Assembly (NCBI GenBank): GCA_945890485.1
Contig: CAMDCN010000003.1
Location: 310,001 to 374,000 of the forward strand
DNA from: Candidatus Sulfopaludibacter sp. SbA3
Lineage (GTDB): Bacteria; Acidobacteriota; Terriglobia; Bryobacterales; Bryobacteraceae
Reading direction: 5' to 3'
DNA: 64,000 nucleotides
This document shows, piece after piece, positions 1-64,000 of the stretch. The position numbers and the translations under genes are program-made. Numbering within the stretch: position 1 is the first letter of the stretch; each line of letters starts with the position of its first letter. Under the pieces are notes generated by a model. It worked only from the letters and a program-made list of their open reading frames with translations. It ran no database searches and was not told the origin of the DNA.

Positions 1-1
1 C

Positions 2-1201
2 GTTCCGCTCGTCCCCTACGGCGTCATCGCCGGCCAAGTCGCTGACGCCGGCGGCCAGCCCCTACGCTACGTCCGCGTCGACGCCTACCGCCAAGTAGTC
101 GTCCTCGGTTATCACCAACTCACCCGCGCTGGAACCGCCGCCACCGATGATCGTGGCAACTTTCGCATCTGGGATCTGCCCGCCGGCCGTTACTTCGTTC
201 GCGCCATGTCCCGCGCCGGAGGAACCTTCAGTCTTGCGGACGAATCAGCCCCTTCCACCGTCGGCCGGCAAGCCTTCGCTCCCGTATACGCCGGCGGCTT
301 CGAACGTCTTGCCGAGGCCATTCCCACCGATCTCGCCGCCGGCCAGCAGGCCCGCGCGGACTTTCGCCTGCCCAACCTTCCCGCCTATCGGGTCCGCGGA
401 ACGGTTACCGGCCTTGCTCCCGCTCTCCCCGTCCGATTTGAACTCCGCCGCTTCGATACTGAACCAACCGAACCCCGAACGTTTTTCAATCCGGCTACCG
501 GCGTCTTTACGATGTTCGATCTCCTTCCAGGCGCCTACCAACTCCACATTCGCCAGGGCGAGCGTTCCGCGATGCTCACCGCCGAGGCGCCCGTTAAGGT
601 AGGGCCTGGTGACGTGGCCCCGATTCTCCTGGAGGCCCTTCCGCCCACCACTCTGACACTCCGAAGCGAAGGGCCCGGAACGTTTCCCTGCACCAGCCTT
701 CTGATCGAAGCCGACAAGCCGTTGCCGCGAGCAACCAGCTTGAATTCCGATATACCGGAGCGGGTGCCTCCAGGGGAATATCATGTCCTCGCAAGCTGCT
801 CGGATGCCGTGGTGGAGCGAATCCGCTACGGTCGAACGGAGATCCTCGAGTCCTCGCGGCTCACCATCCCCACCGGCGCACCCCCGGCCGAACTCACCGT
901 CACCCGCTCAACTCGAAGCGGAATCCTCCTGATCGCCCGCCAAGGGGAAACCGCCCGCTCTCCCGTCCTCCTGCTTCCGGGCCAAGCAGCCACTGGAGCC
1001 CCTCGCCTGCTCAACGACGAGGAGATCTCCGCGCGCGGCCTCAAGCTTCTGCCTGGCAAGTACACCCTCCACGCCCTCCGTGATCGTCTGGCACCGTTTC
1101 GAGACCCGGCGTTTCTCGGCCAATTCAGCTACGGTTCTTCCGTCCAAATCGAGAACGATCAGACCACCCAGGTAGTGATCGAGAAACACTCGCAGCCATG
1201 A
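2..1201 (+). CDS. Secreted carboxypeptidase-regulatory-like protein, 5'-truncated (copy A1)
   Basis: This reading frame is open from the left edge of the window, so the gene begins outside it; 399 residues are visible. It matches, nearly residue for residue, the complete 507-residue protein at 7963-9486, starting about residue 109 of that protein. A transthyretin-like or carboxypeptidase-regulatory-like beta-sandwich fold is suggested by the motif DDRGNFRIWDLPAGRYFVRA near the visible N-terminus; further sandwich-like segments follow. Such domains are usually extracytoplasmic, and the intact paralogue has a signal peptide, so this copy is probably exported too. Its stop overlaps the next start as ATGA, which implies translational coupling with the 517-residue gene. 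The molecular function is unknown. Confidence 0.85.
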   Translation, partial: VPLVPYGVIAGQVADAGGQPLRYVRVDAYRQVVVLGYHQLTRAGTAATDDRGNFRIWDLPAGRYFVRAMSRAGGTFSLADESAPSTVGRQAFAPVYAGGFERLAEAIPTDLAAGQQARADFRLPNLPAYRVRGTVTGLAPALPVRFELRRFDTEPTEPRTFFNPATGVFTMFDLLPGAYQLHIRQGERSAMLTAEAPVKVGPGDVAPILLEALPPTTLTLRSEGPGTFPCTSLLIEADKPLPRATSLNSDIPERVPPGEYHVLASCSDAVVERIRYGRTEILESSRLTIPTGAPPAELTVTRSTRSGILLIARQGETARSPVLLLPGQAATGAPRLLNDEEISARGLKLLPGKYTLHALRDRLAPFRDPAFLGQFSYGSSVQIENDQTTQVVIEKHSQP

Positions 1202-2751
1202 AAGCGCTCCGTCTCCTGTTGCTGTTCGCGACACCTTGCCTCTTCGGGCAAGAGTCAATCGCGGTCACCGGCATCGTGCGCCACGCACTCACCCGTGATC
1301 CTCTTCCTAACATCCTGGTGACCCTGAACCGCACCGACGCGCCCTACCCCGAGTCAGCCGCCACCACCGTTCCCGGTGGCCGGTTCGAATTCCGCGTGCC
1401 CCCAGGCGCCTATCGGTTAATGGCCGAGTCCCCCATCTTCGGCGGGCAGTACTATGGCGCACCTTCCTTCCAGTCCGGTCCCGCCGTCAGCCTCGTCCTC
1501 GAACCGGGCGCCAGACCTTCCCCGCTCGACTTCCGGCTCACTCCCCCGGCCGCCATCGAAGGCGCCGTTACTGATGCCTTTGGTGAGCCTGTTCATGCGG
1601 CTCACCTGCAACTCTTTCAAACGTACATCCTTGATGGCCGCCAGCGAGTCATTCCAAGAGGTTCCGCCATTACGAACGATCTAGGCGAATATCGCCTTCC
1701 TGGCTTGGGACCTGGGGAGTATTATCTCGTCGCCACAGGGACACCCTGGCACACCGGCGATGAATTCACACTGCGCGGCGGGTCTCACTTCGTTCCGCGG
1801 TTCTATCCCAACGCACGCACAGCGGAGAGCGCCGCGCCCCTCTTCCTCCGCATTGGCGAAGAAGTCCGTGCCGACTTTCGGCTCGACGAATCGACAAGCC
1901 CCGCTGTCGCGATCCAACTCGTAGATCCACCCACGGGCATCGCACTGCGGCTCTCCATCCACGCCCGGGGCGTCGGCGGCCGCAATCGGCTGCAGCACTC
2001 GGGCACCGTCTTCAGTTCCTTACACCGTGTCGACGGAATCCCACCAGGCGAATACGAGGTGGTCGTCCAGGGCGTCGCCCGCGGGAAACAGTACCGCGGC
2101 TCGGCCCGCCTCAGCCTCTCATCGGACGACATCACGCTTGCGATGCCAGTCAGCGAAATGCCAACCATCGCTGGCCGCTTCGCTTGCTCCGGGCCATCCT
2201 CCGGCCAGACGACCCTAACCCTCTATGATCCCGACCAGTCCGCCCGCGTTCCCGCCATGCTTCGTCCCGATGGAACTTTCACGACCCCACCTATCACCCC
2301 AGGTCGCTACTCGTTCCTGCTCGCCGCCTCTTCCAACTGCTACCTGCACCGCCTCACCCTCGCGGGCCAACCCCTGCCTGAAAACCGGCTCACCGTCGGC
2401 GTCGATCCCATCACCGGCCTCTTAGTCGAAACCAAAGCCGGCGCCGGTTCCCTCCACGGCATCCTCCGCCACGGAGACCTTCCCCAACCCGGAGTGAAAG
2501 TCTACCTCGCCCCCGTCCCGCCCAACGAAATTGGACCCTATCGCGTCTACCTCACCGACAGCGACGGCAGCTTCGACTTCCGCCGCCTCCCCCCTGGCCG
2601 CTATGCCCTCTTCCTCGCCCCCGGCGCCCCGGAACTCTTCGAATACGCCAATCCCGAAGTCATCGCCCCCTACCTCAAGACCGCCCCCACCATCGACCTC
2701 GAAGCCAACCAACGAATCCGCCACGACATCGCTCAGCCAGGCCCCCAGTAG
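1198..2751 (+). CDS. Secreted carboxypeptidase-regulatory-like protein (copy B1, 517 aa)
   Basis: The protein starts with a short signal peptide (MKALRLLLLFATPCLFGQ). It carries at least three carboxypeptidase-regulatory-like sandwiches, each with the pattern G-x-F-x-F/Y-R-x-L-PPG-x-Y: around residues 20-80, 115-180 and 410-480. No catalytic peptidase residues are visible; these domains normally act as structural or binding modules outside the inner membrane. The start is fixed by the ATGA overlap with the preceding gene, so the two are likely co-translated. A same-length paralogue, also 517 residues, lies at 9483-11036 in the same arrangement. The gene ends 10 bp before the convergent stop of the ankyrin gene. 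Function beyond fold is not recognisable. Confidence 0.85.
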   Translation: MKALRLLLLFATPCLFGQESIAVTGIVRHALTRDPLPNILVTLNRTDAPYPESAATTVPGGRFEFRVPPGAYRLMAESPIFGGQYYGAPSFQSGPAVSLVLEPGARPSPLDFRLTPPAAIEGAVTDAFGEPVHAAHLQLFQTYILDGRQRVIPRGSAITNDLGEYRLPGLGPGEYYLVATGTPWHTGDEFTLRGGSHFVPRFYPNARTAESAAPLFLRIGEEVRADFRLDESTSPAVAIQLVDPPTGIALRLSIHARGVGGRNRLQHSGTVFSSLHRVDGIPPGEYEVVVQGVARGKQYRGSARLSLSSDDITLAMPVSEMPTIAGRFACSGPSSGQTTLTLYDPDQSARVPAMLRPDGTFTTPPITPGRYSFLLAASSNCYLHRLTLAGQPLPENRLTVGVDPITGLLVETKAGAGSLHGILRHGDLPQPGVKVYLAPVPPNEIGPYRVYLTDSDGSFDFRRLPPGRYALFLAPGAPELFEYANPEVIAPYLKTAPTIDLEANQRIRHDIAQPGPQ

Positions 2752-2761
2752 ATTCGCTCTC

Positions 2762-4774
2762 CTACTGGCCTGCCAAAAACTCCGCCAATTTCCATCGTCC
2801 AGCCCCAACTGCGTGATCCGCCGCACTACGTCCACTCGTATCGCATCTCGAGGCCACCGCCCCCGCCGCCAATAGCCGCTCCACCGCCCGCTCCGATCCG
2901 TACTTCGCCGCGCCCATCAACGGAGTCTGGCCCTCGTTGTCCAACTCGTCCACCTCCGGGCACCGGCCAATCACCGTCGCCACCCGCACCGCATCCTCGG
3001 ATCGGTCAGACCACGCCACTTGATGCAACATCGTCTCGCCCCGCTGGCTGCGCACCGCGCCCGGCCGCTGCAACGCTTGCAGAACCGCGGCGAATACCGC
3101 TTCGGTCCCGTAAGCCGCCTGCCGCAGCACGGCCATCGCCACCCCTGACTTCCCCTCGTCGAGGCTCGCTTTGGCCGCAAGCAGCAATTCGAGCGCCTCC
3201 ACTGTTAGGCATAAGCCCAACGGCGTAAACGCCTTCTCATAGAGCAGATTCGGATCGGCTCCGGCCTCCAGCAAGGCCCTTACCAAACCCAAATGGTTTC
3301 TTCGCAACGCCGCATGCAGCGCGGCCGTGCCCGAGCGGTCCAACGCATCCACTTTGGCGCCCGCCGCCACCAACGCCCGTACCGTGCCCAGCCCTGGCGA
3401 GGACGACCCAGCCAACGCATGCAAACACGTTCCGCCCTGGCCGTCGGTCGCCTTCGGGTCGGCTCCCCCCGCCAATAGCGCCTCCGTCATCTGTCCCTCC
3501 CCGTCCCCCGCCCGGCAAGCGAGCAACAGGGGCGTATCGCCATTGAGATTACGAAGTTCCACCGCGGCCCCCGCCGCTACGAGCAGCGCGACGGAACGGG
3601 CGTCCCCGTTCTCTGCTGCCAACTGCAGACCAGTGCGCTGAGCCGGGTCGACATACCTCGGCGACGCCCCGGCCGTTAACAACAGTTCCACCAGCTCGCT
3701 GAAGCTCCGCTCCGCTGCCGAGCATAGCGAATTATCCAACCCACCCTCCATCGCGGGCATGGTGGCCAGCAACTTCGCCGCGCCTCCCGCCGTCTGCGGC
3801 AGGGAAACACCCGCCCGCACCGCGAGTCGCAGTAGCGCTCCCGCCTGGTGCGAACTCACGTCCGCCTCCGCCTCCGGCATCTCCGCTCCGGCCTCCAGCA
3901 GCAACGCCAATACCCGGCCATCGCTCCTGCGCATCGCCACATCCATTGGCCGCACGCCCCGATGATCCCGCCGGTTCACCCCTTCCCGGTCTGTCGCCAA
4001 CAGCGCGCTCACGCTCGCCGCATTCCGCCCCCGGCAGCACCAATGCAAAGCCGTCTGCCCGGTAGCATCCGCGGCCGCAACATCGGCGCCACACTCCACC
4101 CACGGGGCCAACCGGCCCCCGCTGAAACTCGCCGCTGCGACGATCAGTGGCGTAGCCCCCTCGTGCTCCCACAGCGCGATTAGATGCCCCGACTCTCCCA
4201 TTCCCGCCAACGTCAGAAACTCTTCCCTTTCGTTCTGGGACAATCCGTTCAAGTCACCCCGCGCCAGGCCCGCTTCGGCCAACAACTCCGTCTGCACCTC
4301 CTCCAAACGGCAGTCGATCTGGCCGCCCGCTTCGCAAAGCAGCCGGATCTGCTCCGCACCTTTCTTCGATTTGGCAGCGAGAAACAAACCCGCGTTCAAG
4401 TGGGAGCTCCGCCACGGTTTCCCCATCTTCAGAAGGAAGGTCAGGGCCCCTGCATCATCGCAACTGCTCGAGGTGTGGAGCAATCCCCACAGCCGGTAGG
4501 CGGCCGGCCTCCCGTTGAGGTCGGACGCGTCAAGACGATGGCGACTCAGGTACCGCGCCAGCGCCTCGTCCCCCGGTGGCTCGTATCCGTGCCGGGCGAT
4601 GATTGCCGCCGCTATCCAGTTCCCCGAACCCATCGCCAACGCCCAGGCCTCCGCTCCCTCTGGGCCCCGGAAGTCCAGCGCTCCGTGAAGGTTCATCACC
4701 CGGTCCAGATACGGCCCCCCACGCTCCGGCGCGAGCGCGGCTACGACTTTGTTCCAAATCTCAGCTTTCATCAT
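2762..4774 (-). CDS. Ankyrin-repeat protein
   Basis: About 670 residues. The first 200 or so show no clear repeat. After that come roughly ten ankyrin units with the usual G-x-TxLHxA...LLxAGA pattern, for example GQTALHWCC, GTAALHAALRRN and GQTPLMGAAKYGSE. Ankyrin repeats bind protein partners; no enzymatic domain or signal peptide is seen, so a cytoplasmic scaffold or interaction role is the most that can be inferred. The open frame reaches 4837, but that would overlap the upstream gene by 52 bases; the paired ATGs at 4774 and 4771 lie 11 bases beyond that gene's stop and are preferred. It follows the 4786-5664 gene in one transcript. A fossil of its 3' end sits at 11037-11085. Confidence 0.85.
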   Translation of the reverse strand: MMKAEIWNKVVAALAPERGGPYLDRVMNLHGALDFRGPEGAEAWALAMGSGNWIAAAIIARHGYEPPGDEALARYLSRHRLDASDLNGRPAAYRLWGLLHTSSSCDDAGALTFLLKMGKPWRSSHLNAGLFLAAKSKKGAEQIRLLCEAGGQIDCRLEEVQTELLAEAGLARGDLNGLSQNEREEFLTLAGMGESGHLIALWEHEGATPLIVAAASFSGGRLAPWVECGADVAAADATGQTALHWCCRGRNAASVSALLATDREGVNRRDHRGVRPMDVAMRRSDGRVLALLLEAGAEMPEAEADVSSHQAGALLRLAVRAGVSLPQTAGGAAKLLATMPAMEGGLDNSLCSAAERSFSELVELLLTAGASPRYVDPAQRTGLQLAAENGDARSVALLVAAGAAVELRNLNGDTPLLLACRAGDGEGQMTEALLAGGADPKATDGQGGTCLHALAGSSSPGLGTVRALVAAGAKVDALDRSGTAALHAALRRNHLGLVRALLEAGADPNLLYEKAFTPLGLCLTVEALELLLAAKASLDEGKSGVAMAVLRQAAYGTEAVFAAVLQALQRPGAVRSQRGETMLHQVAWSDRSEDAVRVATVIGRCPEVDELDNEGQTPLMGAAKYGSERAVERLLAAGAVASRCDTSGRSAADHAVGAGRWKLAEFLAGQ

Positions 4775-4785
4775 CGGTCTGAACC

Positions 4786-5664
4786 CTACAGCTTTCGCAT
4801 ATAGCAGAACTTCCGCCGGTCCGACGGCGACGGCCACTTAACATAGGCCCCACTCACCGCCGCCAGTTCGTCGCTCCGCGCTCCGGCGCTCCCGTCATAC
4901 GTCACCAGCAGCCGTCCCTCCGCAATCTTCCACTTCCCCTTAATTCCGTACATCGCCACGAAAGTGCCGTCCGCCATCACGGTCACCCGCTTCATCAGCC
5001 CCGCCGTGTTGCCGTCCGCCGCCTGCTTTGAAAACGCTTCATCCAACGCCCACGCCCCGGCAATCGACTGCGCCGTCATCGCCCCCAACGGGCTGCCGGC
5101 CGCGACTGCCGCCGCCGGTGCCGCGGACACAGCGGCCTTGGCCGCCCCGCCCGCCGCCGGCTTGCCCGGCATTGCATCCGGCAGCGCCAATTCTGCCTTA
5201 GCCGCGTTCCGGTATTTCAAGTCGGTGGCAATCAGCTTCATCCCAGTAGTTCCCCGAGGAACCGGAAAGAATCCAACCCACGGTTTCGTCGAACCGCCCG
5301 GTACCTTAAGCAGCGTCACCCGTGTCCCCTCCGGCTGATAAATCACCGTGCCGCTGCCGTCGTTCTTGTACTTCGTCCCGTTGCCATCTTCGAGCCAAAG
5401 GAACGAGGTCGACAGGTTCCGATCTTCCGCAGCCGCATTCGTCACCTTGCCCTTGATGACGATATAGACGTGGTTCGCCGGCGCCGGTTTATCTGCCGCC
5501 AGCTTAGAGTATTTCGGTTGCGTCCAAGCTTTCGGGAGTTTGTCCAGAATCATAATCCCGGCGATCTCATGGCTGGTTTCGCCCGCACGAATCGTTTGCG
5601 ATTGTGCGAACGTACAGGCGACGCTTAGGCACGCGGCCAAAGCAAGCGGTTGAAGGAGTCTCAT
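4786..5664 (-). CDS. Hypothetical secreted protein with two domains
   Basis: 292 residues with a typical signal peptide from the ATG at 5664 (MRLLQPLALAACLSVACTFA). The longer start at 5688 would add eight residues before it and spoil the n-region. Residues about 20-160 resemble DUF4352-like immunoglobulin-type sandwiches (a segment with 'VYIVIKGKVTNAAAEDRNLS'). An Ala/Pro-rich linker of about 40 residues follows, then a C-terminal domain with repeated 'W..' strands (TFVAMYGIKGKWKI) that resembles small lipocalin-like domains. Export is well supported; the domain assignments are tentative. It lies just upstream of, and probably co-transcribed with, the ankyrin gene. Confidence 0.7.
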   Translation of the reverse strand: MRLLQPLALAACLSVACTFAQSQTIRAGETSHEIAGIMILDKLPKAWTQPKYSKLAADKPAPANHVYIVIKGKVTNAAAEDRNLSTSFLWLEDGNGTKYKNDGSGTVIYQPEGTRVTLLKVPGGSTKPWVGFFPVPRGTTGMKLIATDLKYRNAAKAELALPDAMPGKPAAGGAAKAAVSAAPAAAVAAGSPLGAMTAQSIAGAWALDEAFSKQAADGNTAGLMKRVTVMADGTFVAMYGIKGKWKIAEGRLLVTYDGSAGARSDELAAVSGAYVKWPSPSDRRKFCYMRKL

Positions 5665-6388
5665 GGGTGCGGCCTCGATTTCTTTCATTGCAGAAAGCCC
5701 TGCTTCTGCAACTGCTTCCTCGCATTCGCGCCCTCATCCGTATCAGCGTCGGAAAAAGTCTCGCTCGACAAAGATACCGGTTGTTCAACTCGCCCATTCC
5801 GAACTCGCCGAGTACACCGACGAGGCTATCGTCCGGCCCAGACGTGTACGCGTTTCGAAATGCAACTCGCGAGCAAGGATTCCGCGCCAACAATGTTGGC
5901 CGAGACCCCGAGGATCGGCAGCATTGGGGGCAAAAACACAGCAAGGGACACGAGTGCTGGATCCGGCGAAGCTGATTCGCTGTTACTCCATGGATCGCCT
6001 CGGTAGAGGCGATCCGCCACTCCACCCCCTGTGATTCCCCCTGTCAAGCGGTTCTGAACGGAGTTTTGCCAGTTCCAGTCGCTCCTTCGTTCTATCTTCA
6101 ATGCAATCAATCGAATAGGAAGCCTTGCTCTCTGCTCAAACGCTCACTGTTCCATTCTGATTGCCGTGAGCCCCTTTCTCCCTCGATTTCCGCTAGTTTC
6201 ACAATCGAATCCAAGCGGCCATCACCTCAACCTACGCGAAAGAAATCGATAGCTCGTTGTAGCTTCCCGGTCTGTTCTCGCTCACCCGGTTGAAGGCGAA
6301 CAGAAGTTTTGTTTCATGACAACGCTTCCCTGGCTGGCTTGCCAAGGCCCTCCGCCAATCCAACCGACCGATACAAGGAGACACGACC
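5665..6388. other. Intergenic region, 724 bp, partly duplicated at 11.3 kb
   Basis: No gene is supported here. Several short open frames exist on both strands, but they overlap one another, lack ribosome-binding sites and resemble nothing I know. A stretch at about 6075-6170 is recognisably related to 11295-11400: both contain GCAATCAATCGAATAG or GGAATCAATTGAATAG followed by a diverged tract rich in CTC and TGATTGC. The segment therefore seems to belong to the repeated block at the left end of the window. The promoter of the 5664 gene, firing leftwards, must lie at the left edge of this region. AAGGAG at 6375-6380 is the ribosome-binding site of the broken haloperoxidase gene. Confidence 0.6.
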
Positions 6389-7761
6389 GTGTTCAAGAAT
6401 TCACGAATTCCGAGCTTTTCGCCGCTCTGGTAACCTTCCTGCCCTGCGCATTCGGCCAAGTTACGCCGAATGCCGGAAACTGGAAAACCTGGATCTTATC
6501 CAGCGGGAGTGCCGTCTCCGTCCCCCCGCCGCCATCGGATGCCGCCACGACGGAAGAACTCTCCTGGCTGAAAGGCGTTGCGGCCGAAAGCGATCCGCGG
6601 ATCGTTGGCCAAATCAAGTATTGGGATGCCGGCCCGCCCGCCTACCGTTGGGTCGATTTCGTCACCGCTCGTCAAATTGCCGGTCAAGCTGTGGGAGCGC
6701 CCAATGTCAATCGTCCCTATGCCTACGTATCGGTTGCCATCTACGAGGCCACCGTTGCCGCCTGGCAGGCAAAATTCACGTACAACCGCAAGCGGCCCAG
6801 CGAAGCGGATCCCTCCATCCCCACTAGAGTCGCAGTCCCGCGCAGCCCGTCCTATCCCTCCGAGCACGCCGCTGCCGCCGGTTCCGCCGCCGCGGTTCTG
6901 GCTTACTTCCTGCCCGCTGAGGCGGCGGCACTGCAATCCTTGGCCGAGGAAGCCGGCCGGTCCCGCTTGTACGCTGGCGTCGAGTACCCCAGTGATTACA
7001 CCGCCGGTCTCGATCTCGGTCGGCGCGTTGCTGAGCAGGTCATCGCCAGGGCACGCGCCGATGGTTCCGACGCTGTTTTCAACGGAGTGATCCCCACTGG
7101 CCGCTGCATGTGGACCGGCACCAATCCCGGAAACGTAACCGCTGCCCAGTGGAAACCGTTCCTTCTCTCATCGGCCAGTGAGTTTCGCCCGCCCCCGTCT
7201 CCGAGCTGTGAATCCGCAGAAGTCCAAGCGCAATTGGCTGACGTCCGCAATTTCCCTCGCGGCCTCAATGCCGCCGGCTTCGCCACCAATGCAAAGGCGT
7301 TTTTCTGGCAGACTCCCGATGGCTTGACGCCCTGGCCCTTCACTTAAATGAATCGGTTGGTTCTCGAGGATAAGTTGGACGCGCCGGCCGCCGCCCGCGC
7401 CTACGCCCTCCTCGGCGCTGCGGTTTATGACGCCTGGATTGGCAGCCAGGATGGGAAGTTCACCTACTGGTACCTCCGTCCCGCCCAACTCGATCCTACT
7501 CTAGTGCCCCTTTTCCCCGCTCCCAATTTTCCTGCCTAACCTTCTAACCATTCCACCACCTCCTCGGCAGGTGCGGAGATGATCGCCTATCTCTTCCCGC
7601 GCGATGCAGACGCCGTTCGGGCGCGCGCCAAAGAGGCCGGCGACTCTCGCATCTGGGCTGGCATTCACTATGAAATGGACAACCAGGCAGGTGTCAATCT
7701 AGGCCGAAGCGTAGCGCGAAAGTTCATCGCTTGGGCCGAAATCGACGGCTCGCAGCCTTGA
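6389..7761 (+). pseudogene. Vanadium-haloperoxidase / PAP2-superfamily gene, broken by one frameshift and two TAA codons
   Basis: An AAGGAG site leads to GTG at 6389 and a normal signal-peptide start (VFKNSRIPSFS), which then shifts by one frame near 6411-6425 into ALVTFLPCAFGQ and the long frame that follows. That frame is stopped by TAA at 7345-7347 and again at 7537-7539, yet continues in the same frame after each stop. Both stops sit where the family would have tyrosine (FT-Y-MNRL and FPA-Y-PSNHST). The first half holds a PAP2-like SPSYPSEHA motif. The second holds PSNHSTTSSAGAE and SRIWAGIHYE, the phosphate/vanadate-pocket motifs of PAP2 haloperoxidases. Three independent lesions favour a pseudogene over recoding or error. 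Confidence 0.8.
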
Positions 7762-7784
7762 TCCAAACCCACTTGCGACCTATC

Positions 7785-7811
7785 GGCCCGGTTGCGCGTG
7801 GCAACCGGGCC
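7785..7811 (+). terminator. Perfect 11-bp hairpin after the PAP2 pseudogene
   Basis: GGCCCGGTTGC pairs exactly with GCAACCGGGCC around a GCGTG loop. It lies 24 bases after the last stop of the broken PAP2 gene, where an intrinsic terminator is expected. The following bases (TGTGCCTGTTG) are only weakly T-rich, so termination strength is uncertain. Confidence 0.5.
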
Positions 7812-7962
7812 TGTGCCTGTTGTACGCGGCTCCCGCGTGGAACGGAGCCTTCGTGTATTCGTGTCGTTGAGGTCGCGGACTATCACAACGCCGCACTAAC
7901 GATTTCCCTCTCCTCGAACTAACTGCCCACTCGTCGCTATACTGCCAACAGAGCAGCTCTCG

Positions 7963-9486
7963 ATGCTTCCCGTTTTCCTCCGCCACGCCCTCCCCTTGTT
8001 CCTTCTGCCCTCGGCTGCCCTCGCGCAGACCAGCTTCCCCTTGGCAGGAACCGTTACCAACGCCGCCACAGGTCAACCGCTCCCCCATGCCCGCGTCATC
8101 GCCCTGCGGACCAGCGGCGACGGGGAAACTCGGGAAGTCACCTTTACCGACGCCGCCGGGGCCTTTCGCTTTCCGGCCTTGCCAGCCGGTCGATATTCTC
8201 TTCTCGCTCACAAGCCCAGATACACTCCCAACCATCTCTCCCCCACGCCATCCATCGATCTCTCGGCGCCTCGCGAACAGGTCTCCCTTCCTCTCGTCCC
8301 CTACAGCGTTATCGCGGGCCAGGTTGCCGACACGGACGGCCAATCTCTCCGGCTCGTCCACATTGAGGCCTACCGCCAAGCAGTCGTCCTCGGGCATCAC
8401 CGCCTCATCCGCGCGGGCACCGCGTTCACGGATGACCGCGGCAGCTTCCGCATTTGGGACCTGCCCGCCGGACGCTACTTCGTCCGCGCCATGTCCCGCG
8501 CCGGAGGAACCTTCAGTCTTGCGGACGAATCAGCCCCCTCCACCGTCGGCCGCCGAGCCTTTGCTCCCGTCTTCGCAGGCGGCTTCGAGCGCCTCGCAGA
8601 GGCCACCCCCACCGACCTCACCCCCGGCCAGCAGGCCCGCGTTGACTTCCGCTTGCTCCACCTTCCCGCCTATCGCGTGCGCGGAAGAGTCACCGGCTTC
8701 CAGCCCGCGGTTCCTGTCCGATTTGAACTCCGCCGGCCGGATACCGAACCAACCGAACCCCGAACCTTTTTCAATCCGGCCACCGGCAACTTTACGGTCT
8801 TCGATCTGCTGCCGGGCTCCTACCAACTCCGCATTCGCCAAGGGGAGCGTTCCGCGGCGCTCACCGCGGAGGCCCCTGTCAACGTCGGCGCCGGCGAAAC
8901 TTCCCCCGTTCTGCTAGCGCTCCTTCCCCCGCCGACCCTCACGCTTCGAATCGAAGGACCGGGAACACTCCCTTGCACCAGCCTCCTCATTGACGGCGAT
9001 CATCCAACGCAGCCGGTCGCGTATTTAGATCCAGACAAACCCACTCGTGTCCCGGCGGGAGACTACCACGTCAGCGTATTCTGCCCAGATTCCGTGCCGG
9101 AAAGCATCCGGTATGGGAGCGCGGAGCTACTGGGGTCCGAGCGCATCACCATCCCCGCTGACGCGCCCCCGGGCGACCTCACCATCACGCGCTCCCGCCG
9201 AAGCGGGAAGCTCTTCATCGCTCGCGAAGGAGAATCCGCCGAGCTACCAGTTTTGCTGCTACCAGGCAATGCGGCCATGGGCGCCCCCCGCCTACTTGAA
9301 GCTACGAAGATAGTCAGACCCGCCATCCAACTCCTGCCCGGCACTTACACCCTGTACTCCCTGCGCGATCGCCTGGCGCCCTATCGAGATCCTGCGTTTC
9401 TCGGCCAACTTACAAGGGGCATCTCCGTCCAAGTCGAGGATGGGCAGACTACGCGGGTTGTTGTTGAAAAACTCTCCCAGCCATGA
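7963..9486 (+). CDS. Secreted carboxypeptidase-regulatory-like protein (copy A2, 507 aa)
   Basis: The intact version of the truncated gene at the window start. The signal peptide is MLPVFLRHALPLFLLPSAALA, followed directly by a regulatory-like sandwich (residues about 22-90, AAGAFRFPALPAGRYSLLA) and a second one (about 110-175, DDRGSFRIWDLPAGRYFVRA). The rest is further beta-rich sequence without a catalytic motif. Several stretches of DNA are identical to copy A1, for example around 8490-8540 versus 207-258. A possible -10 box (TATACT, 7938-7943) precedes the ATG, but there is no strong ribosome-binding site. The stop overlaps the 9483 start as ATGA, as in the first copy. Export is well supported, the biological role is not known. 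Confidence 0.85.
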   Translation: MLPVFLRHALPLFLLPSAALAQTSFPLAGTVTNAATGQPLPHARVIALRTSGDGETREVTFTDAAGAFRFPALPAGRYSLLAHKPRYTPNHLSPTPSIDLSAPREQVSLPLVPYSVIAGQVADTDGQSLRLVHIEAYRQAVVLGHHRLIRAGTAFTDDRGSFRIWDLPAGRYFVRAMSRAGGTFSLADESAPSTVGRRAFAPVFAGGFERLAEATPTDLTPGQQARVDFRLLHLPAYRVRGRVTGFQPAVPVRFELRRPDTEPTEPRTFFNPATGNFTVFDLLPGSYQLRIRQGERSAALTAEAPVNVGAGETSPVLLALLPPPTLTLRIEGPGTLPCTSLLIDGDHPTQPVAYLDPDKPTRVPAGDYHVSVFCPDSVPESIRYGSAELLGSERITIPADAPPGDLTITRSRRSGKLFIAREGESAELPVLLLPGNAAMGAPRLLEATKIVRPAIQLLPGTYTLYSLRDRLAPYRDPAFLGQLTRGISVQVEDGQTTRVVVEKLSQP

Positions 9487-11036
9487 AATCGCTCGGCCTA
9501 TTGTTAATGCTCGCGACGCCCAGCCTGTTCGGGCAGCCGCCCATTGCCGTTACGGGCGTCGTCCGGCAGGCTCTTACCGGCGATCCCCTGCCGAACATCC
9601 TCGTCACCCTCAATCGCACCGACGCACCCGGACCGGAGCAGGCCGTCACCACCGTCCCCAACGGTCAGTTCGAATTTCTCGTGCCCCCGGGCACCTACCG
9701 CCTCATGGCGGAGTCCCCCATCTTCGGCGGGCAGATCTATGGTGCGACTTCCTTTCAATCCGGCTCCGGCGTTGCGTTGGTTCTCACGCCCAGTACCCGC
9801 CTGCCTCCGCTCGATTTTCGACTGACGCCGCCTGCGGCCATCGAAGGAACCGTTATCGACGGCCACGGCGAACCGATCCAGGCGGCGCAGGTACAACTCT
9901 TTCAGACGCTCATCCTGGAAGGCCGGCTAACCGTCATCGCGCGAGGTTCGGCCAATACCAACGATCTTGGCAACTACCGCTTCCCCGGCCTGGGACCCGG
10001 AGAGTATCATCTTGTCGCCTCCGGGACTCCCTGGCACACCTGGGATGGGCTTGCCCCGGGCCGCGGCTCATACCTCGTTCCGCAGTTCTATCCCAACGCC
10101 CGCTCGGCTGACAGCGCTGCGCCCCTCGTTCTCCGCGTTGCGGAAGACGCCCGGGCAGACTTTCGGCTCGACGAAGCGACGGGCCCCGGAGTCCAGTTAT
10201 CGCTCGTCGAGGCACCGCCAGGCATAGCTATGCGTCTCTCCATCAATGCCCGAGGCTTCGGCGGCCGAACTCGGCTGCAGCACTTGGGGACTGTCTCCAG
10301 CTCGTTTCACCGAGTCGACGGAATCCCTCCGGGGGAGTACGAGGTGGTCGTCCAGGGGGTCGTCCGCGGGAAACCGTACCGCGGTTTGGCCCGGATCAGT
10401 CTTGCGGCGGACGATGTGACGGTGCGGATGCCGGTTCACGAGATGCCCACAATCTCTGGCCGGGTCGACTGCGCCGGACAGTCCACCACCAAAATGACGA
10501 TTAGCCTTTACGATCGGGACCAGCAAGCCCGTGTCCCTGCCGCGCTCCGTCCCGATGGTACGTTCATTTCAGCGAACATTACTCCTGGCCGCTATTCATT
10601 CTTGCTCGCGGGCGCCGCCAACTGTTCCGTCGACCGCGTCACCGTTGGCGGCAAAGCAGTCCCTGGCAACCGCCTCGTCGTCGGGACGGACCCCATCGCG
10701 GAAATCGTGGTTGAGGCCAAATCGGTGGTCTCCTCGGTTCACGGAATCCTCCGGCGTGGCGAAATCGCCCAGCCCGGCGTCAAGGTCTACCTCGCCCCCG
10801 TCCCGCCCAACGAAACCGGACCCTACCGCGTGTACCTCACCGATAGCGACGGCAGCTTCGATTTTCGTCGCCTCCCGGCAGGGCGCTACACGCTCTTTCT
10901 CGCCCCCGGAGCCCCGGAGCTTTTCGAATACGCCAATCCCGAATCGATCGCCCCGTACCTCAAGAATGCGCCCACCATCGAGCTCGACGCCGACCAGCGA
11001 ATCCGCCAAGACCTCGCCCAGCCGGACCCGCAATAA
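9483..11036 (+). CDS. Secreted carboxypeptidase-regulatory-like protein (copy B2, 517 aa)
   Basis: Paralogue of the 1198-2751 product, with the same length of 517 residues and collinear throughout. It has a signal peptide (MKSLGLLLMLATPSLFGQ), then sandwich domains at about 20-80, 115-180 and 410-480. The last contains the very conserved TDSDGSFDFRRLPAGRY. The end 'FEYANPE...APYLK' is shared by both copies. It is coupled by ATGA to copy A2. Conservation of the two-gene order after duplication suggests that the A and B proteins act together, for instance as partners in an extracellular complex, but no direct evidence of this is in the sequence. The 3' flank carries a fossil of the ankyrin gene that follows copy B1. 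Confidence 0.85.
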   Translation: MKSLGLLLMLATPSLFGQPPIAVTGVVRQALTGDPLPNILVTLNRTDAPGPEQAVTTVPNGQFEFLVPPGTYRLMAESPIFGGQIYGATSFQSGSGVALVLTPSTRLPPLDFRLTPPAAIEGTVIDGHGEPIQAAQVQLFQTLILEGRLTVIARGSANTNDLGNYRFPGLGPGEYHLVASGTPWHTWDGLAPGRGSYLVPQFYPNARSADSAAPLVLRVAEDARADFRLDEATGPGVQLSLVEAPPGIAMRLSINARGFGGRTRLQHLGTVSSSFHRVDGIPPGEYEVVVQGVVRGKPYRGLARISLAADDVTVRMPVHEMPTISGRVDCAGQSTTKMTISLYDRDQQARVPAALRPDGTFISANITPGRYSFLLAGAANCSVDRVTVGGKAVPGNRLVVGTDPIAEIVVEAKSVVSSVHGILRRGEIAQPGVKVYLAPVPPNETGPYRVYLTDSDGSFDFRRLPAGRYTLFLAPGAPELFEYANPESIAPYLKNAPTIELDADQRIRQDLAQPDPQ

Positions 11037-11085
11037 ATTCGTTCCCCTGCTGACCGGCCAAGTACTCCGCAAAATTCAATCGACT
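11037..11085 (-). pseudogene. Fossil 3' end of an ankyrin gene
   Basis: Directly after the stop of copy B2 the DNA is similar to that after copy B1, which there encodes the antisense C-terminus of the ankyrin protein (KLAEFLAGQ-stop). Here the minus strand reads LNFAEYLAGQ (11050-11079), and the stop triplet has become CAG. Nothing further of the ankyrin gene is recognisable. This shows that the duplicated block once included the ankyrin gene and later lost most of it. Confidence 0.65.
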
Positions 11086-11611
11086 AACCTCTCTTCTTAA
11101 GCGCCTCGCCGGAAGACACCCTGTCCGCACAGTGCGCGGCGCGTTTAGACTGCGTGACAGCCGATTCGATCCAATCCAGTTCGTCGATGGCAGGTTTCCA
11201 GACCTCTTCCGAGAGGACTCTGGACAGCGGTACCTCTTCAGGCGAACCTTGTTCGCGGTGCGCGATGGGTATTCCGTACCCTGCTGCCGAGCGCGTTGCC
11301 AGTCGCTCCCAACTTTTATCTTGAATGGAATCAATTGAATAGCTGGCATTGCTCCCCGGTATGCGCGCTCTCTGGGTAACACTGATTGCGAGGCGGCAGT
11401 TCTTACGCACAATTCCGGCACGGTGAATGACTCATTGGGTCCCTCGAACGAAGCCAATTTTCGCAGCTCCCTCGATCCAGGTAAGTGATTGAAAATAAAC
11501 GATACGAAGGTCGAGACTAAGCCGGTTTGGGGCCATTTTTCGCAAATTCTACGAACGAAGCCAATAGGTCCCGTTCCACTGACATTTCAACTCCGATATA
11601 CTCGTGTCACT
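11086..11611. other. Intergenic region before the TonB receptor, with relics of the repeated block
   Basis: No gene is supported. A minus-strand open frame of 108 codons (11084-11410) has no visible ribosome-binding site and no recognisable family. Part of it, around YSIDSIQD, aligns to a stretch near 6.1 kb that is interrupted by stops, so it looks like duplicated non-coding DNA. A 14-bp direct repeat, CGAACGAAGCCAAT, occurs at 11446-11459 and 11552-11565, each followed by a short 'TT(T)CGCA'-type or unrelated tract. A TATACT hexamer (11596-11601) lies just before the receptor start and may be its -10 box, although no good -35 partner is visible. Confidence 0.5.
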
Positions 11612-14600
11612 TTGTCTAAACTGCTTCCTCTCTTTGGTCTCGCTCTCGCTTTGTTAGCGCAAGATCCCCGAGGTACCATCCTCGGACGCGTGACGGATGC
11701 CTCTGGCAGCCCGGTTCCTAAAGTCGCCGTTAAAGTCATTAACGAAGCGACCGGCCTCACTACTTCCGCCACGTCCAATGACGAAGGCGACTATCGCGCC
11801 CCCTATCTGAACCCCGGCTCCTATCGCGTCGAAGCCGAAGCCGCCGGCTTCTCGAAACTCCTCCGCCCCGGCGTCCAGGTCCGGACCACTGAAACCGTCT
11901 CCCTCGACCTCGAACTCAAGGTCGGCCAGGTCAGCGAGTCCGTCGAAGTCAAAGCCGAAACCCCGCTTCTCAACACCGCCGATGTCTCCCTCGGCCAAGT
12001 CATCGACCAGCGCCGCATCGAGGAACTCCCCCTGTTCGCCGGCAATGCCATGGACCTGGTCCACCTCGCCCCCGGCACCGTCAACGGCACCAACCTCCGC
12101 CTGCGCAAAGCCCCCTTCAACGCCGCCCCCAGCCAGTTCGGCACCAACGGCACCGGCAACAACAACAACGACTTCACCATCGACGGCGTCGTCAACGTCT
12201 ACTCCGACGGCACCGCTCCGCGCGTCGCCTTCTCGCCGCCCCAGACATCCATCGCCGAATTCAAGGTCCAGACCAGCGCCTTCGACGCCTCCGCCGGCTT
12301 CTCCCTTGGCTCCAACGTCAACGTCACTACCAAGTCCGGCACCAACGACATCCACGGCGAGTTCCACCACTGGCTCCGCCACTCCAAACTCGACGCCCCC
12401 ACCATCTTCCAAAACCGCGCCGGCCAGAAGCTCGCCCTCTATCAGGACAACCGCTTCGGCGCCTCCGCCGGAGCCCCGCTCTCTATCCCCAAACTCTACT
12501 CCGGCAAGAACCGCACCTTCTGGTTCTACGCCTTCGAAGCCAACCTGTTCGGTGACCCCAACGTCGGCAGCCAGATCACCACTGTCCCTACCGCCGAGAT
12601 GCGCCGCGGCGACCTTTCACCCCTCCTCCGGCTCAACGCCAATAACCAGGTCTATGACCCTCGCTCCACCGCCGCCGTCGCCGGCGGCCGCTTCCAGCGC
12701 CAACCCTTCCCCGGCAACATCATTCCCACCTCCCGCCTCGATCCCGTGGCGCAGAACATCCTCAAGGCTTGGCCTCAGCCCAACCAGACTGGCACCGCCG
12801 ATTTCCGCCAGAACTTCTTCCTCTCCGGCAAGGCGCTGGAAACCTACTGGACCAACATCGGCCGCGTCGACCACGCCTTCACCGAAAACCATCGCATCTT
12901 CGTCCGCCTCCACCGCGACTACTGGCAGGAAGATAAGAACCGCTTCTTCGGCCCCGACAACATCACCGGCATCATCCTCAACCGCGTCAACCGCGGCGCC
13001 GCCTTCGACGATGTCTACGTCATCAACCCCACCCTGCTCCTCAACGTCCGCTACGGCCTCACCCAGCAGGAGTTCCCGGAACGCCGCGTCTCCCGCGGCT
13101 TCGACCTCGCTAGCCTCGGCTTCGCGCCCAGCCTCGTCAACTCCATCGATAAGTCCGTGGCCACCTTTCCGCGCACCAACGTGGCACCCTGGACCGGCGT
13201 CTCAAATTGGGAGTCCGGCGACGGCACCACCGCCTCGCTCATTCACAATCTGAACTCCACCCTCACCTGGAACAAGTCCAAGCACACCGTCCGCTTCGGC
13301 TTCGACTGGCGCAACCTTCGGGAAAACCGCAACCGCTTCCCAACTAGCGCCTCACCCGATCTGGCCTTCAACTCGATCTATACTCGTGGCCCGCTCGATA
13401 CCGCCGCCCCTCCCCAGGTCGGCGGCGAAATCGCCAGCTTTCTCCTCGGCATTCCCGCCGGGTCCATGGCCGTCAACGCTTCCTATGCTGAGCGCAACTC
13501 CATCTACGGCTTCTACATCCAGGACGATTACAAACTCTCCCGGAAGCTCACCCTCAACTTCGGTATGCGCTACGAAGTAGAGTCGGCGACTACCGAACGA
13601 TACGACCGCGCCGTCCGGAACTTCGACGCCACCACGCCAAGCCCCATCGATGCCCAGGCCCGCGCTCAGTATGCCGCGGCGCCCATCCCCGAGCTTCCCG
13701 TCAGTCAGTTTCGTGTGCTCGGCGGGCTCACCTTCGTCAATGCCGGCGGCAACCCCCGCGGCTATTGGGACACCGCGAAAACCAACTTTATGCCCCGCTT
13801 CGGCCTTGCGTACCAAGTCGATCCCAAGACCGTGGTTCGCGCGGGCTACGGGATCTTCACGGCGCCCCTCGGTACGCTCTACACCAACACCGAGCCGGCT
13901 GGCTTTAGCCTTTCAACGCCTATCCAGGCCTCGCTCGATAACGGATTGACCTACCCGGCAACCCTCTCGAACCCGTTTCCCAATGGCTTGAGTCAACCAG
14001 CCGGACCGGCCGGTGGCCTGCTTACTAACATCGGCCAGAACGTCAACGCTTTCCCCAACCAGCGCAAGAACCCCTACGCCCAACGCTGGAGCCTCGGCTT
14101 CCAGCGGACCCTCGTCGCCGGCTTCCTGCTCGAAGCCTCCTACGTCGGCAACCGTTCCACCCGGCTCAATGTCCTGCGCAATCTGAACTTCATCCCGGCT
14201 CAGTACTTGTCCACCAGTCCTGTCCGCGATCAAGCCACCATCAACTTCCTGGGTCAGAATTTCCCGAACCCGTTGCGCGGTACCAATCCCATCTTTGGGG
14301 CCAACACCAATCGCAACAGCATCCTCCGGCCCTTCCCGCAATTTGGCAACGTGAACATCTACGACCCCATCGGCTACTCTTGGTATCACTCGCTCCAAAT
14401 GCGCGTTGAAAAGCGGATGAGCAAGGGGTTCACCACGCAGCTCTCTTATACTTGGTCGAAGAACATGGAAGCCGTCGAGATGATGAATCCACAGGACATC
14501 CGGCCCTATGAAGTCGTGTCCGGTCTGGATCGCACCCAGCGCGTTACCGCCTCCGGCATCTGGGAACTCCCCTTCGGCAAAGGTCGCCACTGGGGCGGAT

Positions 14601-15061
14601 CCTGGAATCCGGTTCTCAATGGCATCGCGGGCGGCTGGCAGTTGAACGGCGCCATGCAGTACCAGTCCGGTGCGCCGCTAGGCTTCGGCAATGTCATCTT
14701 CAATGGCGACCTCGACAACGTTGCCCTGCCTCGCGGCGAACGCAGCGTCAACCAGTGGTTCAACGTCAATGCCGGCTTTGAGCGCAACAACGCCCTCCAG
14801 CTCGCTTCGAACCTTCGCCGCTTCCCCCTCCGGTTCAACGGCATTCGCGGACCCATCCAGGCCCGCATTGACTTTGGCCTAATCAAGAACTTCGCCATCA
14901 CGGAGCGTTGGCGCCTTCAGTTCCGCGCGGAGACCTTCAACGTCGCCAACTATGCCAACCTCTCAGGCCCCAACACCACGGTCACTTCCGGCGCTTTCGG
15001 CACCATCACCGGCCAGGACCCGCCCCGCTCCTGGCAGGGTGCTCTGAAACTGACCTTCTAG
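11612..15061 (+). CDS. TonB-dependent receptor, Oar-like, with N-terminal carboxypeptidase-regulatory-like domain
   Basis: Outer-membrane transporter or adhesin of the Oar/SusC-like type common in Acidobacteria. The frame is open from 11489, but TTG at 11612 gives a clean signal peptide (SKLLPLFGLALALLA) and is preferred; neither start has a strong ribosome-binding site. The mature protein (about 1130 residues) begins with a regulatory-like sandwich (residues about 20-105, DEGDYRAPYLNPGSYRVEA). A plug-like region follows (about 120-260, with IEELPLFAGNAMDLVHLAPG and a YSDG stretch), then a long beta-barrel ending in aromatic-rich strands and a terminal Phe (GALKLTF), as expected for BAM-inserted barrels. 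Its stop overlaps the next GTG by one base. The substrate cannot be read from sequence. Confidence 0.92.
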   Translation: MSKLLPLFGLALALLAQDPRGTILGRVTDASGSPVPKVAVKVINEATGLTTSATSNDEGDYRAPYLNPGSYRVEAEAAGFSKLLRPGVQVRTTETVSLDLELKVGQVSESVEVKAETPLLNTADVSLGQVIDQRRIEELPLFAGNAMDLVHLAPGTVNGTNLRLRKAPFNAAPSQFGTNGTGNNNNDFTIDGVVNVYSDGTAPRVAFSPPQTSIAEFKVQTSAFDASAGFSLGSNVNVTTKSGTNDIHGEFHHWLRHSKLDAPTIFQNRAGQKLALYQDNRFGASAGAPLSIPKLYSGKNRTFWFYAFEANLFGDPNVGSQITTVPTAEMRRGDLSPLLRLNANNQVYDPRSTAAVAGGRFQRQPFPGNIIPTSRLDPVAQNILKAWPQPNQTGTADFRQNFFLSGKALETYWTNIGRVDHAFTENHRIFVRLHRDYWQEDKNRFFGPDNITGIILNRVNRGAAFDDVYVINPTLLLNVRYGLTQQEFPERRVSRGFDLASLGFAPSLVNSIDKSVATFPRTNVAPWTGVSNWESGDGTTASLIHNLNSTLTWNKSKHTVRFGFDWRNLRENRNRFPTSASPDLAFNSIYTRGPLDTAAPPQVGGEIASFLLGIPAGSMAVNASYAERNSIYGFYIQDDYKLSRKLTLNFGMRYEVESATTERYDRAVRNFDATTPSPIDAQARAQYAAAPIPELPVSQFRVLGGLTFVNAGGNPRGYWDTAKTNFMPRFGLAYQVDPKTVVRAGYGIFTAPLGTLYTNTEPAGFSLSTPIQASLDNGLTYPATLSNPFPNGLSQPAGPAGGLLTNIGQNVNAFPNQRKNPYAQRWSLGFQRTLVAGFLLEASYVGNRSTRLNVLRNLNFIPAQYLSTSPVRDQATINFLGQNFPNPLRGTNPIFGANTNRNSILRPFPQFGNVNIYDPIGYSWYHSLQMRVEKRMSKGFTTQLSYTWSKNMEAVEMMNPQDIRPYEVVSGLDRTQRVTASGIWELPFGKGRHWGGSWNPVLNGIAGGWQLNGAMQYQSGAPLGFGNVIFNGDLDNVALPRGERSVNQWFNVNAGFERNNALQLASNLRRFPLRFNGIRGPIQARIDFGLIKNFAITERWRLQFRAETFNVANYANLSGPNTTVTSGAFGTITGQDPPRSWQGALKLTF

Positions 15062-16575
15062 TGAACCCGTTCACCCGCAACTCCGTCCTCTGGGCGATGG
15101 TCCTCCTCGTGGCCATCGTCCGGATGTCGGACTTCATCGGCCTACCCTACGGCAACGCCGACGATATGACCGCCGACTTCTCCGCCATGCGCCTCGGCAT
15201 CTGGGGCGCGGCTGTTGATAAAGCCAACACCCAAGGCCGGCTCTACTATCTGTTCGTCCTACCCATCTATGGGTTCATGATGCGCATAGCAGGCACGCCC
15301 TGGTACGACGTCCTCAACCTCGGATCCTTCACCCTCGGCTCTCTCCTTCCCTTCGTTGCTCTCCGCCGCTCCCTTGGCGAAACCACTGTCCAGCTCTACG
15401 CCGTCCTCTACTTTGCCCTCCTGCCGCTGCTCTACTCCTACTGCCCGCCTTACGCTTATCCCGCCTATATGTTTCTGCCGCCTCTCTTCTGCGGCCTCGC
15501 GATATTCTCTTATCCCGCTCGTCCCCGCCTCGCCGCCGTTTGCTTCTTCCTCTCCCTCATTGGCTACGAGCCGTCCGTCCTTACCGTCCTTGGTCTCTAC
15601 GCATTGGCCTGGATTGCCGATCCGTCCCGCCGCCCGCCTCTCCGCTGGCCGCTCAGCCTCATCGCCGCGTACGGCTTGCTGTACGTGGCCTTCCGGCTCG
15701 GCGCCGCGTCGACGTATGAGGGTGTCGCGCTCGCCCTGCCTACGTCCCTATCGGACGCCGTTCGCGTCGTCGCTCAGCTCTCTTCGACGTCCTCCATATT
15801 CGGTTGGTACCGCTCCCACGTCTATCTCTCCTACATCGACTACGCTACCGGCGCCTCCCATCTCTCGCCCCTGACCGCTCAGATCCCAGCTTTCTCCTGG
15901 GCCTCCGTGCCTGTCGCGGCCCTCGCCGCTTACCTCATCTGGCAAACTCCGCGTCGCTCGCCCCGATTGCTCCCCATCGCTGCCTTTCTGATCTTCCTGC
16001 CGAACCTCCTCTACGCCTTCACCCCGAAGCTTTGGCAGCTAATCCTCGATGGAGCCATTCCCGCTTATACCGGCACCCGCTACTCCCACTTCGGCCTCGG
16101 TCTCTTTTTGGCCCTTGCCCTCATGGCCCTGCCTCGCTTACCCGCCGCCGTCCTCGTCGTCGCGCTTCTCGGCTGGGGATGGCCCGCCACGACGGAGTAC
16201 ACGCGCGAGGCAGCGCTTTATGCTCGCAAGCAGGCATCCAAGTGGGAAACCCTCCACGACCTCGCCATAGTGGCTCGCACCTCCCATATTCGTGACTGGG
16301 TGAGTGTCGTCCACGCTCCGGGCCTGTGGAACTCCTCGACTGCTCCGATGTCCTGGGGCGACCCCGTTCAGGAAACCGAATACTGGGATCGCTGGTTCCA
16401 ACGGCACTACGGGCGCTCCGTTCATATTGTGAAGGAGAAGCCGCCTGGTCCCCACGCCCACCTGGAGTACACCCTGGCACCGGATGGCCGGCTCCAGTCC
16501 GTCAGGTTGACCTACGTGACGGAAGAAAAAACCTACGTGCTTCGCAGCACCGCCTCCACCGATTCATCCAACTGA
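15061..16575 (+). CDS. Polytopic membrane protein, hypothetical
   Basis: About 504 residues from a GTG whose first base is the last base of the receptor stop codon (TAGTG). The open frame extends further upstream but only inside the receptor gene. The N-terminal helix VLWAMVLLVAIVRM is followed by an acidic 'NADDMTADFSAMRL' stretch and about ten hydrophobic helices. A soluble C-terminal tail of about 130 residues follows. The layout (acidic first loop, many helices) resembles GT-C/PMT-like glycosyltransferases or O-antigen-related membrane proteins, but no diagnostic motif is clear. Overlap with the TonB receptor suggests co-expression. The 3' end overlaps the convergent uridine kinase gene by 43 bases. 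Confidence 0.75.
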   Translation: MNPFTRNSVLWAMVLLVAIVRMSDFIGLPYGNADDMTADFSAMRLGIWGAAVDKANTQGRLYYLFVLPIYGFMMRIAGTPWYDVLNLGSFTLGSLLPFVALRRSLGETTVQLYAVLYFALLPLLYSYCPPYAYPAYMFLPPLFCGLAIFSYPARPRLAAVCFFLSLIGYEPSVLTVLGLYALAWIADPSRRPPLRWPLSLIAAYGLLYVAFRLGAASTYEGVALALPTSLSDAVRVVAQLSSTSSIFGWYRSHVYLSYIDYATGASHLSPLTAQIPAFSWASVPVAALAAYLIWQTPRRSPRLLPIAAFLIFLPNLLYAFTPKLWQLILDGAIPAYTGTRYSHFGLGLFLALALMALPRLPAAVLVVALLGWGWPATTEYTREAALYARKQASKWETLHDLAIVARTSHIRDWVSVVHAPGLWNSSTAPMSWGDPVQETEYWDRWFQRHYGRSVHIVKEKPPGPHAHLEYTLAPDGRLQSVRLTYVTEEKTYVLRSTASTDSSN

Positions 16576-17123
16576 CCGTCGCCCCGCACCACTACCTTGG
16601 CGTGGCGCTTCGTCGGTAATATGTACTGCTGCGCCATCGGCTTCACCGTCGTGCGGTACTGCCGCTCCACGCACTCCGGCGTCCGTCCGCGTTCGCGAAT
16701 GTCGCGTGCTAACCGCCGCGCGTAGCAGATCTCGTCTTCCAGATCGACGTACACCGTCGTGTCCAACAGCCGCCGCATCTCTTCCCAATAGAGGGTAAAC
16801 AGGCCCTCCAGAACGACAACGGCCGAGGGCGCCAGCGGATCGGCCTCCGGGAGCCGCGCATGGGTAGCAAAGTCGTAGCGCGGGATCTCCACCGGCTGTC
16901 CTTCGCGAATTGCCGCCAAGTGCTGCCGCAGCAGTTCATCGTCAATCGAGGCCGGCTCATCAAAATTCACCGCCGCCCGCTCCGCCAGTGTCAGATGGTG
17001 CAACTCCCGGTAGTAGGAGTCCATCGAGATCACGGGCGCGTGCAGTCGTTGCGCCAGCCGCCGCGAAAGTTCGCTCTTGCCGGAGCCCGATGGCCCGGCG
17101 ATGCCAATCAGATACGTGCCCAT
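16533..17123 (-). CDS. udk: Uridine kinase
   Basis: A 196-residue P-loop kinase that phosphorylates uridine and cytidine in pyrimidine salvage, cytosolic. The Walker A loop is GPSGSGKSE at residues 10-18. It is followed by the family's SMDSYYRE segment (about 33-40) and the NFDEPASID stretch (about 53-61) that contacts the nucleoside. The VVLEGLF segment (about 105-111) corresponds to the Walker B strand. The length is slightly shorter than the usual 205-215. It is the last gene of the minus-strand cluster that starts at 23012, only four bases beyond the YciI-like gene, and overlaps the convergent membrane-protein gene at its 3' end. Confidence 0.92.
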   Translation of the reverse strand: MGTYLIGIAGPSGSGKSELSRRLAQRLHAPVISMDSYYRELHHLTLAERAAVNFDEPASIDDELLRQHLAAIREGQPVEIPRYDFATHARLPEADPLAPSAVVVLEGLFTLYWEEMRRLLDTTVYVDLEDEICYARRLARDIRERGRTPECVERQYRTTVKPMAQQYILPTKRHAKVVVRGDGQLDESVEAVLRST

Positions 17124-17127
17124 CGCG

Positions 17128-17493
17128 CTACGGTTTCGCCGGCAGAATGCCGATGCCCTTCGCCGAATACCACTTGTGCAACTCCACCCGGAGCCGTCCC
17201 GCCTTCACCGCCGGATCCTGGTCGCACCACTCCTGTGCCTTCTTCAGGTCGTCGGTATCGAAGACGAAGATGCCACGCAGGTCGCCTGTGCCCGCCATCG
17301 GGCCCGCCAGAATCAGCTTCTTTTCGTTGGCCAGTTTGGTGATGTTGGCCATGTGCCCCTCCTGGAGTTTCTTGGTCTCCTCGGTCACCTCCGGCGTCCA
17401 CTTCGGGCCTCGGTAGAGCATACCGATTACATAGAACCGCATGTCCTGCGCCGAAAGGGACAGGCTGAAAACGAGCAACAACAGGATCCGCAT
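17128..17493 (-). CDS. YciI-like domain protein with signal peptide
   Basis: 121 residues: a signal peptide (MRILLLLVFSLSLSAQ) followed by an alpha/beta ferredoxin-like YCII-related domain. Visible family features are the early strand FYVIGMLYRG, HMANITKLANEKKLILAGP and the GIFVFDTDDLKKAQEWCDQD segment, which in YciI proteins lines a small pocket. Most YciI proteins are cytoplasmic, so a signal peptide is unusual but is often seen in this phylum. Function is not established; YCII domains are sometimes called muconolactone-isomerase-like or antibiotic-biosynthesis-like. It lies between the flavoprotein gene and udk. Confidence 0.85.
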   Translation of the reverse strand: MRILLLLVFSLSLSAQDMRFYVIGMLYRGPKWTPEVTEETKKLQEGHMANITKLANEKKLILAGPMAGTGDLRGIFVFDTDDLKKAQEWCDQDPAVKAGRLRVELHKWYSAKGIGILPAKP

Positions 17494-17513
17494 GATCCGT
17501 CAGTATACCGGCT

Positions 17514-18647
17514 TTACTCCCACGCTCCCGTCGCCGCAGCGTACGCTGAGGACCAAGCCCATTGGAAGTTGTATCCTCCCAGCCAACCGGTCACGTCGAC
17601 GGCCTCTCCAACGAAGAACAGGCCGTTCACGCGCTTGGCCTCCATCGTTGTCGAGGACAACTCCGCCGTGTCGACCCCGCCCGCGGTGACCTCGGCCTTC
17701 TCGTAGCCTTCCGTGCCGGTCGGCTCGACGCGAAACCGGTTCACCGTCTCGCCCAGTTTGCGGCACTCTTTGTCCGTCCACTCGGCCAACGGCTTCGTCG
17801 AAGCCAACCGCTCGGCCAGTCGCGAGGGCACCAACCCGGCGAGCGCGGTCCGCGCCGAAATTCGTTCCCGCTTCCGGCCGATCAGCTCTTCGGAGATATC
17901 CCGCCCCGGAGCCAGGTTCAACTCGACCGCTTCCCCTAGATGCCAGTACGACGAGATCTGTAGAATCGCCGGTCCGCTCAATCCCTTGTGCGTGAACAGC
18001 ATCTTTTCCCGGAATGCCCGCTTCCCGATCCGCGCGATGCAGTCGGTCGCCACGCCGCTGATGTCGCCCCATCCCGGCCACAAAAACGGCACCAACGCCG
18101 GACGCGGCTCGACAATCCGCAGTCCGAACTGCCGCGCGATATCGAACGCCAATCCCGTCGCACCCATCTTCGGAATCGAGAGCCCGCCGGTGGCCACCAC
18201 CAGCACCGGCGCCCGATGTTCGCCGACGATAAACTCGCCGTCGTGCCGTACCTCGCCCACGCGGTAGTTCGTCACGACCTTCACCCCCGCCGCGGCGCAT
18301 TCGGCTTCGAGCATGGCCACAATCTGCGCCGCCGAACCATCGCAGAACAACTGGCCCAGCGTTTTCTCGTGCCAGGCGATCCGATGCTTGTCGACCAGCC
18401 CAATAAAGTCCGCCGGGCGATACCGTGCCAACGCGGACTTAGAGAAATGCGGATTCTCACTCAGGAAGTTCTCGGCCTTCACCTCGCGATTGGTGAAGTT
18501 ACAGCGGCCGCCCCCCGAGATCAGGATCTTGCGGCCGACCTGCTGATTGTGTTCAAGCACCACCACGCGGCGCCCCAGCCGGCCCATCTGCCAAGCGCAG
18601 AATAGGCCCGCGGCGCCGCCGCCTAAAACGATGGCGTCACTTAGCAA
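17514..18647 (-). CDS. HI0933-family FAD-dependent flavoprotein (BaiN/YhiN-like)
   Basis: The N-terminus has the Rossmann FAD fingerprint [17 protein letters not shown] and then the family hallmark [16 protein letters not shown], which identifies the HI0933/TIGR00275 group of NAD(P)/FAD oxidoreductases. The C-terminus ([18 protein letters not shown]) matches the second FAD-binding segment. The open frame begins at 18701, inside accC. TTG at 18647 gives [11 protein letters not shown] with the right spacing to the FAD loop and 377 residues, near the family norm, and overlaps accC by only 11 bases. The physiological substrate is unknown for most members. It sits in the acc operon. Confidence 0.85.
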
Positions 18648-19980
18648 GGAAGCGGGCGATGTAGCCCGTATCGATGTCGCCCGCCTGAAACTCAGGATCA
18701 CTGAGGATCCGTTGGTGCAGCGGAATGGACGTATGGATGCCCTCGACGATGAACATGTCGAGGGCGCGCAGCGATCGCGTGATCGCCTCTTTGCGGTCGG
18801 TGCCGTAACAGATCAGCTTGGCCACGAGCGAGTCGTAGTAGGGCGGAACCACGCAGTCGGTATAGGCCCACGTATCGACGCGAACGCCAATGCCGCCGGG
18901 CAGGTTGAACCCGGTGATCTTGCCCGCCGATGGTGTGAACGTTTCCGGATTCTCCGCGTTGATTCGGCACTCGATGGCATGGCCGCGCATCGTTACTGGT
19001 TCCGTCAGAATCGACGTTAGCGGCTCGCCAGCGGCGATGCGGATCTGCGCCTTCACGATATCGATGCCGGTCACCAGTTCCGTGACCGGATGTTCCACCT
19101 GGACACGCGCATTCACTTCGATGAAGTACAAGCTGCCGTCTTCGTCCATTAGGAACTCGACCGTTCCCGCATTGGTGTAGCCGACTTCCTTCATCGCCTT
19201 CTTCAGGCTATCGGTGATCCGCTGCCGGAGTTCAGGCGTGACGCGCGGGGAAGGGGACTCCTCGATCAGCTTCTGATGCCGCCGCTGAATGGAGCACTCG
19301 CGCTCTCCGAGCACTTCGACTTGGCCGTAGTGATCCGCCAGAATCTGGAACTCGATGTGCCGCGGCTTGCGGATGTACTTCTCGACGTAAACGTCCGGGC
19401 AGGAGAACGCCGCGCCAGCTTCGGCCTGAGCCTGTGCCAGAAGGCCGGGCAGTTCGCTCGCTTCGTTCACGACGCGCATGCCGCGTCCGCCGCCGCCGGC
19501 CGTCGCCTTCAGGATGATCGGGTAGCCAATCTTGGCCGCCGTCTCCAAGCCATGCTCCGGCGATTCAAGGACTCCGGCCGAGCCCGGCAGAATGGGGATG
19601 CCGGCCTTGTCCATCGCCTCGCGGGCGTGTTGTTTGAATCCCATGGCGCGGATCACGTCCGGCTTGGGACCGATAAACGTCAGCCCGGAGGTCTCGCAGA
19701 CCTCGGCAAAATTGGCGTTCTCGCTCAGGAACCCGTAGCCGGGGTGGATGGCGTCGACGTTCGTGATCTCGGCTGCGCTTATGACGCTGGGGATATCGAG
19801 ATAGCTACGCGCGCTCTTGGCCGGGCCAATGCAGACAGCCTCATCGGCGAAGCGGACGTGGAGACTGTGGCGGTCGGCTTCGGAGTAGACCGCGACCGTT
19901 TTGATCCCGAGCTCCTTACAAGCGCAGATCACCCGCAGCGCGATCTCGCCCCGGTTGGCGATGAGGATCTTCTGAAACAT
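18637..19980 (-). CDS. accC: Biotin carboxylase subunit of acetyl-CoA carboxylase
   Basis: ATP-dependent carboxylation of biotin on AccB, the first half-reaction of malonyl-CoA formation for fatty-acid synthesis. The 447 residues match the usual AccC length. It begins with the biotin-carboxylase signature [16 protein letters not shown] and has the ATP-grasp glycine loop [13 protein letters not shown] (about 160-172). The catalytic segments [14 protein letters not shown] (about 285-298) and RINAENP are also present. It starts five bases after accB and is followed with overlap by the flavoprotein gene. The carboxyltransferase genes accA and accD are not in this window. Confidence 0.97.
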
Positions 19981-19985
19981 AGGGG

Positions 19986-20447
19986 TTAGCTCGGGCGGAC
20001 GGTGAACAACGTGGTGCCGTACTCAACCGGCTGCCCGTTTTCGACGTGCTTGGCGATGATGGTGCCCGACACTTCGCACTCGATCTCGTTCATCAGTTTC
20101 ATGCTCTCGACGATGCAGAGCACCTTGCCAGGCTTCACGCTGTCGCCAACGTTGACGAAGTCCGACGCACCGGGCGAGGGAGCCGCATAGTAGGTGCCGA
20201 CGATCGGGGACTTCACCGTCTGGAGGCCCTCTTCGGCCTTGGGGGCAGGCGGCGCAGCCGGGACGGCCGGGGCCGAAACGACGTGTTGCACCGGCGCTGC
20301 GGCGGCTGAGGCAGTGGTGACGACCACTTCCTGCACTGCGCCTCCGCGGACGATGCGAACGCGGTTTTCGCCGCGCTGGACTTCGAGTTCAGCCACTCCG
20401 CTATCAATCAGCGCCTGGATCAACTCTTTAATTTCTGGAATGTTCAT
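19986..20447 (-). CDS. accB: Biotin carboxyl carrier protein of acetyl-CoA carboxylase
   Basis: 153 residues. The N-terminal helix region ([19 protein letters not shown]) binds the carboxylase. A Pro/Ala-rich linker of about 30 residues leads to the C-terminal biotinyl domain. That domain contains [14 protein letters not shown], the 'thumb'-like strand typical of AccB, and the biotin attachment site ESMKLMNE near residue 118. The usual motif is EAMKLMNE, and the Ala-to-Ser change is common. It precedes accC by five bases and follows the M24 peptidase gene by three, so all are in one operon. Confidence 0.97.
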
Positions 20448-20450
20448 TGC

Positions 20451-21509
20451 TTAGAGAACCATCAGTTTCTTCGAGGTCGGCGTCAGTATCTCGCATCCGG
20501 ACCCGGTGACCAGCACCGTATCCTCAATGCGGACACCGCCGAAGCCTTCGAGGTAAGCGCCGGGCTCGATGGTGATCGCCATTCCAGCCTGCAAGCGCGT
20601 TTTGTCTTTTTTGCCGATTCGCGGCATTTCGTGAATTTCGAGTCCGAGACCGTGCCCCGTGCTATGGACAAAGGCCTTGCCGTATCCGTGAGCCTGCAGA
20701 ACTTTCCGGGCCGCCGCATCGACGGAAGCCGTGGTTACTCCCGCCTTCACCCGGTCGAGCGCCGCCAATTGGGCCTCGTGGACTGCATTAAACAATTGCC
20801 GGGTTGGAGCGGGGATCCTGCCCAGGTGAGCCATGCGAGTCATGTCGCTGGCGTAACCACCCAGAAATGAACCCATATCCATCAATAATAACCCACGGCC
20901 CGTGATCTTTGCGGCGCCAGGCTGGGCATGCGGGAGGGCGCTGCGCTCACCGAAAGCCACGATGGTCTCAAAGGCGGGTTTCTCGGCGCCGCGGCGGCGC
21001 ATGCGGTATTCGATCTCGGCGGCGAGATCGGTCTCCGTCATCCCCTCCTTGAAGTGGGTCAGGGCCTCCTCAAGGGCAGCGGAGTTGAGGAGCACGGAGG
21101 CGCGGATCGCGTCCTGCTCTTCGGTTGACTTGACCATCCGAAGGGTCTCGCAGGTATCGTCGAGGGCGCACCACTCCACCCGCGCCTTTTGCAGTGCGGC
21201 CACGGAGCGAAAGCTGATTCGCGTGTTCTCAAAGGCCACTTTACGAAACGAACCCAACTTATCCGCGATGGTCGTTTCGAGAGGACCCTTCGCGATCACG
21301 ACTTTGGCCGACGCCTCGCGGCCGGCCTGAATCGTGTAGCGAGGATCGGTGAAGAGCGTCACCTGCTGAGCGGAGATCAGCAGAGCGCCGTTACTGCCCG
21401 TGAAGCCGGAGAAGTAGCGGACGTTCGGGGCGCTGGTGATGACAGCGGCGTCAGCTTCCTTCTCAATGAGGGCCGCGCGGAGAGCGGCGACACGATGTTT
21501 ATACTGCAA
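20451..21509 (-). CDS. Xaa-Pro aminopeptidase/dipeptidase, M24 family
   Basis: 352 residues: a creatinase-like N-terminal domain (about 1-125) and a pita-bread M24B metallopeptidase domain. The metal ligands are visible: Asp pair in DMGSFLGGYASDM (about 213-225), His in HSTGHGLGLEIHEMP (about 285), Glu in TIEPGAY (about 318) and Glu in RIEDTV (about 333). It would release N-terminal residues before proline in the cytosol. The first codon is TTG at 21509, with GGGGAAG upstream. A peptidase of this type next to accBC is a widespread arrangement, often with efp between, which is absent here. It overlaps the oxidoreductase gene by 11 bases. Confidence 0.9.
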   Translation of the reverse strand: MQYKHRVAALRAALIEKEADAAVITSAPNVRYFSGFTGSNGALLISAQQVTLFTDPRYTIQAGREASAKVVIAKGPLETTIADKLGSFRKVAFENTRISFRSVAALQKARVEWCALDDTCETLRMVKSTEEQDAIRASVLLNSAALEEALTHFKEGMTETDLAAEIEYRMRRRGAEKPAFETIVAFGERSALPHAQPGAAKITGRGLLLMDMGSFLGGYASDMTRMAHLGRIPAPTRQLFNAVHEAQLAALDRVKAGVTTASVDAAARKVLQAHGYGKAFVHSTGHGLGLEIHEMPRIGKKDKTRLQAGMAITIEPGAYLEGFGGVRIEDTVLVTGSGCEILTPTSKKLMVL

Positions 21510-22467
21510 GCAACAGCTTCCCCGTGGTCTTGCGGGCGGCGAGATCTTCCTGCGCTTGGCGGGCGTCGCTGAGCGGATAGGTTTGGTGAATGTTGAGCTT
21601 TAGGTCGCCGTTGGCGATCCAGCTCAGCACGTCACCAGCGCGCCACAAGAGTTCTTCCCGGGTGGCAATATGATGCGCCAGCGTCGGCCGGGTCAGGAAC
21701 AACGAGCCTTTGGCGTTCAGCAGAAGCGGTTCAATGGCGGGCACCGGGCCGCTGGCGTTGCCGAAGGTAACCATCATGCCGCGGGGCTTGAGCGAATCGA
21801 GCGACTTGAGAAATGTGGAAGCGCCCACCGAATCGTAGACGACATCGACGCCCTTGCCTTCGGTGAGGCGGCGGGTCTCGGCGGCGAAATCAACTTCATC
21901 GTACAGAATCACGTCGTCCGCCCCGGCCTCGCGGGCCAGTTCCGCCTTGGCGGGCGTGCCCACCGTGGCGATGACGCGGGCGCCGCGGCGCTTGGCCATC
22001 TGGACGATGCACTGCCCCGCGCCACCGGCGGCGGCGTGGACCAGACAGGTCTGTCCATGTTGGAGCGGGAAGGTGGAATGAGTCAGATAGTGAGCGGTCA
22101 TGCCTTGCAGCATGGCGGCAGCGGCCAAGGCGTCGGAAACGCCGGCCGGAATCTTGACGAGCTGTCCGGCGGGGGTGACGGCGAATTCGGCGTAGGAGCC
22201 GCGCGGGCCGGCATAGGCAACGCGGTCGCCGACGGCGACCTCCGTCACGCCCTCGCCGATGCTCTCGACAACGCCAGAGGCCTCCATGCCGAGGATCATG
22301 GGGAGGTCCGCTTTGTAGAGCCCCATGCGGAAGTAGATGTCGATGAAGTTTACGCCGACATGGCTGATCTTGACGCGTGCCTGGCCGGGGCCGGGCGTAG
22401 GCGTCGTTGCATCCTGATAGTGCAACTGCTCCGGACCACCACACTGATGAACCACAATCGCTTTCAT
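21499..22467 (-). CDS. NADPH:quinone oxidoreductase, zeta-crystallin type
   Basis: 322 residues of the zinc-free medium-chain dehydrogenase family. ATG at 22467 is set by a good ribosome-binding site (GAAGGAGAG, spacing eight) and by the family's start MKAIVVHQCGG. The open frame runs 89 codons further upstream but only through the neighbouring gene. Features seen are GMEASGVVESIGEGV, the long AVGDRVAYAG loop, and the NADPH-binding AAAGGAGQCIVQMAKRRGA (about 145-163). The predicted reaction is one- or two-electron reduction of quinones with NADPH. Its start overlaps the stop of the 23012 gene as ATGA. Confidence 0.92.
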   Translation of the reverse strand: MKAIVVHQCGGPEQLHYQDATTPTPGPGQARVKISHVGVNFIDIYFRMGLYKADLPMILGMEASGVVESIGEGVTEVAVGDRVAYAGPRGSYAEFAVTPAGQLVKIPAGVSDALAAAAMLQGMTAHYLTHSTFPLQHGQTCLVHAAAGGAGQCIVQMAKRRGARVIATVGTPAKAELAREAGADDVILYDEVDFAAETRRLTEGKGVDVVYDSVGASTFLKSLDSLKPRGMMVTFGNASGPVPAIEPLLLNAKGSLFLTRPTLAHHIATREELLWRAGDVLSWIANGDLKLNIHQTYPLSDARQAQEDLAARKTTGKLLLAV

Positions 22468-23012
22468 GCGCGAACTCTCCTTCGAAGGTGAACCACGCTC
22501 GCGAAGGCGAGCAGGTATAAGACTGACACAGGGAACAACAGAATACGTCCCATGGTGACGACTGCGCCCGCCCCCGTCAACCCGGCACGGAACAAGACAA
22601 AGTGGAGCAGGGTGTTCCAGTTGCCGCGATCGACCCAGAAGTAGTCGCCGTTTTCGTTGAGGATGAACAGCTTGCCGGCCAAGCGGGCGGCGAGCATCCA
22701 TTTCCACTTGGTCATGATGGGTTCGTTTGAACAAACGATCCCAACGATGGCGTGGTTGCGGGACTGGAGTTCGCGGACGACTTGAGCGCGACCGGCGGCG
22801 CCGGGGTACTCCGTGATGCGCCAGACTTGGCCGCGGTCTGGGCGGAATCCGGCGGGGAGGCCGGCGTAGCAGGTGACGAGGTCAAGCTGCATGCCGTCGC
22901 CGTGAATCTCGTAGAGTCCGGGCAGCAGGTCCTCAAGCAGGTGCCGGGATCCGCTTTCGACGATGACCACACGGTCAAACGGCGGGATGCGTTGGGACAG
23001 GAAAAGCCGCAA
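22464..23012 (-). CDS. Hypothetical protein with one C-terminal membrane helix
   Basis: 182 residues starting with TTG at 23012. The frame opens with FDRVVIVESGSRHLLEDLLP, then a soluble domain of about 110 residues and a C-terminal membrane segment (VTMGRILLFPVSVLYLLAFASVVHL) with a positive RRRVRA tail. The soluble part (RAQVVRELQSRNHAIVGIVCS) suggests an alpha/beta fold that locates something by an identifier; similar hypothetical proteins occur next to glycosyltransferases in acidobacteria, but I cannot name a family. A TATAGT hexamer (minus strand, 23016-23021) sits directly before TTG, so the message may be leaderless. It is the first gene of the cluster that runs to udk. Confidence 0.7.
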   Translation of the reverse strand: MRLFLSQRIPPFDRVVIVESGSRHLLEDLLPGLYEIHGDGMQLDLVTCYAGLPAGFRPDRGQVWRITEYPGAAGRAQVVRELQSRNHAIVGIVCSNEPIMTKWKWMLAARLAGKLFILNENGDYFWVDRGNWNTLLHFVLFRAGLTGAGAVVTMGRILLFPVSVLYLLAFASVVHLRRRVRA

Positions 23013-23046
23013 CTTTCTACTATACCGGACCCAAAAGCGCTAGAAT

Positions 23047-23595
23047 TTGCATGGAGAACGACGACAAATTCCGACTCGAACCGAGGTGTTGACGCTGCTC
23101 CGCGAAAGGATCGTCGCTTTCGCGGCATCTCGTATCATGCGGGGCGGTACGGCAATGTTGTCTCCCGAGGACGTCGCGCAGGACACGCTGCTCCTGATAG
23201 AGGAGAAGTACGCCCACGTAGAGCCGCTTGAAGAGTTGGTGCCGCTGGCGATGCAGATTGTTCGCTACAAGCTGCTGGGTGTCTTCACCAAGTCCTCACG
23301 GCGAGGGGAGCACAACGCGGTGCCGGTGGAGGATGTCCCATTGCCGGACCTGCTCGATTCGCCGGAGGTGGCGCTGCTGAAGAAGGAGCGGTCGGCCCGG
23401 TTGCAGGCGGCGCTCGCCGAAGTGGGCGACCGGTGCCGCGAACTGTTTGCGTTGAAGCTGCAGGGATTGAACTTCCCGGCGATTGCGGCGAAGATGGGCG
23501 CGGCGAACATCAACACGGTGTATACATGGGACAGCCGTTGCCGGCAGCAGCTGATTGAAAAGATTGGCAAGGAGGACCGGCGCCGTGTCCAGTGA
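23047..23595 (+). CDS. RNA polymerase sigma factor, ECF-like
   Basis: Up to 182 residues. A sigma-2-like region is seen at AMLSPEDVAQDTLLLIEEKY (about 36-55), and a sigma-4-like helix-turn-helix at LFALKLQGLNFPAIAAKMGA (about 137-156) with its recognition helix around NINTVYTWDSRCRQQL. The function is promoter selection for a dedicated regulon. The start is not certain: TTG at 23047 is the longest, while GTG at 23086 would keep all conserved parts. A TAGAAT hexamer at 23041-23046 could be a -10 box and would then favour the later start. The gene overlaps the next by 11 bases, the usual sigma/anti-sigma order. Confidence 0.85.
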   Translation: MHGERRQIPTRTEVLTLLRERIVAFAASRIMRGGTAMLSPEDVAQDTLLLIEEKYAHVEPLEELVPLAMQIVRYKLLGVFTKSSRRGEHNAVPVEDVPLPDLLDSPEVALLKKERSARLQAALAEVGDRCRELFALKLQGLNFPAIAAKMGAANINTVYTWDSRCRQQLIEKIGKEDRRRVQ

Positions 23596-24484
23596 AGAGA
23601 AGCAACTACTGTTTGGGGAGTACGCGGCGGGGCGGATCTCGGCGGCGGATAAGCGGCGGTTGATGGCGGCGGCGCTGGAGGACCAGGAGCTGTTCGATGC
23701 TATTGCTGAGCAGGAAGAGTTAAACGAACTGACCGTGAGTTTGCCCGCGGCCCCGCCCAAGCGGAAAATCTGGCCGTTCCTGATGACCGCGGCGGCGACG
23801 GGGGCGGTGACGCTGGGTCTGTTCTTGATGCTGCGGCCGAAACCGGAGCCGGTACTGGAGATGGCGAAGGTGATTCCTCCGCCGCAAGAGATGGCGGCCC
23901 CTCCGGCCGTCTCGGCACCGGCGCCGGCGCCAGCGGCAGAGCGGAAGCGTACACCGACGGCTGCGCCTGTTCCGATGGCGGAGCCTCCGATGGGGGCCGC
24001 CGCCCCGGTCACGGCCCCAGCCGCCCCAGCCCCCGCGCAGGAGTTGGCTGCGGCGCCGGAGCTGGAACGGCAGGCGAAGAAGGCGGAGATGCCGGCGCCC
24101 CAAGTGGCGACGATGGCTGCTCCTCCCCCGGCTCCATACCAAATATTGCATCGGGATCCCGAAGGGCCGGCCCAGATGGTGGATGGAGAGCCGCTGATCG
24201 TCCGGTACCGAACGGCGCAGGCGGGCCGCTTTGCGCTGGTGGACACGGGTTCGGGGCGGGAGTTGGCGGCGGGGACCGCGGTTGCGGGAGCCACGATTGA
24301 TCTTCCGTTCACGGCGGTGCGCGGCGAGATGAACCTGGAGGTTCGGAGAGCCGAAGTCGCGTTTGCGGCAGGGCGGCTGGCGGATCGGGCCGAGTCGCGA
24401 GCGGCCGCTCCGGCGGCTGCGCCGAAGGCCGCGCCAGCGCGCGGGCCGGAGGCGCCGGTGCGGATTTCTTTGACGATTCGCTGA
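23585..24484 (+). CDS. Membrane-bound anti-sigma-like protein with Pro/Ala-rich periplasmic part
   Basis: GTG at 23585 is preceded by AAGGAGG (spacing eight) and overlaps the sigma stop; 299 residues. The N-terminal ~55 residues are helical and charged (EEKQLLFGEYAAGRISAADK), like the small sigma-binding domain of anti-sigma factors, though no HCC zinc motif is present. A membrane helix follows (IWPFLMTAAATGAVTLGLFL, about 58-80), then about 100 residues of Pro/Ala-rich linker. A C-terminal globular domain has strands such as PLIVRYRTAQAGRFALVDTG. Location and gene order indicate an inner-membrane regulator of the 23047 sigma factor; this is inferred, not shown. Confidence 0.75.
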   Translation: MSSEEKQLLFGEYAAGRISAADKRRLMAAALEDQELFDAIAEQEELNELTVSLPAAPPKRKIWPFLMTAAATGAVTLGLFLMLRPKPEPVLEMAKVIPPPQEMAAPPAVSAPAPAPAAERKRTPTAAPVPMAEPPMGAAAPVTAPAAPAPAQELAAAPELERQAKKAEMPAPQVATMAAPPPAPYQILHRDPEGPAQMVDGEPLIVRYRTAQAGRFALVDTGSGRELAAGTAVAGATIDLPFTAVRGEMNLEVRRAEVAFAAGRLADRAESRAAAPAAAPKAAPARGPEAPVRISLTIR

Positions 24485-24533
24485 AAGGGTTTTGCTTCTG
24501 GCGGGATCTCTCTGGTGCAAGGAGAACCTGACC

Positions 24534-26633
24534 ATGAAAACTTTGATTTCCTTTTTAGCGATGGCGACCGCGGGACTGGCCGTGGAGCCGTCGGCGGGTG
24601 AACTGTGGCGCGTCGGAGGCGAGGCGTTGCCGTGTCCGCTGGAACATACGGCGGTGACGGCCGACCTCTCGGGGCCGGTTGGCCGCGTCCGGGTGAAACA
24701 GATCTTCCGGAACCCGCTCGGCGAACCGCTCGAGGCGGTCTATACGTTTCCACTGTCGGCGCGAGGGGCGGTGGACGAGATGACGATCCGGATCAACGAC
24801 CGGGTGGTGAAGGGCCAGATTAAGCGGAAGGAAGAGGCGCGGCGGATCTATGAACAGGCTAAGCAGCAGGGCAAACTGACGGGCTTGCTGGATCAGAAGC
24901 GGCCCAACGTGTTTACGCAGCGGCTGGCGAACATCCCGCCGGGGGCGCGAGTGGAGGTGGAGATTTCCTACGTCGAAACATTACAGTATGAGGCGGGACG
25001 ATACGAGTTTGTATTTCCGATGACAGTAGGGCCTCGGTATAAGGCGAAGTACAATCCCACCTACGCGGCCAAGGGCGTCCGCGCGGGGCATGATCTGTCG
25101 CTGCGCGTGAACGTGAATGGCGTGACGGAGATGGAGTCGACGACGCATGAGGTGGTGCGGGAGCGGACGGGCGTCGCGCTTCGCAATCAGAAAGAGATTC
25201 CCAATCGGGACTTCATTCTGCGGTACAAAGTGGCAGGGCCAACGATCAAAGACACGTTGCTGGCACACCGGACGGAGGGGACGGGGCACTTCACTTTGTT
25301 CCTTGCGCCGCCGGAACGAACCCAGCCTGCCGAGGTGACGCCGAAGGAGCTTGTGTTCGTGATCGACACCTCCGGTTCCATGCACGGCTACCCGCTCGAC
25401 AAGGCGAAAGAGGCGATGTCGGCTGCCTTGGCGGGTTTGCATCCGCGGGACACCTTCAACCTGATTACCTTCTCTGGCGATACGCATCTGTTGTTCCCGA
25501 AGCCCGTGCCCGCGACGCAGGAGAACCTGGCGGCGGCGCAGAGATTCCTGCAGTTCAGCCGGTCGGGCGGCGGCACGGAGATGATGAAGGCGATCCGCGC
25601 GGCGCTTGAGCCGACGGCGTCGCAGGAGCATCTGCGCGTGGTCTGCTTCATGACCGATGGCTACGTGGGGAACGAACCCCAGATCCTGGCCGAGATTGAG
25701 AAGTATGCGAACGCCCGGATCTTCTCGTTCGGGATTGGCAGTTCGGTGAACCGGTACCTGCTCGACGAGATGGCGGCGCGGGGCCGGGGCGAGGTGGAGT
25801 ACGTGGGATTACAGGACGACGGGTCGGCCGCGGCACGGCGCTTTCATCAGCGGGTCCATACGCCGTTGCTGACGGACATCCGGGTGGAGTGGGGCAATCT
25901 GCCGGTGAAGGAGGTCTATCCGCAGCGTGTTCCGGATCTGTTTGACGCCAAGCCGGTGGTTCTGACCGGCCAGTTCTCCGGCCCGGCGCGCGGCGAAATG
26001 CGGATTCTGGGCAAGATGGCTGGACGGCCGTTTGAGCGGAAGGTGTGGGTCGATCTGCCGGGCAGGGAAGCGGCAAACACGGCGGTTCCGGCGCTGTGGG
26101 CCCGGACGAAGATCGGGACCTTGCGTGAGGCGGCGTCGATCACAGAACTCGGCTTGGCCTATGGGCTGATGACCCAGTACACCTCCTTCGTGGCGGTGGA
26201 GGAAGGCACGGTCAGTGGTCAAGGTGGACGGCTGATCGAAGTTCCGTCGGAGATGCCGGACGGTGTTTCGCACGACCATGCGTTGATGCGTAGCGCCCCA
26301 ATGTCGGCGGGGATGGGCGTGGGCCGCGTACACGAATCGCGGAAGGTGATGGAGCCCGAACGCCAGGAGGCGGCGGCTCCGGTGGTGAACCCCGCGCCGA
26401 AAGTGGATCCGCTATTGGCTGCCCGGGTGCAGGGGATGGGGCCACTCGAAAAGGTGGGAGTCCGGGTGTTTCTGTCGGACGGTAGCGAGGCGGCCCTTGC
26501 GGCGTTGAAGAACGCCGGATTGGTGATCGCGGCGCGGCCGGGCGGTGGGTTGGTCGTGATGGGTGAGATCGCGGCGGGGCGGCTGGCGGAACTCAGCCGC
26601 TTGGGGATGGTGAAGCGGGTGGCTCTGCGTTAG
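24534..26633 (+). CDS. Secreted VIT and VWA domain protein
   Basis: 699 residues from ATG at 24534 with AAGGAG at -11. Signal peptide MKTLISFLAMATAGLA, then a VIT domain (about 20-140: VYTFPLSARGAVDEMTIRIN, RRIYEQAKQQGK). A linker leads to a VWA domain (about 265-435) with the MIDAS triad start DTSGSM (near 276) and FSFGIGSSVNRYLLDEMA at its end. The last ~70 residues (VFLSDGSEAALAALKNAGL) resemble a protease-prodomain-like or ferredoxin-like fold. VIT/VWA proteins bind divalent metals and protein ligands in the envelope; they can be sortase targets. It follows the sigma/anti-sigma pair with a 49-base gap, so it is a likely regulon member. Confidence 0.88.
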   Translation: MKTLISFLAMATAGLAVEPSAGELWRVGGEALPCPLEHTAVTADLSGPVGRVRVKQIFRNPLGEPLEAVYTFPLSARGAVDEMTIRINDRVVKGQIKRKEEARRIYEQAKQQGKLTGLLDQKRPNVFTQRLANIPPGARVEVEISYVETLQYEAGRYEFVFPMTVGPRYKAKYNPTYAAKGVRAGHDLSLRVNVNGVTEMESTTHEVVRERTGVALRNQKEIPNRDFILRYKVAGPTIKDTLLAHRTEGTGHFTLFLAPPERTQPAEVTPKELVFVIDTSGSMHGYPLDKAKEAMSAALAGLHPRDTFNLITFSGDTHLLFPKPVPATQENLAAAQRFLQFSRSGGGTEMMKAIRAALEPTASQEHLRVVCFMTDGYVGNEPQILAEIEKYANARIFSFGIGSSVNRYLLDEMAARGRGEVEYVGLQDDGSAAARRFHQRVHTPLLTDIRVEWGNLPVKEVYPQRVPDLFDAKPVVLTGQFSGPARGEMRILGKMAGRPFERKVWVDLPGREAANTAVPALWARTKIGTLREAASITELGLAYGLMTQYTSFVAVEEGTVSGQGGRLIEVPSEMPDGVSHDHALMRSAPMSAGMGVGRVHESRKVMEPERQEAAAPVVNPAPKVDPLLAARVQGMGPLEKVGVRVFLSDGSEAALAALKNAGLVIAARPGGGLVVMGEIAAGRLAELSRLGMVKRVALR

Positions 26634-28390
26634 AGCCACTCCATGATGCGAATCTGGCCGCGGGTTCCTTTGGGGCCCGCGCCGGGTTCGTAGATCAATT
26701 CCATCTCTTCTCCCTTTTGCTTTCCGCAGTTCAGATCGACAGGGTCTCCGCTCTTCGTCTTAGCGTGGACCTTTTCCGGATTGGCCAGCCAGTAGGCCTC
26801 CAGGGTTCCGTTGACGTCGAGCACGAGGCGCAAATCGGTCTCCGCGCAGACGAATTCGACGAACTTCCCGCGAACCTTCGTTCCCAGGATTTCTGGCTCC
26901 TGCCGCGGCGGCAAGTTGCCGGCGGGGTCCGGCGGAGGCGCTGGTAGATAGGCCATCGTCCGCTCCCGAGCCTGTTGGGGCTCCTGCATTTCGGCCAAGC
27001 GCTGCAAGCGGGCAGCCCGTTCAATGGCCTCCGGCGTTTTCGCCACCCGCACGTACTGCTCGGCTGCGTTCTTCGCTTCTGGAAACCGCTTCGACCACCA
27101 AGCGGCCTGTATGTAGATGGGGAAATACTGGTCCACTTCCGCGGGTTTGATGGACTTCAGCTTCTTCAACTCCAGGTAACTCTTGTCGTACTCCTTCTGC
27201 ATGAGGAACTCGCCGGCCAGTGAAATCCGGAGCTCATGGGAATCTGGCGTGAGTTGCAGCGCGGCCTCCAGAATGCCCGGCGCCTCCTGGCGGCGAGCTT
27301 CGGCCGGCATGAGCCCGAGCGCGGCTTTGTATACCTCCGGGACAGGCGTGCGTTTGCGTGCCGCGGCGGCGAACTCCGCCCCTGCTTTGGCACGGTCCTG
27401 ATCCCCATAGCCCCAGAAACAGTAGCCCTTCGTCACGTGAGGCTCTGGAGCTTCGGGGAATTGGGCTTCGACCGCGTTGGCTTTGGCGGTGGCGGCGGCG
27501 CAATCGCGGGTGGCCATGGAGAGATCGGCGAGGGCCATTTCGTAGTCGAGGGGGTTGGCGGGTGTTCCCCCAAGCTTCAATTTCGACTTGTCGAATTTCA
27601 AGTTGAAGATTGCAATGCGCACGGAGTTACCGCGGACGTAAGCCTTCAAATGGCTCTCCACCTGATCGACCGTCATCCCATAGGCCTTCTCGAAGGCGTC
27701 CGGCACTTCCGTACCCGCCTGAATCAACTGATTAAAGGTGTTGAACTTGGGCCGCATGTCGTCTTCGAGTTGCAGCATATGCATTAACGCCCAACTGGTG
27801 GAGTAGAAGAGCCCGACGTGCTCCTTCTTGTTGTATTCGGCCGACTCATGGCCGGCTGCCACGATGCGCTTCAGATCCAGCCAATCGTTATTGAGCTGGA
27901 AGAGATGATGGTCGATGGGATTGCCGACGCGGATTTTTCCGCCGTATTCATCAATCGTGGAGTACAGCTCGGCAAGCCCCTCGTTCATCCAGAGTGGCAA
28001 CTTCATTTCTGAATTCTTGACGAGCAGATGAATGTATTCATGAACGGCCGTTCGCCGCGCCTGGCCCTCTCCAACCGGGCCGATGGCTATGTAGTCGCGG
28101 AATGGCAGCCCGGCGTAGAAGGCGGCGGAGGTCTCTCTCGGCGCGTAGACCTTGTATGCTTTCTCGCTGCCGAACACCACAATCCGAGGCTTTCTGGGCG
28201 GGTCGCCTATCTTCATAGTGGTGCCGAAGAACCAGCGGACCCGTTCAAATTGCTCTAACACTTCGATGGCACGCCCCTTGCCGCCGTCGGTCAACAGTTC
28301 AAAATGTTCGGACTCATAACGGGTCCACTTGTCGGCGGCCATCACAGCGGGCAGTAACAAGAATGTAATTAGCAGCAACCGGCTTGCCAT
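26630..28390 (-). CDS. Secreted gluzincin-type metallopeptidase with TPR-like repeats (DUF1570-like)
   Basis: 586 residues with a signal peptide (MASRLLLITFLLLPAVMA). A zinc-peptidase core is seen around residues 120-160: HEYIH, then the third-ligand segment LWMNEGLAELYS. This order (HExxH, downstream NEGxAE) is that of DUF1570-like and related gluzincins. Residues about 280-470 form helical TPR-like pairs (for example TKANAVEAQFPEAPEPHVTKG). The C-terminal ~90 residues are beta-rich (GKFVEFVCAETDLRLVLDVN). The predicted place is the periplasm or outside the cell. It converges on the VIT/VWA gene with a four-base overlap. Confidence 0.85.
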   Translation of the reverse strand: MASRLLLITFLLLPAVMAADKWTRYESEHFELLTDGGKGRAIEVLEQFERVRWFFGTTMKIGDPPRKPRIVVFGSEKAYKVYAPRETSAAFYAGLPFRDYIAIGPVGEGQARRTAVHEYIHLLVKNSEMKLPLWMNEGLAELYSTIDEYGGKIRVGNPIDHHLFQLNNDWLDLKRIVAAGHESAEYNKKEHVGLFYSTSWALMHMLQLEDDMRPKFNTFNQLIQAGTEVPDAFEKAYGMTVDQVESHLKAYVRGNSVRIAIFNLKFDKSKLKLGGTPANPLDYEMALADLSMATRDCAAATAKANAVEAQFPEAPEPHVTKGYCFWGYGDQDRAKAGAEFAAAARKRTPVPEVYKAALGLMPAEARRQEAPGILEAALQLTPDSHELRISLAGEFLMQKEYDKSYLELKKLKSIKPAEVDQYFPIYIQAAWWSKRFPEAKNAAEQYVRVAKTPEAIERAARLQRLAEMQEPQQARERTMAYLPAPPPDPAGNLPPRQEPEILGTKVRGKFVEFVCAETDLRLVLDVNGTLEAYWLANPEKVHAKTKSGDPVDLNCGKQKGEEMELIYEPGAGPKGTRGQIRIMEWL

Positions 28391-28580
28391 TCCTTACTGT
28401 AACCGAAAAAAAGACGAGTCCGGGGTGAATATTGCGAATTCCGGACGGTGGAGAAATTCTGGTCACGACCTATGCAAATATTTTTTCTCCTTCTTTTTCA
28501 TCGTTTTAGCGTGGCTCTTGGGGGAGCATGGTTCGGAATTGAGGGTTGGTTCGTTAGACTTCAGATAGCGGTAGTCAACT

Positions 28581-28619
28581 CGCCCCGGCGCTCCATCGAG
28601 CCCCGGGGCGTTTGTGTTT
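28581..28619 (+). terminator. Intrinsic-terminator-like leader hairpin before the AP2/HNH gene
   Basis: CGCCCCGG (28581-28588) pairs with CCGGGGCG (28603-28610). An inner GCTC/GAGC stem continues the helix to a CATC loop, and TTTGTGTTT follows. It lies 17 bases before the ribosome-binding site GAGGAGA (28627-28633) of the AP2/HNH gene. The position inside a probable leader suggests either attenuation or the end of an upstream short transcript. The 249-base gap that holds it has no other gene; it also contains a weaker inverted repeat GTCCGG...CCGGAC at about 28415-28445. Confidence 0.6.
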
Positions 28620-28639
28620 ATACCGCGAGGAGAATGTAT

Positions 28640-29524
28640 ATGTCCCAGTCCCTGGTCCCCCAAGAATTGCTCGCGCCCCTCGAGGCCTCCCGCCGTGTGA
28701 TGGAATTCCATGGCCGCAAGTTAGACCTTTCCCGTTACTCGGCTAACTCCCTCTGGCTTAGCCTGACGAACCGTAACGGCAAGCCCGGCAGCTCTACCCG
28801 TGGCATCACCTTCCACCCGGAAAAACAGGTGTGGCAGGTGCGCTTCAATACCATGCTCGTGGCATCCGCTCCCCATGCCGCCGAGGCCCGATTCCTCCAA
28901 CTGCAGTTCCTCCACCAAGCCTTCGGCAAACTGGGCCTGGAGCTTGACCGGATCTCCCGGTTGCAGCCCTACGTTGATGGCGACGCGGGTTACCTGCCCA
29001 TGCCGGATGGCCGGTTCGCAGTAGTGGATGCCGCGGACTTCGCACGCTGCGCGACACACTCTTGGTGCGTCAAACAGGGTTGCGTCCAAACCAAAATTCA
29101 CAAACGCCACGTGGCGCTCTACCGGATGGTGCTGGGCTTCGATCTGCCTGCACGGGTGAAGCCGGTGCATCACGACGGCGACCGGCTGAACTGCCGGCGG
29201 GCGAATCTCGGCGTCCTGAACTATTCCGAGGCAAACTGGTCCGGGCGCAAGATTGCGAAGAAGACCACTTCCGACTACAAGGGAGTTTCCTGGATCAAAG
29301 ACCAGTTCCTCTGGCGGGCCATGATCAAGAAGGGCGGGAAGATGTTTCCGTTGGGCGAATACCGGAGCGAATGGGCGGCGGCAAAGGCCTACGACGAGGC
29401 GGCGCGAGAGCTGTTCGGCGAGTTCGCGGCATTGAACTTCCCGCGGCCGGGCGAACTGGGGGCGCACCGGCCAAAGGATTTGAGCCCGGGCGGCCGGCTG
29501 ATCGACGCTTCACTGGCCGCGTAG
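28640..29524 (+). CDS. AP2-domain HNH endonuclease-like protein
   Basis: 294 residues from ATG at 28640, set by GAGGAGA six bases upstream; a longer frame exists but lacks such a site. The order is an N-terminal AP2-like segment (about 53-100, RGITFHPEKQVWQVRF), then an HNH_3-type nuclease core (about 115-205, with VHHDGDRLNCRRANLGVLNY). A clear AP2 DNA-binding domain follows (about 212-268, YKGVSWIKDQFLWRAMIKK, AAAKAYDEAARELFGEFA). AP2/HNH proteins are best known as homing endonucleases and relatives in phages and bacteria. The metal-ligand histidines of the HNH core are present. Its 3' end overlaps uvrA by 15 bases. Activity is inferred from motifs only. Confidence 0.85.
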   Translation: MSQSLVPQELLAPLEASRRVMEFHGRKLDLSRYSANSLWLSLTNRNGKPGSSTRGITFHPEKQVWQVRFNTMLVASAPHAAEARFLQLQFLHQAFGKLGLELDRISRLQPYVDGDAGYLPMPDGRFAVVDAADFARCATHSWCVKQGCVQTKIHKRHVALYRMVLGFDLPARVKPVHHDGDRLNCRRANLGVLNYSEANWSGRKIAKKTTSDYKGVSWIKDQFLWRAMIKKGGKMFPLGEYRSEWAAAKAYDEAARELFGEFAALNFPRPGELGAHRPKDLSPGGRLIDASLAA

Positions 29525-32329
29525 GAAGTGACCGGTGTGGGATCCCTGGAGCTGAGCGATCTGCTCCGGGGTTCCTTCGCCGAGGATGCGGCCACCGGCG
29601 CTGCCTCCTTCGGGGCCGAGGTCGATGAGCCAATCCGCGGCACGGATGACGTCGAGGTTGTGCTCGATGAGCAGGATGGAGCCCCCGTTGTGAATCAGGC
29701 GCTGGAAGCTGTCAAGGAGTTTGCGGATGTCGTCGTAGTGAAGGCCGGTGGTGGGCTCATCGAAAATGAAGAGGGTGCCTTCCGAAGTGGACTGCGCGAG
29801 GTGGGCGGCCAGTTTGACGCGCTGCGCTTCGCCGCCCGAAAGCGTGGTGGCGGATTGTCCGAGGCGGAGATAGCCGAGCCCAACGTCGGCGAGCACCTGG
29901 AGACGCTGCTTGAGCTTGGGCGTCTCGGCGAAGAAGCGGAGGCCTTCGGCGACAGTGAGGCCGAGCACCTGATGGATGTTCAGCCCCTTGTATTTGATGT
30001 CGAGTATGGCCTGCTTAAAGCGGGTGCCGCGGCACTCCTCGCAGACCAACTCGACGTCAGCGAGGAACTGCATTTCGACGGTGACGGTGCCGTCGCCCTG
30101 GCAGACTTCGCAGCGGCCTCCGGGGATATTGAACGAGAAGTGGCCGGCCGTGTAGCCTTTGCGGTCGCTATCCGGAGTGGAGGAGAACAGGTCCCGGATA
30201 ACGTCAAAGGCTTTTACGTATGTGACCGGATTGGAGCGTGGGGTACGGCCGATGGGCGTCTGGTCGACGAGGATGATTTCGGTGAGCAGATGGGCCCGAT
30301 CGACGGACTTCCAAAGTTGGCGTTCGGCCCCAGGCAACTCCTCGGCCTCCTCCTTGGCGGTCTTGCGCGGGCCCTCGCGTTCCAGTTCCTTCGTGAGCGC
30401 CTTGAAGATAACGTCGTGGACGAGCGAGCTTTTTCCGGAGCCGGAGACGCCGGTGACGGCGACGAGCATATTGAGGGGGATCTCGACGTCGACGTTCTTC
30501 AGGTTGTTCGCGCGGGCGCCGCGGACGGTGATGACCTTTCGCGGGTTGATGAGGCGGCGGGCTATCTTCGGCGCGGTCTCCATCTCGCCGTTGAGATATT
30601 TACTGGTGAGGGATTGGCCGCCGTCGGCGAGCAGCTTAGGGAAATTCCCTTCGAAGATTACCTTGCCTCCGTGCTCCCCGGCGCCGGGGCCGAGGTCGAC
30701 GATGTGATCCGCCGACCGCATCACGTCAGGATCGTGTTCGACGACGAGGACGGAGTTGCCGAGGTCGCGGAGTTCATGGAGGATCTTGATAAGGCGGGCG
30801 GTGTCGCGGGAGTGGAGGCCGATGGACGGCTCGTCGAGGACGTAGCAGGCCCCGACGAGGCGGGAGCCGAGGCACGTCGCTAGCTGAATGCGCTGGGCTT
30901 CGCCGCCGGAGAGGGTGGCGGAGAGGCGGTCTAGGGTCAGGTATTCAAGACCGACATCGTTGAGGAATTTCAGGCGCTGCTGGATCTCGACCAGGACCTT
31001 GCCGGCGATCGTTTGTTGCTCCGGGGCCAGGCGGAGGGCATCGAAGAACGCGTGCGCTTCGGCGATGTTGCAGCGGGTGACTTCGGCCATGTTGCGGCCG
31101 CCGATGCGAATATTGAGCGCTTCCTTGCGGAGGCGGGCTCCGCCGCAATCCGAGCATTCGCTGTAGCCACGATAGCGGCTGAGGAAGACGCGGACTTGCA
31201 CTTTATACTTCTTCTCTTCGACGTCGGGGAAGAATTCGTTGCGGAGGAAATTGACGAGCAGTTCGCGTTCGTCTTTGCGGAGATCCTCTATGGGAACTTC
31301 GCAGCGGATGGACTTGCTGTAGCGACGGACAAAGCGGGATTGCCAGTCGTGATAGGCCGGCTTGGTCCAGGGAGCGACGGCACCGGTGAGGACGGAGAGC
31401 GTGGGGTCGGGAATTACGAGGTCGAGATCGTAGTCGATGACGTTGCCGAAGCCTTGGCAGCGGGGGCAGGCGCCGAAGGGCGAGTTGAACGAGAAGAGCG
31501 TCGGTTCGGGCGTTTGGTAGGTGAGGAGGCAGGTTTTGCAGGCGAAGGCTTCCGCGAAGCGATGGCGCGCCGGTTCGGGGACGCCGGCTTGTTCGAAGAC
31601 AACTTCGCCGGATTCGCGGTAGCAGATTTCGACGGTGTCGACGATGCGGGAGCGGAGATCGGCGGTGATGGAGAGGCGGTCGGCGAGGATGGAGAGGGGT
31701 TGGGTGAAGTCGATTTCGAGGAGCGATTCGGGCGTCGAGAACTCGCTGACTTTGCCGTTCTGATAGAGCCGGTTGAAACCGCGTTTGCGGAGGTCAAAGA
31801 GGTGGTCGCGGAGTTTGGCGGGGTCTTCGTTGATGTTAACGGGGAAGAGAGCGTACCAGCGGGAGCCAAGGGGGAGCTGAGACACGGCTTCGGCGACGTG
31901 ATCGACGGTATCTTTCTGGACGGGTTGGCCGCACTGAGAGCAGTAGGTGGTACCGGCCCGGGCGAAGAGGAGCCGAAGGAAATCGTAGACTTCGGTGGAG
32001 GTGGCGACGGTGGAACGGGGATTGCGCGTCGTGTTTTTCTGGCGAATGGCGATGGGGGGCGCGAGGCCGAGGATCTCGTCGACGTCGGGCTTTTCCATCC
32101 GGTCGAGAAACTGGCGGGCGTAGGCGGAGAGGGATTCGACGTAGCGGCGTTGGCCTTCGGCATAGATCGTGTCGAAGACGAGGGAGGACTTGCCGGAGCC
32201 GGAGACGCCGGTGATGACGGTGAGTTGGTTGTGGGGGATGTTGAGCGAGATATTCTTGAGATTGTGCATCCGCGCGCCGCGGATGGAGATGAACTCGTCT
32301 ACTTTGACTTTCCCTTTCTTACTTGCCAA
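29510..32329 (-). CDS. uvrA: Excinuclease ABC subunit A
   Basis: 939 residues, the normal UvrA length. It recognises DNA damage in nucleotide excision repair, loads UvrB and is an ABC-type ATPase in the cytosol. The N-terminal [15 protein letters not shown] and Walker [10 protein letters not shown] (about 40-48) are followed by zinc-binding cysteine pairs ([12 protein letters not shown]) and the signature [12 protein letters not shown] (about 480-491). The second ATPase half has [21 protein letters not shown] and CEECRG zinc pairs, and [12 protein letters not shown]. The start is TTG at 32329 with GGGAG eight bases upstream. No ATG or GTG occurs in the frame before residue 21. The TTG touches the divergent mutY start. 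Confidence 0.97.
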
Positions 32330-33345
32330 TGACTGATCTCCCGAAGGTGCGCGCCGCTCTGGCCGCCTGGTATGAACGCTGGAAACGGGATCTGCCTTGG
32401 CGCCGGACCCGGGATCCGTATCGAATCTGGGTATCCGAGATTATGCTGCAGCAGACGCGCGTGGCGGCCGTGATCCCTTATTATGATCGGTTCCTCGAAC
32501 GCTACCCAAACTTGGATGCGCTGGCAGCGGCGGAAGAGCAGGAACTCTTGGGAATGTGGGCGGGCTTGGGCTACTATTCGCGGGCGCGGAATTTGCAGGC
32601 GGCGGCGAAGGAGATGGTGCGGTTGGGCGGATTTCCGCGGGAGTACGCGGCGATTCGGGCGCTGCCGGGGGTGGGGGAGTATACGGCGGCGGCGGTGGGG
32701 TCGATTGCATTCGGGTTGCCGCATGCGGTGGTGGACGGGAATGTGATCCGGGTGATGGCGCGGTTTTTGGCGGAGGGTGGCGAAATATCGTCAGGAGTGA
32801 CGAAAAATCGGCTGCGCGATGCGGCGGAGGAGTTTTTGGACCGGGAGGCGCCGTCGCGGCACAACCAAGCGGTGATGGAATTAGGGGCGACGGTTTGTAC
32901 GCCGAGGGATCCGGAATGCGGGCGGTGTCCTCTTTCGGAGTGGTGCGAGGGCCGAGCGCGCGGTTTGGCACGAGAATTGCCATTAAAAAAAGGCAAGACG
33001 GTTATCCGTCGAGTGGAGCGCTCGCTCCTCGTAGTCATGCGGAACGGAAATCTTCTTCTCTGGCAGAGGCCACCGGACGCGGCGATCCTGTCAGGTTTCT
33101 GGGAACTTCCCGAACCGCATCAGCTACTGAAGGCGAAATTTGGGGCAGCGCTCCACGAATTTAAGCACAGTATTACGAATCATATCTATCACTTCCAGGT
33201 ATTTGAGGCGTCGGTGGGTAGGTGGTCGCCGGAGGTTGAATCGGGGCTGCGCTGGGTGCGCGTAGAAAGGTTGGCGGATATTCCGCTGAGTACGACAACC
33301 CGGAAGGCGTTGGCGGGAATGGCGCAGCTGCGTTTGTTTGCTTAG
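32329..33345 (+). CDS. mutY: A/G-specific adenine glycosylase
   Basis: 338 residues from ATG at 32329. Removes adenine mispaired with 8-oxoguanine or guanine in base-excision repair. The N-terminal catalytic domain has SEIMLQQTRVAAV (the catalytic Glu lies in SEI), the helix-hairpin-helix LPGVGEYTAAAV (about 108-119) and the catalytic Asp in HAVVDGNVIRV. The iron-sulfur cluster motif CTPRDPECGRCPLSEWC has the expected C-x6-C-x2-C-x5-C spacing (about 190-206). The C-terminal NUDIX-like domain (about 225-335) checks for 8-oxoguanine and has LSGFWELPEPHQL. Its ATG overlaps the divergent uvrA TTG by one base. No good ribosome-binding site is seen. Confidence 0.96.
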   Translation: MTDLPKVRAALAAWYERWKRDLPWRRTRDPYRIWVSEIMLQQTRVAAVIPYYDRFLERYPNLDALAAAEEQELLGMWAGLGYYSRARNLQAAAKEMVRLGGFPREYAAIRALPGVGEYTAAAVGSIAFGLPHAVVDGNVIRVMARFLAEGGEISSGVTKNRLRDAAEEFLDREAPSRHNQAVMELGATVCTPRDPECGRCPLSEWCEGRARGLARELPLKKGKTVIRRVERSLLVVMRNGNLLLWQRPPDAAILSGFWELPEPHQLLKAKFGAALHEFKHSITNHIYHFQVFEASVGRWSPEVESGLRWVRVERLADIPLSTTTRKALAGMAQLRLFA

Positions 33346-33366
33346 GGAGAAAGGGGTAGCAGTTGT

Positions 33367-33391
33367 GAACTTTTTACTGAGTAGAAAGTTC
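33367..33391. promoter_or_regulatory. Near-perfect 25-bp palindrome, operator candidate
   Basis: GAACTTTTTACT, a central G and AGTAGAAAGTTC form an inverted repeat with a single T/G mismatch in twelve pairs. With no T-tract after it, this is more like a protein-binding site than a terminator. It lies between mutY and the 33440 gene. The half-site AACTTTCTACT recurs exactly at 23011-23021, at the start of the divergent 23012/23047 genes. The binding protein is unknown. Confidence 0.5.
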
Positions 33392-33439
33392 TGAGTGTGG
33401 AATCGAGTAGACTGGCGAGAGTCTGGGTTATTGGAGATT

Positions 33440-34789
33440 ATGCAAAAAGAACGCATCCTTCGCCTCGCCAAATTTTCTACTGTTTTATTAACTATTCCGA
33501 TTTTATTGTTTGCCTACTCGGTGGGTCCGGATCCGCGCCATACTGGCGCTCCCGGAGATCAAACGTGCGCCAAAGCGGGGTGCCATACCGGCACAGCCGT
33601 CAACGCAGGCGGGGGAAAGGTGGAGTTGCAGTTGCCCGGTGGCCTCACGTATGTGCCCGGGCAGAAGCAGCGGATTACGGTGGTGATCACCGATACGAAT
33701 GCGACAACGCGGAACTATGGCTTCCAGGCGTCCGCGCGATTGGGCTCGAACGAAGCGAACGGGCAGGCAGGGACGTTTACTTTGGTGGGCCGGGACTTGA
33801 TCTTGTGCGCCGATGGCCGGGAACGGACGACTGCGGCGTGCCCTTCGTCGGCACCGCTGGAGTTTGTTTCTCACGGCGATTCGAGCAATCGGACCGGTCG
33901 ATTTGAGTTTGACTGGACCCCTCCGTCGACCGACGTGGGCCCGGTGAAGATCTATGTGGCGGGCAATGCGGCGAATGGAAACGGGTCCAATACAGGCGAC
34001 CGAATCTACACAACAAGTGTTACGTTGACGCCTTCGGCAGGCGGCGGGGACCGACCGGCGATTACGTCCAGCGGTGGCGTGGTGAACGGGGCCAGTTTTG
34101 CAGCAGGCGTCGTTGCGGGTTCTTGGACGACAATTTTTGGCTCGAATCTGGCTCCGGCCTTGAAAACGTGGGACGGGTTGATTGACACGCAAGGCAACTT
34201 TCCGACGGCAATCGATGATGTTCGGGTGACCATCGATGGTCTGCCAGCCTACATTAACTTCGTCAGCGCAAACCAGATTAACGTTCAGGCCCCGGCCTTA
34301 ACGCGGACGGGAATGGTGCCGGTGGTGGTGACGACTCCGGCGGGCGCGAGCGAGTCCGTGATGGCGAACGTCGTCCGCGAGGCTCCCGGACTGTTCCTCT
34401 TTACGCAGTCGCCGATTCGGTATCCAGCGGCGGTGCGGGCGACCGATGGCCGATTTATTGCTCCGGCGGAACTTTTCCCGGGCGTAACGACGGAGCCGGC
34501 CAAACCGGGCGATATCGTGCTGCTCTTCGGTACGGGTTTCGGGCCGACGACCCCGGCAGTGGTTCCTGGCCGGGTGTTTAGTGGCGCCGCGCCGCTTTCC
34601 GACGCAGGCAGTTTGCAGGTTCGAATTGGCGGAACCGACGTGGTTCCCTCGTTCGCGGGGCTTTCCGGCTCCGGGCTGTATCAGTTTAATGTGACCGTTC
34701 CCAATCTTCCGGATGGGAATCATCGGATCGAAATGCTCTTGAACGAGCAGCAGATCCAATCGGATGTTCAGTTAGCGGTCCGGCGCTAA
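33440..34789 (+). CDS. Secreted protein with choice-of-anchor-V-like domain and TIGR03437 C-terminal domain
   Basis: 449 residues from ATG at 33440 with TTGGAG in front; signal peptide MQKERILRLAKFSTVLLTIPILLFA. Residues about 28-210 form a Reeler/choice-of-anchor-V-like domain that opens with GDQTCAKAGCHTG, a cysteine/histidine cluster (C-x4-CH), and ends in DRIYTTSVTLTP. From about 220 on is the 'Solibacter C-terminal' (TIGR03437) sandwich: VVNGASFAAGVVAGSWTTIFG, INFVSANQINVQAP, VLLFGTGFGPTTP and GLYQFNVTVP. Such proteins are exported; whether the CH cluster binds heme or metal is not known. First of three neighbours with the same C-terminal domain. Confidence 0.85.
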   Translation: MQKERILRLAKFSTVLLTIPILLFAYSVGPDPRHTGAPGDQTCAKAGCHTGTAVNAGGGKVELQLPGGLTYVPGQKQRITVVITDTNATTRNYGFQASARLGSNEANGQAGTFTLVGRDLILCADGRERTTAACPSSAPLEFVSHGDSSNRTGRFEFDWTPPSTDVGPVKIYVAGNAANGNGSNTGDRIYTTSVTLTPSAGGGDRPAITSSGGVVNGASFAAGVVAGSWTTIFGSNLAPALKTWDGLIDTQGNFPTAIDDVRVTIDGLPAYINFVSANQINVQAPALTRTGMVPVVVTTPAGASESVMANVVREAPGLFLFTQSPIRYPAAVRATDGRFIAPAELFPGVTTEPAKPGDIVLLFGTGFGPTTPAVVPGRVFSGAAPLSDAGSLQVRIGGTDVVPSFAGLSGSGLYQFNVTVPNLPDGNHRIEMLLNEQQIQSDVQLAVRR

Positions 34790-34823
34790 CCGCAACCTCT
34801 TACCCCAACAATTGGAGAACCTG

Positions 34824-36176
34824 ATGACTCGAGTGATTCGTGCGGTAGTCGTGTGCGCGGCGGCTTTGCTGTCCGCAGGCGCCGTGATGGCCAGAAGCGC
34901 GGGGGCGCCGGCCAACGCGTCCGGCGTTCCGACCGACATGAACGGCCGGACCTGCGCGGCCTGCCATCGGCCCGAGGCGGCGAACTCAGACCCGCGCGGG
35001 AGTCTGACTGTTCTCCTCGACCGGACAACCTACCGGCCAGGGGTAAAGCAGTCGATTCGTGTTCGATTGCAGCATCCAGAGGCGCGGCGCTGGGGTTTCC
35101 AGTTGACGGCACGGCCGACGAGCGACACAACGCAAATGGCAGGGAGTTTTACCCCGAACGAAAATATTGTCGTGCAGTGCGATCCGGCAGGGACGTCGCC
35201 CTGCGGCGGGGCGCGCGAGTTTGCCACTCATAGTTTGATTTCAAATCGCTCCGGCACGACGGGCGGCGTGGAATGGGATATCGAGTGGACGCCGCCGGCC
35301 AACGAGGTGGGTGAAATTACCCTCTATGTGGCGGCGAATGCGGCTGACGGTACACAGCTCAATACAAACGACCGGATCTATACGACAACCGTAAAATTGG
35401 CGGCGGAGGGGGCCTGTAATCTGGCGCAGCGGCCGACGCTACGCAATCTAGCCAACGGCGCTTCGTTCGTCACTACCTTGGCCCCGAACACTTTAGCCAG
35501 TGTGTTCGGGTTGGATTTTGAAGTAGCGGGGCGCACCCGGCAGGCGGGGACCGGCGACTTCGTGAACGGCTCATTCCCGCAGCAGTTGGCGTGCGTGGCG
35601 GTGGAAATCGCGGGACGGCGCGCGCCATTGACCTATGTGCAAACGGACCAGATCAACTTCCAGGTGCCGACTTTGACGCATACCGGGCCGGTGCCGGTGG
35701 TGATCATCCTAAATCCGGGGCGGCCTAACGAGTTGCGGTCGGACCAGGGGACGGTGACGGTGGCGCAGTACTCGCCCGCTTGGTTCACCTTCGGCGGCCG
35801 GTCGATTGCGGCGACGACGGCGGACGGGCGGATCGTGGCGGACCCGGCGGTGGTTGCCGGGGGCGTGGCGGCTCGTCGAGGCGATATCGTGACGCTGTAC
35901 GGGACGGGATTCGGTCTGACGGAGCCGGTGTACCAAGCCGGTGAGATTCCGGGAGGCGTTGCACGGCTGCGGGATCCCATTACGATTACCGTGGGCGGAA
36001 CGATGCTGGCGGCATCGGACATTCTTTATGCTGGTCTGGCGCCGGGGTTGATTAGCGGCTTGTATCAGTTCAATATCCGGATCCCGATGGGGGTATCGCC
36101 GGGAGTGGTCCCGGTGGTGGCAACCATGGGCGGGGTCAGCACCCAGACGGCGGGGGGAGGAATTCCCGTTCAGTAA
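34824..36176 (+). CDS. Secreted protein with CxxCH motif and TIGR03437 C-terminal domain
   Basis: 450 residues from ATG at 34824, six bases after TTGGAG; a TTG twelve bases upstream is not needed. Signal peptide MTRVIRAVVVCAAALLSAGAVMA, then NGRTCAACHRPEAAN, an exact c-type-heme CxxCH motif at about 40-44. A choice-of-anchor-V-like sandwich follows (WGFQLTARP, TLYVAANAADG, DRIYTTTVKL). The C-terminal half is TIGR03437-like: NLANGASFVTTLAPNTLASV, INFQVPTLT and VTLYGTGFGLTEP. It is clearly paralogous to the preceding gene but keeps a canonical CxxCH where that gene has C-x4-CH. If heme is attached, maturation genes must be elsewhere. Same transcript as 33440 is likely (34-base gap). Confidence 0.85.
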   Translation: MTRVIRAVVVCAAALLSAGAVMARSAGAPANASGVPTDMNGRTCAACHRPEAANSDPRGSLTVLLDRTTYRPGVKQSIRVRLQHPEARRWGFQLTARPTSDTTQMAGSFTPNENIVVQCDPAGTSPCGGAREFATHSLISNRSGTTGGVEWDIEWTPPANEVGEITLYVAANAADGTQLNTNDRIYTTTVKLAAEGACNLAQRPTLRNLANGASFVTTLAPNTLASVFGLDFEVAGRTRQAGTGDFVNGSFPQQLACVAVEIAGRRAPLTYVQTDQINFQVPTLTHTGPVPVVIILNPGRPNELRSDQGTVTVAQYSPAWFTFGGRSIAATTADGRIVADPAVVAGGVAARRGDIVTLYGTGFGLTEPVYQAGEIPGGVARLRDPITITVGGTMLAASDILYAGLAPGLISGLYQFNIRIPMGVSPGVVPVVATMGGVSTQTAGGGIPVQ

Positions 36177-36214
36177 ATTCCTAGCGGTGGATTTGTTGCG
36201 CTCCCGCTTAAGAT

Positions 36215-36248
36215 GGGGGTAGTCACCCGGACTACCCCCTTTTGTTTT
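36215..36248 (+). terminator. Intrinsic terminator
   Basis: GGGGGTAGTC (36215-36224) pairs perfectly with GACTACCCCC (36230-36239) around an ACCCG loop, followed by TTTTGTTTT. It lies 38 bases after the second TIGR03437-type gene and directly before the third. Transcription of the first two genes therefore probably ends here. Confidence 0.85.
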
Positions 36249-37073
36249 ATGGTCAGCGGATTCCAGCGAATGGCCGAACTGTTGTTGGCGCTGGTGTTCT
36301 CCACTGCGGTGTGGGCACAGGCTCCGGCGAGCAGCAATGCGCCATTTTATACTTCGGCCAGCGTGGTGGATGCGGCGACCAATCTGCCCGGCGCGGTGGC
36401 GCCGAATGGTCTCGTTTCGCTCTATGGAACGAAGCTGGCGTATTCCACCCGGGCGCTGCAAACGCAGGATTTGATTGCGGACGCGTTGCCGACGGCGCTG
36501 GCCGGGACCGGGGTGCGGGTGGTGATCAGCGCGATTGCCGTTCCGATCCTGTTTGTCTCGCCGCAGCAGGTGAATTTCCTGATCCCGCCGATCCTGCGGC
36601 CCGGACGGTACAAGCTTCAATTGACCCGCGATGGTTGGAGCGGCCCGGAGGTGGACCTGGAGGTGGCCGACGTGGCGCCAGGAACGTTCGTAATGGAGTC
36701 GCGGTTCGTGATCGCGACACATGCTGACGGTACCTTGATCGACGCGGAGGCGCCAGCGCGGCCGGGAGAGATCGTGATCGTTTATGCCAGTGGGTTGGGC
36801 CAGACGACGCCGCGGCTGGCAAATTTGAACATTCCGCGGGGGGCGGCGCAGATTGAGCGGCGGAGCCAGTTTCGGGTGCTGTTGAACGAGGCGGAGGTGG
36901 AGCCGTCGGGAATCCTCTATGCCGGGGTAACGCCTGGATTTGCGGGGCTCTATCAGATTAATCTGAGGCTTCCCGAGCACTTGCAGGGGAATCCAGAGCT
37001 ACGCCTCGGTATCGGGGAGCGACTCAGTCCAAGCGGACTGCTGCTGCACGCTCAGGCGGCAGCGCTACAATAG
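36249..37073 (+). CDS. Secreted TIGR03437-domain protein, short form
   Basis: 274 residues from ATG at 36249 (MVSGFQRMAELLLALVFSTAVWA), which keeps a positive n-region before the signal helix; ATG at 36270 is possible. After a short linker nearly the whole protein is the Solibacter-type C-terminal sandwich: VVDAATNLPGAVAPNGLVSLYG, ILFVSPQQVNFLIPP, EIVIVYASGLGQTTP, GILYAGVTPGFAGLYQINLRLP. There is no cysteine-histidine cluster, so this copy lacks the N-terminal domain of its two neighbours. It starts right at the end of an intrinsic terminator, so it needs its own promoter or read-through. Confidence 0.8.
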   Translation: MVSGFQRMAELLLALVFSTAVWAQAPASSNAPFYTSASVVDAATNLPGAVAPNGLVSLYGTKLAYSTRALQTQDLIADALPTALAGTGVRVVISAIAVPILFVSPQQVNFLIPPILRPGRYKLQLTRDGWSGPEVDLEVADVAPGTFVMESRFVIATHADGTLIDAEAPARPGEIVIVYASGLGQTTPRLANLNIPRGAAQIERRSQFRVLLNEAEVEPSGILYAGVTPGFAGLYQINLRLPEHLQGNPELRLGIGERLSPSGLLLHAQAAALQ

Positions 37074-37080
37074 TTCGCTG

Positions 37081-37500
37081 ATGAGCCCTCGCAATGTCCT
37101 GGCCGTGCTCCTGGTGGCTGGCGTATCGTTCTTCTCGATAGGAAAGTTCTTCCAGGAGATATCCGATTTTTATGTCCGGCGGCCGGAGGTGGATGGGGTG
37201 ACGCAGTTTACCTTCCGCTACGCCCCGGTCCGGGCGCTGCTGCCCGAGAAGGGCGTCATCGGATATATGACGGATCCTGCGGCAACGGCGGACGAGCTGA
37301 ACGCGACAGCGGAGCTTTACTTGGTGCAGTATGCGCTGGCGCCGGTGGTGGTCGTGAATTCCACGGATCAGCGGTACATTGTGACCAATTTTCATGTCAT
37401 GGTGACTACCGGTTCGATGGCCGATCAGGGCTTTAAGCTGGTGCGGGAGTTCGGCAACGGGGTGGCTGTGTTCGAGAATCAAAAGTGGGGGAAACGCTAG
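37081..37500 (+). CDS. Hypothetical protein with N-terminal membrane helix
   Basis: 139 residues starting MSPRNVLAVLLVAGVSFFSIG, a signal anchor or uncleaved helix. The rest is a small soluble domain (FTFRYAPVRALLPEKGVIGY, YIVTNFHVMVTTGSMADQGF, LVREFGNGVAVFENQ). This pattern (a short domain that ends with a 'lvref.ngvavf' strand) is also found next to membrane glycosyltransferases in related bacteria. It ends one codon before the 37501 start with no gap, so the two are translated together. No family name can be given. Confidence 0.7.
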   Translation: MSPRNVLAVLLVAGVSFFSIGKFFQEISDFYVRRPEVDGVTQFTFRYAPVRALLPEKGVIGYMTDPAATADELNATAELYLVQYALAPVVVVNSTDQRYIVTNFHVMVTTGSMADQGFKLVREFGNGVAVFENQKWGKR

Positions 37501-38874
37501 ATGGGCGGGTTGGGGGGATTGCTCTTTTGCGTTTTGGCCGGTTTCGGGGCGATGCGGGCGGCCTGGCCGGCGCCGCGGCATTGGAGCGCGCACGATCCGC
37601 TGCGACTAGCGATGGCCCCGGCCTTCGGCTTGGGGCTGCTGTCGCTCGTCTATTTTGCGGTTCGGACGGTGATGGGCGGCACAGGTGGCGTGGTGTTGGT
37701 GGCGTTCGCGACACTGGCCATGGGATTGGCGGGATTCGCTTGGTGGCGAGCGGCATCGGCGGAGGCAGAGAACCGGGAATGGGCGAAGGGCCCGACTTGG
37801 CTTTGGCTCGTGTTTGGGGCCGTCGCGGGGGTGGCGGCGTTTACCTTGACACTGATCTTGATCGCTTCGCCGCATGGCGAATGGGACGCGTGGTCCATTT
37901 GGAATCTGCGGGCACGTTTCCTGTTTCGCGCGACAGAGGCGGCGGCGCCGTTTGACCCGCTTTTAAATTGGTCGCATCCGGACTATCCGTTGCTCGTTCC
38001 GGCGTCGGTTGCCGGGTTGTGGACATGGAACGGAGGAGAGACGCAGTGGTTGGCCGCGGCAGTGGCCGTAGTGTTTTGGGCGAGCGCTGTGTTCGTGCCG
38101 GTTCTGGTGCTGGCGCGGTTGCGGGGTACGGCGATGGGGTTGACTGCAGGCTTGGCGTTGGCCGGCATGCCGCTATTGACGCGAAATGCGAGCGCCATGT
38201 ACGCGGACGTTGTGGTTGGCTATTTCTTTGTGGCCGCGATCGGGCTGGGATTGCTGGCGATTCAAACGCGGGCGGGACGCGGTGCGGCAATTTTGGCGGG
38301 CGTGGCCGCGGGAATGGCAGCTTGGTCTAAGAATGAAGGACTGCTGTTTTGCGGGATTTTCGTGGTGACATTTGTGGGGGTGGTGCGGAGCCGGGCGGAG
38401 TTGGCGGAGCGGATTCGCTTGGTTGTGCCGCTGGTCGTTGGAATGCTGTTGGTGTTAGCGTTCGTCGGTCATTTCAAGTATCATTTCGCGCCGGCGAATG
38501 ACTTGGTGGCGGTGGGGAAGAGTGCTTCTATGGGTGCGCGGCTGCTCGATTTTTCCCGTTACTCGGTGACGTTTTGGGGCATTGCGGAAGGGATTTTGAC
38601 ATTCGGGGATTGGTTGGTGCCGCCGGTCATCGTATTCGGGGTTTGGCTGGCTTTGCAAGGGATCCGGAAGGTCGACAGTGGGAGCGTCGTGTGGCCGTTT
38701 CTCGTGGCCGGTTTGCAACTCGTGGGCTATCTTGTGGTGTATGTCATAGGGTCGGACCGGTTGGAGTGGCAGTTGGAGACCTCGGCGGAACGGCTGTTGC
38801 TGCAGATCTGGCCAGCTGCGATCTTTGGTTTGTTGTATCTGGCTAAGGATTCGGCTGCAACGGAAAAGCGGTAA
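37501..38874 (+). CDS. GT39/PMT-like polytopic membrane glycosyltransferase, putative
   Basis: 457 residues with about eleven hydrophobic helices. The first large loop contains WDAWSIWNLRARFLF and then NWSHPDYPLLVPAS, a layout frequent in GT-C-type (GT39/PMT-like) transferases in which acidic residues of the first loop bind lipid-linked sugar. A second conserved stretch is MYADVVVGYFFVAAIG...AAWSKNEGLLF. The predicted reaction is transfer of a sugar from a polyprenyl carrier on the periplasmic face of the inner membrane; donor and acceptor are unknown. It abuts the 37081 gene directly. Confidence in a membrane GT is moderate. Confidence 0.7.
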   Translation: MGGLGGLLFCVLAGFGAMRAAWPAPRHWSAHDPLRLAMAPAFGLGLLSLVYFAVRTVMGGTGGVVLVAFATLAMGLAGFAWWRAASAEAENREWAKGPTWLWLVFGAVAGVAAFTLTLILIASPHGEWDAWSIWNLRARFLFRATEAAAPFDPLLNWSHPDYPLLVPASVAGLWTWNGGETQWLAAAVAVVFWASAVFVPVLVLARLRGTAMGLTAGLALAGMPLLTRNASAMYADVVVGYFFVAAIGLGLLAIQTRAGRGAAILAGVAAGMAAWSKNEGLLFCGIFVVTFVGVVRSRAELAERIRLVVPLVVGMLLVLAFVGHFKYHFAPANDLVAVGKSASMGARLLDFSRYSVTFWGIAEGILTFGDWLVPPVIVFGVWLALQGIRKVDSGSVVWPFLVAGLQLVGYLVVYVIGSDRLEWQLETSAERLLLQIWPAAIFGLLYLAKDSAATEKR

Positions 38875-38902
38875 GGGCCGTAGAATAGGAAAAGGAGTTC
38901 CT

Positions 38903-39670
38903 ATGCTACGGTTCACTGCGTTCGTTCTGGCGTTGGGTTCATTTCCGCTGATGGCCGAGGGGCCGGCGCCTTATTTAGTGGATGCAGGGACGAAGATTCC
39001 GCTCGTGATGATCAATAGCGTCTCGACGCGGCACGCGGCGGAAGGGGATCGGCTATATTTGGAAACCTCCTTTCCGATTTTGGCGAACGGCAAGATTGTG
39101 ATCCCTCCGGGCAGTTATGTGGCCGGGACGATTACATCGGCCAAGCGAGGTGGCCGCGTGAAAGGGAAAGCGGAGCTGTTTCTGCGCTTCGATTCGTTGA
39201 CGTTGCCGAACGGGGTGACTCGGGATTTTCGAGCGCGGGTCGGCGGCATCGATGGGCGTTCCTCGCAGCAACTCGACCGGAGCGAAGGAAAAATTACAGC
39301 AGAAGCGACCAAGGGTACTGACGCGCGGACGGTGGGTGAGGGCGCGGCCGGTGGCGCGTCGATTGGTGTGATCGCGGGGAGTGTTTCGGGGCGTCCGGGG
39401 ATGGGCGCGGGCATTGGAGCTGCGGCGGGAGCTGCGGCGGGGTTAATGGGAGTGATGTTGACGCGTGGCCAAGACGTAGTTTTGGCCCGGGGGACAACGG
39501 TGGAGATGGTATTGGATCGGAATCTGGAGTTCACGGCGGCGGAGTTGGATTTTTCGCAATCCGGGGCGGCGCGGCGTCCGATCGAGGGCGATGGGGCGAT
39601 GCCCACGGGTGGCCGGAAGGGCTCGGTGTTGCCTGGGCGGCGGGGCGGATTGGGGCGGATTAATCCGTAA
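38903..39670 (+). CDS. TrbI/VirB10-like envelope protein with glycine zipper
   Basis: 255 residues from ATG at 38903 with AAGGAG in front; signal peptide MLRFTAFVLALGSFPLMA. Residues about 25-110 resemble the beta-barrel of TrbI/VirB10-type proteins (DAGTKIPLVMINSVSTRHAA, FPILANGKIVIPPGSYVAG, GGRVKGKAELFLRFDSL). Residues about 150-195 are Gly/Ala-rich with a small-xxx-small pattern (GAAGGASIGVIAGSVSGR, GAGIGAAAGAAAGLMG), like a membrane-inserting glycine zipper. There are no other conjugation genes here, so a role in the envelope rather than in type IV secretion is likely. TAAGGTTTCTACCTTA straddles the stop codon as an inverted repeat. Confidence 0.65.
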   Translation: MLRFTAFVLALGSFPLMAEGPAPYLVDAGTKIPLVMINSVSTRHAAEGDRLYLETSFPILANGKIVIPPGSYVAGTITSAKRGGRVKGKAELFLRFDSLTLPNGVTRDFRARVGGIDGRSSQQLDRSEGKITAEATKGTDARTVGEGAAGGASIGVIAGSVSGRPGMGAGIGAAAGAAAGLMGVMLTRGQDVVLARGTTVEMVLDRNLEFTAAELDFSQSGAARRPIEGDGAMPTGGRKGSVLPGRRGGLGRINP

Positions 39671-39818
39671 GGTTTCTACCTTAGGCTCTCCCTGGAGGCC
39701 TAGTCCTTTCGCTCTAACCGGTTGGAAATAAGCAGGTATTGCAACTTCAGTACCAGCTTTTTTGAACCTTCTACTCTATTCTCCTAAGGGCCTATCGTCG
39801 ATAGATACTTAGGAAGCC

Positions 39819-42482
39819 ATGGATTTAGGTGCCTTAGAACTACAGATCTTCGTGAGCCTGGTAGTGGTATTGGGGTCGGCGTTTGTCGCGCTGATCTGCG
39901 ACTATTTGAAGGGCAACAACGAACAGTTGCGGGAGCGCAACATTGAACTTCGGGTGCGGACGGAGGAGCGAGAGCGTTTTGCGATTCTCAACCCGTCGGC
40001 ATGGCTTTCGCAGTTCCGGGGTAGCCCGGCTCCTGTAGCAAAGGCCGCCGAAGCTGAGGCGGCGCCAGTGGCAGCCGAGAGCGTGATGCAGTCGCATGCG
40101 ACTGTCGAGGGCTTGGCGCAAGTGGCTGAGCGGGAGGCGAGCTTAGCGAGCCGCGCCGATGTGGGTGGGGACGAGGTCGCGGATGTTCCTTCCGTGGCTG
40201 GATTCGATGTCTCCGAGCGCCGCAGATCGCGGCGGAAGCGCGGTTTGGCGGGTGCGACGCCCGGTGCCGCGCCCGGAGAAAACTCCTACGACTGGGTCCG
40301 CCCGGAAGTGATGGCGCGTGTCGCTCGCCGGGCGGGTGGCGGCCAGAGACATTCTGAAGAAGAGACGGTGGAAGTGGTGGCGGAGGCTGAATCGGCCGTA
40401 CCCCTGTTGGCCGCTCCCGTCGAAGCCGCAAATCCCATGACGGTTTCTCTTCCGGAGCCTTCCCTCCCCGCCGAGTTCGCCCCGACTGGACGACAGACGG
40501 AAATGGAGCAGGTCGCTCAATCGCAGACCCGGCCTACTTCGACTCCTCCGGTAATCATGTTGCGGCCTCTGCCGGCGATGAAGCTGGCTGATGAATTGCA
40601 GCGTATTGCGGAGACGGCGCAGGTTGCGCAGGCGTCGTTTACGAGTCAGCTGCTTGAGGATGTGATTGCTGCAAGCGCCGCAAAGCCGGCTGGTCTTGCC
40701 GAGCCTTCCGCGATCTCGTCCATTGCGGTGGTGGAGGAGAGTGTTGCGTCGGAGATCGCGCAACCGGTTGAGGTTGTTGCGGCCGCGGTGTCATCGTTCG
40801 CCGACAGCGGAGTGGATGCTGCCTCTTCCTCGCCCGACCGTAGCGGATGGATGGGGGAGAGAGCACCTGTGGTTCTTTCCGAGACGCTGGGCGGAGCGGA
40901 AAGCACCGTAGCCGGTCCACCGGCGGTTGCCGAATTCGCTAGTGAAGGGACGGAAGCCGCCTATGCATTTGCTTCAGTTGAGGAGGTTGCCGAGTTGGTT
41001 GCGGCTCCTCCTGAAGCTTCTGAGCATCTCCTGCAAGAGCCCGAGATCGCCTTCGCATTTGCTTCCAGCGAGGATGCTGCTGAGTTGTTGGAAGCTCCGC
41101 CGGTTGTTTCTGAAACTTTAGTGGAAGAACCGGAAACGGCCTATGCCTTTGCCTCGATTGAGGATGCATCTGAACTGGCGGAAGCTCCGCCGGTAGTGCC
41201 TGAGTACGTCGCTGAAGAGACGGAAATGGCATATGCGTTTGCCGCCATCGAGGAGGCCACTGGGTTAGCTGAGGCCCCGCCGGTTGTTTCTGAAACTTTA
41301 GTGGAAGAACCGGAAAAGGCTTATACCTTTGCCTCGATTGAGGATGCATCTGAACTGGTGGAAGCTCCGCCAGTTGTGTCCGAGTACGTCGCTGAAGAGC
41401 CGGAAACGGCCTATGCGTTTGCCGCCATCGAGGCCGCCGCTGAACTCACGGAAGTTCCGCCGGTCGTGTCTGAGTACGAGGCGGAAGAGCCGGAAACGGC
41501 CTATGCATTCGCCGCCATCGAAGACGCCGTTGGATCGGTCGGGGCTCCGCCAGTTGTGTCTGAGTATCTGGCTGAAGAGCCGGAGACGGCCTATGCCTTC
41601 GAGGTGCCGGAGTATTCCAACTCGGCCCTATCCGAAGTCCTGATGGCGCCGGAAGTTGCCGTGCCGGAACCTCCTCCTTTTGTCGAGGAGTTGCCGTTCC
41701 CGATTCTGGCTGCCGCCGCAAGCGCAGAGCCCTCAATCGTGGAGGAGCCGGCCGCCGCGTTCGCAAGCGCCTACCCAACCTACGACTCACTGCCTCCAGT
41801 GGTTGAGACGCCTGCTTATGATTGGTCGGGCGCCGAGTTTGCTCCGCTCCCGGAGACCGTTTTTGCCTCCGAGGCATTCGCCGCGGAAACGTATTCGGAC
41901 CTCCCCGTGCCGGAGACGGTTTCGAGTACCCAATTGCCCGTCCTGCCGATGTTGGCGGCCGAGCCCGAGGAACCAGTGGCGACATCAATGTCGAGCTTGT
42001 CCGAGTTGCTTCTGCCCACGGGAATGCAAGATGTTGCCACCTACCGGCGTCTGCTGGAAATGCCGAACCCGATGAGCGGAATCGTGATCACCATCAGCAT
42101 CAGCGAATTCAACCGGCTCTGCACTGCCGTGGGTGAAAAAGATCTGCCTTCGCTTCTTGATTCGGTTGAGGTGTTGATGTCGTCAATCGTCCGGGATGGG
42201 GATTTTGGCGTAAAGCTCGCGGCAGACCAGTGGGTCTTTGTCTACCGCATCGATGACAATGGCTTCTCGCAGCGGCGGGTGGCGGGATTGTCCGAAAAAC
42301 TGTGGGATTTCCAGCTTCGCCATCTCGGCCTGAGCAATATCAGCTTCAACTGGGCTGCTGTGAACGTCCACGCCGAACGGCTAAGTGACGCCGTTGCCGC
42401 GGCAGTAGAGCGGATGGAAGCCTCCCGCCGGGGAACGAAAAAGTCCGGGACGGAACGGGCACGGCTGGTGGTGAATGGCTAA
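39819..42482 (+). CDS. Membrane-anchored acidic repeat protein with degenerate GGDEF-like C-terminal domain
   Basis: 887 residues. A single N-terminal membrane helix (IFVSLVVVLGSAFVALICDY, about 8-27) is followed by a charged coiled segment (NNEQLRERNIELRVRTEERE). About 340 residues of acidic, Ala/Pro-rich sequence come next, then eight 30-residue repeats (379-594) built on EEPETAYAFA.IEDA and APPVVSEY. The C-terminal domain (about 750-887) has the strand-helix order of a diguanylate cyclase: GIVITISISEFNRLC, LLDSVEVLMSSIVRDGDFG, LAADQWVFVYR, RHLGLSNISFNWAAVN. The GGDEF position reads AADQW, so cyclase activity is not expected. It may bind c-di-GMP or a partner, or act as a scaffold; this is inference. 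Confidence 0.75.
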   Translation: MDLGALELQIFVSLVVVLGSAFVALICDYLKGNNEQLRERNIELRVRTEERERFAILNPSAWLSQFRGSPAPVAKAAEAEAAPVAAESVMQSHATVEGLAQVAEREASLASRADVGGDEVADVPSVAGFDVSERRRSRRKRGLAGATPGAAPGENSYDWVRPEVMARVARRAGGGQRHSEEETVEVVAEAESAVPLLAAPVEAANPMTVSLPEPSLPAEFAPTGRQTEMEQVAQSQTRPTSTPPVIMLRPLPAMKLADELQRIAETAQVAQASFTSQLLEDVIAASAAKPAGLAEPSAISSIAVVEESVASEIAQPVEVVAAAVSSFADSGVDAASSSPDRSGWMGERAPVVLSETLGGAESTVAGPPAVAEFASEGTEAAYAFASVEEVAELVAAPPEASEHLLQEPEIAFAFASSEDAAELLEAPPVVSETLVEEPETAYAFASIEDASELAEAPPVVPEYVAEETEMAYAFAAIEEATGLAEAPPVVSETLVEEPEKAYTFASIEDASELVEAPPVVSEYVAEEPETAYAFAAIEAAAELTEVPPVVSEYEAEEPETAYAFAAIEDAVGSVGAPPVVSEYLAEEPETAYAFEVPEYSNSALSEVLMAPEVAVPEPPPFVEELPFPILAAAASAEPSIVEEPAAAFASAYPTYDSLPPVVETPAYDWSGAEFAPLPETVFASEAFAAETYSDLPVPETVSSTQLPVLPMLAAEPEEPVATSMSSLSELLLPTGMQDVATYRRLLEMPNPMSGIVITISISEFNRLCTAVGEKDLPSLLDSVEVLMSSIVRDGDFGVKLAADQWVFVYRIDDNGFSQRRVAGLSEKLWDFQLRHLGLSNISFNWAAVNVHAERLSDAVAAAVERMEASRRGTKKSGTERARLVVNG
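40953..41600 (+). repeat. Tandem 90-bp coding repeat, about seven units
   Basis: The triplets coding for E-T-A-Y-A-F recur with exact 90-bp spacing at tyrosine codons 40962, 41052, 41142 and so on to 41592 (eight anchors, the last unit incomplete; the 41052 unit has Phe in place of Tyr). Alternate copies are most alike (SETLVEEPE versus SEYVAEE-type units), so a 180-bp higher-order unit seems to have been duplicated. All copies are in frame and encode 30-residue protein repeats. Confidence 0.85.
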
Positions 42483-42486
42483 CGGA

Positions 42487-45273
42487 CTACTTTCGCAACT
42501 CCCCTTCAATCGCTTCAAGTTCCCGCCCGGCTTCGGCCCATTTCCCTTGGGCCGCTAGCTGGCGGTAACGGTCCATACGCTGGCGTAGGGACCTCAGGCG
42601 GGATTGCGGGTCGTTCAGATCAGCGGAGGCGGGCTTGGAGCCGGTGGTCGATTCTACGCTGGCGCTAACCTGCTGCGGCATGGGGGTTGATGCGCCGAGT
42701 TCAGCCAGCGCTTGCTCGTAGGTGTCTGTATAGATCAGCCGATTGCCTACAGCGACAACCACTTTCTTCAACTGCGGCATGCGGGCTTGGCTAGCCTGCA
42801 AATAGAACGGCTGGGCGAAGAAGAATTTGTTGTCGATCGGGAGGACGGTCATCTGGCCTCGGAGCACGCGGGAGCCTTGTTGATTCCAAAGACTAAGATC
42901 TTTCGAGATGTTCTGATCCTGGTTGATGCGGGACTCAATCTGCATGGGCCCGTAGTAGAGCTGCTCCTTCGGCAACTCCAGGAAAACGAGTTCGCCGAGG
43001 CGATCGCCGTCACTGCGACCGATCATCATTCCGATCAGATTGTCTTTGCCGCGCGGGGTGAAGGGCAGCATCAAAAGAAACTCGGGCTCGGCCGCTTCGT
43101 CTCCAGGGACATCCGCGATGACATAGGTCGGAGTCATATTGGACTTGCCGGTAGCCGTGTCCTGGGTGAACCCGTCCGGACTGGCAACCCTTCCGGGTGT
43201 GCCACCTTGCCGATTGGCGATGTCCCAGACGTCGACTTTGTTGTAGAACGCCTCAGCATCCTGCATATGAAAGGCCAGATGAATTTCGGCCTGGATGCGG
43301 AAGAGCCATTCGGGGTAGCGGGCATGTTCGCGAAGTTCGGCGGGCATCTCTGCCGCGGGCTTTAGAAGCTTCGGATAGAGCTGACCCCAAGCAAGAATAA
43401 TCGGGTCCTTGTCGTCGAAGACATAGAGGTTGGTTTCGCCGCTGTAGGCGTCGATGGTCGCTTTGACGGCGTTGCGCACATAGTTGACGCGGCCGGCGGC
43501 CCTGGTTCGAATTGGATACGAGTACGGATGAGAGCTGGAGGTCGTGTAACCGTCAACCATCCAAACCAGGCGGCCTTCCTTTGTGAGGACGAGATAGGGA
43601 TCTTCGTCCCAGGTCAGGAAGCCGGCCAAGGTTTCGAGACGCGCTCCGACGCGGCGGTGGATCATCATCCTGCTTTCGGCTTGAAGTGAGCCGGTCAGGA
43701 CAATGTTGGGGTCGGTGTAGGCGATGGCCGCGACCAAGCGCATGGCAAACGAACCAATCGGAAAGCCGCCCGGGCCATCGTAATGGTTGTGGACGTTGTC
43801 AGAGCCGGAGGGATAGTTGAATTCGGGCTGCGCGGTGCGGACGAAAACGGGCTCGTGGGCGACCTCGCCGTAATAGATCTCCGGGCGACTGAGCTTCATG
43901 CCGGGAACGGTCACCTTGGGCGGGGCGTCTTGAATGAATAGGTTGGGGAGCCCGTCGGCCGTAATTTTGTTGGCATCGGCTGCTACTATCCCGTAGCCGT
44001 GGGTGTAGACGACGTGGCTATTGGGCCATCGATTCCGGGCTTCACCGAGTTGCTGGATATCCAGTTCCCGTGGCGTCAACATGACCTGTTGCAGTTTCCC
44101 GTTGAGTCGATAGCGATCCACGTCGGTGTCGACGTAGCTATAAGGCCGGAGCGGCTGAATCTGGCTCACGGTATCGTGGAATGCCTGCCAATCCCAGAGA
44201 CGAACATTGTTCAGCAGGTCGCGGTACTTATTGGCATCCAGGGCAGTATCCAGATTCGCCTTGAAAAGCTTGGGCTTGGCGGAGCCTTTCAATTGGTAGG
44301 CCTCGCGGGTGGCGTCCATGTGGTGTTGGATAAATGGCCGTTGCAGGGTCAACTCGTTCGGCTTGACGTAGACGGAGTTGACGATGCCGGGCACGATGCT
44401 TTGAATGGGGAGGACGATGAGGGCAGCAAGGGCGGTCTTACCGCGGCCAATGGCGACAAGGCCGGCGGCTGCCAGGGTGGCGCCAACGAGCAGCCAGTTG
44501 AGTGGGATGCGGACGTTTGCGGCAATATAGTCGACGCCCGTCATGAAGGTATGGTCCTCATAGGCGAGGTCGTAGCGGTTAAGGAAGAACTGGGCGGCCA
44601 GGGCGATCAGGGTCAGCGCGCCGAGGACGCGGGTGCCAGAGCCGCCGCTGCGGAGATTTTGCCAGTCCAGTTCAAACTGACCAGGGGCGACCGTGCGGAA
44701 CAGGGAATGCGCCGACCACGCCTGGCTGACGGCGAAATGAACGAGGGTAGCGACTGCGAGGGTGGCAACCGTGAACGAAGCCAGCGATTCAAAGAACGGC
44801 AACTCGAAGAAATAGAAGGCCAGTGGTTTGCCGAAGAACGGGTCGGTAGTGACGATCGGGGCGGCTGACTGCATGTTGGCGAAGTAGCGAGCCGCATCCC
44901 AACTGGAGAAGCCAACAGCGGCCAGAATCCAGCCCAAAATGAGGGCGCCCAGGGTGGCGAGTTTGGCGTAGTGGGGATGGTGGCGAAGGGCGGTGCCGGC
45001 AGCCTTCATGCCGCGGGCGTTGGCGATCCAGAGTACGACGAAAGCGATCAGACCGGCGGCAAGCCGCGGGCCGGTCTGATAGTAGAATTGCGCCCACCAT
45101 GCATCGGTTTGCCCAACTTCGGCCCACCACTCATAGTCGATGATTGTCTTGCAGATCGCGGTGGCGCTAAACAGGACGAGCAGCAGGATGGCAAGGAGCG
45201 TGCCTTTCCCCCACCCCGTGCCGCGCGACCGGCCCCGAAATGCGTCTTCGATATCGATCGTGGAGTTCGCCAT
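42487..45273 (-). CDS. UPF0182 family membrane protein
   Basis: 928 residues of the COG1615/UPF0182 family. Seven or so membrane helices lie in the first 320 residues (GTLLAILLLVLFSATAICKT, GLIAFVVLWIAN, LGALILGWILAAVGF). A large soluble part follows with the family's LNNVRLWDWQAFHDTVSQIQ, PYSYVDTDVDRYRLNG and VDGYTTSSSHPYSYP segments. The C-terminal ~40 residues are charged and helical (RLRSLRQRMDRYRQLAAQGK). Function is unknown throughout the family. It lies only four bases from the stop of the convergent repeat protein, and 74 bases downstream of the 45761 gene on the same strand. Confidence 0.93.
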   Translation of the reverse strand: MANSTIDIEDAFRGRSRGTGWGKGTLLAILLLVLFSATAICKTIIDYEWWAEVGQTDAWWAQFYYQTGPRLAAGLIAFVVLWIANARGMKAAGTALRHHPHYAKLATLGALILGWILAAVGFSSWDAARYFANMQSAAPIVTTDPFFGKPLAFYFFELPFFESLASFTVATLAVATLVHFAVSQAWSAHSLFRTVAPGQFELDWQNLRSGGSGTRVLGALTLIALAAQFFLNRYDLAYEDHTFMTGVDYIAANVRIPLNWLLVGATLAAAGLVAIGRGKTALAALIVLPIQSIVPGIVNSVYVKPNELTLQRPFIQHHMDATREAYQLKGSAKPKLFKANLDTALDANKYRDLLNNVRLWDWQAFHDTVSQIQPLRPYSYVDTDVDRYRLNGKLQQVMLTPRELDIQQLGEARNRWPNSHVVYTHGYGIVAADANKITADGLPNLFIQDAPPKVTVPGMKLSRPEIYYGEVAHEPVFVRTAQPEFNYPSGSDNVHNHYDGPGGFPIGSFAMRLVAAIAYTDPNIVLTGSLQAESRMMIHRRVGARLETLAGFLTWDEDPYLVLTKEGRLVWMVDGYTTSSSHPYSYPIRTRAAGRVNYVRNAVKATIDAYSGETNLYVFDDKDPIILAWGQLYPKLLKPAAEMPAELREHARYPEWLFRIQAEIHLAFHMQDAEAFYNKVDVWDIANRQGGTPGRVASPDGFTQDTATGKSNMTPTYVIADVPGDEAAEPEFLLMLPFTPRGKDNLIGMMIGRSDGDRLGELVFLELPKEQLYYGPMQIESRINQDQNISKDLSLWNQQGSRVLRGQMTVLPIDNKFFFAQPFYLQASQARMPQLKKVVVAVGNRLIYTDTYEQALAELGASTPMPQQVSASVESTTGSKPASADLNDPQSRLRSLRQRMDRYRQLAAQGKWAEAGRELEAIEGELRK

Positions 45274-45347
45274 AGAGTTACAGCTTCAGTGTAGGCTCTT
45301 TGGCGAATCGGAATCAGCGTCTGGGGCGGACCAGCCGATCGATTCGT

Positions 45348-45761
45348 CTATTCGGGCCAGGGAAATTGGACGGATTGAGGGGCGTCGGGACTACCGTCAA
45401 ACTTCCTCAGTTGCGCGAACATCTCAATCGAAGCCGGCTTCCCATTGGAGACGTGGACGCGGAACTGGATATTGCGCTGGTCGCCGTCGCTCGGGTCGAA
45501 GCTATAGCCCCACTGGAACCACGGCTTGCCCTGAGCACCCGCTGAACGGGCATTGGACTTCATCATGTCCGGTTCGAATACGCCGCCCGCTGTGTGGCGG
45601 GACTTGATGCGCACCCGCCAATCGCCGTTCGAATCCGTCTCTTTATAGGCAACGAAGGCGTAGTCGTCATTCAGGATGGCGTCGTAGGCTTCGAGGTAGG
45701 CGAGCGTCTCATAGCGAACGGAGTCAGTGCTGTCAGGGGCTTCGATCAGTTGTTTGGGCAT
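45348..45761 (-). CDS. Hypothetical cytoplasmic protein
   Basis: 137 residues without signal peptide or membrane helix. A likely beta-rich domain has YAFVAYKETDSNGDWRVRIK, then FQWGYSFDPSDGDQRNIQFR and VHVSNGKPASIEMFAQLRKF. I do not recognise the family. The codon use and length are those of a real gene, and it has the same strand as the UPF0182 gene 74 bases downstream. The 281-base stretch to the right (45762-46042) holds no convincing gene. Confidence 0.65.
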   Translation of the reverse strand: MPKQLIEAPDSTDSVRYETLAYLEAYDAILNDDYAFVAYKETDSNGDWRVRIKSRHTAGGVFEPDMMKSNARSAGAQGKPWFQWGYSFDPSDGDQRNIQFRVHVSNGKPASIEMFAQLRKFDGSPDAPQSVQFPWPE

Positions 45762-46021
45762 TTGTTTGTCTCTGTCTGGTAGGGCGCAGGAAGGCGTAGG
45801 AATCGCTCATGAACGTCTTGGCGATTGGCAAAATAATAACGAAGTCAGGCGCCACTGCGAGGACGACGTCAACGATGACCGGAAACACGAGGTGGCCAAG
45901 GCCGCTGGCATAACGGTTCTGCGCCGGCCGATCGCGGCGAAGCGGTCGGCCGATCCCGAATGCGCGGCGCGGCTCCAAGCCGCCCGAAAGACAAGCCAAG
46001 CAGGCTGCCGCGCTCCGCGCA

Positions 46022-46042
46022 TACAATGACTGAGGTCATTTC
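46022..46042 (+). promoter_or_regulatory. Operator and -10 candidate before the lactate permease
   Basis: TACAAT (46022-46027) has the form of a -10 box. The perfect inverted repeat ATGAC-TGAG-GTCAT (46026-46039) overlaps it and includes GAGG (46033-46036), the ribosome-binding site of the permease. A repressor bound here could block both transcription and the site. No regulator gene is nearby. Confidence 0.5.
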
Positions 46043-47653
46043 ATGTGGCAACAGAACTACATCCCCATTGGCGATAGCCTCGCCGCCTCCGCGCTCGTCG
46101 CGGGCCTCCCGATCTTTACGCTCCTGCTGATGCTCGGCGTTTTGCGCAAACCGGCGTGGATGGCCGGATTGTCCGGCTTGGCGACCGCGATGATCGTGGC
46201 CTTATTCGTCTACGGCATGCCGGCCTCCGCGGTGGTCGGCGCGGTCACCTACGGTGCGGCGTTCGGTCTGCTGCCGATCGGATGGATCGTATTCTCCGCC
46301 ATCCTGCTCTATCGCATCACTCTCGAGACCGGCAACTTTGAAGTGGTCAAGGACTCCGTCGGCAACCTGACCCCGGACCGTCGCTTGCAAGCCCTCTTGA
46401 TCGCCTTCGCCTTCGGCGCGTTCATCGAGGGCGCGGCCGGCTTCGGCAGTCCCGTTGCCGTCGCCGCCGCCATGCTGACTGGCCTGGGCTTCTCGCCCTT
46501 CTACGCCGCCGGCATCTGTCTGCTCGCCAACACGGCGCCTGTCGCCTTCGGTTCCATCGGCATTCCGGTCACGACGCTCGCCTTAACCACCGGCCTCCCG
46601 GTACGCGAGCTCAGCGCCCAGGTGGGCCGTCTCTGTGCACCGCTGTCCTTCTTTGTCCCCTCGTATCTGATCCTTGTGATGGGCGGCTGGCGGGCCCTCC
46701 GTGGGGTGTTGCCGGCCGCACTCATCTGCGGCGGATCCTTCGCGGGCTTACAATTCCTGGTCTCGAACTATCTCGGCGCGGAACTGGTTGACATCGCCAG
46801 TTCGCTCGCCGCGATCGGCTCCCTGGTGGTCCTCTTCAAGGTCTGGAAGCCGAAAGATACCTTCCACCTCGAAGGCGAAGTCACGGCCGCTCCGGAGAAG
46901 AAGATTCACACGGGCAAGCAGTTGTTCCGCGCTTGGCTTCCCTACCTTCTCCTCATCGTTTTCGTGCTGATCTGGGGCGAGAAGGACATCAAGGCTTACC
47001 TGAACACCTACACGATCAACGTGCCTTGGCCCGGCCTCCACAACCTCGTCGAACGAGTAGCCCCCACCGTACCCCAACCGACGCCCTACGCTGCCGTCTA
47101 TGCCTTCAGTTGGCTATCGGCCTCCGGCACGGCCTGCCTGTTCGCCGCCATCGTCGCGTCCCTTTGCCTGGGTGTAACGCCGAAGCAGTTCGGCGGCATG
47201 TTGGCGACTACCTCTCGCCAACTCGCCCTGTCCCTGCTCACCATCGCCAGTGTCCTCGGCCTGGCGTTCCTGATGAACTACTCCGGCGCCACCGCCACCC
47301 TCGGCCTTGCCTTTGCCTCCACCGGCCCCACGTTCCCGTTCTTCAGCGCTATGCTCGGCTGGCTCGGCGTTTTCCTGACGGGGTCCGACACTTCCGCGAA
47401 CGCTCTATTCGGCAACCTGCAGGTGGTCACCGCGAACAGCCTCGGACTCGATCCCGTGCTTATGGCGTCGTCCAATTCAAGCGGCGGCGTGATGGGTAAG
47501 ATGATCAGCTTGCAGAGCATCGCCGTCGCGGCCGCGGCCACCGGCATGAAGGCCGCCGATGAAGCCAAGCTATTCCGCTTCACGCTGCGGCACAGCGTCT
47601 TCCTGGCCACCCTGATCGGCCTGCTGACCGTCTTCTACGCCTATGGCCTCTGA
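46043..47653 (+). CDS. lctP: L-lactate permease
   Basis: 536 residues of the LctP family, inner membrane, proton-coupled lactate (or glycolate) uptake. More than ten helices are visible. The family signature FAFGAFIEGAAGFGSPVAV (about 114-132) is present, with the related ANTAPVAFGSIGIPVTTLAL and the later STGPTFPFFSAMLGWLGVFLTGSDTSAN segment. There is no lactate dehydrogenase operon next to it here. The start ATG at 46043 is preceded by GAGG inside an inverted repeat. The 3' end overlaps the convergent PilZ gene by 13 bases. Confidence 0.95.
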   Translation: MWQQNYIPIGDSLAASALVAGLPIFTLLLMLGVLRKPAWMAGLSGLATAMIVALFVYGMPASAVVGAVTYGAAFGLLPIGWIVFSAILLYRITLETGNFEVVKDSVGNLTPDRRLQALLIAFAFGAFIEGAAGFGSPVAVAAAMLTGLGFSPFYAAGICLLANTAPVAFGSIGIPVTTLALTTGLPVRELSAQVGRLCAPLSFFVPSYLILVMGGWRALRGVLPAALICGGSFAGLQFLVSNYLGAELVDIASSLAAIGSLVVLFKVWKPKDTFHLEGEVTAAPEKKIHTGKQLFRAWLPYLLLIVFVLIWGEKDIKAYLNTYTINVPWPGLHNLVERVAPTVPQPTPYAAVYAFSWLSASGTACLFAAIVASLCLGVTPKQFGGMLATTSRQLALSLLTIASVLGLAFLMNYSGATATLGLAFASTGPTFPFFSAMLGWLGVFLTGSDTSANALFGNLQVVTANSLGLDPVLMASSNSSGGVMGKMISLQSIAVAAAATGMKAADEAKLFRFTLRHSVFLATLIGLLTVFYAYGL

Positions 47654-47958
47654 TCGCCGGTGAACATCTCGCGAGGGGCCAGCAGGCCCCCGCAGAACTC
47701 CAGGCCGGTGTAATAAATCCCTTTCCGGTCTTCCTGATAGCGAACCACCGCCGTCCCCACCAGTTGCATCTCCTTCTCGCGAAGATGCACGAAGCTGCCG
47801 GGGGCCAACCGCTCCCGCAGCATCACTCCCATTCCCCGCCGTCCCAGGTTCTGCACCTGCGCCAAAGTCGAATATTCACGGCCCGACGGTTCAACCCAGC
47901 GCAAACGCACGGACCGGTTGAACTCGCATCGAGGGGCCAAGCGCTTTTCGGACGGCAT
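47641..47958 (-). CDS. PilZ-domain protein
   Basis: 105 residues from ATG at 47958; the frame continues to 48138, but the extra residues look non-coding and another ATG at 48009 is less likely. The PilZ fold is seen in EKRLAPRCEFNRSVRLRW, the N-terminal arginine-bearing loop, then QVQNLGRRGMGVMLRERL in the place of the DxSxxG loop, and GLEFCGGLLAPRE near the end. PilZ domains bind cyclic di-GMP; here the RxxxR loop is RLAPR, but the D/NxSxxG element is changed (NLGRRG), so binding is uncertain. The window has one degenerate GGDEF-like protein and no active cyclase. Confidence 0.75.
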   Translation of the reverse strand: MPSEKRLAPRCEFNRSVRLRWVEPSGREYSTLAQVQNLGRRGMGVMLRERLAPGSFVHLREKEMQLVGTAVVRYQEDRKGIYYTGLEFCGGLLAPREMFTGDQRP

Positions 47959-48125
47959 GGTGACTGTTACTCCAACCTCATCATCGCAAGCGCACCCCTT
48001 AGGGGCCATAGCCCAAATGGGGGAAGAGAGCCTTAGTACCAAGGTTTGGGTTAAAACATTTTCGCTTGTATTTGTTTCCGGAAGATTTATACTGGTCGGG
48101 AATTCTCTCCCCTCGAGAGAGTGAT

Positions 48126-48166
48126 CTGGACGCCGCACCCATTCCCGCGTGGCGTGCGGCGTCCAG
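48126..48166. terminator. Perfect 13-bp hairpin between pilZ region and M1 peptidase
   Basis: CTGGACGCCGCAC (48126-48138) pairs perfectly with GTGCGGCGTCCAG (48154-48166) around a 15-base loop. It lies five bases beyond the stop of the minus-strand M1 peptidase gene, so it can stop that transcript, although no T-tract follows. The rest of the 213 bases from 47959 to 48171 includes TATAAAT on the minus strand (about 48085-48091), a candidate promoter element for the PilZ gene. Confidence 0.5.
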
Positions 48167-48171
48167 AGAAG

Positions 48172-50619
48172 CTACCGAATTTTGGTGGCCAACACCGCCG
48201 ACTGCGGATCCAGCGTCATCTTCACCACCGGCGCCGCCAGTTTCCACTGAAACGCCGTCGACGCCCCGTCCGTACGTACCCACCGCGTCTCGGTTTTCCC
48301 TCCGCGGTATTGGATCTCCACCGGCACGTCCACGGAGAAGTCTTCGTCCACCTCGGACTGTTCGATGGTGCCATGTCCCGGCAACTTGCCCGGCGCCAGT
48401 CGCAGTGAAGGAATACCGGTCCCTTGAATCCACGTGCCCGCGAAATTCTCGAGCTTCGGGTCCGGATCGGACTTCGGCAGCAGCTTGGCCGCTTCCTCGA
48501 GAAACAGCGCCGCGCTCAAGCGCCGGCCCTTGTACTCCCGCGCCACTTTGCCCAATAGCTGGTTCCATGCCGTGTCTCCCAACCGGCGACGTAGCATGTG
48601 AAGTATCCAGGTGCCCTTCTCGTAGGTAATCGTCCGCCACGCGCCCGGCGCTTCCGACGATTCGAGACGCATCCCCAGCCGGATAGGGCCCACCGAGTCA
48701 ATCGTCTTCCCCTCGGTTGTCTTCGCCAGCAAATGCTGGCGATAAATTTCGAGTACCGGGTCGATCGCCTTGGCGCCCTTGCGCTTTTCGAGCATCATCA
48801 ACGCCGAGTAATTGGCCAGCGCCTCCATCATCCATTCGTCCTGGTAGCCGGTGCTGGCCACCTGGTTTCCCCACCACTGATGCGCCACTTCATGCGCCAC
48901 CAGGATGTCGGAGAAAAAGATCCGCTGATACGGGTCGTTGGCGAAGGCCGGGCGATCCCGCGGGTCGAGATACGACAATGTAGAGAGATAGATCAAGCCC
49001 GGAAAGCCCTGGCCGAACGCGCCGGGAATCGGTGACACCGCCAACGTCTTCAGCGGCGGGGGGCCGAATCGGGAAGCGAGGAACTGATATGCGTCCACCA
49101 CCTCTCCGGCCAGTCTTTCCATCGCTTGCGCCGGGCTGGGCGCCGGGTTGGGCGCGGGCATCACGATAGCGTCCATTCCGCGCCTAGCCGCCCCACCTCG
49201 CGGTGGAGGAATCAATGGTGGCGCCACCAGCAAATCCTGGCGCCGCGGCGCCAGCGCCGTCTCAACGGCCTTGTTCGCGTACATCTCCACCCGCAGGCCC
49301 GCCCGCTCCACCACGGAACGCTGGTACTCCCCAACATTGAAGCCAACAAACCGGAGCGGCACCGTCGACCGGAACTGGCTTACCACCCGCAACGGGTCGG
49401 CCGTCTCCCGGTCACCAACCGACTCGCCGCTGGCGACGATGGTCAACGCGCGGGCGTGCTCAAACGTCAAATCATAGGTTGCGAACTGCGTGCCGTGGTG
49501 CGGGTACCAGGTCCCGCGCGCACTGACGGCGTAGACGCCATTCCCGGCCGCATTGACGACGTCCCCTTCGTGCTCCACTTCAATTTCATGCACCCCGCCC
49601 GCCAGCGGCACCTCCGGACTCAGCAGAAAGGTATCGTTGTCGCTACCGCGCAGCAGCGCCGTGCGCAAACTCTCCCGCTGATAAACCTCTACCGGTTTCC
49701 CATCAATCCGCGCCGCGGTCACACGCATGCGCCGCGAGATATCGAGCGCGATCAGGGCGCCGGTGCGCTTACGCTGCGCGGCCGGAGGCAACACAATTCG
49801 CAGCTTGGAGGTGGCCTTCAAATGCAGACCGGCGTCCAGCGCCGCCGCAATATTGACATGCTGCAGTTCGAAATCCAACTCTGGGGACTTCGGCCTCCCC
49901 TGCCGCGTCCGCCGCCCGGGGAAGCTCGTCCAAATATCGTAGAAACTCCGGTTCTCGCGGTAGGTCAGGTGCCCAATGGTCACCTCTTCGCGGGATTGCG
50001 GATCGTAGATCACGTCGAAGTTGCCCAGCTTCGTCTGTGCCATCGCCGCAAAGAACAGCCCCTGTTCCGGCGGCGCTCCGCCCACCAGATCCTCAAGCAG
50101 CCGAGTCTCGAAACTGGCAGTCAGACTGCGCAGTGTCGGCGTCCACTGCTGTGCCAGCAGCGCTCCCATCTCCGCCGCGGGCTTTAGTTGCCGTTCGGCG
50201 ATGAAGGCTTCAATCTCGGCGCCCGTCCCATCCGTAAAAAGCAGCAACGCGCCGCGAAAATGCTCGTTCAAAGTCGGCGTCTGGGTGTAGTGGGCCAGTG
50301 ATGCGCGTTCGCTGGCCGTGGGGGGCACCAGCAGAACTTCCCCATCCCCATTCTCCGTCTCGGCGCTGAAGAAAGCAGCCATCGGAGCACCGGCGACCGG
50401 TTTGGCCAGCATCAAATAGCCGTCCGTCAGGAACAGCTTCACGTCTTCCCGAATCAGACTGAGGTCGCGAACCCGGTAGCAGCGTTGTCCGTCAAACGAG
50501 GCTTCCCGCAATTGCGCAGCCGTCTCTGATGCCGACGCCCCAAGTAGAGTCGTCGCCGCGGCCAGCGTCCAGCAGACGCTAAATAAACATCTCTTCGTCG
50601 GCTGTAACCTGGGCCACAT
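48172..50619 (-). CDS. M1-family zinc aminopeptidase, secreted
   Basis: 815 residues with an N-terminal signal segment (CLFSVCWTLAAATTLLGASA) after a basic stretch. The zinc site is complete: HEVAH at 576-580, then 18 residues and the third-ligand Glu in WMMEALANY, the HExxH-x18-E pattern of family M1. The exopeptidase GxMxN loop is not obvious, so an aminopeptidase role is likely but its specificity is not. The N-terminal 350 residues are a beta-rich region (VEVYQRESLRTALLRGSDND). It begins 41 bases inside the preceding minus-strand gene and probably shares its transcript. Confidence 0.88.
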   Translation of the reverse strand: MWPRLQPTKRCLFSVCWTLAAATTLLGASASETAAQLREASFDGQRCYRVRDLSLIREDVKLFLTDGYLMLAKPVAGAPMAAFFSAETENGDGEVLLVPPTASERASLAHYTQTPTLNEHFRGALLLFTDGTGAEIEAFIAERQLKPAAEMGALLAQQWTPTLRSLTASFETRLLEDLVGGAPPEQGLFFAAMAQTKLGNFDVIYDPQSREEVTIGHLTYRENRSFYDIWTSFPGRRTRQGRPKSPELDFELQHVNIAAALDAGLHLKATSKLRIVLPPAAQRKRTGALIALDISRRMRVTAARIDGKPVEVYQRESLRTALLRGSDNDTFLLSPEVPLAGGVHEIEVEHEGDVVNAAGNGVYAVSARGTWYPHHGTQFATYDLTFEHARALTIVASGESVGDRETADPLRVVSQFRSTVPLRFVGFNVGEYQRSVVERAGLRVEMYANKAVETALAPRRQDLLVAPPLIPPPRGGAARRGMDAIVMPAPNPAPSPAQAMERLAGEVVDAYQFLASRFGPPPLKTLAVSPIPGAFGQGFPGLIYLSTLSYLDPRDRPAFANDPYQRIFFSDILVAHEVAHQWWGNQVASTGYQDEWMMEALANYSALMMLEKRKGAKAIDPVLEIYRQHLLAKTTEGKTIDSVGPIRLGMRLESSEAPGAWRTITYEKGTWILHMLRRRLGDTAWNQLLGKVAREYKGRRLSAALFLEEAAKLLPKSDPDPKLENFAGTWIQGTGIPSLRLAPGKLPGHGTIEQSEVDEDFSVDVPVEIQYRGGKTETRWVRTDGASTAFQWKLAAPVVKMTLDPQSAVLATKIR

Positions 50620-51085
50620 TGGCGGGGGAACCTTTCAGCAGATGCGCCACGGCGGAGCGGACGCCTGCCGCCACTCCAGTGATCTCCCGCAGCGGCCGCA
50701 CAATCGAACTTTGGACACCCGTCACGGTGGTTTGCACCCGCGACATGGTGTCGTCCAGCAGCACTTCCACCTTGTCCATCTGCAGACGGGCGCGGCCGGA
50801 GGCATCCTCCAGCAGGGAATCAACACGCACCAACTGCGTCTTTGTCAGATCCAGCACGTCATTGGCGCGCTTGGTGATCCCGTTGATCTGCTCGCGAGAC
50901 TCGTTCAACGTTTTCTCAGCGTTGGCGAGCGCCGCCTCCGCCTTAGGAAGAAAGGCCTCGAGACTTTTCTTTATGTCTCCCGCCGCCTTGGCCATCTTCA
51001 TAGAAGCCACGGCCTGCGCGACGAAAGACAACGCCGTGATTCCTACGAACACGGTCATGACGATGAGTAACGATTCCTGATTCAT
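50579..51085 (-). CDS. DUF948-like membrane-anchored coiled-coil protein
   Basis: 168 residues: a membrane helix at the N-terminus (LLIVMTVFVGITALSFVAQA) and then a long amphipathic helix (KKSLEAFLPKAEAALANAEK, NESREQINGITKRANDVLDL). This is the form of DUF948 and related general-stress envelope proteins. Such proteins often occur with YtxH proteins, as here: the ytxH gene ends 28 bases upstream on the same strand. The C-terminal end overlaps the M1 peptidase start by 41 bases. Function unknown. Confidence 0.8.
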   Translation of the reverse strand: MNQESLLIVMTVFVGITALSFVAQAVASMKMAKAAGDIKKSLEAFLPKAEAALANAEKTLNESREQINGITKRANDVLDLTKTQLVRVDSLLEDASGRARLQMDKVEVLLDDTMSRVQTTVTGVQSSIVRPLREITGVAAGVRSAVAHLLKGSPANVAQVTADEEMFI

Positions 51086-51113
51086 AAGGCGGAAGGGCCT
51101 GCTTAGTTATGGA

Positions 51114-51449
51114 TTAATCGGCAGCGAAGCCGGTCTCTTCTTTAATGCTCTCGCGGTAAGCCTGTTTGCCGGCGTCAACTGCCGCCGCCAACTGCTCTTT
51201 CTGCCGTTGCAACGCGGATTTACCCTTGTCGACGGCTTCCACAGCTTGATCACGAAGGTCTTCCGACTTGCGCTTCAAGAAGTCTTTGCTCTCTTCCGAC
51301 TTCTTCTTCAAGTAGTCCTTGCTCTCGTCAGCCTTGCTGCGAATCAGCGTCCGGGTCTCTTCCCCCGACTTCGGGGCGAAGAGGATACCGACGGCCACGC
51401 CGATGCCGACGCCCAGAAAGAAATACGGAATGCGTTTATCTTCGTCCAT
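51114..51449 (-). CDS. YtxH-like membrane-anchored protein
   Basis: 111 residues: FFLGVGIGVAVGILFAPKSG is the YtxH hallmark, a short glycine-rich membrane segment with the APKSG end, followed by a helical, Lys/Glu-rich segment (ESKDYLKKKSEESKDFLKRK) likely to form a coiled coil. YtxH proteins are linked to general stress response and envelope integrity in firmicutes. Here it is the first gene of a minus-strand set with the DUF948-like and M1 genes. Its promoter must be in the 85-base gap shared with divergent recX. Confidence 0.85.
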   Translation of the reverse strand: MDEDKRIPYFFLGVGIGVAVGILFAPKSGEETRTLIRSKADESKDYLKKKSEESKDFLKRKSEDLRDQAVEAVDKGKSALQRQKEQLAAAVDAGKQAYRESIKEETGFAAD

Positions 51450-51534
51450 TTTTTGATCCCTCGTTTGTAGTGTACAGCAGTATCTGTAGGGTAGGACGTT
51501 CCAACACCCCGAAACTGTTGCAGACTATTTCCAT

Positions 51535-52077
51535 ATGGCCATGCGCCGCAGTGCTCCCAAACGTTACGCCGGCGAAGACCTCATGAACTTCGCTTTGCGT
51601 TCGTTGAGCGTCCGCTCCTCCACCGTCGCCGAACTCAAGCGGAAGCTCGAATCGCGCGCCGAAGACCCAGCCGAGATCCCGGCCATCCTCGCCCGTCTCG
51701 AAGAATCTCGCCTGCTCAACGACGAACGCTTCGCCGAATCCTACGCCCAGGGCCGCCGCGACTCCCGCCTTTTCGGCCCCCAACGGGTCCGCCGCGAACT
51801 CGCCCAGCGCCAGATCGCCAAGCCCCTCGTCGAATCCACCGTCCGCGAGGCTTATGGCGAAGTCGACGAGGTCGCCCTCGCCGTCGCCCACCTCGAACGC
51901 AAAATCCGCGTTCCCGATCCCGCCGCCCATTTCAAAGATCCCAAGCATCTCCAGAGCGCCTTCCGCAAACTCGTCTATGCCGGTTTCTCACCCGGCGCCG
52001 CCAGCAAGGCGTTGAAACAGTTCTCCGCCCACGCGGCTGATCTCGAAGACTTCGACCCCACTCTCGAAGAGGATTAA
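51535..52077 (+). CDS. recX: Regulatory protein RecX
   Basis: 180 residues, three-helix repeat fold. RecX binds RecA filaments and limits their activity. Visible family segments are the first repeat with LMNFALRSLSVRSSTVAELKRKLESR, LLNDERFAESYAQGRRDSRL and FGPQRVRRELAQRQIA. The last part is RKLVYAGFSPGAASKALKQF. No recA is in this window, so the usual recA-recX pair is split. It overlaps the convergent 52074 gene by four bases. Confidence 0.92.
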   Translation: MAMRRSAPKRYAGEDLMNFALRSLSVRSSTVAELKRKLESRAEDPAEIPAILARLEESRLLNDERFAESYAQGRRDSRLFGPQRVRRELAQRQIAKPLVESTVREAYGEVDEVALAVAHLERKIRVPDPAAHFKDPKHLQSAFRKLVYAGFSPGAASKALKQFSAHAADLEDFDPTLEED

Positions 52078-52403
52078 CGCGACTCCCAGGCCGCCTTCGT
52101 AATCGTGCCTTCGGCGTCGGCGATGATCGTCACGATCAACAACTCTGGCGCCTCGGGAATCGTCTCCCGCTCCGGGCCCTTCCAGACGTACATCTGCCGG
52201 CCGCCGCTGCCCGTCACGATCTCCGTCGGGTCGCCCAAGGCCACATTGGCCCGCCGCAGCGGCTGCCCCTCCAGCCGGCCCATCAACGCGTTCATGTAGT
52301 TCCGCCGCCGCCGCTGCCGGTACACCGTGGTCCAGTCCTTGGCCACCAGCACCAGGCCCAGAATCAACACAAACGAAAAGAGCGTCAGAATCTCGATCAT
52401 CAC
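52074..52403 (-). CDS. Hypothetical protein with N-terminal membrane helix
   Basis: 109 residues from an ATGATG pair. A signal anchor (IEILTLFSFVLILGLVLVA) is followed by a basic linker (YRQRRRRNYMNALMGRLEGQ) and a small domain: RRANVALGDPTEIVTGSGGR, then MYVWKGPERETIPEAPELLI. The latter resembles a BamE/SmpA-like 'x-x-x-G-x-P' element, but I cannot place it with confidence. It stands between recX and the helicase gene. No function inferred. Confidence 0.65.
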   Translation of the reverse strand: MMIEILTLFSFVLILGLVLVAKDWTTVYRQRRRRNYMNALMGRLEGQPLRRANVALGDPTEIVTGSGGRQMYVWKGPERETIPEAPELLIVTIIADAEGTITKAAWESR

Positions 52404-52434
52404 TTCCCCCCATTGGATGCTGTCCTGCTAGCCT

Positions 52435-54957
52435 GTGACTGTGAAATCCTCGCTCCTCGACGGATTGAATCCGGAACAATTGGCCGCCGCCGAGGCCGTC
52501 TTTGAGCCGGTCCTTGTCATGGCGCCCGTCGGCACGGGAAAAACGCGGACGCTCGTCGCCCGCGCCGCCCAAGCCATCGCCTCCGGCGTCGCCCCGGAGC
52601 ATATTCTCTGCGTCTCGTTCACCAATCGGGCGTCAAAAGAAATTCGAGAACGCCTCCAATCCGACCTCGGCGCCACCGCCCAAAAGATTCAAGCCCGCAC
52701 CTTCCACGGCCTCTGCGCCATCATCTGCCGCGCTGAAAGCGAAGTGCTCGGCATCGATCGCGACTTCGTCATCTGGGACGACGACGATTGCCGAGAAGCC
52801 CTCCTCCGCGTCTGCGCGAACCGCCAAATCGAGATTGACCATCACGACAACGACCGCTTCTCCGGCCTCATCGCCGGCGTCGCGCAAGACGCCAAGCTTG
52901 GCCTCATCCACACGGACTTCGAAACCCACTTCCGCGCCAAACTCGACAAGGTCAACCTCAAAAACACGAGCCGCAATCAATCCTTCCCCATCCCCAAACT
53001 CCTCGAAGACTATGAGCGGGAAATCCGCGGCAACCACGCCGTCGACTTCGCCGACCTCATCACCATGGTTCGCCATCTGTTCAATGAGGACGAGTTCGCC
53101 CTCGCCCGCTGGCAGGACCGTCTTCGCTGGATCCAGGTGGACGAAGTGCAGGATACGAACCTGCCCGAATACGCCATCCTCTCCTCGCTCGCCCGCCCGA
53201 CCCGCCACCTCGCCTTCTTCGGCGATGTCGACCAAACCATCTACGAATGGCGCCATTCGAATCCGAAGAAGATCCTCGACATCTTCCGCGCCGACTTCGC
53301 TCCTGTCCGTGAGATTCACTTCGTCCGCAACTACCGATCCACCGAACGCATCCTCGACGTCTGCCGCGCCATCATTCACCAATGCCCCGGCGCCATCACC
53401 GGCGCCCTCGAATGCCACTCTGCCGAAACCGGCCCGCCCGTTGAGTTTCACGAAGCACAAACCGCCGCCACCGAAGCCCACTGGCTCGCCCGCCGCACCC
53501 TCTCCATCCGCGCGGAAGACCAATGCGCTTGGCGCGACATCGCCATCCTCACCCGCAGCAACAACGCGGCCATGGGTATCTCGGAAGCCTTCGTCGAAGC
53601 GGGAATCCCCCACTTCCTCGCCGAGCAGTTCCGCTTCTTCCACCGCGCCGAAGTCCGCGACGCCGTCGCCCACCTCCGCCTCATCCGCAATCCGTACGAT
53701 GGCAACAGCCTCCGCCGCGTCATGCAACGCCCCCCCAAAGGGATTGGCCCCGCGACGATCGAGAAGATCCGTACTCTCCCTCGCAACCTCTGCCTCCGCC
53801 TCACCGATTTCGCTGATGCCGCCACCTATGAGCACGGCGACCCCTATCAGCCGCTCCTCGATGCCTGGGCCGAGAACCGCGTCGTCGTCTTCGATACCGA
53901 GACCACCGGTGTTGATACGTCGGACAACGAGATCGTCGACATTGCCGCCATCCGCACCGGCGCCGACGGCGAGCAAGCCCGCCTCCAGTTCGTCGTCCGG
54001 CCCCGCGGCCCTGTCGGCTTGAGCGAAACCATCCATGGCTACTCCGACGCCTATCTGAAGCAACACGGCGTCGCGCCGCTCGAAGCCCTCGAAGCCTTCT
54101 CGCAGTTCATCTCCGGCTGCGTGCTGATCGGCCACAATCTCGTCTTCGATGTCCGCACGGTGGAAGCTGCCCTGCGCCGCGAGCATCTGCCGAACTCGCT
54201 CCCCGCCCGCTGGTTTGATACCCTCGAACTCACCCGGCGCTTCCAAAGCCTGCCCTCCTACCGCCTCGGCGATATCTGCGCCGGCAAAGGCATTCCGCTC
54301 GAAAACGCCCACCAGGCCCTCGGCGACGTCCTCGCCACCGCGCAGCTCGCCGCCCGGCTCATCGTGCCGTTGCGCGAACACGCCCTGCAGCGTCGGGAAG
54401 CCATCATCACCAACGGCGGCCACTTCGCGACGCTAGCCAAACAGTTGGCCGAATGGCGCACGCTTTCGCTCGGCCGCCGCCCCCACGAAACGCTCGGCGA
54501 GATCCTCGCCGCCTCGGGCCTGGTCGAGTGGTATCGCAAACAGGACAACGGCGAAGTCCGCGTCCAAAATCTCGTCGACCTCTGCGCGATGTTCGAACGC
54601 TACGACGACCCGTCGCTGCCGCCCGAACAGGCCATCGAGGAGGTGCTCCAAATCTCCTCTCTCGGCAACGACGCCGACCGTTATCTGCAGAAGGAAGACC
54701 GCGTCCTCCTCCTCACCGTTCACCAAGCGAAGGGCCTCGAATTTCCCACGGTAATTATGGCTGCCGCCACGGACAATGAGTTCCCCGCGTGGCTTGCGCA
54801 GAAAGAGGGCCGCCTCACCGAAGAGCACCGCCTCTTCTACGTTGGAGCCAGTCGCGCGCGCCGCCGGCTCATCTTTACTTGGCACCGGCAGAACGCCTTC
54901 GGCCGTCCGCAGGATCCCAGCCGCTTCCTGCGCAAGCTTCCCGGGTTCTCAAAATGA
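52435..54957 (+). CDS. UvrD-like superfamily 1A helicase with inserted DEDDh exonuclease domain
   Basis: 840 residues, start GTG at 52435 or 52441, no strong ribosome-binding site. SF1A motifs in order: Walker A APVGTGKT (about 29-37), SFTNRASKEIRER (Ia), VDEVQDT (II, about 235), GDVDQTIYEWR (III, about 263), VRNYRST (IV, about 297), VHQAKGLEF (V, about 762), YVGASRARRRL (VI, about 802). Between IV and V, after a GIGPATIEK helix-hairpin-helix (about 436), lies a full DEDDh exonuclease: FDTETTG (about 486), GHNLVFD (about 566), H-x4-D in AHQALGD (about 625). So the exonuclease sits in the 2B region. A DNA-repair role is likely; the fusion is unusual. Confidence 0.9.
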   Translation: MTVKSSLLDGLNPEQLAAAEAVFEPVLVMAPVGTGKTRTLVARAAQAIASGVAPEHILCVSFTNRASKEIRERLQSDLGATAQKIQARTFHGLCAIICRAESEVLGIDRDFVIWDDDDCREALLRVCANRQIEIDHHDNDRFSGLIAGVAQDAKLGLIHTDFETHFRAKLDKVNLKNTSRNQSFPIPKLLEDYEREIRGNHAVDFADLITMVRHLFNEDEFALARWQDRLRWIQVDEVQDTNLPEYAILSSLARPTRHLAFFGDVDQTIYEWRHSNPKKILDIFRADFAPVREIHFVRNYRSTERILDVCRAIIHQCPGAITGALECHSAETGPPVEFHEAQTAATEAHWLARRTLSIRAEDQCAWRDIAILTRSNNAAMGISEAFVEAGIPHFLAEQFRFFHRAEVRDAVAHLRLIRNPYDGNSLRRVMQRPPKGIGPATIEKIRTLPRNLCLRLTDFADAATYEHGDPYQPLLDAWAENRVVVFDTETTGVDTSDNEIVDIAAIRTGADGEQARLQFVVRPRGPVGLSETIHGYSDAYLKQHGVAPLEALEAFSQFISGCVLIGHNLVFDVRTVEAALRREHLPNSLPARWFDTLELTRRFQSLPSYRLGDICAGKGIPLENAHQALGDVLATAQLAARLIVPLREHALQRREAIITNGGHFATLAKQLAEWRTLSLGRRPHETLGEILAASGLVEWYRKQDNGEVRVQNLVDLCAMFERYDDPSLPPEQAIEEVLQISSLGNDADRYLQKEDRVLLLTVHQAKGLEFPTVIMAAATDNEFPAWLAQKEGRLTEEHRLFYVGASRARRRLIFTWHRQNAFGRPQDPSRFLRKLPGFSK

Positions 54958-55685
54958 TGGCCCTGCTCCTGCTCCTCTCCACCTGCGAGCAAGGCGCCGA
55001 TCTCTTCCGCCAAGGCCAATGGGAACCCGCCCGCCAACATCTCGAAGCGGCCGTCCAGAACAAGCCGGACGCGTTTTGCTGGAAGTCGCTCGGCGTCGTC
55101 TACGCCGCCCTCGGCGACACGCGCCGCGCCGAGCCTCCCTTCGCCAAGGCCTGCCGGATGAACCCGAAGGAACCCGATGCCTGCTACTTCTGGGCCCGTT
55201 CGCTGTACGCCCTTGACCGCTTCGCCGATTCGCTCACCGCTCTCGACCGCGACCCCACTCCGCCGTCTGCCCGCAGCCTAACAGCTCGCGGCCAAGCTCT
55301 CGACGCCCTAGGCCGCCCTGATGCCGAAGCCGCCTTCCGCCAGGCGCTGAAGTTTTCCGATACCCCCGCTGAGCCCGATCCCCGCCTTGGCCTCGCGGCC
55401 TTTCTAACCCGCCAGGGCCGTATCCCCGAAGCGCTCTCCCTCCTCCGCTCGGCCCCGCCCGCCTACCAACAACTCGCCGCGTATCACTATCAACTCGGCC
55501 GCGCCCTCGCCCAACAAGAGCAATGGGCCGCCGCCGCCGAAGCCCTGCGCAACGCCGTCTCCCTGAAGCCGGCCTACCCCGAAGCCCACGGCCTTCTCAG
55601 CCGGGTCTACTACCGTCTCGGTGACACCACCCAAGGCGCACGCCACTCCACACTCGCGCTTCAGGGCTCGACAATCTCCAGATAG
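54954..55685 (+). CDS. TPR-repeat protein
   Basis: 243 residues from ATG at 54954, which overlaps the helicase stop as ATGA; the frame is open further upstream only inside the helicase gene. It begins MMALLLLLSTCEQGADLF, a short signal-like or lipobox-type start (Cys near 11), then tetratricopeptide repeats of 34 residues: FRQGQWEPARQHLEAAVQNK, AKACRMNPKEPDACYFWARS, AAEALRNAVSLKPAYPEAHG, LLSRVYYRLGDTTQGARH. TPRs bind other proteins. Translational coupling with the helicase-exonuclease suggests a shared process but does not prove it. The 3' end overlaps the convergent UnbV gene by 25 bases. Confidence 0.8.
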   Translation: MMALLLLLSTCEQGADLFRQGQWEPARQHLEAAVQNKPDAFCWKSLGVVYAALGDTRRAEPPFAKACRMNPKEPDACYFWARSLYALDRFADSLTALDRDPTPPSARSLTARGQALDALGRPDAEAAFRQALKFSDTPAEPDPRLGLAAFLTRQGRIPEALSLLRSAPPAYQQLAAYHYQLGRALAQQEQWAAAAEALRNAVSLKPAYPEAHGLLSRVYYRLGDTTQGARHSTLALQGSTISR

Positions 55686-57250
55686 GCATCTCCCTTCGGC
55701 ACCGATACTTTCTGCACCAAGCCCGAAGGCCAACGCACCTCAATCTCCTTCACGGCCCCCTCCGGCCCCAAACCAAAATGCGCCACCGGCTCGCTCGAAC
55801 TCGCGTAGCCCACGGCCGTCGTCACCCGGTTCCACTGCGTCCGCCCCTTCCCATCCGTCAGCTTTACCAACGCTCCAATCCCGTCCCGATTGCTCTTCGT
55901 CCCGCGCAGCCGCACGCCGATCCAATGCCGCCCCGCACCCAAAGAGTTCTTCAACACCAAAGGCGGCTCCCCGATCCTGCTCACCACTACATCAACGCGC
56001 CCATCCCCATCGATGTCACCGAATGCCGCCCCCCGGTGCAGCCCCGGCCGTCCGGCTGAAGCCGATTCGAAGGTCCCATTCCCCCGGTTCCGCAGCAGCA
56101 GATTCGCCTGCCGCGACTTCCGTTCGGAATACTGCTCCGTGTTGTCCTGCACGTCCGCGCACGCCGCGAACAAATCTTTCCACCCGTCGTTGTCGAAATC
56201 GAAAATCCCCGCGCTCCATCCGCTCAGCGGCAACGTCGCCCGCGCCACTTGGCTGGCATACGTCCGGTCACTGAACTGCCCCTTCCCCGCGTTCCGGAAC
56301 AGCGGAAACGTCTCGTTCGTTAACGCCGTGATAAACACGTCGTCCTTCCCATCGTTATCCCAATCCCGGAAGTCCGCCCCCATTGCCGAAAGCGCCCGCC
56401 CATCATCATTGAACGCCACGCCCGCTGGCCCGCCAACCTCCCGAAATTTCCCGCCGCCCTCATTCCGGAAAAGCGAGTTCGGCTGCGTATCGTTCGTCAC
56501 GAACACATCCAGCAAGCCGTCGCCGTCCATATCGCCAAACGCCAATCCCATTCCCTTGCTCGGATGCGCCGCAATGCCGCTTCCCCCCGAAACATCCGTG
56601 AACGTCCCATCCCCATTGTTCCGGAACAGCGAATTCGGCTCCGGCGCATAGTGCTTCGGATGGCAGTACGTCCGCACCGTTTCCCCACACAGCAGCTCCT
56701 TTGCCGGGTCCCACTGCACATAGTTCACGACGAACAGGTCCAGGTCGCCATCGTTGTCCATGTCGAACCATCCGCCCGCCACGGCCCACTTCCCCGTCGG
56801 CCCCAAGCCCGCCTTCGCCGTCACGTCCGCAAACGTCCCATCCCCCCGGTTCCGATACAGCGTGTTGCTCCGCACGCCTGCCACGAACAGATCCGGGAAT
56901 CCGTCGTTGTCAAAATCCCCCGCCGCCGCCCCGATATCGAAGCCCGCGCCCTGCAAGCCAGCCCGCTCCGTGACGTCCACGAATTTTCCGTCCCCCGTGT
57001 TCCGGTATAACCGGTTCCAATACTTCGGCCCATCCTTTCGCAAGCTGGGCTGCGACGCCCCATTGGCCAAAAACACGTCCAACTTCCCATTCCGGTCAAA
57101 GTCGAACAGCGCCACCCCGCCCACCATCGTCTCCGGTAGATGCTTCTCCGGCGTCACCCCGTTCTCCAGTTTCGCCGTCAACCCGCTCCCGGCCGACACG
57201 TCGACCAGTGACGCCAGCATCAGCACCATCCACATATGCGCTATCTTCAC
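55661..57250 (-). CDS. FG-GAP/VCBS repeat protein with ASPIC/UnbV domain (CRTAC1-like)
   Basis: 529 residues with a signal peptide. Starts are GTG 57250 ([20 protein letters not shown], with a positive charge) or ATG 57235. Seven calcium-binding-type Asp loops of FG-GAP/VCBS blades are visible, for example [66 protein letters not shown] and [11 protein letters not shown], as in a seven-bladed propeller. The C-terminal ASPIC/UnbV module runs from about 430 to 525 ([34 protein letters not shown]). The likely role is an extracellular binding protein. Its start is nine bases from that of the divergent MFS gene. Confidence 0.9.
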
Positions 57251-57258
57251 ACGAGCAG

Positions 57259-58539
57259 ATGCCGCAGCCCATTCTCCGTCTCCGCTGGTACATCGGAGCC
57301 GCTCTCTTCCTCTCCACCGTCATCAACTACATTGACCGGCAGACCCTCTCTGTCCTTGCCCCCTACATCAAGACCGAGTTCCAGTGGGACAACACCACCT
57401 TCGCCCTGCTCATCGTCGCCTTCCGCGTCGCCTACGCCGTCGGCCAGTCCGTCTCCGGCCGCTTTCTCGATCGCGTCGGCCTCCGCCGCGGTCTCCCCAT
57501 CACGGTCGCCTTCTACTCCTTCTCCGCCATGTCCACCGGCTTCGCCAACGGCTTTGCCAGCCTCGCCGCCTGCCGTTTCCTGCTTGGCGCGGGCGAATCG
57601 GCCAACTGGCCCGGCGCGGCCAAGACGGTCGCCGAATGGTTCCCCCGTCGCGAAACCGGCTGGGCCGTCGCGCTTTACGATTCCGGCTCCGCCCTTGGCG
57701 GCGCCATCGCCCCGGTGCTCGTCTATAGCGTCTATCACTTCTTCAACGATTGGCGCCCCGCCTTCTTCGTCACCGGCTTCCTCGGCCTGCTCTGGATTCC
57801 CCTCTTCCGCTGGCTGTACCATCCGCCCGAAACCCATCCCCGCCTCTCCGCCGCCGAGCGCGAAGACATCCTCTCGAACCGCTCGAGCGATAGCGCCACC
57901 GACGCGCCGCCTCTCCCCTATGGCATCCTCCTCCGCCTGCCCCAAACTTGGGGCATCGTCGTCTCGAAGGCGCTCACCGATCCCGTCTGGTACCTCATCA
58001 CCGACTGGTTCGCCATCTATCTCGTCGCCAAGGGCTACCAGCCGGAACAGAGTCTGCTCGCCTTCTGGATCCCCTTCCTCGCCGCCGACATCGGCAACTT
58101 CGCCGGCGGCGGCATCTCCAGCATTCTCATCCGCCGAGGCTGGACCACCCTCCGCTCCCGCCGCCTCGTCGGCATCGTCTCCGGCCTTGGCATGTCCACG
58201 CTAGCGGGCGCCGTGATCTTCGATTCCTACGTTTCCATGATTGGCTTCTTCGCCCTCGCCACGCTGTCGTACGCCGCGTTCTCCACCATCGTCCTCGCTC
58301 TGCCCGGCGATCTCTATCCCTCGCCCAGCGTCGCCTCCGTCAGCGGGCTCAGCGGCACCGGCGCCGGCATCGGCACCATCGCGGCCACGCTGCTCACGGG
58401 CATCGTCTCCGATCGGTACTCCTTCGCGCCCGTGCTGCTCACCGCTTCGGCCGTCCCGCTGGTGGCCACGCTGGCGCTGGTTATTTTCGTTCGAAGTGCT
58501 CCGAACTTACCACCAGCCCCCGCTCGTCAAACAGGTTGA
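57259..58539 (+). CDS. MFS transporter, ACS/hexuronate-like
   Basis: 426 residues with twelve helices, ATG at 57259. The frame is open upstream to 57208, but the extra 17 residues lie in the UnbV gene's start. The N-terminus [20 protein letters not shown] and the loop [15 protein letters not shown] (motif A) place it in the anion:cation symporter branch, as in ExuT/GudP-type sugar-acid carriers. It is probably an importer of a sugar acid or other organic anion, the substrate cannot be read. Its 3' end overlaps the convergent hydrolase gene by 59 bases, one of the largest overlaps here. Confidence 0.85.
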
Positions 58540-59614
58540 AGTACCAAGCCGTAGCGCCCTCGGGCACCGCCGCCCGCGCCGACTTCCCGCGGAGTTCCGC
58601 CGGCACGGACTCCCACGTCCGCTCCTGCCACTTCCCGCTGGCCTTCGTATAGTTCAATTCGGCGTTCACGATTTTGCCGTCGAACTTCACCCGGTCCCGC
58701 TCCGCCGCCACCACCCGCACCGGCTTCGGACCCTTCCGCAGCATTGCGTCCGCGAACGCAAAAATCTCCTCCGGCTTCGCCCCATCCGGATGCCCGTGCT
58801 TCATCCGCACCCGGATCGCCAACGTCCGCGGCCCCGCCGGCAGCCGGTACGACTTCTGCAGGGAAGGGAAGGGGTACGCGAAATCGTTCGTCCCCGTCAC
58901 CCACAGCATCGGCATCCTGGCTCCCGGCAAGTACACCGACGGGTCCCACCACCCCAGCCATTTCGCCTCCCGCTCCGGACCCATCTCCGAGAAGTTCTTC
59001 AGCCACGCTGAGTCCTCGCCCAAATAACCGCACCCATACACCGGCGCCGCGAACCGGAAGCGCGGATCAATCCCCGCCACGATGTTCGTCAGATAGCCGC
59101 CCCACGAAATCCCCGTCACGCCAATCCGGCTCGCGTCCACCTCCGGCATGCTCCGCAGCAGCGAATGCCCCAGCACCGCCGCCGCCACCGCGTGGTACGT
59201 CCACTGGTCTTCCTTGGGTTCATCCACGGCCTTGAACCCGCCCCATCCCTCCGGCCCGCCGAACTCATGGTGCGCCCGCGCCGGGTTCCACAGCTTGTCG
59301 GCGGTAGCTCGCTCCGGCAGCATGCCACCCGTATCCATCGCAATTGCCGCATAGCCCCGTGCGTTCCACATCCGCACCCACTCGGCGAACGCCGTCCCGC
59401 CGCCCCCATGGATCAGCACCATCGCCGGCAACTTCTTCCCCGCCGGCGCGCCGTAGTAGGCGAACACCCGCGTCGACTTCCCCCGCCACGGAACCGACTC
59501 GTAGTAAAGCGCCTTCACCCCCGGCTCCGCGGTCTCCGCAGGAAACACGCGCGGCGTCTCGAACAGCTTGGTCAGGTCCCAAGGCAGCAGCAGCAAAAAA
59601 GCAAGCAGAAGCAT
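58481..59614 (-). CDS. Secreted alpha/beta hydrolase, dienelactone-hydrolase or acetyl-xylan-esterase type
   Basis: 377 residues with a signal-like start ([18 protein letters not shown]). The alpha/beta fold is seen in [19 protein letters not shown] with the oxyanion HGG, and the nucleophile elbow GISWGGY (Ser near 180). The acid and histidine are probably in LWVTGTNDF (Asp) and MKHGHPDG (His). The size and GISWGGY elbow recall acetyl-xylan esterase or dienelactone hydrolase groups. A role in polymer or ester breakdown outside the cytoplasm fits. It ends the minus-strand operon with the LytTR system, 10 bases after the regulator. Confidence 0.82.
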
Positions 59615-59624
59615 CTGCCCGATT

Positions 59625-60377
59625 CTATAACCCCAGCTTTGCCTTCAACTCCGCCACCCGCTCCCGCGCCACCTGCAACTCGGTCTTTTTCTCATCCTTC
59701 AGCCGGATCAGCAGCCGGTTTCCAATCCACCCGTGCAACTCCTGTACGTAGTCGAGCTGCACTAGCGTCGACCGGTGAATGCGGAACCACCGTTCCGGAT
59801 CGAGCTTTCCTTCAAGCTCGGCGATCGAATGGTCCACCACGAAGTCCTTCGCCGTAGTGGCCGCGAACGTTAGCTTGTCCTCGGAGTAGAAGTGCGTCAC
59901 CCGCGCCAACTCAACAAACTCCACCCGCTCCCCCGTCCGGCTCGGCAGCCGCGTCGGATAAGCCGCCGGCTTCGTCAGCGCGGCGATGATCTTTTGCAAG
60001 TCCGGCGCCGTCTCCTGTCCGCCGAGAATCCGTCCCAGTTTCGCCAGCGCCCGCTCCAGTCCCGCCGGTTCCACCGGCTTCAGCAGATAGTCCACCGAGT
60101 TCACCGCGAAGGCCTGCAATGCGTACTGGTCATACGCCGTTGTGAAGACCACCAGCGGCTCCCCCGTCAGCCGTTGCAGCACCTCAAAACCCGTCACCCC
60201 CGGCATCTCGATATCGAGAAACAGCACTTCCGGCCGCAGCGCGCCGATCTCGCTCACCGCCGTCTCCGGGTCCGAATTCGAACCCACGATCGCCACCTTC
60301 CCGGCAGCCTCCAACAGACGCACCAGCCGCTTCACGGCCAGCGGTTCGTCATCCAATACGTAAACTCGAATCGACAT
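59625..60377 (-). CDS. LytTR-type response regulator
   Basis: 250 residues. The receiver domain has the acidic pair LDDEP at 8-12, the phosphorylation site LFLDIEMPG (Asp near 54) and the switch Lys in LLKP (about 102). The C-terminal LytTR DNA-binding domain runs from about 145 to 240 (VEFVELARVTHFYSEDKLTF, FRIHRSTLVQLDYVQELHGW). LytTR proteins regulate envelope and autolysis-type genes. It overlaps the kinase gene by 29 bases, so partners are translated together. Target sites cannot be read here. Confidence 0.93.
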   Translation of the reverse strand: MSIRVYVLDDEPLAVKRLVRLLEAAGKVAIVGSNSDPETAVSEIGALRPEVLFLDIEMPGVTGFEVLQRLTGEPLVVFTTAYDQYALQAFAVNSVDYLLKPVEPAGLERALAKLGRILGGQETAPDLQKIIAALTKPAAYPTRLPSRTGERVEFVELARVTHFYSEDKLTFAATTAKDFVVDHSIAELEGKLDPERWFRIHRSTLVQLDYVQELHGWIGNRLLIRLKDEKKTELQVARERVAELKAKLGL

Positions 60378-61383
60378 GAGCAGGTAAGGTAATCGTCACT
60401 TCCGAGCCGGCAATCTCCAGCTTCGCATCGGTACGGAACAGCGCGTCCAGCCGACCGCGCAGAATGTCGAACCCATGGCCCGGCAGCGTGGAACCCGCCG
60501 GAATTCCCGGCCCATCATCGCTAACGGTCACGGTCAGCGAGCCGCCCCGCCGTTCCGCCCGTACCAAAATCTCGCCGCCCTCGCGCCGCTTCGAGATGTG
60601 GTGTTTCACGGAGTTCTCGACCAGCGTCTGCACCGCGAACGGCGGCACCGAACATTCCCGCGCCTCCTCCGATGCCTCCACTTGGTAACGCAGCCGGTCG
60701 GCGAACCGCGTCCGTTCAATCTCCAGATAGTCGGCCACCATCTGCAACTCCCGGTCGAGCGGCACCAGGTTCGTCTCCGGCGCGTCGAGCGAAAAGCGAA
60801 GCAGCTTCGACAGCCGCTGCAACTGCTCATCCGCCTTCTGCGGGTCCTCGTGAATCAACGCACTGATCGTATTCAACGTGTTGAACAGGAAGTGCGGATG
60901 AATTCTCGAAGCGAGCGAAGCCAGCCGCGCCTCGCTCGCCAGCTTTAATGCCCGTTCCCGCTCCAGTTCCGCCCGCGCGAATTTGCCCCGGTAGTACTCG
61001 TAGATCATGACGCTGACGCCGAAGGTAACCGAGATCAGCAGCGCAAACTTCAACGTCGCCCGAAAGCTGCCCCAGAACGTTCTGGGCTGGATCAGCCCCA
61101 GCCCCACCACCAGGATATGGCCCAGGAACGAACCCAGCACTACAGCCGCGACCATCGCCAGCGCATTCACAATCAGGCTTTGTTTTCCGCTCCGCCGCCA
61201 AAACCGCTCTCCGGCCTGATAGCACAGCGAGCCGATCGAAGTGCTATAGATCAGCGTCACCAGAAACATGTTGACCACGCCCCGCCACCCTTCATACTGG
61301 CTATAGAGCAGATTGATCACCATCGCGCCGAGCGTGATGAGCAGGATCGCGACAACCGAACGGGGAAGCTTCACCCTCCTCAC
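60349..61383 (-). CDS. LytS-type sensor histidine kinase
   Basis: 344 residues starting with GTG at 61383. The membrane part has four helices (VVAILLITLGAMVINLLYSQ, SIGSLCYQAGERFW, AMVAAVVLGSFLGHILVVGL, FALLISVTFGVSVMIYEYY). A coiled linker follows, then the His_kinase box HPHFLFNTLNTISALIH (His about 170) and the HATPase with VTVSDDGPGIPAG and GHGFDILRGRLDAL. It signals to the overlapping LytTR regulator. No periplasmic sensor domain is evident, so the stimulus may be sensed in the membrane. It begins one base after the stop of the TPR-CxxCH gene. Confidence 0.93.
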   Translation of the reverse strand: MRRVKLPRSVVAILLITLGAMVINLLYSQYEGWRGVVNMFLVTLIYSTSIGSLCYQAGERFWRRSGKQSLIVNALAMVAAVVLGSFLGHILVVGLGLIQPRTFWGSFRATLKFALLISVTFGVSVMIYEYYRGKFARAELERERALKLASEARLASLASRIHPHFLFNTLNTISALIHEDPQKADEQLQRLSKLLRFSLDAPETNLVPLDRELQMVADYLEIERTRFADRLRYQVEASEEARECSVPPFAVQTLVENSVKHHISKRREGGEILVRAERRGGSLTVTVSDDGPGIPAGSTLPGHGFDILRGRLDALFRTDAKLEIAGSEVTITLPAHVDSSLRIG

Positions 61384-61384
61384 C

Positions 61385-62074
61385 TTACTTCACCTTCGGG
61401 CTTCCGATGTGGCAACCCATGCAGTTGGAGTCCCTCGCGCTCAGCTTCCCCTCGGCCAGCCACTTCTCCGCCCGCGTCGCATAGGCGGTGCCCGCCAGCT
61501 TTGCCTTCGCCAACTCAAAGTACTCCTTGGCCTTCTCCGTCTTACCCAGCCTGCCGTAGCCTTCCGCCATCCCCACCAGCAACTCGCCCAGCGAGTGCTC
61601 GCTGAACTGGCTCAGGTCGCCCTTCTGCATCTCCCAGCAGTCTTCATAGTCCTTCACGCCCTTCTCGAGCAGCGGCGTCCCCATCTGCGGCGGCATCCCC
61701 TTGCTCGCGGCCAGGTACGCCGACCCGCGCGGTATCCGCACCCCGACGTTCTTGGGCGCCAATTCCACCGCCTTGTCCATCATCCCCGTCCCCTTCTGCA
61801 TCATCTCCATGGCGGCCTGCATGTCTCCTTTCTGGAATAGAGCCCCCGACTGAAAGAACAGCCCACCTCCGTGCCACACCATCGCCTCGGCGTGGTTCGG
61901 CTCCGCGGCCAGCGTTGCCTCGGAGATCTTCATCGCCTCTGCTAGCGCCGCGGCATTCCCCGCGAACCCGGCAAAGAACTGGTTCCGAACCTTGTGATCA
62001 AACCGCGCCGGCTCCTGCGCCAGTATGCCCGCCGCAACCGCAATCAGTGCGAATGTCGTGTGTGAGGTCTTCAT
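61385..62074 (-). CDS. Secreted helical-repeat protein ending in a CxxCH heme motif
   Basis: 229 residues with a signal peptide (MKTSHTTFALIAVAAGILA). The body is TPR-like helices (AEAMKISEATLAAEPNHAEA, QKGDMQAAMEMMQKGTGMMD, GYGRLGKTEKAKEYFELAKA). The C-terminus is DSNCMGCHIGSPKVK: an exact c-type heme attachment motif (CMGCH) fourteen residues from the end. A single CxxCH at the very C-terminus on a TPR body is unusual. The heme may sense redox state or bind gas, or the motif may serve another metal; neither is shown. It is the first gene of the operon with the LytS/LytTR system. Confidence 0.8.
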   Translation of the reverse strand: MKTSHTTFALIAVAAGILAQEPARFDHKVRNQFFAGFAGNAAALAEAMKISEATLAAEPNHAEAMVWHGGGLFFQSGALFQKGDMQAAMEMMQKGTGMMDKAVELAPKNVGVRIPRGSAYLAASKGMPPQMGTPLLEKGVKDYEDCWEMQKGDLSQFSEHSLGELLVGMAEGYGRLGKTEKAKEYFELAKAKLAGTAYATRAEKWLAEGKLSARDSNCMGCHIGSPKVK

Positions 62075-62166
62075 GACTCGATCATGCCCGGCCTCCTCGC
62101 AATCCCCACGCCCTTTCCGACGAACCGGGCCGTTCTTCCGACGAACCGGTTGTTTCGTATCCTAAG

Positions 62167-63354
62167 TTGTTGCGCCCCCGGAACGATTGGATCCCCACAC
62201 TGACGATGACGCTGGTCAGTCTGATCAGCTACATCGATCGGAACACCCTCGCCCTCCTCGCCCCCGTCATGCTCGAAGAGATGCACCTCTCCGGCGAGCA
62301 GTACGGCTACGTCGTCAGTGGGTTCAGCCTCGCCTATATGGTGTCGAACCTCGCCTGGGGCCGCTGGATGGACCGCTACGGCCTCAAACTCGCCATGACC
62401 GCCGCCGTCGCCTTCTGGACCCTCGCCAGCGTCTCTCATGCGTTCACCGTCGGGTTCGTTTCGTTATTTGCCGCGCGCTTCGCCCTCGGCTTTGGCGAAG
62501 GCGCTACTTTCCCTGGCGGCCTCCGCACCGCCGTCCAGACGCTCCCAGTGGAACACCGCGCCAAAGGCACCGCGGTCGCCTACAGCGGCGGCGCGCTCGG
62601 CGCTGTCGTTACGCCGCTCATCATCAACCCCGTTTACCAGGCCTACGGCTGGCGCGGCGCTTTCTTTTTCACCGGCCTCGTCGGCCTCGCCTGGCTCCTG
62701 CTTTGGCAGGTCATCAGCCGCCGCCCTGCCATCCAAACCCCCGTCGAGATCCCGAAACCCACCGAACACCCGCGCCTCTCCGACCCCCGCCTCTGGAGCT
62801 TCGTCCTCATCTACGCCTTCGGCTCCCTCCCGCTTGGGTTCATTCTCTACTACGCCTCCCTCTATCTCCGTTCGCTCGGCCTCACCCAGATCCAGATTGC
62901 CCAGCTCCTCTGGATCCCGCCCCTCGGCTGGGAGGTCGGCTACTTCTTCTGGGGCTGGTGGACCGATCGCGCCCGCGGCTCCCTGCGCAATGTCCTCGCC
63001 CTGCTCACGGTCCTCAGCCTTCCGCTAGCCGCCGTCCCCTACCTGCCCGGCATCGCCGCGCCGCTCGCCGCCATGTTCTTCTCCATGTTCGTCACGGCCG
63101 GCTTCATCATCGGCGGCGTCGCCTACGGCACCAGCGTTTTCGGCCCCAAACACGCCGGGTTCATCGCCGGACTCGGCGCCGGCTCCTGGTCCGCCCTGGT
63201 CGCCATCGCGATGCCGCTCTTCGGACGCCTGTTCGACCAAAAGCTCTACGCCGCCTCCTTCCTGCTCGTGGTCTGCTTCCCGCTCGCTGGCATGGCCGCC
63301 TGGCTACTCGTCAACCGCCGTCCCCCTGCTATCCTGGGCGAACAAAATGTTTGA
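62167..63354 (+). CDS. MFS transporter
   Basis: 395 residues, twelve helices. The start is TTG at 62167 or TTG at 62170; both give the same N-terminus (RPRNDWIPTLTMTLVSLISYIDRNT). The motif A loop is WGRWMDRYGLKLAM. The NYIDR/SYIDRNTL opening is shared with the MFS gene at 57259, so both are probably of the ACS-like branch. Substrate unknown. Its stop is overlapped by the M50 start (8 bases), so the two are translated together. It is divergent from the TPR-CxxCH gene across 92 bases. Confidence 0.85.
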   Translation: MLRPRNDWIPTLTMTLVSLISYIDRNTLALLAPVMLEEMHLSGEQYGYVVSGFSLAYMVSNLAWGRWMDRYGLKLAMTAAVAFWTLASVSHAFTVGFVSLFAARFALGFGEGATFPGGLRTAVQTLPVEHRAKGTAVAYSGGALGAVVTPLIINPVYQAYGWRGAFFFTGLVGLAWLLLWQVISRRPAIQTPVEIPKPTEHPRLSDPRLWSFVLIYAFGSLPLGFILYYASLYLRSLGLTQIQIAQLLWIPPLGWEVGYFFWGWWTDRARGSLRNVLALLTVLSLPLAAVPYLPGIAAPLAAMFFSMFVTAGFIIGGVAYGTSVFGPKHAGFIAGLGAGSWSALVAIAMPLFGRLFDQKLYAASFLLVVCFPLAGMAAWLLVNRRPPAILGEQNV

Positions 63355-64000
63355 TCCTCAGCAAATCGCCGTCGGCGTCATTTGGTTCGTTGTTTTCCTG
63401 TTTTCCGCCACGGCTCATGAGGCCGCCCACGCCTGGATGGCGCTCCGCGGAGGCGACAAAACCGCCTATCACTTCGGCCAGGTCACCCTCAGCCCCATTC
63501 CGCACATGCAGCGCGAGCCCTTCGGCATGTTGATCTTTCCCTGGATCACCTTCTTCATGAACGGCTGGATGATGGGCTGGGCCAGCGCTCCCTATGATCC
63601 CTATTGGGCCATGCGCTACCCCCGCCGCGCCGCCTGGATGTCGCTCGCCGGCCCCGTCGCCAACTTCATCCTGGCTGCCATAGCCGCCATCCTGATCCGC
63701 ATCGGTCTCGGCGCGGGCCTCTTCCGCCCCGGCATGACCATGCGCTTCACCGACGTCATTCAAGCCGCCGACGGCACCCCCGCCGCCATGGACGCCATCG
63801 CCACCCTGCTCGGCATCATGTTCGCGCTGAACATCCTGCTGGGAGTTTTCAACCTTCTGCCCTTGCCCCCGCTCGATGGCTTCACGGCCATCGGCCTCGT
63901 CCTTCCCGAAGCGATGGCCGCCAAGCTTCGTGAGTGGCAGATGACCATGGGCGCTTATCAGATCTTCGGTATGCTGATCGCCTGGCAGGTCGCCGGCTAC
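63347..64000 (+). CDS. Site-2-protease-like zinc metallopeptidase, M50 family, 3'-truncated
   Basis: 218 residues are visible and the frame runs off the window end. The membrane helix VGVIWFVVFLFSATAHEAAH carries the zinc motif HEAAH (about 24-28). A later helix (ALNILLGVFNLLPLPPLDGF, about 160-180) holds the second M50 motif NxxPxPxxDG with the third metal ligand. This order identifies a rhomboid-unrelated intramembrane protease of the site-2 group. It could cut membrane-bound anti-sigma factors, such as the one at 23585, but that link is speculative. The start ATG lies inside the end of the MFS gene. Confidence 0.9.
   Translation, partial: MFDPQQIAVGVIWFVVFLFSATAHEAAHAWMALRGGDKTAYHFGQVTLSPIPHMQREPFGMLIFPWITFFMNGWMMGWASAPYDPYWAMRYPRRAAWMSLAGPVANFILAAIAAILIRIGLGAGLFRPGMTMRFTDVIQAADGTPAAMDAIATLLGIMFALNILLGVFNLLPLPPLDGFTAIGLVLPEAMAAKLREWQMTMGAYQIFGMLIAWQVAGY

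Follow-up and report, generated by a model that had tools for sequence, protein, structure and literature searches.

Helicase-nuclease fusions are already well known. In RecB, AddA and AdnAB, for example, an SF1A motor shares one chain with a C-terminal PD-(D/E)XK nuclease, which is located outside subdomain 2B of the motor. UvrD-like motors have 3′-to-5′ polarity. In UvrD, Rep and PcrA, subdomain 2B can swivel and has a regulatory part in unwinding; its cellular role is still disputed. In the structures of UvrD and PcrA with DNA, 2B is turned towards the duplex that lies in front of the motor. Exonucleases of the DEDDh type, which digest 3′ ends in the 3′-to-5′ direction, occur in PolC and DnaQ in a polymerase context. 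A DEDDh exonuclease and a helicase are also reported on one chain in ExoDinG (PMC11981726, PMC12525004).

In the protein described here, the DEDDh domain sits in a helicase instead. The protein has in common with UvrD, PcrA and Rep the SF1A motifs, the N- and C-terminal helicase domains and a GIG in 2B, and these are its closest solved folds, but they lack its 187-residue DEDDh insertion in 2B. Its scores against the NCBIfam equivalog models lie far below the cut-offs for PcrA (392 versus 911), UvrD (333-339 versus 965-1144) and Rep (246-319 versus 951-1168). RecB, AddA and AdnAB are structural neighbours that likewise combine an SF1A motor with a nuclease; however, the nuclease here is of the DEDDh type and inside 2B, and the scores are again low (recB, 99 bits versus a cut-off of 696; addA_Gpos, 145 versus 708). 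No PDDEXK domain was matched by Pfam in the protein, and the three PDDEXK_1 matches of the genome lie elsewhere. ExoDinG consists of a DinG-like SF2 helicase with an N-terminal exonuclease, whereas the motor here is SF1A and the exonuclease occupies residues 484-638; Pfam finds no DinG helicase domain, and DinG models match the exonuclease only (TIGR01407, 52 bits versus a cut-off of 548). Among NCBIfam models, the exonuclease is matched best by PRK07883, a DEDD exonuclease family (90 bits), followed by PolC (81 bits). The nearest database entry for the whole protein is the PADLOC profile RTasHel.

Layout of the gene and conservation of its active sites

The gene lies at 52435-54957 on the forward strand of the window, the 64,000-nucleotide stretch of DNA that was analysed, which is part of contig C3 of a 7.1-Mb genome that is 97% complete. 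It starts with GTG and encodes 840 amino acids, which make up a complete UvrD/PcrA-like SF1A helicase and an extra block. Its GC content (0.639) equals that of the nearby recX gene (0.639), and that of the window is 0.625. Pfam recognises the UvrD-helicase domain (PF00580) at residues 11-282 (52465-53280; E 7.8e-58) and UvrD_C at residues 294-819 (E 9.8e-88); both are above their cut-offs and the helicase motifs are present, which identifies the protein as a UvrD-like SF1A helicase. Motif I, the Walker A sequence APVGTGKT, is at residues 30-37 (52522-52545). Inside UvrD_C lies an RNase_T match at residues 484-638 (53884-54348; E 4.3e-20, 73 bits versus a cut-off of 24). With its D-x-E, D and H-x4-D residues, this domain qualifies as a DEDDh exonuclease: D487 and E489 form Exo motif I (53893-53901), D572 is in motif II (54148-54150), and H626 and D631 form the H-x4-D of motif III (54310-54327).

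The insertion point was located by alignment with 17 PcrA-like proteins, four near-copies having been left out beforehand. Residues 464-650 (53824-54384) are the sole uninterrupted block within 430-719 that PcrA lacks, and subdomain 2B resumes on either side of it. The block follows the GIG hairpin of 2B (residues 436-438; 53740-53748) and has motif IV (N299-T303) on its N-terminal and motif V (H763-E769) on its C-terminal side; the second half of 2B and the rest of the UvrD C-terminal domain, with motifs V and VI, follow at residues 651-819 (54385-54891). The C-terminal tail of PcrA (residues 655-724 of the PcrA-like protein L048) is mostly without a counterpart in the fused family. An initial annotation, made from the window alone, had given the same coordinates, strand and length, and had proposed intact SF1A motifs and a complete DEDDh exonuclease in 2B, after a helix-hairpin-helix and between motifs IV and V. 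The Pfam domains and conserved key residues bear out the first proposal, and the domain search of the inserted region, with RNase_T above its cut-off, bears out the second. The annotation also placed the Walker A lysine rightly at K36, and was off by one for the catalytic aspartate, which is D487 (residue 486 is a phenylalanine).

In an alignment of 36 fused members (A1), D487, E489, D572, H626 and D631 are invariant in 36/36, and the key residues of helicase motifs II, III, V and VI are kept as well. K36 is kept throughout the 35 rows that extend to Walker A, the remaining row being truncated short of it, and G438 of the GIG is kept in 34/36, the exceptions, L036 and L098, being without this second glycine. 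Left out of the alignment were L032, whose frame diverges at its C terminus; L027, which probably shares a contig with L037; and, from the 22 members of a second phylum, three fragmentary proteins (L065, L070 and L072). Because the five catalytic residues are kept in every aligned member, the exonuclease match is beyond chance, and chance or truncated motifs can be ruled out. A frame artefact of a GC-rich genome can likewise be ruled out, since 22 genomes of another phylum, as well as a record of a plasmid collection, have the same architecture.

Distribution and descent of the fused gene

The survey covered whole genomes of two phyla, together with plasmid, phage and viral collections and one scan of genome contigs. 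Within the family, 9 of 101 genomes have a full-length match, the window's own included. Below these nine, the E value drops steeply from 1.5e-184 to 3.3e-63, and the further matches are PcrA-like and cover about residues 7-450. Close relatives, from records with titles such as Acidobacteria bacterium and Bryobacteraceae bacterium, are 89-96% identical; G078, one of three genomes sampled from the window's own genus, gave no full-length match. Across the phylum, three of 396 genomes passed 1e-70, of which two are additional to the window's own. In Bacillota, a record of Acetoanaerobium noterae aligns across 99% of the query. When its protein was used for the search instead, 1e-80 was passed by 22 of the 398 genomes of the second phylum (that of a Lachnospiraceae genome). 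The exonuclease is present at all 22 of these loci, a count that takes in fused members only because the 1e-80 threshold favours fused proteins. A first scan of the viral collection returned no relative; among the best 80 of 272 relatives there, one (L126) has the same architecture at ~23% identity. The phage collection yielded no relative that covers 80% of the query. One member, L045, is a 1964-amino-acid frame with a long N-terminal extension, in which the Pfam matches are those of the fused protein's domains only.

The fused architecture thus occurs patchily across two bacterial phyla, and a gene so distributed (9/101 in the family, with no full-length match in G078) is not essential. The homologue survey that the initial annotation called for found the insertion and the exonuclease motifs to be common to relatives, so the suspicion that the motifs might not be conserved falls away. 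A second suspicion, that the insertion is already well described and widespread, holds in that two phyla have it, but its occurrence is patchy and no description of a DEDDh exonuclease inside a UvrD-like helicase was recognised in the searchable portions of the open-access literature, where few subscription papers are covered.

The exonuclease could be a stand-in for proofreading or mismatch excision in a lineage that has no DnaQ, ExoI or ExoX. It is the sole RNase_T match of the host genome, 43 of 61 sampled genomes of the family have none, and its best solved match is 2p1j, a PolC-type exonuclease domain (E 7.6e-38). We consider this role very improbable, however. The 43 genomes without RNase_T are also without the fused gene, so the lineage does not need it, and the host DnaE1 keeps a PHP site that appears active by eye, as judged by a motif taken from PMC12926913. 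MutL-type genes are present, as mismatch excision would lead one to expect, but the DNA_mis_repair domain is found in 27/27 genomes whether or not they have the fusion; the presence of MutL therefore does not discriminate, and its co-occurrence is uninformative as a test of mismatch repair. The host genome also encodes a PcrA-like helicase and two adjacent PD-(D/E)XK frames, which we infer, from these frames alone, to be an AddAB-like pair. The fused protein is thus probably no stand-in for PcrA or AddAB, and replacement of AddAB is unlikely.

Where the gene occurs, the exonuclease is under purifying selection. Its median dN/dS is 0.164 over 21 pairs of seven close sequences, which argues that it is kept by selection; for the same pairs, the values are 0.126 for helicase residues 1-462 and 0.099 for 668-838. 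Among 29 members, six near-copies and the truncated L100 having been left out, exonuclease and helicase distances correlate with r 0.877, and 0 of 2000 permutations reached as high a value, as is expected of parts that descend together. Together, co-divergence and selection favour one working enzyme.

Two trees bear on the origin of the fusion, and five near-copies were left out of both beforehand. In the helicase-only tree, all 32 fused rows fall on one side of a branch with an SH-aLRT of 96; this was a quick search without bootstrap that omitted eight unfused rows and took in viral helicases up to L125 only. In the exonuclease tree, the 32 fused rows are not one clade: two changes are needed, and 0% of bootstrap trees require a single one. 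The divergent L126 and a solo exonuclease, L127, form long branches there; the tree is weaker than the helicase tree, and the position of L126 is unsettled. A further alignment (A4), in which plain helicases had slid into the exonuclease columns, was left unused. The simplest reading is a single ancient insertion event, after which the two parts descended together, with losses or transfers.

Genomic neighbourhood

In the window, a recX-like gene (51535-52077, forward strand) ends 0.36 kb upstream of the helicase gene, and a small ORF on the opposite strand (52074-52403), which is conserved in close relatives and which we place outside the system, lies in between. Downstream, a TPR protein (54954-55685, forward strand) starts with an ATG at 54954 that overlaps the helicase stop as ATGA. 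Both the ATGA overlap and the proximity of recX had been pointed out in the initial annotation and are real, but a functional link does not follow: the recX gene, the opposite-strand ORF and the TPR gene adjoin the helicase only in close relatives, and other members have differing neighbours. An operon with recX and the TPR gene was accordingly dropped.

Neighbours were annotated with Pfam (four at one locus and ten at others), with PADLOC (20 immediate neighbours) and, for the remainder, by eye. A common cluster order recurs in 5 of the 19 second-phylum contexts. At the one locus where its four neighbours were named by Pfam, the order is SLBB/HHH (comEA-like), Competence/ComEC-like, helicase, glutamate dehydrogenase and DNA polymerase III delta. 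If these names apply to all five contexts, the helicase is downstream of comEA/comEC-like genes, directly adjoining in three and separated by one or two small ORFs in two, and could act on the single-stranded DNA that enters the cell in transformation. In the remaining 14 second-phylum contexts and in the window, the gene is away from such clusters, and we give this role hardly any credence. Of the ten neighbours at other loci, seven have a Pfam name, amidase, PEP carboxykinase, isocitrate/isopropylmalate dehydrogenase, radical SAM and YceG among them, and three have none. The annotated neighbours are mostly metabolic or housekeeping genes.

The RTasHel profile, whose name we take to stand for a reverse-transcriptase-associated helicase (DRT), raises the question of whether the protein acts against phages, as an effector related to the helicase in reverse-transcriptase defence systems. 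Among PADLOC profiles RTasHel ranks first, with 470 bits over residues 10-835 (the profile has no curated cut-off), and its positions 392-510 match the exonuclease alone with 35 bits. The patchy distribution would also suit a defence gene, and 5 of the 20 immediate neighbours match PADLOC: a transporter-type and an ABC-ATPase-type protein, a weakly viperin-like radical SAM protein, a dGTPase-like protein (190 bits, beside L046) and a Cas12f/TnpB-like protein (130 bits, beside L088). However, the other 15 have no match, and three of the five matches are to general families. The PcrA-like and the fused protein of Acetoanaerobium both score 436 bits against RTasHel, which shows that the profile is not specific. 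Furthermore, no RVT_1 match was found on the same contig within 50 kb of the fused gene in 33 genomes or records (G556 was left out), a search that short contigs and divergent reverse transcriptases may escape, and a DRT defence locus was dropped as an explanation. An anti-phage role is in our judgement quite improbable. That RTasHel catches a helicase family that is probably domestic matters for automatic annotation.

Predicted activity and the position of the nuclease

The best reading, towards which we lean modestly, is that the protein serves genome maintenance as an accessory SF1A helicase-nuclease, predicted to peel a 3′-ended strand and to trim it. Its support consists of the complete domains, the invariant catalytic residues, the one insertion site, co-divergence, purifying selection and the mostly domestic neighbours. 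Points against it are the patchy occurrence, the presence of a PcrA-like helicase and a putative AddAB-like pair in the host genome, the duplex-facing position of 2B and the low model confidence around the insert. A UvrD-like motor would load on single-stranded DNA that has a 3′ end and move 3′-to-5′, so the tracked strand would be 3′-terminated; candidates are 3′ flaps, invading strands, and nascent strands at nicks or stalled forks. The exonuclease borne by 2B would digest the tracked 3′ ends in the 3′-to-5′ direction. Since both polarities suit a 3′-terminated tracked strand, peeling and trimming at nicks, flaps and stalled forks would be the simplest job, and one chain would do jointly what a UvrD-type helicase and a separate DEDDh exonuclease do. 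Both activities would be applied to one strand in one event, and the substrates named here are likewise predictions for the fused protein. A precedent is B. subtilis DinG, a DEDDh-helicase protein that is reported to trim 3′ ends at forks (PMC12525004).

The same study also lends itself to what we would regard as the main rival, namely that the two parts are uncoupled: the exonuclease would be the working part, a trimmer of 3′ DNA or RNA, and the helicase core would mainly bind nucleic acid or regulate. B. subtilis DinG is reported to be a 3′-to-5′ exo(ribo)nuclease that, under the conditions used, showed no robust helicase activity (PMC12525004), and an insertion in 2B could hinder unwinding. 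The helicase motifs of the fused family are conserved, however, and selection on its helicase parts is no weaker than that on the exonuclease. Uncoupled action seems unlikely to us, if a little short of improbable.

If the protein is a coupled helicase-nuclease, as we prefer, the place of the nuclease relative to the motor becomes the key question, because 2B is duplex-facing; the exonuclease may for the same reason sit ahead of the motor. The nuclease of DNA2 is reported to inhibit translocation, whereas in many helicase-nuclease fusions it is said to trail the motor (PMC7430649). The initial annotation had suggested that the enzyme could unwind and degrade one strand in the manner of RecBCD or AddAB; because the nuclease of RecB and AddA lies outside 2B, coupling may differ from theirs. 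It is possible, albeit doubtful, that the protein represents an additional class of helicase-nuclease, set apart from RecB/AddA and from DNA2, in which closing of 2B would mean unwinding and opening would let the 3′ end reach the exonuclease. The 2B arm would then be a built-in switch between unwinding and trimming, and a regulatory subdomain of UvrD-type helicases would have been turned into a processing head. A nuclease on 2B would give a direct read-out of the position of 2B relative to 3′ ends, and the fused protein would extend the range of helicase-nucleases to one with its nuclease at neither terminus.

Structure models of the protein were of uneven quality. The first had a pLDDT of 74.5 overall and a poor exonuclease; the second reached a pLDDT of 82.9 and a pTM of 0.74. 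In the second model, residues 481-640 have pLDDT values, averaged by tens, of 83-96 with one block at 67, and the segments that join the insert to the helicase (431-470 and 651-690) have values mostly of 56-67, which makes the placement of the exonuclease unsure. The best structural matches of this model are UvrD, PcrA and Rep. Its target-normalised TM scores are 0.77-0.83 for the DNA complexes of E. coli UvrD, D. radiodurans UvrD and PcrA, and 0.65-0.67 for 1pjr, 1qhg and 3lfu; the fit is also poorer for the DNA-bound 1uaa_B (0.67) and 9des (0.61-0.70). By the usual open and closed labels of the UvrD and PcrA structures, we read the second model as resembling the closed arrangement.

DEDDh exonucleases and proofreading in the Bryobacteraceae

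At a threshold of E 0.001, no RNase_T (DEDDh) match was found in 43 of the 61 Bryobacteraceae genomes surveyed, namely the genome containing the window and 60 others sampled from the family. In a search of the whole genome containing the window, the sole RNase_T match is the domain inside the fused helicase. DnaE1 of the same genome keeps a PHP site that, when judged by eye, reads as active, so proofreading in this organism probably does not need DnaQ.

Matches to defence models

The PADLOC profile for reverse-transcriptase-associated helicases (PDLC03802, RTasHel) gives the same score, 436 bits, to a PcrA-like protein and to the fused helicase-exonuclease of one organism, and it also matches the exonuclease alone. 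The profile therefore seems to derive from a mixture of architectures, and it may assign too many genes to defence. Two fused genes have immediate neighbours that match PADLOC models: at locus L088, a Cas12f/TnpB-like model (12248-13510; 130 bits), and at L046, a dGTPase model (7613-8845; 190 bits). The former is probably a mobile-element gene, and the latter is probably a general phosphohydrolase.

Overlapping gene and two further fused members

The TPR protein whose start codon shares an ATGA with the helicase stop codon (54954-55685, forward strand) has the N-terminus MMALLLLLSTC, resembling an export signal of the lipoprotein type; a protein with such a putative signal would be unexpected as the companion of a DNA helicase. 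At L045, the fused helicase lies in one open frame (8998-14889) with ~1150 additional N-terminal residues that have no Pfam match, and the stretch is either a true extension or an accident of open frame in GC-rich DNA. The divergent fused helicase on the viral-collection contig L126 (6007-8634) sits within a run of ORFs sharing one strand, and farther along the contig, after the helicase, are genes that read as phage structural.
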